Assembly: GCA_903848655.1 (NCBI GenBank)
Contig: CAINGT010000125.1
Location: forward strand, 1 to 33,185
DNA: 33,185 nt
Direction of reading: 5' to 3'
Origin: an uncultured Sphingomonadales bacterium
GTDB lineage: Bacteria > Pseudomonadota > Alphaproteobacteria > Sphingomonadales > Sphingomonadaceae
In this document: positions 1 to 33,185 of the stretch, piece by piece
Position numbering within the stretch: the stretch's first letter is position 1
Layout: each line of letters opens with the position of its first letter
Notes under the pieces: generated by a model
What the model saw: only the letters and a program-made list of their open reading frames with translations
Database searches by the model: none
What the model was told of the DNA's origin: nothing
Position numbers and translations under genes: made by a program

Positions 1-128
1 AGATTGAATCGCATTCGGCTGTAGAGTCTTTGTTTTCGCGTGATTTATTGCGAGACGCAGGCCACCGAAGGTAAAAACCGGTTCCCACTTTTTACCTTCG
101 GTGGCCTGCGGCTCGCATCACGCTCTAG
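1..128 (-). repeat. Mosaic palindromic intergenic repeat, copy A (modified)
   Basis: This is one of four intact copies of a roughly 100-base element (others at 6140-6244, 20533-20632 and 33049-33154). Read on the minus strand it begins at the CTAGAG at 128-123 and runs through a hairpin with the loop CCGGTTCCCAC (plus sense, 78-88), a spacer resembling AAAATCACGCGAAAACAAAG, and the start of a second hairpin cut by the window edge. This copy differs from the others by about 20 extra bases in each arm of the first hairpin. It overlaps the 3' end of trmFO. It resembles the rhizobial and sphingomonad RIME-like palindromic elements; that family link is from memory, not a search. Confidence 0.85.
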
Positions 129-1430
129 CCACTCGGCCAGATCGGCCTTGGCGCGATCCGTATAGGCCAGTTTGCGCTGTTTTTTGGCAGTTGCGGGATC
201 GACTGGGGGAAACAGCCCGAAATTGACATTCATCGGCTGAAATGTCGCCGCTTCGGCATCGCCGGTCACGTGCGCGAGCAAGGCACCGAGCGCGGTCGTG
301 CGCGGCGGCGGGGTCCATGGCTGCCCGGCCAGTTCAGCCGCCGCCATCCGCCCCGCCAGCAGCCCGATGGCGGCGCTTTCGACATAGCCTTCGCAGCCGG
401 TGATCTGGCCGGCAAAGCGCAAGCGGGGATCGCGCAGCAGCCGCAACTGGCGGTCGAGTACCTCTGGCGAGCGGATAAAGGTATTGCGATGCAGCCCGCC
501 CAGCCGCGCGAATTCTGCGCGTTCCAGCCCTGGAATGGTGCGGAACAGCCGGACTTGTTCGGCGTGTTTGAGCTTGGTCTGAAACCCGACGATGTTCCAC
601 AACGTGCCCAGTGCATTGTCCTGGCGCAATTGCACCACGGCATGGGGCCAGCGCCCGGTGCGCGGATCATCCAGCCCGACCGGCTTCATCGGGCCAAACC
701 GCAGCGTATCGAGCCCGCGCGCGGCCATGACCTCGATCGGCATACAGCCGTCAAAGTAGGGCGTACTGGCCTCCCACGCGCGAAATTCGGTCTTTTCGCC
801 ATCGATCAGCCCTTGATGAAACGCGGCATATTGTTCGCGGTTCATCGGGCAATTGATGTAATCGGCGCTGCCTTTGTCCCAGCGGCTGGCTTTCCAGCAC
901 ACCTCCATGTCGATGCTGTCGTGGTGGACGATAGGCGCAATCGCGTCAAAAAATGCCAGCGCCTCGGCCCCGGTGGCCGTGCCGATGGCTTCGGCCAGCG
1001 CGGGCGCGGTCAGCGGGCCGGTGGCGATGATGACCGGGCCTTGCGCAGGGATTGCATCGATCCGTTCGCGCACCACCTCCAGCGTCGGCAGGCGCGCCAG
1101 TTCGGCCTCGACAGCGGCGGAAAACTGATCGCGATCCACTGCCAGCGCCGAACCGGCGGGCACTTGCGCGCGCGCGGCGGCGGCCATGACCAGACTGTCG
1201 CACAGCCGCATTTCATGGTGCAGCAGCCCGACCGCGTTGCTGGTGTGATCGTCAGACCGAAACGAATTCGAACAGACCAGTTCGGCCAGCGCAGTGGTGT
1301 GATGCGCCGGGCTGGTATCGCCGCCGCCGCGCATTTCCGACAGCCGCACGTGCACCCCGCGCCGCGCCAATTGCCACGCCGCCTCGGTCCCCGCCATGCC
1401 GCCGCCGATGATGTGGATCTGATGGGCCAT
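45..1430 (-). CDS. trmFO: Methylenetetrahydrofolate-tRNA-(uracil-5)-methyltransferase TrmFO
   Basis: TrmFO is a cytosolic flavoprotein that makes 5-methyluridine at position 54 in the tRNA T-loop, using methylenetetrahydrofolate and FAD. The N-terminus carries the dinucleotide-binding glycines (IIGGGMAG, residues 7-14). Cys53 in LVCSNSFRS matches the conserved cysteine implicated in catalysis in this family. The reading frame is open further upstream, but the ATG at 1430 gives the family N-terminus and sits 8 bases after the DUF952 gene, so it was chosen. The protein is 461 residues. The final 22 or so residues after AEWL are encoded by the inserted palindromic repeat and are not expected in homologues. 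It is probably the last gene of the gyrA-DUF952-trmFO unit. Confidence 0.95.
50..116. repeat. Perfect 22-bp hairpin inside repeat copy A
   Basis: Bases 56-77 and 89-110 are perfect reverse complements (22 bp) around an 11-base loop at 78-88. Pairing continues to 50-55/111-116 with one mismatch. Other copies have only a short GCGAAAAA/TTTTTCGC stem here, so about 20 bases were added to both arms symmetrically. The structure lies inside the last codons of trmFO and could end or slow transcription of the gyrA-trmFO unit, although no T-run follows it. Confidence 0.9.
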
Positions 1431-1438
1431 GCGCGCGA

Positions 1439-1780
1439 TCAGGGCAGGATGACCGCGCCGTCGCGATCCCGCCGCAGCGGGCCATGCGCCAGCGCCACTG
1501 CCAGCGGCACAGCGGCATAGACATGCGGAAACCGCGCGCCGCCGCGCGATAGTTCCCACCGCACGGCATCGCCCAGCGCCGCCAGATCGATCCGCACCAC
1601 CACCAGCCCGTCCTGTCCGGAAAAGTGGCGATTGGCCGTCTCGGTCACCTGATCGGCGGCGGACAAATGCACGAAGCCATCGGCCAGATCGACCGGCGAT
1701 CCGGCAAACACGCGCTGATCCAGCCATTGCGCCCATTGCGCGCCGGTCAGGATTTTATAGGCAACCGCTGGCGTGGTCAT
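1439..1780 (-). CDS. DUF952 family protein
   Basis: A 113-residue cytosolic protein with no signal peptide or membrane segment. It reads as a DUF952 protein: the N-terminal [10 protein letters not shown], the central [13 protein letters not shown] and the later [10 protein letters not shown] and YAAVPL segments match the pattern I know for that family. The biochemical function is unknown; it is sometimes likened to ADP-ribosyl-transferase-like folds, which the sequence alone does not prove. Its ATG overlaps the gyrA stop (ATGA at 1780-1777) and trmFO starts 8 bases after its stop, so translation is probably coupled across the three genes. Confidence 0.85.
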
Positions 1781-4494
1781 GCTTCGGTCGGCGCTTCGGC
1801 GCTGCCGTCGTCAGGTTCGGCCAGCCGCGCCGCGCTGACGACATGCTCGTGGTCCGCCACATTGAACAATCGCACCCCGGCGCTGCCGCGCCCGATCACG
1901 CGCACCGAATCGAGTGGCAGGCGGATCAGCTTGGCCTGATCGGTCACCAGCATCAACTGATCGGCCTGCGTGGTGGCAAAGCTCGCCACCACTGGCCCGT
2001 TGCGATCAATATTGTCGATATTGACAATACCCTGCCCGCCGCGCCCGGTGCGGCGATATTCATAGGCCGACGACAATTTGCCATAGCCATTGCTGCACAC
2101 CGTCAGGATGAACTGTTCTTCGGCCACCAGCCGCGCAAACCGGTCGGCAGCGATGGCAGGGTCGCCCGCGCGTTCGGCCTTCCACGGGGCAAAGCGCAGA
2201 TATTCGTCGCGTTCTTCCTGATCGCGCAAGGCGGTGGCGTGGAGTATCGACAGCGAGATCACTTCATCGCCATCCTTGAGCAGCATTCCGCGCACCCCGG
2301 TCGACGTGCGGCTCTGGAATTCGCGCACATCATCGGCGGCAAAGCGGATCGCCTTGCCCTGACGGCTGGCGAGCAGCACGTCATCGCCTTCGGACAGCAG
2401 CGCCACCCCGATCAACCGGTCGGGATCGCCCTCTTCGAACTTCATCGCGAATTTGCCGTTGGACGGGATATTGGCAAAAGCATCCATCGCGTTGCGGCGC
2501 ACATTGCCGAGCGCGGTGGCAAACATCACGTCAAGACTGCCCCACGCGGCTTCATCTTCGGGCAGGGCGAGCACGGCGGCGACGGTTTCGCCGCTATCGA
2601 GCGCGGGCAGCAGATTGACCACCGGGCGTCCGCGTGTGGCCGCACCGCCTTCGGGCAAGCGCCAGACTTTCAGGCGATAGACTTTGCCCGCGGTCGAAAA
2701 GAACAGCACCGGGGTATGCGTGCTGGCGACGAACATCGTACCGACCGCGTCTTCGTCTTTGGTCGCCATGCCCGACCGGCCTTTGCCGCCCCGGTTTTGC
2801 GCGCGAAACGTCGAAAGCGGCGTGCGCTTGATATAGCCGTCGAGCGTCACGGTCACCACCATGTCCTCGCGCTCGATCAGGTCTTCATCCTCAATCCCGT
2901 CGGCAGCCGCAGTGATTTCGGACAGGCGCGGCGTGGCAAACGCGGCGCGCACCGCCAGCAATTCATCGCGCATCACACCATAAAGCTTTACCCGGTCACC
3001 CAGGATCGACAGGAATTCGGCGATAGCCGCGGCCAGCGTTTCCAGCTCGCCACCGATTTCGTCGCGCCCGAGCGCGGTCAGGCGGTGCAACCGCAGATCG
3101 AGAATCGCGCGCACTTGCGTTTCTGACAGGCGATAGGTCGGCGCGCTGAGCGCAGCATCATCCTCGATCGCTTCGACCAGCCGGATATAGCCCGCGATTT
3201 CCCCGCTGGGCCATTCGCGCGCCATCAGCGCCTCACGCGCCAGCGCCGGATTGGCCGAACCCCGGATGATCCGCACCACTTCGTCCAGATTGGTCACCGC
3301 GACCACCAGCCCGAGCAAGATATGTGCGCGGTCGCGCGCCTTCATCAACTCGAACTTGGTGCGCCGGGTAATGACCTCTTCGCGAAAGCCGACGAACGCG
3401 GCGATAATGTCTTTCAGCCCCAGCAATTCGGGCCGACCGCCACGGATCGCCAGCATATTGGCGGGAAAGTTCGATTGCGCCGGGGTGTTGCGCCACAACT
3501 GGTTGAGCACGACTTCGGGGGTGGCATCGCGCTTGAGTTCGATCACCACGCGCACGCCTTCGCGGTTCGATTCGTCGCGAATGTCGGCCACGCCATCGAT
3601 GCGTTTGTCTTTGGCCGCTTCAGCGATCTTTTCGACCAGCCCGTTCTTGCCGACTTGATAGGGGATCGCGGTCAGCACGATGGCGCGGCGGCCATCGCTG
3701 CGCCCGCGCGCTTCTTCGATCACATGGCGCGCGCGCATCACGATTGATCCGCGCCCTTCGGTATAGGCTTTGCGCGCGCCCGAACTGCCCAGAATCAGCG
3801 GCGCGGTGGGAAAATCGGGGCCGGGCACGATACGGATCAGATCGTCAATCGCGATCAGCGGGTTGTCCATATAGGCAAGGCAAGCGTCGATCACTTCGCC
3901 CAGATTGTGCGGCGGAATGTTGGTGGCCATGCCCACCGCGATCCCGCCCGCGCCATTGACCAGCAGATTCGGAAAACGCGCGGGCAAAACGGTCGGCTCG
4001 TGTTCCGAACCGTCATAATTGGCCTGAAAATCGACCGTATCTTTGTCGATATCGCCCAGCAGCGCATCGGCGACTTTGGCCAGCCGCGCTTCGGTGTAGC
4101 GCATCGAGGCGGGCGGATCGGGGTCCATCGAGCCGAAATTGCCCTGTCCTTCGATCAGCGGCAGCCGCATCGACCAGTCCTGCGTCATCCGCGCGAGCGC
4201 GTCATAGATCGCCGAATCGCCGTGCGGGTGATACTTGCCCATGCAATCGCCGACGATGCGCGCCGATTTGCGAAAGGCCTTGCCCGAGGTGAAGCCGTTT
4301 TCGTGGCTGGTCCACAAAATCCGCCGGTGCACTGGTTTGAGCCCGTCGCGCACATCGGGCAGCGCGCGCGACACGATCACGCTCATCGCGTAATCGAGAT
4401 AGCTGGCCTTCATTTCATCGACGATGTCGATCCGCTGAAATTCCGGTTCGCCCGATGGTGCGGGGGGATCAATCGGGGAAATGTCGTCGGTCAC
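1777..4494 (-). CDS. gyrA: DNA gyrase subunit A
   Basis: GyrA is the breakage-reunion subunit of gyrase (A2B2), which introduces negative supercoils into DNA. The protein has 905 residues. The catalytic tyrosine is Tyr133 in [11 protein letters not shown]. The quinolone-determining stretch [15 protein letters not shown] keeps Ser94 and Asp98, the equivalents of E. coli Ser83 and Asp87, so it has the susceptible-type residues. The C-terminal beta-pinwheel starts near residue 540 and has a GyrA box reading QNRGGKG (566-572) rather than the usual QRRGGKG. The start codon is GTG, giving VTDDISPID. The 297 bases upstream are shared with the divergent gene at 4792 and should hold both promoters; I could not place convincing boxes there. 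Confidence 0.97.
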
Positions 4495-4791
4495 GTATGA
4501 GACGCTTTCGCTGGCTGGACGATCCGGGTTCAGCCCGGCGGAGGCACGGCTGGCGGAACAGTCGAGCCTGCTGCCCTAGCCCGTGGATCAGGCGATGGCC
4601 AGTCGCGCGCGACCGGCCCAACCGATTTGTCCACATGTCGCTCGCCCGGGTTGCGACGAAGCGCGCCGCAATTGCGGTTCAGCCCACGAAATCTCGTACG
4701 CAAACCGTTGCCAAGCGAGCAAATTCGCGCCAAACGATCCGGCACATCGACGCCACCGCCGACAGCGGGGCGCAACAGGAGTTGAACGACA

Positions 4792-6114
4792 ATGCGGGTC
4801 ACTTTCGCTGCTTTTGCCCGGTCGAGCGCCGCTGCCGCCGCGCTGGTCATGGGTGCCTCGCTCGGCACTTTGGCAACCGTTACCCCGGCCAGCGCGAAAG
4901 ACGCGCCAAAGCCGACAAATTCGGAACAGTTCAGCAAAGTCGCCAGCCCGTTTTTGAAACTGTTCAACGATGTCGCTGGCAAAAAGGGTAAAGTGCCCGA
5001 TGATGCGTTCAAGACAGCGGCATCCGCGCTGGTGCCCGAGCTGGTCAAAGTCGAAGCCGGGGTGAAAAATCCGCTCGACCGGCTGATCTTTGGCGATTGG
5101 CAACGCCAGGTCGGTGGCTGGGCCGACAATGCGGCGCTGACCAACACTGGCCTGCAGAACATGCTCGACAGCGGCCAGTTGCAGCCCAATCAGGTCAACA
5201 CCGTGCGCGCCATCCTTGGCCAGACTGCATTCGGGGCCAATGATTACGCCACCGTGATCAAAGTGCTGTCGCCGATCGCGGCAGACCCTACCGCCGATAT
5301 CGCCGTGCCGCAGTGGCTTGGCGAAGCATATGCCGCAACCGGTCAGCCCAAGCTTGGGCTTGAAACGTTGAAGGCAGCGATTGCCGCGCGCACCACCACC
5401 GCTGCGCCCGCTCCCGAAGAACTCTATGGTCGGGCCAGCCGGATCGCCGACGGTGCCAAAATGTATGGCGAATCCGCCGAATGGTCGCTGTTGTTGGTGC
5501 AGGCCTATCCCTCACCGCTCAAATGGCTGGGTGCCGCGCAACGTGCCCGCCTGACCACGGACAATTTCTCCTCGCAAGAAGAACTCGATATCAGCCGCCT
5601 GCTCGATCAGACCGGTGCGCTCAAGCTGGCAGCGAAGGACGTTTCGCGCGAATATGTCGTATATCTGCAATCGATCGACCCGCGCCGCTATCCCGGTGAA
5701 GCCTTGCGGATTGCCGAACAGGGGATTGCGAACGGTTCGCTGAAGGCCGACGATGCCTTTGTCAAAGATGCGCTGACGCAAGCGAAAGCGCGTGTCGCCG
5801 GGGACAAGGCCTCGCTGCCCAGCCTGGTCAAAGACGCCAATGCCGCGCCGACGGGCAAGATCGCGCTGGCCGCCGCCGATGCCTTCCTTGCCGATGGCGA
5901 AGCCGCTCAGGCCGCCACGCTCTATACGCTGGCGCTGACCAAAGGCGGGGTCGATGCCGACAAGGATCGGCTGTATACCCGGCTGGCGATTGCCCAGATT
6001 GCATTGGGCGCATACGCCGATGCAAAAGCCAATCTTGCCAAAGTTACCGGATCGACCGCGCTGATTGCCCGGCTGTGGTCGGTCTTTGCCGATCAGAAAG
6101 CCGCGGGGAAATAA
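4792..6114 (+). CDS. Exported TPR-like helical repeat protein
   Basis: A 440-residue protein with a clear N-terminal signal peptide: basic MRVTFAAFARS, a hydrophobic alanine-rich core, and a likely cleavage after ASA near residue 35 (TPASAKDAP). The mature part is alanine-rich and almost wholly helical, with TPR-like segments such as WLGEAYAATGQPKLGLETLKAAI and the C-terminal LADGEAAQAATLYTLAL and LAIAQIALGAYADAKANL. It is probably a periplasmic scaffold; no enzyme motif is visible. The ATG follows AGGAG at 4777-4781. It is divergent from gyrA and stands alone. I believe similar unnamed proteins occur beside gyrA in sphingomonads, but this is recollection. Function is unknown. Confidence 0.85.
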   Translation: MRVTFAAFARSSAAAAALVMGASLGTLATVTPASAKDAPKPTNSEQFSKVASPFLKLFNDVAGKKGKVPDDAFKTAASALVPELVKVEAGVKNPLDRLIFGDWQRQVGGWADNAALTNTGLQNMLDSGQLQPNQVNTVRAILGQTAFGANDYATVIKVLSPIAADPTADIAVPQWLGEAYAATGQPKLGLETLKAAIAARTTTAAPAPEELYGRASRIADGAKMYGESAEWSLLLVQAYPSPLKWLGAAQRARLTTDNFSSQEELDISRLLDQTGALKLAAKDVSREYVVYLQSIDPRRYPGEALRIAEQGIANGSLKADDAFVKDALTQAKARVAGDKASLPSLVKDANAAPTGKIALAAADAFLADGEAAQAATLYTLALTKGGVDADKDRLYTRLAIAQIALGAYADAKANLAKVTGSTALIARLWSVFADQKAAGK

Positions 6115-6139
6115 TGCTGCCGATCTTCCCCCGCGCTTT

Positions 6140-6244
6140 TAGAGCGTTATGCAAAAAAGTGGGAACCGTTTTTTTGCAATAAATCACGTGAAAACAAAGA
6201 CTTTAGAGCGGAATGCGATCCAATCTAACCGCATTCCGCTCTAG
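6140..6244 (+). repeat. Mosaic palindromic intergenic repeat, copy B
   Basis: The element runs from TAGAGCG (6140) to CTCTAG (6244). Hairpin 1 has short arms GCAAAAAA/TTTTTTGC around GTGGGAACCG. Next comes the spacer ATAAATCACGTGAAAACAAAGACT. Hairpin 2 pairs AGAGCGGAATGCG with CGCATTCCGCTCT. It has the same orientation as copy D and the opposite to copies A and C. It lies between the convergent genes at 6114 and 6309. Confidence 0.9.
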
Positions 6245-6257
6245 GCCCCACCCCCAA

Positions 6258-6286
6258 CCCCCTCCCCTGAAGGGGAGGGGGCTTTT
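6258..6286 (+). terminator. GC hairpin with TGAA loop and short T-run
   Basis: CCCCCTCCCC (6258-6267) pairs perfectly over 10 bp with GGGGAGGGGG (6272-6281) around a TGAA loop, followed by CTTTT on the plus strand. It lies downstream of the gene ending at 6114 and could be its terminator, although repeat copy B intervenes. The motif CCCCTCCCCTGAAGGGGAGG is also a common dispersed palindrome in sphingomonad genomes, so it may be a repeat acting as a terminator. Confidence 0.6.
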
Positions 6287-6308
6287 GACGGAATCCGCGT
6301 GCGCTGGT

Positions 6309-6962
6309 TTAGCCGACGGGGTGGAATTCGCCGCTGGCGTGATCGAGCAAGTGCAGCAGGCCGTCGCTGATTGCGAAGAACGCGCCGGTCAGCCGTAGCG
6401 CGCCTTTGGCTTCCTTGTGGCTGATGCACGGGAATGTGCGCAAATTGGTGAGGCTGGTGCGGACCCCCGCCAGTTCCATCGCGCGTTCGGCAATCAGCCC
6501 CGATGTGCCATGGTGCGCGACGACTTCGGCGCGCGCGTCATCGAGCAGCGCGATCCAGTCGGCGATAAAGCCGCCTTCGCCCGGATCGCTGCCTTGCAGG
6601 CTTTGCGTCAGCGCGGCCTGGCAGCCACCGCACATGCCATGGCCCAGCACCACGATTTCGCGCACTTTGAGCACTTGCACCGCAAATTCGAGCGCGGCAG
6701 AAACACCGTGGTGGCCCGGGGTGGTTTCAAACGGCGGCACCATCGCCGCGACATTGCGCACAACGAACATTTCGCCGGGGTCGGTGTCAAAAATCTGCGC
6801 CGGATCGACGCGGCTGTCGGAGCAGGCGATAACCATCATCCGGGGCGCCTGACCTTCGCCCAGTTCGCGCCAGCGTTCGCGCCGGGGCGTCCAGCCTTGT
6901 TCGCGAAACCGACGATATCCCGCCACCAGATGATCGAGTTCGGGGGATCGCGGATCGGCCAT
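6309..6962 (-). CDS. Beta-class carbonic anhydrase
   Basis: This zinc enzyme interconverts CO2 and bicarbonate in the cytosol. The protein has 217 residues, typical of the family. The zinc ligands are visible as Cys47 in ACSDSRVDP, with the Asp49-Arg51 dyad, and His108 and Cys111 in VLGHGMCGG. RNVAAMVPP (residues 69-77) is the usual conserved segment between them. No signal peptide is seen. It is a single-gene unit converging with the exported protein at 4792-6114 and divergent from lipA. The ATG at 6962 is the natural start. The sequence does not say which physiological process it serves. Confidence 0.95.
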   Translation of the reverse strand: MADPRSPELDHLVAGYRRFREQGWTPRRERWRELGEGQAPRMMVIACSDSRVDPAQIFDTDPGEMFVVRNVAAMVPPFETTPGHHGVSAALEFAVQVLKVREIVVLGHGMCGGCQAALTQSLQGSDPGEGGFIADWIALLDDARAEVVAHHGTSGLIAERAMELAGVRTSLTNLRTFPCISHKEAKGALRLTGAFFAISDGLLHLLDHASGEFHPVG

Positions 6963-7074
6963 GCAGATGATACCCCGTTATCGTGTTGCGCGCTCCATGC
7001 CGCCAAGCGCATTTGAGTGCAAGGCGTGAGCGCAAGGGATGGAATTTGCCGCACCAAGCGTCTATCTGCGCACG

Positions 7075-7998
7075 ATGACCGACCAAACTTCTGCCGCGCC
7101 GCTGCGCCAGCGCAAACCCGACTGGATCCGCGTCAAGGCCCCCACCAGCAAAGGTTTTGGCGAAACGCGCGCGCTGATGCGCGAATTGCAGCTCAACACG
7201 GTGTGCGAAGAAGCGGCCTGCCCCAATATCGGCGAATGCTGGACCAAAAAGCACGCGACGGTGATGATCCTGGGCGATGTCTGCACGCGCGCTTGTGCGT
7301 TTTGCAATGTCAAGACCGGGATGCCGCGCGCGGTCGATGCGGGTGAACCGGGCCATGTGGCTGAAGCAGCGGCGCGGCTCGGGCTGGAACATATCGTCAT
7401 CACCTCGGTTGATCGCGATGATCTGCCCGATGGCGGCGCGGGACAATTCGTCAAAGTGATCCGCGCGCTGCGCGCCGCAACCCCGCGCACCACCATCGAA
7501 ATCCTGACCCCCGATTTTCGCGGCAAAATGCCCGCTGCGGTCGCGGCCATCGTGGCGGAAGGGCCCGATGTTTATAACCACAATCTGGAAACCGTGCCCC
7601 GGCTCTATCCCACCATCCGCCCCGGCGCGCGCTATTATGCGTCGTTGCGCTTGCTGGAGGAAGTCAAACGCCACGATCCGCTGATCTTTACCAAATCGGG
7701 CGTGATGCTCGGGCTGGGTGAAGCGCGGCTCGAAGTGCATCAGGTGATGGACGATATGCGCAGCGCGGGGATCGATTTTCTGACAATGGGGCAATATCTG
7801 CAACCCACGCCCAAACACGCCAAAGTGATCGAATTCGTGCCCCCCGCCGGCTTTTCGGCCTATGGCGCGATTGCCCGCGCCAAAGGCTTTCTCCAAGTCG
7901 CCGCCAGCCCGCTGACGCGGTCAAGCTATCACGCGGGCGAAGACTTTGCGCAAATGCGCGCCGCCCGCGCCGCGCTCGTGGCCAAAACGGCGCGCTGA
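7075..7998 (+). CDS. lipA: Lipoyl synthase
   Basis: LipA is a radical-SAM enzyme that inserts two sulfurs into protein-bound octanoyl groups to form lipoyl cofactors of 2-oxoacid dehydrogenases. With the start at 7075 the protein has 307 residues. The auxiliary cluster cysteines are Cys44, Cys49 and Cys55 ([15 protein letters not shown]). The radical-SAM cluster is Cys70-x3-Cys74-x2-Cys77 (CTRACAFC). The C-terminal RSSYHAGE carries the conserved RSSY motif. An in-frame ATG at 7039 would add 12 residues, but the family N-terminus fits 7075 better; neither has a convincing ribosome binding site. The stop is one base from the next gene, so the two are probably co-transcribed. Confidence 0.95.
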
Positions 7999-7999
7999 C

Positions 8000-8482
8000 A
8001 TGGCGCGGATCGCCGAAACGCGGCATCTGGCATGGTCGCCCGAACAGATGTTCGATCTGGTCGCCGATGTGAAGCGCTATGGCGAATTCCTGCCGTGGGT
8101 GGTGGCCACGCGTGTACGGTCTGACAGCGAGACCGAAATGGTCGCCGATGTCATGGTCGGGTTCAGCGCCTTGCGCGAAAAGTTCACCAGCCGGGTGCAC
8201 AAGGCGCGCGCGCAGGCGATCACGGTGGAATATCTCGATGGGCCGATGAAAAGCCTGTCGAATTCGTGGCATTTCCATCCCGATGAAGGCGGCGGCTGCC
8301 GGATCGATTTCGTCTGCGAATTCGCCTTTCGCAATGCCCTGTTCGAACGGCTCGCGGGGCAATACCTTGACCGCGCGTTCCGCAAGATGGTCAAGGCGTT
8401 TGAAACCCGCGCCGCCCGGATCTATGGCGCGCCGTCACCCGCGTTGGGCAACAGCAGTTCCAGCGCCACCAGCGCGGCCTGA
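8000..8482 (+). CDS. COQ10/RatA-like START domain protein
   Basis: A 160-residue member of the polyketide cyclase/START-like family that includes mitochondrial COQ10 and bacterial RatA. Typical features are the N-terminal hydrophobic-coenzyme segment (SPEQMFDLVADVKRYGEFLPW, residues 13-33), a mid-chain SLSNSWHF, and the terminal helix with RAFRKMVKAFETRA. The expected role is binding ubiquinone, a lipid needed for respiration. The RatA name would imply ribosome association, which cannot be judged here. The ATG follows the lipA TGA by one base (TGACATG), and a lipA-COQ10 pair is common in alphaproteobacteria. Its last 61 bases overlap the 3' end of pncC on the other strand. Confidence 0.9.
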   Translation: MARIAETRHLAWSPEQMFDLVADVKRYGEFLPWVVATRVRSDSETEMVADVMVGFSALREKFTSRVHKARAQAITVEYLDGPMKSLSNSWHFHPDEGGGCRIDFVCEFAFRNALFERLAGQYLDRAFRKMVKAFETRAARIYGAPSPALGNSSSSATSAA

Positions 8483-8946
8483 CGCCGCACCCCGGCGCGA
8501 TCCCGCGCTTCGTCAAACAGTTGCGTTTCGGCTTGGGCATCGGCTTGATCTTGCCCGCGCCGGGCGCAAGCGAACACCACCGTGCCGACGGGTTTTTGCG
8601 CGGTGCCGCCATCTGGCCCAGCCACGCCGGTAATTGCCACCGCGATATCGGCGTTCGACCGCGCGAGCGCGCCTTGCGCCATCGACCATGCCACCGCGAC
8701 CGATACCGCGCCAAAGCAATCGATCAGATCTTCGGACACGCCCAGCATGTCGATCTTGGCGGCGTTCGAATAGGTCACGAACCCGCGATCAAACACCGCC
8801 GAGCTGCCGGCGATTTCGGTCAGCGCGGCTGCCACCAGCCCGCCGGTGCAGCTTTCAGCGACCGCCACGGTGCGCCCCAGCGCGGCGTTGGCGGCGATAA
8901 CCCGCGCGGCAAGCCCGACCAGTTCGGCGGGCAACAGGCTGTCCAT
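8422..8946 (-). CDS. pncC: Nicotinamide-nucleotide amidohydrolase (CinA C-terminal domain)
   Basis: PncC deamidates nicotinamide mononucleotide to nicotinic acid mononucleotide in NAD recycling. The 174-residue protein is a stand-alone CinA C-terminal domain. It shows AVAESCTGGLVAAALT (residues 28-43), SNAAKIDMLGV (60-70) and the conserved GPDGGTAQKPVGTV (109-122). It begins 14 bases after the ispDF stop and is probably transcribed with it. Its 3' end overlaps the convergent COQ10-like gene by 61 bases. The ATG at 8946 gives a full-length family N-terminus. Confidence 0.92.
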   Translation of the reverse strand: MDSLLPAELVGLAARVIAANAALGRTVAVAESCTGGLVAAALTEIAGSSAVFDRGFVTYSNAAKIDMLGVSEDLIDCFGAVSVAVAWSMAQGALARSNADIAVAITGVAGPDGGTAQKPVGTVVFACARRGQDQADAQAETQLFDEARDRAGVRRQAALVALELLLPNAGDGAP

Positions 8947-8960
8947 GGCAAAGCAGTCCT

Positions 8961-10130
8961 TCAGCAGGGGGCGGGGATCGGCACGGGCCCCATCACGGTG
9001 GCGACCGCTTGCGCGGCAATGCCCTCGCCGCGTCCGGTCAGCCCGAGCCGTTCGGTGGTAGTCGCCTTTACGCTGACACTGTCAACTGCAATTCCCAGGA
9101 TCGCCGCGAGCCGCGCGCGCATCGCGGCTTTGTGCGGGCCGATCTTGGGCGCTTCGCAAATGATCGTGACATCGACATGGGCGATGGCATGGCCGCTCGC
9201 GCGCACCAGCGCGGCGGCGTGGGCGAGGAAGCGGTCGGACGCCGCGCCGCGCCATTGCGGGTCTGACGGAGGGAAATGATCGCCGATATCGCCCGCCGCA
9301 ATCGCGCCGAGCAAAGCATCGACGAGCGCATGGATCGCGACATCGGCATCACTGTGCCCGGCCAGCCCGCGCGGATGATCGATCTTCACCCCGCACAGCC
9401 ACAAATCTTCGCCTGCGACCAGACGATGGACGTCAAACCCGGTACCGGTGCGGCAGATCATCGGCGCATCCTCAAAATCGCTGGCGAAAGTCACTTTGCG
9501 CAAGGCTTCGTCACCCGCGATCAGCGCAACCGCCAGCCCGGCGGCCTCTGCCACGCTGGCATCATCGCCCGCATCGGCGGCCCCTTGCCAGCGGTCATGC
9601 GCCGCCATAATCGCTGCAAAGCGGAACGCCTGCGGAGTCTGCACGCGGAACAGCCCATCGCGTTCGACCGCTGCGCTGCGCCAGCCATCGGCCCCGCGCA
9701 CCACGCTGTCCACCACGGGCAGCACCGGGATTGCCCCAGGCGCATCGTGCAACGCGGCCACCAGTGCGGCAATCACCGCGTGCGGCAGCACCGGGCGCGC
9801 GGCATCGTGGATCAGCACGCGATCAACCCCGCCCCGTGTGTTCAGCGCATTCAGCGCGGCGCGCACCGAGGCCTGCCGTGTCGCGCCGCCCGCCACCATT
9901 ATGACCGGCAGCCCGGCCAGCGCTTCGGCGGCGGTGGCGCGATGGCTGGCCGGGATCGCCACGATCACCGGCGCAGCCCCGGCATCGACCAGCGCGGTAA
10001 CGCTGTGGCGCACCAGCGGCTGGCCGCGCCACGGGGCGAACTGTTTGGGCACGGTGCCCCCGGCGCGGGTACCCTGACCGGCGGCAACCACCACGGCGGC
10101 GAACGGGGGCAGGGGGGGTGGAGCGGCCAT
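8961..10130 (-). CDS. ispDF: Bifunctional IspD/IspF enzyme of the MEP isoprenoid pathway
   Basis: A 389-residue fusion of two non-consecutive methylerythritol-phosphate pathway enzymes. The N-terminal half (to about 225) is the cytidylyltransferase IspD, with AAGQGTRAGG and PKQF (residues 16-31), IHDAARP (107-113) and FRVQTPQAF. The C-terminal half is the cyclodiphosphate synthase IspF, with metal ligands Asp233 and His235 (GFDVHRL) and His267, then GHSDADV and, near the end, KATTTERLGLTGRGEGI. The fusion is usual in alphaproteobacteria. It makes precursors for quinones and carotenoids. pncC follows closely, and dusB starts divergently about 80 bases upstream. Confidence 0.97.
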   Translation of the reverse strand: MAAPPPLPPFAAVVVAAGQGTRAGGTVPKQFAPWRGQPLVRHSVTALVDAGAAPVIVAIPASHRATAAEALAGLPVIMVAGGATRQASVRAALNALNTRGGVDRVLIHDAARPVLPHAVIAALVAALHDAPGAIPVLPVVDSVVRGADGWRSAAVERDGLFRVQTPQAFRFAAIMAAHDRWQGAADAGDDASVAEAAGLAVALIAGDEALRKVTFASDFEDAPMICRTGTGFDVHRLVAGEDLWLCGVKIDHPRGLAGHSDADVAIHALVDALLGAIAAGDIGDHFPPSDPQWRGAASDRFLAHAAALVRASGHAIAHVDVTIICEAPKIGPHKAAMRARLAAILGIAVDSVSVKATTTERLGLTGRGEGIAAQAVATVMGPVPIPAPC

Positions 10131-10212
10131 GCAACCGGCTCCTTACAAACTTGCCCCCTCGGCGACAATTGGCTATCGCCTGCCTGTTTTTTAGGCATTG
10201 GATGATGCAGGA

Positions 10213-11232
10213 ATGAGCGACACTCCCCCCGCGCTGCCGCCGATCATGGTCGGTCCGGTGCAGATCGCCTGCCCGGTGGTCTTGGCACCGATGACCGGGG
10301 TGTCGGATTTGCCGTTTCGCCGCATGGTGCGGCGGTTCGGATCGGGGCTCAATGTCACCGAAATGATCGCCAGCCCGGCGGCGATCCGCGAAACGCGCCA
10401 GTCGATCCAGAAATGGGCGTGGGACCGGATCGAGGAGCCGGTGTCGATGCAGCTCGTCGGGTGTGAACCGGACCAGATGGCCGAAGCGGCAAAGCTGTCG
10501 CAAGATCGCGGCGCGGCGATCATCGACATCAACATGGGTTGCCCGGTGCGCAAAGTGGTCAATGGCGATGCCGGATCGGCGCTGATGCGCGATGTCGCGC
10601 TGGCGACGCGGCTGATCGCGGCAACGGTCAAGGCGGTGTCGGTGCCGGTTACGGTCAAAATGCGGATGGGCTGGTGCCATGACAGCCTGAATGCGCCCGA
10701 ACTCGCGCGCATTGCGCAAGATCTGGGGGTCAAGCTGATCTCCGTGCACGGGCGCACGCGCAACCAGATGTACAAAGGATCAGCCGACTGGGGCTTTGTC
10801 CGGCGGGTCAAGGCGGCGGTAACGATCCCGGTGATCGTCAATGGCGACATCACTTCGACCGCCGATGTCGCCAGCGCGATTGCGCAAAGCGGGGCCGACG
10901 GCGTGATGATCGGGCGGGGCAGCTATGGCCGACCATGGCTGCTGGGGCAGATCATGCATTGGCTGACCAGCGGCACCATGCTGGCCGATCCCGCGATCAG
11001 CGAGCAATATGCCATTATCACAGAACATTACGAAGATATGTTAAGCCATTATGGCACTGCCGTTGGCGTGAATATGGCGCGCAAACACCTCGGTTGGTAT
11101 ACCAAAGGCCTGCCCGGATCGGCCGAATTCCGCAACCGGGTCAATTTCATCGACGATCACCGCGCAGTGCTGGCGCACCTGGCTGCATTCTACGCCGGGT
11201 TTGACCCCGCGACGCAACGGGCGGCGGCCTGA
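10213..11232 (+). CDS. dusB: tRNA-dihydrouridine synthase (DusB/NifR3 type)
   Basis: An FMN enzyme that reduces uridines in the tRNA D-loop. [13 protein letters not shown] (residues 24-36) is the flavin-binding start of the barrel, and [12 protein letters not shown] carries the catalytic Cys110. [16 protein letters not shown] and VNGDITS follow in the standard order. The ATG at 10213 gives 339 residues; a TTG at 10198 would add five but has little support. In alphaproteobacteria this gene (nifR3) characteristically leads the ntrBC operon, as here. Its stop overlaps the ntrB start (TGATG at 11230-11234), implying coupled translation. Confidence 0.94.
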
Positions 11233-12371
11233 TGGCGCTGATCAACGCGCTGGGCTGGCGGCAGGCCGATCCGGATCGGCCCGATGCCCAACGCCTGATC
11301 GCCAGCCTGCCGCAAGCGATGCTCGTGCTCGCCCCCGATCTGACCGTGGCGGCGATCAATCCGGCGGGCGAACAATTGGTGGGGCAGGGCGCGCGGCGGG
11401 TGATCGGCCGGTCGGTGCACGACCTGTTTGCGTTTGAAGAAGCGCTGATCCTTGAACGGCTGGCAGACCGAGAGGCGCAACTGGTGGCGCGCGGGGTGCG
11501 GCTGCGCATTCTCGATCAGGCCGTGCGACTGATCGACGTGATTACCGCGCCGGTGGTGCATCACGCGGGCTGGCAGATTCTGGTGTTGCAGGAACCCGTG
11601 GGGGTAGAGGCACTGACGCTGGGCAATGCCGATGCCGATGATGCGGCGGGGGTGCTGCGCGCGCCCGATGTGTTGGCGCACGAAATCAAGAACCCGCTGG
11701 CGGGAATTCGCGGCGCGGCGCAATTGCTCGACCGCCGGGTGGGCGAGGCGGACCGCGCGCTGACCGGGTTGATCACCACCGAAGTGGATCGCATTGCCAA
11801 GCTGATCGATCAGATGCAGTCGCTCAGCCGCCGCAGCCGCGAACCGGCGGTCGAATGCAATCTGCACGAAGCAGCTCGTCATGCTCAGGCGATTCTCGCG
11901 GCTGATCCGGCGTGTAGACTGGTGATCGACGAACAGTTCGATCCCAGCCTGCCACCGATCACCGCCAACCCTGACGCGCTTGTGCAAGTGTTGCTGAACC
12001 TCATGGCCAATGCCAGGGATGCCAGCGAAAGTGTTGAAAATCCAAAGATCATTGTGCGCACCCGGTTCGCCAGCGGGATTCAGGTCCACGCCGCGCCGGG
12101 GGGCAAACCGCTGCGGCTGCCAATCGAACTGCGCGTCAGCGACAATGGCCCCGGCGTGGCGCCGGGTTTGCGCGATCATATTTTCGAACCGTTCGTATCG
12201 AGCAAGAAAAGCGGGCAGGGGCTGGGGCTGGCGCTGGTGCAAAAGTTGGTGCGAGACATGAACGGGCGCGTGACGCATGATCGCGATGATGCGCGCGGGT
12301 TGACGCATTTCCGGCTGCATCTGCCGGTCGCCGGTTCCGTGCCGACCAGCGCCACGGCGAAACGCGCATGA
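11232..12371 (+). CDS. ntrB: Nitrogen regulation sensor histidine kinase NtrB
   Basis: NtrB is the cytosolic kinase and phosphatase that controls NtrC according to PII signals of nitrogen status. The protein has 379 residues and no membrane segment. A PAS domain fills roughly residues 18-125 (LPQAMLVLAPDLTVAAINPA). The phosphoacceptor is His150 in LAHEIKNPLAG. The ATPase domain shows the N-box LLNLMANARDA, the G1 box VSDNGPGV, the F-box FEPFVSSK and the G2 box GQGLGLAL. It overlaps dusB by one base and ntrC by four (ATGA at 12368-12371), so the three are almost certainly one transcript. Confidence 0.95.
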   Translation: MALINALGWRQADPDRPDAQRLIASLPQAMLVLAPDLTVAAINPAGEQLVGQGARRVIGRSVHDLFAFEEALILERLADREAQLVARGVRLRILDQAVRLIDVITAPVVHHAGWQILVLQEPVGVEALTLGNADADDAAGVLRAPDVLAHEIKNPLAGIRGAAQLLDRRVGEADRALTGLITTEVDRIAKLIDQMQSLSRRSREPAVECNLHEAARHAQAILAADPACRLVIDEQFDPSLPPITANPDALVQVLLNLMANARDASESVENPKIIVRTRFASGIQVHAAPGGKPLRLPIELRVSDNGPGVAPGLRDHIFEPFVSSKKSGQGLGLALVQKLVRDMNGRVTHDRDDARGLTHFRLHLPVAGSVPTSATAKRA

Positions 12372-13810
12372 CGCGCACGGTGCTGCTGGTCGAAGACGAT
12401 GCCTCGATTGCGACGGTGATTACCGCCGCGCTCGAAGCCGATGGCTTTGCCGTGGCGCGCAGCGAGTCAATCGCCGGGCGTGACCGTTTGCTCGCCAGTC
12501 GTCGCTTCGCGCTGATGCTGACCGATGTCATGCTGACCGATGGCGATGGCATCGAAACATTGCCGGCCGTGCGCGCGCTCTATCCGCACTTGCCGGTCAT
12601 TATCCTGTCGGCGCAAAACACGCTCGATACTGCGGTGCGCGCCAGCGATACCGGGGCGTTCGAATATTTTCCCAAACCGTTTGATCTTGACGAACTCGTG
12701 GCGGCGGTGCGGCAGGGGATCGGCCAGTCGGGCGATGATGACGGCGCGCGCGACACCGACAACGCCGAAGCTTTGCCGCCGGGGTTGCGGTTGGTCGGGC
12801 GCAGTGCGGCGATGCAGGCGGTCTATCGCATGATAACGCGCGTGTTGCGCAACGATCTGACCGTGCTGGTGCTGGGCGAATCGGGCACTGGCAAGGAGTT
12901 GGTGGCCGAAGCGATCCACCAATTGGGCAATCGCAGCGCCGGGCCGTTCGTGGCGGTCAATGCCGCGGCAATCCCGCACGATCTGATCGAAAGCGAATTG
13001 TTTGGCCACGAAAAAGGCGCGTTTACGGGGGCCATCGCGCGCCATATCGGCAAATTCGAACAAGCCGCCGGGGGCACGCTGTTCCTCGATGAAATCGGTG
13101 ACATGCCGCTCGATGCGCAGACCCGGCTGTTGCGCGCGCTGCAATCGGGGCGCATTCGGCGGGTCGGCGGGGTGGACGAAATCCGGCTCGATTGCCGCAT
13201 TATCGCCGCCACCAACCGCGATTTGCTGCCGATGATCGCGGCGGGCAGCTTTCGCGAGGACCTCTATTACCGGCTGGCGGTCGTGCCGATCGAACTGCCG
13301 CGCTTGCGGGATCGTGCCGATGATATCGAGGCGCTCGCCCGCCATTTCCTCGCCAGCGCGGCCAGCGAAGGGCTGCCGCGCCGCCATCTGACCAGCAGCG
13401 GTGCGGCCTTGCTCGCGCGTCAGCCGTGGCGCGGCAATGTGCGCGAATTGCGCAATCTGATCTATCGCGCCGCGCTGATGGCGCGCGATGAAGCGGTCGA
13501 TGCCGCAACCATCGAACCGTTGCTTGCGGGCGAGCCGGGTGTGGCAATGCGCGCGCCCGATCCGGCGGGCAGCCGTGGCGATATTGGCGCGGCGCTGGCG
13601 CAATGGCTGACCGATCATCCGCCCGTGGCGGGGCGGGTCTATGACGATGCGCTGGCCGCGTTTGAACGCCCGCTGTTTCTGCACGTGCTGGGCCAGACCG
13701 GCGGCAACCAGTTACGCGCTGCGCAAGTGCTGGGGATCAATCGCAACACGCTGCGCAAACGGCTGGGCGAACTCGCCATTCATCCCGAAGACAGTCTGGC
13801 GCGGGGGTAG
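12368..13810 (+). CDS. ntrC: Nitrogen regulation response regulator NtrC
   Basis: NtrC activates sigma-54 promoters of nitrogen-assimilation genes when phosphorylated by NtrB. The protein has 480 residues in three domains. The receiver has Asp53 as phosphoacceptor (LMLTDVMLTD). The AAA+ domain has Walker A GESGTGKE (170-177), the sigma-54-contacting GAFTGA intact at 217-222, and Walker [12 protein letters not shown]. The C-terminus is a Fis-type helix-turn-helix (QLRAAQVLGINRNTLRKRL). It overlaps the end of ntrB by four bases and is followed after about 50 bases by ntrY. All key residues are present, so it should be functional. Confidence 0.96.
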   Translation: MTRTVLLVEDDASIATVITAALEADGFAVARSESIAGRDRLLASRRFALMLTDVMLTDGDGIETLPAVRALYPHLPVIILSAQNTLDTAVRASDTGAFEYFPKPFDLDELVAAVRQGIGQSGDDDGARDTDNAEALPPGLRLVGRSAAMQAVYRMITRVLRNDLTVLVLGESGTGKELVAEAIHQLGNRSAGPFVAVNAAAIPHDLIESELFGHEKGAFTGAIARHIGKFEQAAGGTLFLDEIGDMPLDAQTRLLRALQSGRIRRVGGVDEIRLDCRIIAATNRDLLPMIAAGSFREDLYYRLAVVPIELPRLRDRADDIEALARHFLASAASEGLPRRHLTSSGAALLARQPWRGNVRELRNLIYRAALMARDEAVDAATIEPLLAGEPGVAMRAPDPAGSRGDIGAALAQWLTDHPPVAGRVYDDALAAFERPLFLHVLGQTGGNQLRAAQVLGINRNTLRKRLGELAIHPEDSLARG

Positions 13811-13859
13811 CACAAATTCCCTTGCATTTACGCAACAGGGGTGTTGTTTATGGGCAACT

Positions 13860-16142
13860 ATGGCAACGCTGACAGCTCACGCGAGTCCCCGACGGGCGCG
13901 GCGGTTGCCGCGCTGGTGGCGGCGTGTTCTGCTGGCCTTGCGCCGCGCCAATGTCTTTGCGCTGCTCGAACTGATCGCCGCCGTGATGCTGGCAGCGATG
14001 GTGGCGCTCAGCTGGGCCCAGCTTAATCCGCAGCATGTCGCGGGTGATCAGCTGCTCCCGGCCAAGCTGACCACGACTTTGTTGATCGGGACACTGGTTC
14101 CCGCGCTGGCGCTGATCGTGTTGAGCGGGCGGCGGATCGCGCTACGCCGCGCCGCGCGCAGCGTGCTGGGCAGCAACGGGCGGCTGCATGTGCGGCTTGT
14201 GTGGCTGTTTTCGCTAATCGCGGCAGTGCCCACGCTGCTGGTGGCGATTTTTGCCTCGCTCTTGTTCCAATCGGGGGTGGAATTCTGGTTTTCCGACAAT
14301 TCACGCGGGATGCTGGAAAATGCCAACAGCCTCGCCAAAGGCTATTACGCTGACAAATTGCGCGACGTGGGTAAGGAAAGCGTGGCGATGGCGGGCGATT
14401 TGCGCAGCTATCTGGCGCAAGCGCCGATCACCAGCCCGGAATTTGCCGAAGGCTATTCGTGGCAAGTGATCAGCCGCAAACTCGATGAATCGGCGATAGT
14501 CGAACGCGGCGAAGATGGTGCCTTGCGCACCGCCGCCATCGTCGATCCCAACCGCAACAACGACCGCCAACGCGTGACCGAAGCCGAATTGCGACGCATC
14601 GCAGCGGGAGAGCCGGTGGTCGTCAACGCCTCGGCTGAAAAGATCGAGGCGATCACCCCCATCGACAAGCCGCGCGGGCTCTATCTGTTCGTCGCGCGCA
14701 ATTCCGATCAATTGGCCTATAGCCAGTGGAAACGTGCCGAATCGGTGCTTGGCGCATATGATATGCTCACGCGGCGCGCGCGCGCGTTGCAAGTGCGGTT
14801 CAATCTGGCCTTGCTGGGGATTTCGCTCGCGCTGGTGATGCTGGCGGTGTGGGTGGCGCTGCGGTTTGCCGACCGCCAGGTGGCTCCTTTGATCGAACTG
14901 GTATCGGCGGCGCGCAAAGTCGGCAGCGGCAATTTCGCGATGCGCGTCGCTTCGGGCAAAGGCGCGGATGAAGTCGGGATGCTTGCGCGCGCGTTCAACC
15001 GCATGACTGCGCAGCTTGAAACGCAGACCCGCGCGCTGGTGCGCGCCAATGCCCAGATCGATTTGCGCCGCACGTTTATCGAAGCGGTCATCGAATCGAT
15101 TACGGCCGGAATCGTCTCGATTGATCGCGACCGCACAGTGCGGCTGATAAACAGTTCGGCGCAGAAACTGTTGGGCGATGGCGGTGGCAGCGATGCGGTT
15201 GGCCAAGCCTTGGCGCATGTCGCGCCACAGCTCGATCAACTGGTGCAAAGCGGCGAAAGCAGCGGGATCGTGCACTATGCCAAAGGCGGTGATTTGCTCA
15301 CGCTCGCGGTCAAAGTCGCGCAAGACGCCAATGGCCATGTCGTGACATTTGAAGATATCACCCGCCAATTGGTCGATCAGCGCCGTGCCGCGTGGTCCGA
15401 TGTGGCGCGGCGGATCGCGCACGAAATCAAAAACCCGCTGACCCCGATCCAACTTGCGACCGAACGGCTCAAACGCCGCTATCGCCGCCAGATCGTGACC
15501 GACCCCGAACTGTTCGAGGAATTGACCGCGACGATCATCCGCCAAGTGGGCGATTTGCGCCGCATGGTCGATGAGTTTTCGCAATTCGCGCGGCTGCCCA
15601 AACCGGTATTCCGGCCCGAAGATGCGGCAGAACTCGCGCGTCAGGCGCTGTTTTTGCAGGAAGTGTCGCACAATGCGATCAGCTTTGCCTATGACGGGCC
15701 GACATTCGCGCCGTTTGCAGCAGATCGCCACCAGTTCGGCCAAGCGATGACCAATGTGCTCAAAAACGCGATCGAGGCCATCGAGGCGCGCGCGCGGGTC
15801 GAGGATATCGATTATCGCGGGCGCGTCTCGGTCGCGATTGCGGCTGATGCGCACGCCATCACGATCAGCGTGACCGATAATGGCATTGGCCTGCCGGCCG
15901 AACGCGACCGGATCCTGGAACCTTATGTCACCACGCGCGACAAAGGCACTGGGCTGGGGCTCGCAATCGTCAACAAGATCGTTGAGGAACACGGCGGCGA
16001 AATGGCCTTTGCCCCGGCGGTGGGCGGCGGCACGTGTGTGACCATGCGGTTTGCCTGTGCGCCCGCGCCCGATGGAGAAGACGATGGTGCGCCATCACAC
16101 CCGGCGCAATCCCCAGTCGCGCTAACCAGCAGCGTGCGTTGA
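13860..16142 (+). CDS. ntrY: Membrane sensor histidine kinase NtrY
   Basis: NtrY is the membrane kinase paired with NtrX in alphaproteobacteria, linked to nitrogen metabolism and in some species to redox and envelope signals. The protein has 760 residues. Hydrophobic segments lie near residues 33-53, 72-90, 112-137 and 315-336, with a periplasmic sensing region of about 175 residues before the last. HAMP follows (about 337-389), then PAS (about 405-500), then His521 in RRIAHEIKNPLTPIQ and a complete ATPase domain (NVLKNAIEA, VTDNGIGL, GTGLGLAI). The frame is open further upstream into ntrC, but the first sensible start is the ATG at 13860. No good ribosome binding site precedes it. Confidence 0.94.
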   Translation: MATLTAHASPRRARRLPRWWRRVLLALRRANVFALLELIAAVMLAAMVALSWAQLNPQHVAGDQLLPAKLTTTLLIGTLVPALALIVLSGRRIALRRAARSVLGSNGRLHVRLVWLFSLIAAVPTLLVAIFASLLFQSGVEFWFSDNSRGMLENANSLAKGYYADKLRDVGKESVAMAGDLRSYLAQAPITSPEFAEGYSWQVISRKLDESAIVERGEDGALRTAAIVDPNRNNDRQRVTEAELRRIAAGEPVVVNASAEKIEAITPIDKPRGLYLFVARNSDQLAYSQWKRAESVLGAYDMLTRRARALQVRFNLALLGISLALVMLAVWVALRFADRQVAPLIELVSAARKVGSGNFAMRVASGKGADEVGMLARAFNRMTAQLETQTRALVRANAQIDLRRTFIEAVIESITAGIVSIDRDRTVRLINSSAQKLLGDGGGSDAVGQALAHVAPQLDQLVQSGESSGIVHYAKGGDLLTLAVKVAQDANGHVVTFEDITRQLVDQRRAAWSDVARRIAHEIKNPLTPIQLATERLKRRYRRQIVTDPELFEELTATIIRQVGDLRRMVDEFSQFARLPKPVFRPEDAAELARQALFLQEVSHNAISFAYDGPTFAPFAADRHQFGQAMTNVLKNAIEAIEARARVEDIDYRGRVSVAIAADAHAITISVTDNGIGLPAERDRILEPYVTTRDKGTGLGLAIVNKIVEEHGGEMAFAPAVGGGTCVTMRFACAPAPDGEDDGAPSHPAQSPVALTSSVR

Positions 16143-16156
16143 AGGACGGATCGTAC

Positions 16157-17548
16157 ATGGCATTGGATATCCTGATCGTCGATGATGAACGCGACATTCG
16201 CGATCTCGTGGCGGGGGTGCTGAGCGATGAGGGCTATTCGTGCCGCGTCGCCGCTGACAGCACGGCTGCGCTGGCGGCCGTCGATGAACGGCGGCCGAGT
16301 CTGGTGCTGCTCGACGTGTGGCTCCATGGCAGCCCGATGGACGGGCTGGAAGTGCTCGACGAAATCAAGAAGCGCGAACCCGAATTGCCGGTGCTGATCT
16401 TTTCCGGCCATGGCAATATCGATACCGCGGTTTCGGCGATCAGCCGGGGCGCGATGGATTTTCTGGAAAAGCCGTTCGAGGCCGAACGCCTGCTGCTGCT
16501 GGTCGAACGCGCCACCGAAACCGACCGCTTGCGCCGCGAAAACGCGCGGTTGCGGCGCGATTTCGCGATGGCCGATGCGTTCACCGGCAATTCCCCGGCG
16601 ATCAACGCGGTGCGCGCCACGCTCAAACGCGTGGCGCATACCGGCAGCCGCGTGCTGATTACCGGCCCGGCGGGGTCGGGCAAGGAAGTCGCCGCGCGGC
16701 TGCTCCACAGTTGGAGCCCGCGCACCGACAATCCGTTCGTCACCGTCAATTCGGCGCGCATCACCCCCGAACGGTTTGAACAGGAACTGTTCGGTGAAGA
16801 AGCCGATGGCAAATTGGTGCGCGCGGGCCTGCTCGAAATGGCCGATGGCGGCACGCTGTTTCTGGATGAAGTGGCCGATATGCCGCCATCGAGCCAAGCG
16901 CGCATTTTGCGCGTGCTGACCGAACAGGCCTTCGTGCGCGTGGGCGGAAATCGCCAGATCCGCGTCGATGTGCGCGTGGTGTCATCAAGCTCGCGCCCGC
17001 TGGAAAAAGAGATTGCCGAGCGGCGGTTTCGCGAGGATTTGTTTTACCGGCTGAATGTCGTGCCGGTGGCGATTCCCCCGCTGGCCGACCGGCGTGACGA
17101 TATCCCTTCGCTGATCGATCATTTCTTTGCGCGCTTTGCCAGCGAACAAAGCCTGCCCGCGCCGGGGGTTGCGGTCGAAGCGATGGCCGCGCTGCAAAGT
17201 TATGACTGGCCGGGCAATGTGCGGCAATTGCGCAATGTGGTCGAACGCACGATCATCCTTGCCCCGCGCGGGCGGCTGGCTCGGATCGAGGCTGATATGC
17301 TGCCCGCCGAAATCCTGCGCACGCCGATGGTGGGCGACAGCGGCACCGCCGCGCTGATGGGGGCGCCCTTGCGCGAAGCACGCGAAAACTTTGAACGCGA
17401 ATACTTGCGCGTGCAGATCCGCCGGTTTTCCGGCAATATCTCCCGCACTGCCAGCTTCATCGGCATGGAGCGGTCAGCACTGCACCGCAAGCTCAAGCTG
17501 CTGGGCATGGTCGAACGGCGAGAGGATGAAGAGGAAGAGGCGACCTGA
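16157..17548 (+). CDS. ntrX: Response regulator NtrX
   Basis: NtrX is the partner of NtrY. The protein has 463 residues. The receiver phosphoacceptor is Asp53 ([10 protein letters not shown]). The AAA+ domain keeps Walker A GPAGSGKE (170-177) and Walker [12 protein letters not shown], but the GAFTGA loop present in NtrC is missing: NtrC reads GHEKGAFTGAIARHIGKF where this protein reads [14 protein letters not shown]. It therefore should not remodel sigma-54 polymerase directly and probably acts as a DNA-binding regulator through its Fis-type HTH ([21 protein letters not shown]). The ATG has an AAGGA about ten bases upstream. Loss of GAFTGA is usual for alphaproteobacterial NtrX. Confidence 0.95.
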
Positions 17549-17595
17549 TTGGCACTCATTCGTTTGCGCAGCGGCGTCGCCAGCACACTTCGCGG

Positions 17596-17624
17596 TTTAC
17601 GCAAGTGCGAAAAGATGGCTATAT
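17596..17624 (+). promoter_or_regulatory. Possible sigma-70-type promoter for hfq
   Basis: TTTACG (17596-17601) and CTATAT (17619-17624) are separated by 17 bases, in the 184-base gap between ntrX and hfq. The next 100 bases would form a 5' leader before the AGGAG (17720-17724) of hfq. The boxes are imperfect and alphaproteobacterial consensus is loose, so this is a suggestion that hfq-hflX has its own promoter. Confidence 0.35.
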
Positions 17625-17732
17625 AGGGATACGCGGTACCGGACCGGCAGGTTTTCGATCCTCGCTGAACCCGTGCCAGATTGCCAGCCGCCGGGTCATC
17701 GGGGGTTAGCCAAAACCACAGGAGTCGGCACA

Positions 17733-18302
17733 ATGACCGGACGTACCCTTACCGCCCGTGCTCGCGCGCCAAAGGCCGAAGATGAACAGGATATCGCACC
17801 CGTGGTGCTGATTCCCGGCGGCAAAGGCCAAAACTTGCAGGACGTGTTTCTCAACCATTTGCGCAAGCACAAGATTCCCGTAACGATGTTCCTTGTCAAA
17901 GGGGTTAAATTGCAGGGGATTGTCACGTGGTTTGACAATTTTTCGATCCTGCTGCGGCGCGATGGGCAGTCGCAACTCGTCTACAAACACGCCATCAGCA
18001 CGATCATGCCGGCGCAGCAACTTGCAGTCGGCCATTTTCAGGCACCGGGTGAAGAGTCACACCGCAAGCGGCTGTTGCAGGACATATTTCTGTCGAGCGT
18101 CCGCGATGCCGGGGTGCAAGTCACGATGTTTCTGGTCAACGGGGTGATGCTGCAAGGCAAAGTCGCCGCTTATGACTTGTTCTGCATGTTGCTCGAACGC
18201 GAAGGCTATGTGCAACTGGCGTACAAACATGCCGTTTCCACCATCCAGCCCGCCGGGCATGTCGATCTGTCGGGCGATTGGGATGGCGAAGCGCCTGAAT
18301 GA
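17733..18302 (+). CDS. hfq: RNA chaperone Hfq with two tandem Sm domains
   Basis: Hfq promotes pairing of small RNAs with mRNAs, normally as a hexamer of about 80-residue subunits. This 189-residue chain holds two complete Hfq cores, about residues 31-93 and 112-173, joined by about 18 residues. Both keep the Sm1 pattern ([11 protein letters not shown] and [11 protein letters not shown]) and the Sm2 signature YKHAISTI / YKHAVSTI, plus the proximal-site Gln (LQD), Lys and His. Domain 2 differs: the basic rim (HLRKHK in domain 1) is SVRDAG, and the distal-face lysine is methionine (Met139). Three such chains could form a pseudohexamer. The start at 17733 has AGGAG nine bases upstream. It overlaps hflX by four bases (ATGA). 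Confidence 0.95.
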
Positions 18303-19639
18303 GCGGCTTTGAATTCGGGCGCAATCCCGATGATCTGAAGGGCGAAGTAACCCGTGGCGCGCCAGCGCTGGTGGTGGTGCCCGACATGCGGCAAAAATCT
18401 GGGCTCGATGCCGATGCGCGGCTGGAAGAAGCCTGTGGGCTGGCGCTGGCAATTGGGCTGCATGTGGTCGATACGCTGGTGCTGCCGATCCGCCAGGTGC
18501 GCCCGGGCACGCTGTTCGGCGAAGGGCAAGTGGACAAGATCGGCGTCGCCTGCACCCAGGCTGAGGCCGATCTGGTGGTGGTCGATGGCGCGCTATCGGC
18601 GATCCAGCAGCGCAATCTGGAACAGCGGCTAGGCCGCAAAGTGATCGACCGCACCGGGTTGATCCTTGAAATTTTTGGCGAACGCGCCGCCACTGCCGAA
18701 GGGCGGTTGCAAGTCGAACTCGCACATCTCGACTATCAGGCTGGTCGGCTGGTGCGGTCATGGACTCACCTTGAACGCCAGCGCGGCGGGTTTGGCTTTC
18801 TTGGCGGGCCGGGTGAAACGCAGATTGAGGCTGACCGACGCCTGATCCGGGGCCGCATGGCGCGCATCCGGCGCGAATTGGAACACGTGCGCCGCACGCG
18901 CGGTCTGCACCGCGAACGCCGCCAACGCGCGCCGTGGCCGGTCATCGCGCTGGTTGGTTATACCAATGCCGGCAAATCGACGCTGTTCAACCGGCTGACC
19001 GGGGCCGATGTCATGGCGCAGGACTTGCTGTTTGCCACGCTCGATCCGACAATGCGCGCGATCCGCCTGCCGGGGGTGGACAAGGCGATCCTGTCCGACA
19101 CGGTCGGGTTCATTTCCGACTTGCCGACCCAACTGGTCGCGGCATTTCGCGCCACGCTTGAAGAAGTGACCGCCGCCGATCTGATCGTGCACGTGCGCGA
19201 TGTTTCCAACCCTGCCAGCGCCGAACAAAAGAGCCAAGTCGAAGCGATTTTGGCCGATCTGGGCGTCATCAGCGCCGATGGAACCGGCGTGCCGATGATC
19301 GAGGCGTGGAACAAGCTCGATCTGCTTTCGCCCGATGACCGTGCGATGCGGCATGATCTGATCGCGCATGGTGTGCCCGAACGCCAGGCTGTGGCGGTTT
19401 CGGCGGCAACGGGTGAGGGGGTTGCCACGTTGGTCGAAGCGCTTGGCGCGCTGCTGACCGGCGGGGCGCTGACGCTCGATCTGACGCTGGCAATGGCCGA
19501 AGGGCAGAAACTGGCATGGCTTCACGCGCATGGCGAAGTGCTGTCGGAACACGCGGCGCAAGATGCCGACGATTTGCCCGCCACCCGCATTCGCGTCCGG
19601 CTAACCCCGCGCGAATTGGGCCGGTTTCAGCACTTGTGA
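18299..19639 (+). CDS. hflX: GTPase HflX
   Basis: HflX is a ribosome-associated GTPase that splits stalled or heat-damaged 70S ribosomes; hfq-hflX is a classic neighbouring pair. The 446-residue protein has the N-terminal HflX domain, a coiled region with [13 protein letters not shown] (169-181) and a long basic helix, then the G domain with G1 GYTNAGKS (220-227), G3 DTVGF (267-271), and G4 as NKLD in EAWNKLDLL. It starts within the hfq stop (ATGA). It ends 19 bases from the convergent mazG stop, leaving no room for a long separate terminator. Confidence 0.95.
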
Positions 19640-19658
19640 CGCATGGCAGGGGGCGTGG

Positions 19659-20435
19659 TTATTCCCCCGCCTTGACCGCCTGCCACAGCGCCTCGAGCGC
19701 GGCGTCGTCGTGCCCGGCCAAATCGCCCCCTGCCAGCGCCTCCATCGCGCGGAACCGGCGTTCGAATTTGGCATTGCCGTGGCGCAGCGCGTCTTCAGCA
19801 TCGATCCCGTGCGCGCGCACCAGATTGACCGCCGCAAACAGCAAATCGCCTGCTTCTTCAAAGCGATGGGCCGCGTCTTTCGCATCGGCCAGTTCGGCGA
19901 TTTCTTCGGCCAGTTTGGCGGCAGGACCGGCCAGATCGGGCCAGTCGAAACCGATCCGGGCGGCGCGCTTTTGTAGTTTTTCGGCGCGCATCAATGCGGG
20001 CAGGGCCAAGGCCACGCCATCGAGCGCGCTGCTCGCGCCTTTGGCCCGGCGCTCGGCGGCTTTGGCATTTTCCCAACGCTCGGGGCGCGACTGACCGGCG
20101 GCATCCGCGCCGCCAAAAATATGCGGATGGCGCGCTTCCATCTTGTCAGCAATCGCAGCGGCAACATCGGCAAAGCCAAAATGCCCGGCTTCTTCGGCGA
20201 TGCGGCTGTGGAACACCACTTGCAGCAGCAGATCGCCAAGCTCTTCGCACAAACCGTTCAGATCATCGCGCGCAATCGCATCGGCCACTTCATAGGCTTC
20301 TTCGATCGTATAAGGCGCAATCGTGGCGAAATCTTGCGCGAGATCCCATTCGCACCCGCGCTGCGGATCGCGCAATCGCGCCATGATTGCGAGCAAGCGC
20401 GAGAGCTGATCGCTGGGGGCAGTCGGGGCCGTCAT
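19659..20435 (-). CDS. mazG: Nucleoside triphosphate pyrophosphohydrolase MazG
   Basis: MazG hydrolyses nucleoside triphosphates to monophosphates and pyrophosphate, clearing non-canonical nucleotides and affecting ppGpp. The 258-residue protein has two MazG-like repeats. The first shows IAPYTIEEAYEVADAI (residues 34-49) and EELGDLLLQVVFHS, supplying the EExxE and ExxD metal ligands. The second shows KLAEEIAELADAK and EEAGDLLFAAVNLVR. It is a single gene converging on hflX, with an ATG at 20435. About 97 bases upstream a repeat begins. Confidence 0.93.
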   Translation of the reverse strand: MTAPTAPSDQLSRLLAIMARLRDPQRGCEWDLAQDFATIAPYTIEEAYEVADAIARDDLNGLCEELGDLLLQVVFHSRIAEEAGHFGFADVAAAIADKMEARHPHIFGGADAAGQSRPERWENAKAAERRAKGASSALDGVALALPALMRAEKLQKRAARIGFDWPDLAGPAAKLAEEIAELADAKDAAHRFEEAGDLLFAAVNLVRAHGIDAEDALRHGNAKFERRFRAMEALAGGDLAGHDDAALEALWQAVKAGE

Positions 20436-20532
20436 TTTAGCCGGAATGCGCCAGTATTTTGGTGGTTAAACCCTGCCGTAGCTGTGGTTAATGCCATAAA
20501 TCCCCCAAGCGTATGTCTTTCCGCAATACCCA

Positions 20533-20632
20533 TAGCGGAATGCGATTAGATTCAATCGCATTCCGCTATAGAGTCTTTGTTTTCGCGTGATTTTTTGCGA
20601 AAAACCGGTTCCCACTTTTTCGCATCACGCTC
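20533..20632 (-). repeat. Mosaic palindromic intergenic repeat, copy C
   Basis: This is the cleanest unmodified copy, in the same orientation as copy A. In plus sense, hairpin 2 comes first: AGCGGAATGCGATTAGATTC followed by its AATCGCATTCCGCT arm. Then come the spacer GAGTCTTTGTTTTCGCGTGA and hairpin 1, TTGCGAAAAA with loop CCGGTTCCCAC and TTTTTCGCATCACGCTC. Compared with copy A it lacks the two 20-base arm insertions. The 97 bases between mazG and this repeat show nothing else. Confidence 0.9.
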
Positions 20633-20688
20633 CAAGCCAATTGAACCGCAAAATCCCAGCGGCGGCACGAACATCGCCTCTGTTGCGT

Positions 20689-20765
<77 letters not shown>

Positions 20766-20899
20766 GCAACGGGGGTAGCCATAGAACGTGCCATGCGGCG
20801 TTGCAAAGGGGGCTTGGCGTTTGACGCGGATTTTGGCTTGATGTCAGTTTGATAATAATGATTATGTTAAATGAGCAACCGCCGGATGCGACCCCGCGC

Positions 20900-21091
20900 T
20901 TACATCCGACCGAGGCCGAAGCGCTGTACCAGCAGCGCGGTCGCAGCGATAATCCCCAGCCAGACGAAGACCATCCATCCCAGCACCGGCCATGCGCCGG
21001 GCCGCAGCTTGCCGCGCGTAACCAGATTGCCGAGCATAAAGGTCAACATCGCGATCAGCGCAATCGCGCGCACCCAATCATCGCCGCTCAC
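20900..21091 (-). CDS. Small membrane protein of unknown function
   Basis: A 63-residue protein with two likely membrane helices: about residues 8-22 (RAIALIAMLTFMLGNLV) and 35-55 (PVLGWMVFVWLGIIAATALLV), joined by a basic loop TRGKLRPGA. It has no recognisable motif. I accept it as real because its GTG start overlaps the upstream gene's stop (GTGA at 21091-21088), the same coupling used by the preceding genes, and because its hydrophobicity pattern is coherent. The next 134 bases up to tRNA-Arg show nothing I can name. Confidence 0.65.
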   Translation of the reverse strand: MSGDDWVRAIALIAMLTFMLGNLVTRGKLRPGAWPVLGWMVFVWLGIIAATALLVQRFGLGRM

Positions 21092-21855
21092 ACCACGCGC
21101 TCCAATCCGTCGTAGCCCGGTTCAACATGATCGGGCAATTCTTCGCACAAAGCATGGTAATCCATCGATTTGTCGAGATGCGTCAGGATCGCCCGGCCAG
21201 CGCGCGCGCGTTCGGCCAGTTCCAGCGCCATCGCCAGATGCGCGTGCGTCGGATGCGGATCGCGCCGCAAGGCATCGACCACCAGCACATCGACGCGATC
21301 AAACAGCGCCACCATGTCGTTGGTAATCTCGCTGAAATCTGTCGCATAACCCACTGATTTACCGCCTTTATCGAAACGAAAACCGGTCGATTGCGCCGGC
21401 CCGTGCGGCATCTGGCAATGGCTGATGCCAAAGCCCGCGATGATCCGCACGCGGTCCAGATTATCGAGCGTGCAGATCGTGTGGTAGCCGAATTGACCGG
21501 CAAATACATACCCGAACCGCATTCGCAACCGCCGCACGGTTTCATCCGCACCATAGCCCGGCAACGGCGATCCGCGCCCCATCCGCAACGGGCGCAGATC
21601 GTCGATCCCGTGGGTGTGGTCGGCATGGTCGTGCGTCCACAGCACGGCATCGATCCGGTCAATCCCGGTGGCGAGCAACTGGCTGCGCAAATCGGGCGGC
21701 GTATCGACCAAGAGCCGGGCGCCATCATCGCCTTCGACCAGGATGGCGACCCGGCTGCGCCGGTTGCGCGGCTCTGCCGGGTCGCAGTCCCCCCAGTCAT
21801 TGCCAATGCGCGGCACCCCGGTCGAGGTGCCGCAGCCGAGCATGACCAGCTTCAC
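21088..21855 (-). CDS. MBL-fold metallo-hydrolase, PhnP-like
   Basis: A 255-residue metallo-beta-lactamase-fold protein. The metal-binding motif THDHADHTHG gives His75, His77, Asp79 and His80. The N-terminus MLGCGTSTGVPRIGNDWGDC, with its CGTS and PRIGN, is the hallmark of the PhnP/lipoate-metabolism-associated branch. LVVDALRRDPHPTHAHL and the C-terminal THLDKSMDY complete the site. The family includes cyclic phosphodiesterases; the substrate here is unknown. The start is GTG, overlapping the tatD stop by four bases (GTGA), and it passes on to the small membrane protein in the same way. Confidence 0.9.
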   Translation of the reverse strand: MKLVMLGCGTSTGVPRIGNDWGDCDPAEPRNRRSRVAILVEGDDGARLLVDTPPDLRSQLLATGIDRIDAVLWTHDHADHTHGIDDLRPLRMGRGSPLPGYGADETVRRLRMRFGYVFAGQFGYHTICTLDNLDRVRIIAGFGISHCQMPHGPAQSTGFRFDKGGKSVGYATDFSEITNDMVALFDRVDVLVVDALRRDPHPTHAHLAMALELAERARAGRAILTHLDKSMDYHALCEELPDHVEPGYDGLERVV

Positions 21856-22628
21856 AGCCCCGCCTTGGCAAACAGCGCGCGAAAATTGGCCCCAGTGGTT
21901 TCGGCCAGCGCCGCCGCGCTAACCCCGCGCAACTTTGCCACCGCTTCCAGCGTGTCGGCAACATAGGCCGGTTCGCACCGCTTTCCCCGGTGCGGCACCG
22001 GGGCCAGGAACGGCGCGTCGGTTTCGACCAGCAAGCGATCTTCAGGAATTACCGCAGCGAACGCCGCTAAGTCTTTCGCGTTCTTGAATGTCACGATTCC
22101 TGACAGCGAAATCGTCAACCCCAGATCGAGCACCGCACGGCCAAATTCGGCTGACGCGGTAAAGCAGTGGATCAACGCCGGAAACGCGCCGCTTGCCATT
22201 TCATCGCGCAGGATCGCCAGCGTATCGGCCTCGGCATCGCGGGTGTGCACGATCAGCGGAAGTCCGGTATCACGCGCCACGCCGATATGCATTCGCAACA
22301 GCGTCTGCTGCACCTGCCGGTCCGAGTGGTCGTAATAGTAATCCAGCCCGGTTTCGCCAATCGCGATCACGCGCGGATCGCCGGTCGCAGCGCGCAAAGC
22401 ATCGGCACCCAGATCGGTATGGGCATCGGCTTCGTGCGGGTGGATGCCGACGCTGGCCCAGACATCAGCGTGGCGATGCGCGGTCGCCACCACCGCCGCC
22501 CATTCGCTCGCACGTGTTGAAATATTAAGGAAACCGCGCACCCCACGCGCCCGCGCGTGATCGAGCATGGCCGCCTGCTGTTCGGCCATCCCGGCATAAT
22601 CGAGGTGGCAGTGCGAATCGATCAGCAT
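21852..22628 (-). CDS. TatD family metal-dependent hydrolase (DNase)
   Basis: A 258-residue TatD/YcfH-type hydrolase of the amidohydrolase superfamily; members act as 3'-5' exonucleases or DNases. The metal site begins with His6 and His8 (IDSHCHLD). GETGLDYYYDHSD supplies the conserved Glu, and LIVHTRDAEAD, ALIHCFTAS and LVETDAPFLAP the remaining ligands. The frame is open upstream into metG, but the ATG at 22628 gives the family N-terminus and overlaps the metG stop (ATGA). The metG-tatD-MBL order is common in alphaproteobacteria, where this gene is often placed in replication and repair clusters with holB and tmk, as here. Confidence 0.93.
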   Translation of the reverse strand: MLIDSHCHLDYAGMAEQQAAMLDHARARGVRGFLNISTRASEWAAVVATAHRHADVWASVGIHPHEADAHTDLGADALRAATGDPRVIAIGETGLDYYYDHSDRQVQQTLLRMHIGVARDTGLPLIVHTRDAEADTLAILRDEMASGAFPALIHCFTASAEFGRAVLDLGLTISLSGIVTFKNAKDLAAFAAVIPEDRLLVETDAPFLAPVPHRGKRCEPAYVADTLEAVAKLRGVSAAALAETTGANFRALFAKAGL

Positions 22629-24199
22629 CAGGCCGCATCGCCCGCAAACACGATGCGCGGAAACGCCGCGACCGGTGCCGCCAGCCGTTCGCCGCTGGCC
22701 ACGCGCGCCATATACCAGTCCGCGCGGGCCAAATCGGCAATGCCACGCTGATCGTGCGGAATGCCGATCTGGTCGAGCACGGCTTGCGCGGCAGTCGGCA
22801 CCACGGGCGCAATCGCGATGGTCAGATCGCGGATCGCCATGAACAGCGTATAGAGCACCGCGCGCATCCGCGCCGGATCGGTCTTGCGCAAGGCCCACGG
22901 CGCTTGATCATCGACATAAGCGTTGCAGGCAAACACCGCCGCCATCCACGCCTCGATCCCGGCGGAAAAATTGAGCGCGGAAAACTCGCGCGGCAGCGCC
23001 TCGCGCGTGGCCTCGGCCACTGTCGCCAGCAGCCGGTCATCGGCTTCGCAACTGGCAAAGCCGGCCAATTCGCCATCGCAATTCTTGAAAATCATCGACA
23101 GCGTACGCTGCACCAGATTGCCATAGCTGTTGGCGAGTTCGGCATTGCAGCGCGTGGCAATGGCTTCGGCGGAATAGGACCCATCCGCCCCGAACACCAC
23201 TTCGCGCAGCAGGAAATAGCGCAGCGGATCGACCCCGAATTGCGCCGCGAGGTCGAGCGGATCGGTCACATTGCCCAGCGATTTCGATTCCTTCTGCCCC
23301 CGGTTGAGCAGAAATCCGTGGCCGAACACAGCCTTGGGCAGCGCCAGCCCCGCGCTCATCAGCAGCGCGGGCCAATAGACCGTGTGAAACCGCACGATAT
23401 CTTTGCCGATCAAATGCAGATCAGCGGGCCAGAACCGGTCAAACGTCGCAGGATCATCAGGCCAGCCCAGCCCGGTCAGATAATTGGTCAGCGCATCGAC
23501 CCACACATACATCACATGCGCGGACGCTTCGCCATCATCCCCCGGCACGCGGATACCCCAGTCAAAGCTGGTGCGCGATACCGACAGATCGCGCAAACCG
23601 CCTTCGACAAAGCGCATGATCTCGTTGCGGCGGCTGTCGGGTCGGATAAAGCCGGGCTGATCGCGGTACAGCGTCAGCAGCCGGTCGGTATACGCCGACA
23701 GGCGGAAGAACCAGCTTTCCTCCACCGTCCATTCGACCGGGGTGCCTTGGGGCGACAGCTTTTGCCCGCCCTCACCCGCGACAAGCTCGCTTTCTTCGTA
23801 AAACGCTTCATCGCGGACCGAATACCAGCCTTCATAGCGCCCCAGATAGAGATCGCCATTGGCCTTTAGCCGCCGCCACAGTTCCTGGCTGGCGCGATGG
23901 TGGCGCGGCTCACTGGTGCGCAAAAATACGTCATATTCGATATTCAAAGCCGCGCACATATCAATGAAATGCTGCGACATTTCATCGGCAAGCTGCTTGG
24001 CCGGAATGCCCAGATCGCGCGCCTTTTGCGCCATTTTCAGGCCATGTTCGTCGGTCCCGGTCTGCAACCGCGCATCACGCCCGCATGACCGCTGAAACCG
24101 CACGATGGTATCGGCAGCAATCGCTTCATAAGCATGGCCAATATGCGGGCGACCATTGGGGTACGAAATCGCGGTGGTCAGATAATAAGGCTCGCCCAT
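22628..24199 (-). CDS. metG: Methionine-tRNA ligase
   Basis: MetRS charges tRNA-Met with methionine. The protein has 523 residues from the ATG at 24199; a TTG three codons earlier is possible but unlikely. The first signature is HIGH at residues 19-22 (RPHIGHAYE). The second signature reads KESKS rather than KMSKS (23279-23293). There is no zinc-knuckle cysteine cluster in the connective peptide and no C-terminal tRNA-binding domain, which fits the short MetG form common in alphaproteobacteria. The anticodon-binding segment shows NAYVDDQAPWALRK. It begins 29 bases after holB and overlaps tatD by its stop. Confidence 0.95.
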   Translation of the reverse strand: MGEPYYLTTAISYPNGRPHIGHAYEAIAADTIVRFQRSCGRDARLQTGTDEHGLKMAQKARDLGIPAKQLADEMSQHFIDMCAALNIEYDVFLRTSEPRHHRASQELWRRLKANGDLYLGRYEGWYSVRDEAFYEESELVAGEGGQKLSPQGTPVEWTVEESWFFRLSAYTDRLLTLYRDQPGFIRPDSRRNEIMRFVEGGLRDLSVSRTSFDWGIRVPGDDGEASAHVMYVWVDALTNYLTGLGWPDDPATFDRFWPADLHLIGKDIVRFHTVYWPALLMSAGLALPKAVFGHGFLLNRGQKESKSLGNVTDPLDLAAQFGVDPLRYFLLREVVFGADGSYSAEAIATRCNAELANSYGNLVQRTLSMIFKNCDGELAGFASCEADDRLLATVAEATREALPREFSALNFSAGIEAWMAAVFACNAYVDDQAPWALRKTDPARMRAVLYTLFMAIRDLTIAIAPVVPTAAQAVLDQIGIPHDQRGIADLARADWYMARVASGERLAAPVAAFPRIVFAGDAA

Positions 24200-24228
24200 C
24201 GGGGACAATCGCTTCCTTGCGGCGGGGG

Positions 24229-25191
24229 TTAAGGCGTCTCCCTAGAACGCGCCACGTCTGCCAGCAAGCCGCCGATTTCCTGCATCAGCAGCCCCGGATC
24301 GTAATTGTATGTCACCGCCTCGCCCTCCAGCGCGACCAGCGCGGCATGGGCATCGGCCAGCTCCGGGCCATGCCCCTGCCCCATCGCATCGACCAGCACG
24401 GCGCGCGCGGCGGTGAGCGCGGCGATCTGCCGCGCCGCATCGGGCCGCTGGCCGATGGCGGCGGCAAGTTCGGCGCGCAAGGCCAGTGCCGGATCGCCCG
24501 ATGCCACGATTGCCTGCATGATTTGCCACGCACGGCCCAGATCTTGCGCGGCAAAAGCCAGCGCTGCGCCGGGCGATCCCGCCCCCACTGCCAGCGCCGC
24601 CGCGCGGGTCAAGGCGTCGATCCCGCCCGCTTGCGCATCGAGCGCTGTCCCCAACTCATGCGGATCGAGCGGGCGAAACCGCAGCGCCTGACAGCGCGAC
24701 CGGATCGTTGGCAGCAAGCGCCCCGGCTGATGCACCACCAGCAAGAAAAATGTGCCGACCGGCGGCTCTTCCAGACTTTTCAGCACAGCATTGGCCGCGC
24801 CCGGTTCCAATGCATCGGCGGCATCGAACACCACCGCGCGGCGCGGCCCCAGCGTGGGCCGGGTAAACAGCCGCTGCTGCATCGCGCGCACTTGTTCGAC
24901 CGATATATTGCGCTTGGTGGCATAGGCTTTGCCCTCATCCCGCTTGCGCGCTTCGTCATCGTTTGCGGGCAGCGGGGACAACCAGTGGATATCGGGATGA
25001 TAGTGCGGCGGGGGTTGCGCGACGCCCGGTTCCGCCACCAGTTCGGCCGCAGCGGCGCGGGCAAACTTTGCTTTGCCCAGCCCTTCGCGCCCGATCAGCA
25101 TCCAGGCATGATGCATCCGCCGCCCCCCACGCGCGGCGTGCCATTCGCGCCACACCGCATCGTGCCCGATCAGCGAAAGGTCTGCGGTCAT
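24229..25191 (-). CDS. holB: DNA polymerase III delta-prime subunit
   Basis: Delta-prime is a stator subunit of the clamp loader that helps place the beta clamp on DNA. The 320-residue protein has a degenerate P-loop (LIGREGLGKAKFA), as expected for a non-hydrolysing subunit. AADALEPGAANAVLKSLEEPP and the SRC motif in TIRSRCQALRF follow in order. The four cysteines of the zinc module in E. coli HolB are not present between the P-loop and residue 75. Its ATG overlaps the tmk stop (ATGA at 25191-25188). The tmk-holB pairing is widely conserved and supports the assignment. Confidence 0.92.
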   Translation of the reverse strand: MTADLSLIGHDAVWREWHAARGGRRMHHAWMLIGREGLGKAKFARAAAAELVAEPGVAQPPPHYHPDIHWLSPLPANDDEARKRDEGKAYATKRNISVEQVRAMQQRLFTRPTLGPRRAVVFDAADALEPGAANAVLKSLEEPPVGTFFLLVVHQPGRLLPTIRSRCQALRFRPLDPHELGTALDAQAGGIDALTRAAALAVGAGSPGAALAFAAQDLGRAWQIMQAIVASGDPALALRAELAAAIGQRPDAARQIAALTAARAVLVDAMGQGHGPELADAHAALVALEGEAVTYNYDPGLLMQEIGGLLADVARSRETP

Positions 25192-25808
25192 GCGGTGATC
25201 GCCGCCATGACCCGCGCGTGCACCGCTTCGGGCGTGCCATCGGCATCGACGCGCGCAAACCGGGCGGGTTCCGCCGCCGCGAACGCGCGAAACGCCGCCG
25301 CCACGCGCGCGTGATAGGCACTATCGCGCCCGCCGATCCGGTCCGCATTGCCGCCATCGCGCGCCACCAGTCGCGCTGCCGCGAGCGCGGGATCAAGCTC
25401 GAGCAAAATCGTGCGATCCGGCATCAGCCCCAGACTGCCGATGCGGTGCAGCGTCAGCAGATCGGCATCGTCCAGCCCATTGCCACCACCCTGATAGGCC
25501 CGGCTCGAATCGAGATAGCGGTCGGTCAGCACCCATTCACCGCGCGCGAGTGCCGGGGCGATCAGCCGTTCGCCATGATCGGCGCGCGCGGCGGCAAACA
25601 GCAGCGCTTCGGCGCGCGGGCCCCATCCCGGCCCTGCGGGATCGAGCAGTAGCGCACGGATCGCCTCAGCCCCCGGCGTGCCGCCTGGTTCGCGCGTGGT
25701 GACCACGGCGTGCCCTTGCGCGCGCAAGGCTTGCGCCAGCAGGCGAAGCTGGGTCGATTTGCCCACCCCTTCCCCGCCTTCAAGCGCGATGAACCGGCCC
25801 TTTGTCAC
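25188..25808 (-). CDS. tmk: Thymidylate kinase
   Basis: Tmk phosphorylates dTMP to dTDP for DNA synthesis. The protein has 206 residues. The P-loop is GGEGVGKST (11-19). TREPGGTPGAEAIR is the dTMP-binding segment, and VLTDRYLDSSRAYQG the conserved DRY and base-binding region. The start is GTG, overlapping the stop of dacC by four bases (GTGA at 25808-25805), and its own stop overlaps holB. Translation is therefore probably coupled to a peptidoglycan gene on one side and a replication gene on the other. Confidence 0.96.
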   Translation of the reverse strand: MTKGRFIALEGGEGVGKSTQLRLLAQALRAQGHAVVTTREPGGTPGAEAIRALLLDPAGPGWGPRAEALLFAAARADHGERLIAPALARGEWVLTDRYLDSSRAYQGGGNGLDDADLLTLHRIGSLGLMPDRTILLELDPALAAARLVARDGGNADRIGGRDSAYHARVAAAFRAFAAAEPARFARVDADGTPEAVHARVMAAITA

Positions 25809-26965
25809 GTTCCGCCCTCCGCCATCGTCACCAGCCCGTCGCGCATCCGGTCAATCACCCCACCCGCGCGCACCGCCGCACCCGCCACCAGCGGCAGGCG
25901 TACCGCCGGTTGCCCCGGCGCACGCACGATCAGGCTGGCAACGACATCGCCTTTGGCAATCGGCGCGGGCAAAGGCGCGGTGTAGCGGATCGACAGCGTA
26001 TAGCGCGCGGTTTCGCCCGCCGGAACCACCACGTCATAGCCGCGCGGCGCGATCAGCGGCACCGTGCGCGCCGTGCCGCCCTGCACGCGCGCGGTGCCCA
26101 TCACCGCCCCTGCCCCCGCCACCGGCTGCGCCCGCCACGCGGCAAAACCCCATTCGGCAAAGGCGCGCGCCTCTTTCGCGCGTTCGACCGCGCGCGGGTA
26201 GCCGCCCAGCACGAACACGATGCGCCGCGTGCCGCGCACCACCGATCCGACAAAGCCATAGCCCGCTTCCCCGGTAAACCCGGTCTTGACCCCGTCCGCA
26301 CCCGGAGTGTGGCCATAAAGCGGATTGTGGTTGGCCTGTTCGATGCCGTTGAACGCGGCGCGTTCGTGGCCATAGAACCGGCGGTAGAGATCAGGATGGC
26401 GGGTGATCAGCGCGGTGGCCAATGTCGCCAAATCTGCCGCCGAGGTATACGTCTGCCCCTGATCCATCCAGCCGTTGGGTGTGTTGAAATAGCTGTCGCG
26501 CAGCCCCAGTTGCCGCGCCGCCTGATTCATCAGCGCGGTAAACCCCGGTACCGACCCGGCGATCCCTTCGGCCAGCACGACGCAACCATCGTTGGCCGAA
26601 ACAGTCACGATCCCTTCCAGCAGATCGGCCACGGTCGTGCTGCTCTGTTCCTCCAGAAACATCGTGCTGCCCACGCGGTGCCACGCGCGAAACGTCGCCG
26701 GGTTCATGACAAAACGCTGATCGAGCCGCAATTTTCCTGCCGCGATCAGTTCAAACGCCACATAGCTGGTCATGATCTTGGTCAGTGACGCAGGTACAAA
26801 TCGCCGCCGCGCATCGCGCGCAAAGAGCACTCGGCCCGAATTGACATCGACCATCGTGGCAATCGGCGCGGTCAATTCGGGCGGTGCCGCTGGATCAGCC
26901 GCCTGCCGCGCCTCGGCAGGCACCGTGCCAAGCGCAAACAAAAAGATCAAAAAGCGCCGTTTCAT
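25805..26965 (-). CDS. dacC: D-alanyl-D-alanine carboxypeptidase (PBP5/6 family)
   Basis: A penicillin-binding peptidase that removes the terminal D-alanine from peptidoglycan stem peptides. The 386-residue protein starts at the ATG at 26965 with a signal peptide (MKRRFLIFLFALGTVPAEA). The active-site motifs are SxxK at Ser60-Lys63 (PASLTKIM), SxN at Ser123-Asn125 (VSANDG) and KTG at 227-229. A C-terminal PBP5-like beta domain covers roughly 285-375. Its final segment is a candidate amphipathic membrane anchor, as in PBP5/6. The choice between dacA and dacC cannot be settled from sequence. mltB ends about 50 bases upstream. Confidence 0.93.
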   Translation of the reverse strand: MKRRFLIFLFALGTVPAEARQAADPAAPPELTAPIATMVDVNSGRVLFARDARRRFVPASLTKIMTSYVAFELIAAGKLRLDQRFVMNPATFRAWHRVGSTMFLEEQSSTTVADLLEGIVTVSANDGCVVLAEGIAGSVPGFTALMNQAARQLGLRDSYFNTPNGWMDQGQTYTSAADLATLATALITRHPDLYRRFYGHERAAFNGIEQANHNPLYGHTPGADGVKTGFTGEAGYGFVGSVVRGTRRIVFVLGGYPRAVERAKEARAFAEWGFAAWRAQPVAGAGAVMGTARVQGGTARTVPLIAPRGYDVVVPAGETARYTLSIRYTAPLPAPIAKGDVVASLIVRAPGQPAVRLPLVAGAAVRAGGVIDRMRDGLVTMAEGGT

Positions 26966-27013
26966 GACTCGCGAATAGCCGCCCCCGCCGCGTATCGCCA
27001 GCACGCCCACCGC

Positions 27014-28045
27014 TTAATGCCCGATTTCATCCGCCAGCAACCCGACCGACAGCGCATAGAAATTCGAACAGTTGTAATCGAGGATCACGCGGTAATTGCC
27101 GGTGAGCAACCATGCCCCGCGCCCCGGCCCATCAGGCTCGAACAGCGTCGCAAACGTGGTGTCATCGGGCCAGGTGCCCCGCGCCGGAACGATCCCGGCG
27201 GCGCGCCATTCGGCCATCGTGCGCCAGCGCGAATGGCGCGTGAACACTTGCGGGCAGCGCGGGCTGACGAGCCGTGTCGCCAATGCCGTCCGGTCAAACC
27301 CGGCGGGCACGCTGACCGCAATGCCCCACGGTTCGCCCGGCCGCCACCCGGCATCACGAAAATAGTTGGCGATGGAGGCCAGCGTATCGGCGCGGCTGGT
27401 CCAGATATCGGCCAGCCCGTCACCATCGGCATCTTGCGCCACACGCAGATAGACGCTCGGCAAGAACTGCGGATTGCCGAACGCCCCCGCCCAGCTTCCA
27501 CGCAACCGCGTCCGCGGCACCCCCCGGTCGATCATTTTCAACAAAGCGATGAATTCTTCGGAAAACAGATGCCGCCGCCGCCCTTCATACGCGAGCGAAG
27601 CCAGCGCGCGCGGCAAATCAAACGTCCCGGTAAACCCGCCATACCCCGTTTCATGCCCCCAGATCGCCAGCACGACCGGCCCCGGCACACCATAACGCGC
27701 TTCGGTCGCGGCAATCAGCGCGCGCGATCCCGCAAAAATCGCCCGTCCGCGCGCAATCCGCCCGGCATCGAGATGGCTGCGCCGATAAGCCGCGAACGAG
27801 GCCCCCGATCCCGGCGCACCCCCCGGCTGACGCCGATCATGCCACACGACCGAAGGATCATACGTCAGCGTATCGATCACCGCATGGATCGTATCCTCAC
27901 GCACCCCCTGCGCCCGCGCCCGCACCGCCAAAGCCTGCAAAAACGCACCAAACCCGCCGTCCGGCACCGGTTCCGCAGCCCCGCGCCCCGGCAAAACCGC
28001 GCAAAGCGCCAGCACGAGCGCCACCATCCGAACCATCCCGATCAT
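27014..28045 (-). CDS. Lytic murein transglycosylase, MltB family
   Basis: This enzyme cleaves the MurNAc-GlcNAc bond with formation of 1,6-anhydroMurNAc in the periplasm. The 343-residue protein has a signal peptide (MVRMVALVLALCAVLPGRGAA) without a lipobox, so it should be soluble, unlike E. coli MltB. The catalytic Glu is probably Glu132 in IWGHETGYGGFTG. RGSWAGAFGNPQFLPS and DADGDGLADIW (a calcium-loop-like segment) are typical of the SLT_2/MltB branch. A GTG at 28063 would add six residues; the ATG at 28045 fits the signal peptide better. It is first in the minus-strand cell-wall and replication block. Confidence 0.92.
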   Translation of the reverse strand: MIGMVRMVALVLALCAVLPGRGAAEPVPDGGFGAFLQALAVRARAQGVREDTIHAVIDTLTYDPSVVWHDRRQPGGAPGSGASFAAYRRSHLDAGRIARGRAIFAGSRALIAATEARYGVPGPVVLAIWGHETGYGGFTGTFDLPRALASLAYEGRRRHLFSEEFIALLKMIDRGVPRTRLRGSWAGAFGNPQFLPSVYLRVAQDADGDGLADIWTSRADTLASIANYFRDAGWRPGEPWGIAVSVPAGFDRTALATRLVSPRCPQVFTRHSRWRTMAEWRAAGIVPARGTWPDDTTFATLFEPDGPGRGAWLLTGNYRVILDYNCSNFYALSVGLLADEIGH

Positions 28046-28155
28046 GAGACCCCTGTCGCACACACCAGCGCATCAGGGAATCCCCGATCACGCCACCGCC
28101 CCAGCGAAAATTCCTTGCCTTCACCGCGCGCATGACTATCGCACAACGCCAATGC

Positions 28156-28245
28156 GGACAGGTGGCCGAGTGGTTTAAGGCAGCGGTCTTGAAAACCGCC
28201 GTGGGTGCAAGCCCACCGTGGGTTCGAATCCCACCCTGTCCGCCA
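28156..28245 (+). tRNA. tRNA-Ser, anticodon TGA
   Basis: A 90-base class II tRNA gene. The acceptor stem is GGACAGG/CCTGTCC, followed by discriminator G and an encoded CCA. The anticodon stem-loop reads GGTCTTGAAAACC, giving anticodon TGA for UCA and related serine codons. The long variable arm (CGTGGGTGCAAGCCCACCG) is diagnostic of tRNA-Ser. The T-arm has GGTTCGAATCC. It borders the AT-rich accessory segment. Confidence 0.97.
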
Positions 28246-28409
28246 TAAGAGCATTGATTCCCAAGATAATTTTTGAATGCTCGGCAAATATTGCTATTAC
28301 GGCTCCCTGATAGCGCGTGTGGGTGAAGCACCACGCGGCTAGACGCTCTCGCGTCGAGACCCGGCCGATCATCGACAAGCGCACCCCGCGTACGCATGAC
28401 GAGCCATGA

Positions 28410-28651
28410 CGTGCCCAGGCAGCACCAGCTCTGGTTGACGATATCAAGGCCATTTGCGCAGCGCAGCATGACCCGCAACGGCTGTTCGCGCGCAAACCCA
28501 AGGCCTCAAACACCACGGTTTCTAACTGGGAGCAAGTCAAGAAGCGGCCACGGGGGTGTCGGGACTGAGACTGCTGTCGATTATCCAGCGCAGAAAACGT
28601 GAGGCGGTTGCGTTGGTCGCAGTACGAACGGTACGGAATGGCATTGATTGA
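28410..28651 (+). pseudogene. Remnant of an HTH (HigA/YiaG-like) antitoxin-type regulator, frameshifted
   Basis: From 28410 the plus strand reads an HTH-type C-terminus: ALVDDIKAI, then LFARKPKASNTTVSNWEQ, then KKRPRG. The frame then meets a stop at 28566-28568. Moving to another frame at 28562 gives GLRLLSIIQRRKREAVALVA, the expected continuation ending at TGA 28649-28651. Restoring one G in the G-run at 28552-28556 would rejoin the halves. The pattern (FA, TVS-WEQ, KRPRG, LRLLSII, EAVA) matches small XRE-family antitoxins of the HigA/COG2944 type. In the first frame a stop lies at 28407-28409 and no clear start is visible. No toxin partner is seen. The remaining DNA from 28246 to 28409 shows no gene. 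Confidence 0.6.
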
Positions 28652-28668
28652 GCGACTAGCATCAGGAA

Positions 28669-28725
28669 AGCATGATGCCAAAAATTTGCGCCCAGATCTT
28701 GTCAAAAAATCACGCGGAAAAAATT
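28669..28725 (+). repeat. Decayed copy of the mosaic repeat (hairpin 1 part)
   Basis: AGCATGATGC (28669-28678), AAAAA, then after a fixed interval AAAAAATCACGCG (28704-28716) and AAAA match the first half of the repeat at the same spacing as the intact copies. The 16 bases of the loop and inner arm do not match, and the second hairpin is absent. It is either an eroded copy or a relic left by recombination. Confidence 0.45.
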
Positions 28726-29422
28726 TGAGGGTGATTGCGGTTTAATGAAACGTCATCACCCTCTATAAATGGAGGTATCGCATAAATTTCGTAAAAGATC
28801 AGAAAATTTCCTATCGAAATTTCATTTTTTTTCAATAAAAAAATTAAAAATTGCAATGAGTATAATTATAAACATATTCCTAATTCATTTGAATTACTGT
28901 CAAAATTGCACGTGCTCTTGCAAATTTCACACCTAATGCAAATTCTAGCCTGGCACAGTTATCGATAAAAAGAACATTTGCTTGAGTGGTGTCCTGCCAA
29001 TCACTCTCCGATCCATCGGGATTCCAAACAGTAAACCGCTGAATAAAAGCGATGGCTTCTGAAGAATATATTTCTCTATCTCCCGGATTTGGCAATTTTG
29101 ATATGGTAGGTACAATTTTTATGTCATTTAATGTTGTTGCAGCATAGACATTTGCCCCCTTTGGGAAAGGTTTTTCCATAATATATTCAACAAGTATAAA
29201 TGAATCAGAGATAAAGCCGCTATCAGCGGTTAGCGTGAAACACCAAATATTTGGCATATAAGTGACCCTTAGTGCAAATCACAGTCAGGATTGACTGTAC
29301 GTTCAAAATAACAAATCTAATGGAAATACGCAATTGCAAGATTTCAGCGAAACCGCACCATGGGAATGGGCACAAATATACGCTTTATGTCAGAAAAATG
29401 ACAAAACTAGTAAAAACAAGTA
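28726..29422. other. AT-rich segment of probable foreign origin
   Basis: Base composition changes abruptly here. The 60 bases 28801-28860 contain only 11 G or C, against a strongly GC-rich surrounding. The segment lies between the decayed repeat downstream of tRNA-Ser and the methyltransferase gene. It includes inverted AAATTTCG...CGAAATTT (about 28781-28831) followed by a T-run, and one open reading frame at 28880-29257. No integrase, transposase or second copy of the tRNA-Ser 3' end is visible, so any mobile element has been reduced to a scar. Confidence 0.7.
28880..29257 (-). CDS. Unrecognised 125-residue protein in AT-rich DNA
   Basis: I do not recognise this protein. It starts at an ATG at 29257 with AAGGG about eight bases upstream, which argues for expression. 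No signal peptide or membrane segment stands out. It is mixed in composition, with acidic and polar stretches (SSEAIAFIQRFTVWNPDG, SDWQDTTQANVLFIDN) and a final hydrophobic-basic segment (GVKFARARAILTVIQMN). Codon use is AT-biased, unlike all neighbours, so it was probably acquired recently. It could be a small cargo or immunity-type protein, but nothing in the sequence shows that. Confidence 0.6.
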   Translation of the reverse strand: MPNIWCFTLTADSGFISDSFILVEYIMEKPFPKGANVYAATTLNDIKIVPTISKLPNPGDREIYSSEAIAFIQRFTVWNPDGSESDWQDTTQANVLFIDNCARLEFALGVKFARARAILTVIQMN

Positions 29423-30193
29423 TCATGTTGGTTTGGGAAGCCCAATCGCCTTCTCGGCAACCAGAATCCACATAAGCGACAGTGCCACGCCGAACGCGGG
29501 CTTGGACTGGATAATAGTCAGGCCAGCGTCCTTGAACGCGGCGGCGTAGGCGTGGGTTGGCACGTAGTCGCCGATCACCACGCGCCCACCGGGCTTGAGA
29601 ACGCGTGCGATCTCGTGACACGCCCGCGCCTGATCGAGCTTGGGCTCGATATTGTGGAGGCAGAGTAGCGACACTGCGCGATCAAAGCTGGCATCGGGAA
29701 ACGGCAAAGCGCGCGCGTCGCCGGTTTGCACATCGACCCGGTCCGCCACCGCTTCGACAGTGGCGTTGCGCATGGTCGCTGCGGACGAATTGTTGGAAAG
29801 GTCTTTTGCCGACCACACGTCAATGCCGATGACCCTGCCACGCGGCGTTCGCTTGGCCGCGCCGACCAGCAGCAGGCCAGCACCCGTGCCGACATCAAGG
29901 ACTGTTTCATCGCCGCACAGCCCGCACAAGTGGATTATGTGGTCGCGCGTGCGCAATTTGCCGACGAAGGCATACAGCACCATCAGCAACCCGAAGAACA
30001 GCGGCACTGCGCCAACCAAAGCAGCGACACTTCCAGTGTAACGCCAAAAGGGGCTGGCAATGCCGGGTGCGAGCACAGTGATCAAGCAACCGGACCAGAC
30101 CCCTGCTGCTCCGCCAAACAAAAGGCCGAGCATAATGCCCGGAGCATCAAAGCCATAGACGGCGCGCGCGCGAGGGCTGGCGTATTGGGGCAA
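29423..30193 (-). CDS. Membrane-anchored class I SAM-dependent methyltransferase
   Basis: A 256-residue protein with two N-terminal membrane helices (about 18-40 and 52-75) followed by a methyltransferase domain. Motif I is ETVLDVGTGAGLLLVGAAK (about 96-114), followed by VIGIDVW, and GDARALPFPDASFDRAVSLL carries the later SAM-site residues. ARVLKPGGRVVIGDYV is motif III. The likely substrate is a membrane lipid or small molecule, which is inference. The start codon is TTG at 30193, with TCAGGA eight to nine bases upstream; the first internal ATG would delete part of the first helix. It is a single gene bordered by the AT-rich segment. Confidence 0.85.
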   Translation of the reverse strand: MPQYASPRARAVYGFDAPGIMLGLLFGGAAGVWSGCLITVLAPGIASPFWRYTGSVAALVGAVPLFFGLLMVLYAFVGKLRTRDHIIHLCGLCGDETVLDVGTGAGLLLVGAAKRTPRGRVIGIDVWSAKDLSNNSSAATMRNATVEAVADRVDVQTGDARALPFPDASFDRAVSLLCLHNIEPKLDQARACHEIARVLKPGGRVVIGDYVPTHAYAAAFKDAGLTIIQSKPAFGVALSLMWILVAEKAIGLPKPT

Positions 30194-30305
30194 GCAGAAA
30201 ATCCTGACTAATCAAGAAAATCGCACCTAACATATTGCAGATTTGCGTCTAGCGCATTGGGCGACCAACACCCAGCATCACCCCCTGCGGCGTTAATCTA
30301 TCGCC

Positions 30306-30938
30306 TTAAGTGGCGCAGAGCTTCCGCAAGTCCATCGCCATGCCGTCCAGCGCATCGGCAAAGGCCCCGTTGATGGCGCGTTGCAGGGTGTCGGTTCCGC
30401 CTGACCAGTACGCGGTGCGGGAAATTCGGCCACGGTAGACATGGTCGGTCGCTTGGCTGTTTGTGGGTGGCCGCGCTGCGCCCGGTTCGTCCAGCGCGGT
30501 CACACGCAGCACTACACTGCCGGTGTAGGTCTCGGGCGAGCCGGTTATCCATGCCGATTCAAAAGTGACCCTCACGCGCCGTGGCGGCGTGCCTGTGGGA
30601 ACCACGCCATCAAACAGGGGCGTAACGCCGCGGATGGGTAGTCCCCCGAGCACGGCCCGGAGCCAAGCCCCGGTGTCCGTGGGAGCGAGGACACCGCGCC
30701 CCGCTATCACCCCAACGATCTGGGGCGATTGGCGCTTGTCAACGATTTCGGCGATCGTGACCGGGCAGGTCGCCGCACCGGCCGACAGCATTGATACCAT
30801 GCCAACGCGTTCGCTGTAGGTGGCGGTAAGTTGCGCCTGGGTGCGGGCCTCGGCCGACATACAGCAAACGCCGGACGCGAGGGCCAGCATAATGCCGACC
30901 GTCGCTGCGATGGCGCCGCTCGAACGCAACCGCCGCAC
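30306..30938 (-). CDS. Exported protein of unknown function, second of a coupled pair
   Basis: I do not recognise this family. I place the start at the GTG at 30938, which shares its G with the upstream stop (TAGTG), giving 210 residues with a signal peptide: basic MRRLRSSG, hydrophobic IAATVGIMLALASGV, and AEA before the mature part near residue 31. The open frame extends 17 codons further, but that would overlap the upstream gene by 52 bases. The mature part looks beta-rich (VRVTFESAWITG, TGSVVLRVTALD), has paired cysteines at 25-26 in the leader region and a C-terminal ALDGMAMDLRKLCAT. It is presumably translated only after its partner. Confidence 0.7.
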   Translation of the reverse strand: MRRLRSSGAIAATVGIMLALASGVCCMSAEARTQAQLTATYSERVGMVSMLSAGAATCPVTIAEIVDKRQSPQIVGVIAGRGVLAPTDTGAWLRAVLGGLPIRGVTPLFDGVVPTGTPPRRVRVTFESAWITGSPETYTGSVVLRVTALDEPGAARPPTNSQATDHVYRGRISRTAYWSGGTDTLQRAINGAFADALDGMAMDLRKLCAT

Positions 30939-31843
30939 TACAGCGATTGCGCCACGATGAAGCCAGGGCCGCCATCCCCGTCGTTCCACAGCAGCGTGCC
31001 GGACGTGTTGGTGGGCACCAGCCGACCCGTGAAGCCATAGAGCGTGGTACGCTTGTGGTCCTTGGCGGTCAGCGCCGTGATATCGGCATCAGTCAGCGTC
31101 AGCGCGCGTGGCATAAGCGCACCAATCTGGCTAAACGCCTTGGTCAGGGCCGCACGGGCCAGCTTGGCACCATCCGCCGCCCACAGCGCGGCATTGGCCT
31201 GCATGTTCGCGCCTGTAGCGGGCAGGGCGACGATAGCAGTGATGGTCTGGTGAAAGGCAAGGTTCTTGGGCAGCAGACGCGTTTCGGGCTTGGCCGGATT
31301 GGCAGTGCCGATGGCCTTGTTGGCGAAATCGATCGAGGCGACAACGCGGACCGTCACGAAGTCCGGCGACAGATCGTAAGTATATTCAATAAAAGCGACT
31401 TGCGCGTTCGCGCCGGCATCGAGCACTGCGCTGCGGCCCAGCATCGAACTGTCGCGGGTGAAGACCGGTGGTGTCGAGTTCATCCATCCCAGACCCGCCA
31501 GGCCCGTCTGTGTCGCACTGACGGCCAGCGCGTCGGCATCGAAACCGGTCATGGCAACGCGGATCGGCTCAATCGCAGCTTCGGCCTTTTTGGTCCGCGC
31601 GGCGTTCTGCGATGCCGCCAACAGCCCGCCAAGCAGGCCGCCGCCGGTTGCCTCGGCAAGCATAGACGCGTTTATGTTGGATTTGATTTCAGTCTGAGCG
31701 ACCGCAACCTGCACGCTGCGGCCACCGGGCACGGCCCGTGCCTGTTCGGTAACGACGACCGGCGCGTTCTTTGCCAATGCTGCGGTCGAAACGGACGAAA
31801 AAGTCAGCGCGATGCACAGACCAGCACGAAACCAATAATGCAT
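30938..31843 (-). CDS. Exported protein of unknown function, first of a coupled pair
   Basis: A 301-residue protein with a signal peptide (MHYWFRAGLCIALTFSSVST then AALA) and probable cleavage near residue 24. The ATG at 31843 follows AAAGGGA at a good distance, better than the in-frame TTG at 31864. A glycine-rich hydrophobic stretch, EATGGGLLGGLLAAS, lies at about residues 65-79. The rest has alternating strands (VTVRVVASIDFANKAIG) and a helical TDADITALTAK segment. No catalytic motif is visible. It ends by overlapping the next gene at TAGTG, so the two products probably act together in the periplasm or outer envelope. Function is not known to me. Confidence 0.75.
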   Translation of the reverse strand: MHYWFRAGLCIALTFSSVSTAALAKNAPVVVTEQARAVPGGRSVQVAVAQTEIKSNINASMLAEATGGGLLGGLLAASQNAARTKKAEAAIEPIRVAMTGFDADALAVSATQTGLAGLGWMNSTPPVFTRDSSMLGRSAVLDAGANAQVAFIEYTYDLSPDFVTVRVVASIDFANKAIGTANPAKPETRLLPKNLAFHQTITAIVALPATGANMQANAALWAADGAKLARAALTKAFSQIGALMPRALTLTDADITALTAKDHKRTTLYGFTGRLVPTNTSGTLLWNDGDGGPGFIVAQSL

Positions 31844-31899
31844 AAATTTCCCTTTGTTAATCAAGTTCAGCGAAGCAATGGCAAGTGCGATGACTTCCC

Positions 31900-31935
31900 A
31901 AAAAAACGCCTCTCATGCATAAGTGGTCGAGGCGT
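31900..31935 (-). terminator. Rho-independent terminator of the LysR gene
   Basis: On the minus strand CGCCTC (31934-31929) pairs with GAGGCG (31912-31907) around a 16-base loop and is followed immediately by seven T (31906-31900). It lies 140 bases beyond the LysR stop and just before the exported pair, so it separates the two units. The 31844-32077 interval holds nothing else I can identify. Confidence 0.7.
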
Positions 31936-32077
31936 GCACAAAGCGGTTAACGTTGTCAAGACACCACACTATGGCCTGAATTGAACGATCGCTGCCAACG
32001 CGTCGGCGAATTTGCGGTCGGTTCCCGCCATGCTTATGCTGATATCCCCGCCTGTCACCACTCGATTTTTCCGGTAA

Positions 32078-32989
32078 TCAGCCGCCAGCTTGCGCAAGTT
32101 CGCGCAATTTTTGCCGAAGCCAGACCAGAATGCGGTCATTGCTGCGATAGTCTGCCCAGACCATGACAATGCCTAGTCTTGTTTCACGCAGCGGTGGTTC
32201 GGCCAGGGTCAGATTTAAGGGCGCGGCCAGCCGGGTGGCATAGGCACGCGAAATCGTGGTGACGCTGTCGGTGGTTGCGACAATGTCCACCGCTGCGCGG
32301 AAAGTCGGGACAATGGCTGCGATTTTGCGCGTGATCCCGGCGGCTGCCAGTTCGGCATCTATGTCAGAGGCACGATCCCCCAGCAACGATATGATCACGC
32401 TGGGATAAGTTGCATAATGGGCGATGGACCAGTCCCCGACAACCGGATGACCCCGACGCAGGACAACAGCAAGCCGGTCGTCCAGCAACGGAGCGGACAA
32501 AGCGCCGCGCGGCAAAGGCGTGGTGTCGAGCGCGAAGGCCAGATCGATTTCACCGACGCGCATCCTTTCGGGCACAGTCGGGCTCATCGGTACCCATTCA
32601 AGCACAATCCCCGGCGCTTCTGATGCGACACGGTGCACAAGCGGTGCCAGCAGCAGTTCGGCTTGCGCATCGGTCATCGCCAGGCGCAGCACGCGGTCTT
32701 CGCCAGCGGGGTCAAACACCGGTTCGGCCAGCATGGTTTGCAGTTGCGCCAGCAACGCCGCCAACGGCTGGCGCAAAGCGTCGGCGCGGGGCGAGAGCAG
32801 ATAAGTGCCCGGCCCGCGCACCAGCAGCGGATCGCCAAGCATGTCGCGCAAGCGCGCGAGCGCGCGGCTCATTGCGGGTTGGCTCAAGCCCACTTCGTCA
32901 CCCGCGCGCGTAACATTGCGATGCCGCAGCAGCGCTTCGAGCACTGGCAGGAGATTGAGGTCAAGCGCGCGTAAATGCTTCATCTGCAT
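32078..32989 (-). CDS. LysR family transcriptional regulator
   Basis: A 303-residue LysR-type regulator. The N-terminal winged HTH is clear: LDLNLLPVLEALLRHRNVTRA then GLSQPAMSRALARLRD (residues 9-48). The C-terminal two-lobe effector domain starts near 95 (DRVLRLAMTDAQAELL). The ligand is unknown; the domain shape resembles NodD/NahR-type regulators, which often sense aromatic compounds, but that is a weak inference. Two ATG codons six bases apart (32989 and 32983) are possible starts. It is divergent from the gene beginning at 33183, which is a likely target because LysR proteins usually control a divergent neighbour, though repeat copy D lies between. Confidence 0.93.
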   Translation of the reverse strand: MQMKHLRALDLNLLPVLEALLRHRNVTRAGDEVGLSQPAMSRALARLRDMLGDPLLVRGPGTYLLSPRADALRQPLAALLAQLQTMLAEPVFDPAGEDRVLRLAMTDAQAELLLAPLVHRVASEAPGIVLEWVPMSPTVPERMRVGEIDLAFALDTTPLPRGALSAPLLDDRLAVVLRRGHPVVGDWSIAHYATYPSVIISLLGDRASDIDAELAAAGITRKIAAIVPTFRAAVDIVATTDSVTTISRAYATRLAAPLNLTLAEPPLRETRLGIVMVWADYRSNDRILVWLRQKLRELAQAGG

Positions 32990-33048
32990 GGTTGCTATAT
33001 AAAACTTGCATTTTGTGCATAGTCAAGCCTGCGGTAGGGCGGTTGCGC

Positions 33049-33154
33049 TAGAGCATGATGCGAAAAAGTGGGCACCGGTTTTTCGCAAAAAAACATGCGA
33101 AAACAAAGACTCCTAGAGCATGATGCGATTCTTTCTTATCGCATCATGCTCTAG
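33049..33154 (+). repeat. Mosaic palindromic intergenic repeat, copy D
   Basis: This intact copy runs TAGAGCATGATGCGAAAAAG ... CATGCTCTAG. Hairpin 1 pairs GCGAAAAA with TTTTTCGC around GTGGGCACCGG. Hairpin 2 pairs AGAGCATGATGCGAT with ATCGCATCATGCTCT (15 bp). Its second hairpin uses CATGATGCGAT where copies B and C use GGAATGCGAT, so there are two sub-variants. It occupies most of the gap between the LysR gene and the next plus-strand gene. Confidence 0.9.
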
Positions 33155-33170
33155 CGGGCATGGCTGACGC

Positions 33171-33185
33171 AGGAGGGTTGAGATG
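33171..33185 (+). promoter_or_regulatory. Ribosome binding site and ATG of a gene leaving the window
   Basis: AGGAGG (33171-33176) stands six bases before an ATG at 33183-33185, the last codon in the window. This is an ideal spacing and the strongest Shine-Dalgarno seen here. A plus-strand gene therefore starts at the edge; its identity cannot be known from this window. An earlier ATG at 33160 has no such signal. Confidence 0.65.

Follow-up and report, generated by a model that had tools for sequence, protein, structure and literature searches.

We found a family-wide division between the two halves of the fused, two-domain RNA chaperone Hfq of the Sphingomonadales, above all a reciprocal exchange on the distal face (N28K in the first Sm domain, D1, and K31M in the second, D2; E. 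coli numbering), which, judged from the sequences, holds the charge of that face constant across the family. As to how such a chain is used, we lean slightly towards a reading in which three chains form a ring of alternating D1 and D2, with the charged work resting on D1; basic rims and tails would number three each, and the distal face would be three-fold.

The protein in question (189 aa) is encoded by hfq at 17733..18302 (+ strand) of the window, by which we mean the whole stretch of 33,185 nucleotides analysed here, and was identified by ORF translation, Pfam and an NCBI model. Its frame opens with ATG, runs through 189 residues without an internal stop and is preceded by a probable ribosome binding site visible in the sequence (AGGAG, 17720..17724, + strand). 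The gene order ntrX-hfq-hflX is the usual setting of hfq, with ntrX upstream (16034..17548, + strand; NF051870, 736.6 bits against a cut-off of 600) and hflX downstream (18299..19639, + strand; TIGR03156, 442.6 bits against a cut-off of 216.75), which begins at 18299 in overlap with the hfq stop codon. Further ntrB-, ntrC- and ntrY-like genes lie upstream of ntrX, and mazG lies past hflX on the opposite strand; ntrX, hflX and mazG score above curated cut-offs, ntrY is named from the Pfam domain NtrY_N, and for ntrB and ntrC the names come from domain content together with sub-cut-off matches. The encoded chain starts with an N-terminal extension (residues 1-34, 17733..17834), mostly predicted with very low confidence, which bears a TGRTLTAR motif common to many relatives. 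It continues with D1 (residues 35-93, 17835..18011), a linker (residues 94-115, 18012..18077, from measured lengths), D2 (residues 116-173, 18078..18251) and an acidic C-terminal tail (residues 174-189, 18252..18299, from the translation and tail counts), all on the + strand, both cores being delimited by profile match, alignment and structure prediction. The linker probably combines the former tail of the first hfq copy, whose descent we infer, with the N-terminus of the second. In its own genome (97% complete) no other match to this Hfq was found, so that every Hfq function of the cell probably falls to it.

That the chain holds two full Sm cores, as an earlier note on this DNA had read, is borne out by PF17209 (Hfq), which matches two stretches of the protein (E 2.6e-55, above the Pfam cut-off), and by the NCBI two-domain model NF010691, which scores 300.9 bits (cut-off 270) over residues 28-186. 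We reject a frameshift, an assembly error or a cloning fusion as its source, an explanation of vanishing probability, since the same unbroken two-domain frame occurs at 187 of the 210 loci compared, from many assemblies (the 187 include the window's own locus, the remaining 23 having been chosen as single-domain cases), NCBI curates NF010691 for this very fusion, and it has been published for Zymomonas in the available text of PMC2877685, which agrees with the earlier note's guess that the fusion might already be known. A match to HflX is present in the fetched stretch at 208 of these 210 loci. In a sample of the order comprising 397 genomes (by hand count, 336 from the same family as the window and 61 from seven other families), a two-domain Hfq was found in 322 of the 336 family genomes and a single-domain one in 14, likewise by hand count. 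Here rows with E < 1e-60 were counted as two-domain and each of the 24 weaker rows was inspected, 23 with the single-domain Pfam model and one (genome G225) by its locus, and ten of the 24 turned out to carry two decayed domains. None of the 61 genomes of the seven other families in the order sample gave a two-domain score, and the ten of these checked by Pfam have one match each, except for a draft genome (G001), in which a full Hfq (L168, G001:C9) is accompanied by a partial match on another contig (G001:C82:5520-5633), perhaps a contamination. One genome of the order sample (G078) has no Hfq match whatever. No independent fusion was found elsewhere among 192 genomes sampled from the class, of which 161 gave a match, and 120 sampled from the phylum, of which 80 did, small samples that partly share their genomes and in which only the same three genomes, all of the window's family, exceed the two-domain cut-off. 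A single-domain locus (L117, genome G317) has an Hfq frame that continues for about 150 residues past the core and has no HflX in the 5.2 kb fetched, which may reflect a frameshift or a local rearrangement.

For comparison, the cores of the 187 two-domain and 23 single-domain sequences were cut out and aligned to E. coli numbering, and 13 of the 187, with cores identical to another's, were dropped to give 174 two-domain chains with unique cores. In a species tree of HflX and NtrX for 94 chosen rows (72 two-domain and 22 single-domain, L117 being left out for want of HflX), whose root side is weakly supported (42), all 72 two-domain rows come together in a tandem clade (SH-aLRT 99). The single-domain rows, those of the same family included, branch outside it, except for one from a draft genome of another family (L125), which falls inside on a branch of 2.04 and is taken as a long-branch error. 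A tree of the domains of 48 two-domain chains, limited by its 59 columns and long branches, recovers D1 as one clade (95) and D2 as one clade (99). One ancient in-frame fusion of two hfq copies is the simplest reading. D1 is closer than D2 to the single-domain Hfqs, with a mean identity of 0.80 vs 0.62, and Ka/Ks is low in both halves (medians 0.016 and 0.022), with no clear difference between them (D2 exceeds D1 in 160 of 307 close pairs). On account of the low Ka/Ks of both halves and the several fixed residues specific to D2, we reject the view of D2 as a whole as a decaying passenger. As a separate observation, a TGRTLTAR-like motif, loosely defined, precedes D1 in 99 of the 174 unique two-domain chains and in none of the 23 single-domain proteins, and on the tree it is found almost only in the Novosphingobium/Erythrobacteraceae clade.

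The proximal face is common to both halves, each of which has the YKH and the Gln pointed out in the earlier note. Q8, F42, K56 and H57 (Q36, F70, K85 and H86 in D1 of the window protein) are present in both halves of the window and, with F or Y accepted at 42, in at least 169 of the 174 chains for each half. On the distal face the claim of a loss in D2 was right in that the Lys at E. coli position 31 is gone, Met139 standing in its place with the distal Gln in both halves, and wrong in that the base-contact residues are retained and a lysine has been gained at position 28 of D1 (N28K, Lys56 of the window protein), a change absent from that reading. The window protein has K56 and K59 at positions 28 and 31 of D1 and N136 and M139 at those of D2, whose core also has L149 and Q172. 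Among 79 representatives of less than 88% identity, from which a clade of ten chains with no tail (see below) was left out, K28 occurs in D1 in all 79, N28 in D2 in 78, K31 in D1 in 78 and M31 in D2 in all 79. Across the 174 unique chains, D1 has K28 without exception and D2 has M31 in 166, the eight exceptions all belonging to the tail-less clade. Summed over both domains, positions 28 and 31 together bear exactly two positive charges in 172 of the 174 chains and three in the remaining 2; a metagenome-assembled sequence (L097) with Gln31 in D1 has Lys28 in D2, and its sum is still two. Single-domain Hfqs have N28 and K31 in 23 of 23 cases, and 46 further loci of the class, from 45 genomes, have N28 in 44 and K31 in 46. 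The base-contact residues 25, 29, 30, 32, 33, 52 and 61 are kept in at least 163 of the 174 chains in D1 and D2 alike, with F or Y accepted at 25 and V or I at 30.

As described in the available parts of the respective papers, the backbone amide of Lys31 contacts a phosphate in a solved complex, the purine pocket is formed by two adjoining subunits, and six positive protuberances, which we assume to be Lys31, steer the RNA (PMC6422490), and N28 makes a water-mediated contact at the second pocket (PMC10628458). With the base contacts kept and the count at 28 and 31 held at two, an alternating ring would retain its pockets and its six charges, with the latter in three-fold spacing. D2 is distinctive at two other positions as well. 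At position 41, Leu is found in 80% of D2 domains and Asn at all 46 loci compared from elsewhere in the class (45 genomes). Position 63, where the last core strand ends (codon 18246-18248 in D2 of the window), is a third fixed difference between the halves, with Met in D1 in 73 of the 79 representatives and Gln in D2 in 78 of the 79.

At the rim, RKHK (44-47) in D1 and RDAG (124-127) in D2 had been correctly cited in the earlier note, and the proposed replacement of the basic patch in D2 stands as a weakening across the family, short of a full loss in that RDAG still contains Arg16 (E. coli numbering). The rim of the window protein comprises R44, K45, K47, R75 and R76 in D1 and R124, D125, G127, E155 and R156 in D2, where the further changes are N13S, N41L, M63Q and, in the alphaproteobacterial RR pair, Glu155 for the first Arg. 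Close relatives do not keep equivalent basic rims in both halves: two of them (L032 and L034) likewise have RDAG in D2, and positions 16, 17 and 19 are all basic in D1 of 167 of the 174 chains, in D2 of 2 of the 174 and in 23 of the 23 single-domain proteins. The mean net rim charge, taken over positions 16-19 and the RR pair, is 4.76 for D1, 0.44 for D2 and 4.91 for the single-domain proteins. Of the D2 domains in the 187 rows, 74% still have R16 and 94% the second Arg of the RR pair, while 87% have Glu for the first. The fewest changes on the species tree at positions 13, 16, 17 and 19 are 30, 20, 25 and 36 for D2 and 0, 0, 12 and 6 for D1, and by this reckoning the basic patch of D2 has been eroded repeatedly. 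In a deep clade, the D2 rim charge is 3 to 5 in five of the ten sampled members (L018, L191, L188, L176 and L182), which show the distal swap despite this basic rim; therefore, rim loss appears neither universal nor simultaneous with the fusion, and the swap seems older than most of it, though these five may instead have regained their rims. A basic rim patch is thus present in D1 but not in D2; such a patch on each subunit is typical of Gram-negative Hfqs and not obligatory for the Hfq family, rim arginines being fewer in Gram-positive Hfqs according to the available text of PMC10628458.

Such a pattern could also arise without any new function, an account we regard as unlikely, by which a fused, three-chain alternating ring tolerated the loss of half its rims and the 28/31 swap was an early, compensated accident that purifying selection then held in place. 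Paralogous Sm/Lsm rings offer a parallel for such a neutral ratchet. The frequent changes of D2 at positions 13, 16, 17 and 19, at the counts just given, are expected of released sites, and the basic D2 rims retained by some deep-clade members and the low and not clearly different Ka/Ks of the two halves are also in its favor; however, the near-fixation of M31, N28 and Q63 in D2 and of K28 in D1 among the 79 representatives is unlike free drift, and in 172 of the 174 chains the sum of positives at 28 and 31 stays at two.

The acidic tail follows only D2, and D1 is followed instead by a linker of 16-25 residues. The last ten residues contain on average 4.6 acidic ones in single-domain and 4.6 in two-domain chains, with at least three in all 164 tailed two-domain chains. 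In the Caulobacter Hfq, the acidic tip of the tail packs on the rim of the neighbouring protomer and restrains annealing, as stated in the available portion of PMC6561178. A clade of ten small-genome relatives (genus code g13; L132, L137-L140, L142, L147-L149 and L157; support 100) is tail-less, with 0-1 acidic residues. Its D1 keeps K/R19 in 3 of the 10 chains, as against 164 of 164 elsewhere, and has a rim charge of 2-5, whereas this charge is 5 in all 19 of the tailed chains that belong to that genus. In the same clade the linker measures 16-17 residues, the D2 helix is shorter by two residues, K31 of D1 is changed to Arg in 10 of 10, M31 of D2 is replaced in 8 of 10 and H57 of D1 is changed to Gln in 5 of 10, and its Hfq looks to have been remodelled throughout. 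The weakening of the D1 rim along with the loss of the tail agrees with a pairing of tail and rim, as an association from one clade, that is one or two events, in which much else has changed. Phe102 of the linker, invariant in an alignment of 40 sequences, was considered as a general anchor and rejected, since this position is aromatic in at least 110 of the 174 chains, 171 of which are covered by the matches listed.

An AlphaFold2 model of the single chain, computed with 40 sequences, has a pLDDT of 78.4 and a pTM of 0.70, with 38 of the 189 residues below pLDDT 50. Each half alone takes the Sm fold and, in a fold search against PDB chains, matches solved Hfqs (D1 to 6gwk with Z 10.1, D2 to 5szd with Z 9.5). 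This pTM suggests that the two halves have a definite position relative to each other in the chain. We hold it improbable that six chains instead build a D1 hexamer, which would anneal RNA, and a D2 hexamer, which would serve as a second binding ring with poor rims, the two being stacked or tethered through the linkers: a linker that spans 16-25 residues would permit this and each half by itself resembles solved Hfq subunits, but the charge at 28 and 31 is constant only when the halves are summed, which suggests a shared face, and the placing of the halves in the single-chain prediction also speaks against it. That same linker counts against the alternating ring too, as it is long enough for other arrangements. 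In the alternating ring that we favor, three chains would close with D1 and D2 in turn, and the base pockets on both faces would be preserved all round. The positives at 28 and 31 would still number six per ring and would merely be relocated, with Lys28 and Lys31 on D1 and Asn28 and Met31 on D2 giving a three-fold face. Annealing of sRNA to mRNA would be driven by the three D1 rims, with the D2 rims released from this role. The acidic tail, which in the Caulobacter Hfq packs on a neighbour's rim, is present only on D2; because both ring neighbours of a D2 would be D1, tails would equal basic rims in number, with three tails guarding three rims. Such a protein would anneal sRNA and mRNA as other Hfqs do, with half the rims and matched brakes. 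More doubtfully, we posit that the distal face of the three-fold ring reads RNA in six-base instead of three-base steps and that each of its three basic rims is served by exactly one acidic tail; if so, charge-rich and charge-poor triplet pockets would alternate, and annealing and autoinhibition would be stoichiometrically matched.

The architecture of the window protein is that of the two-domain Hfq of Sphingomonadales modelled as NF010691/PRK14091 (ZMO0347). In its available text, Yang 2010 describes a pair of Sm domains for ZMO0347 of Zymomonas mobilis and for six other species of Sphingomonadales, raises the question of a ring made from three chains, and does not mention unequal halves, to which we add the residue-level pattern (PMC2877685). 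The best match in both sequence and fold is the Hfq of Caulobacter crescentus (PDB 6gwk; PMC6561178, in the part available), which has a basic rim like that of D1 and an acidic tail of like kind, but differs in that each chain has a single Sm domain, so that all six rims and all six tails are alike, and in having N28 and K31 in every subunit. Escherichia coli Hfq, whose proximal Q8, F42, K56 and H57 and distal base contacts recur in both window halves, differs in its single domain, in having Lys31 and the rim patch on every subunit and in its longer tail (the last from the available part of PMC6561178). The heteromeric Sm/Lsm rings of eukaryotes also combine non-identical Sm domains, and seven-subunit rings are described in the available text of PMC2877685. 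Their subunits are separate chains, whereas in the window Hfq the difference sits within one chain. From the portions available of other papers, an hfq insertion mutant of Z. mobilis has lower tolerance of several inhibitors (PMC2877685), repression of thnR by the sRNA SuhB is Hfq-dependent in Sphingopyxis granuli (PMC6563040), and Novosphingobium aromaticivorans is named among species with two hfq-like copies (PMC3474761). The corresponding portions of PMC9797736, PMC4004385, PMC5770649 and PMC5575007 contain nothing on two domains or on residues 28 and 31, and no description of unequal Hfq halves was found in the PMC literature searched, in part by excerpts. The fusion and the three-chain idea are, accordingly, already published; what appears to be new here, within this limited literature, is the family-wide division between the halves seen in the alignments, above all the reciprocal N28K/K31M.

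In an Hfq of six identical subunits any mutation hits all six, so it is hard to count how many rims, tails or distal lysines are needed. With the halves separated within one chain each can be altered alone, which would make the stoichiometry of annealing patches and autoinhibitory tails directly testable. The subunits of eukaryotic Sm/Lsm rings are specialised, and the two-domain Hfq would offer a bacterial, single-chain parallel to that specialisation.
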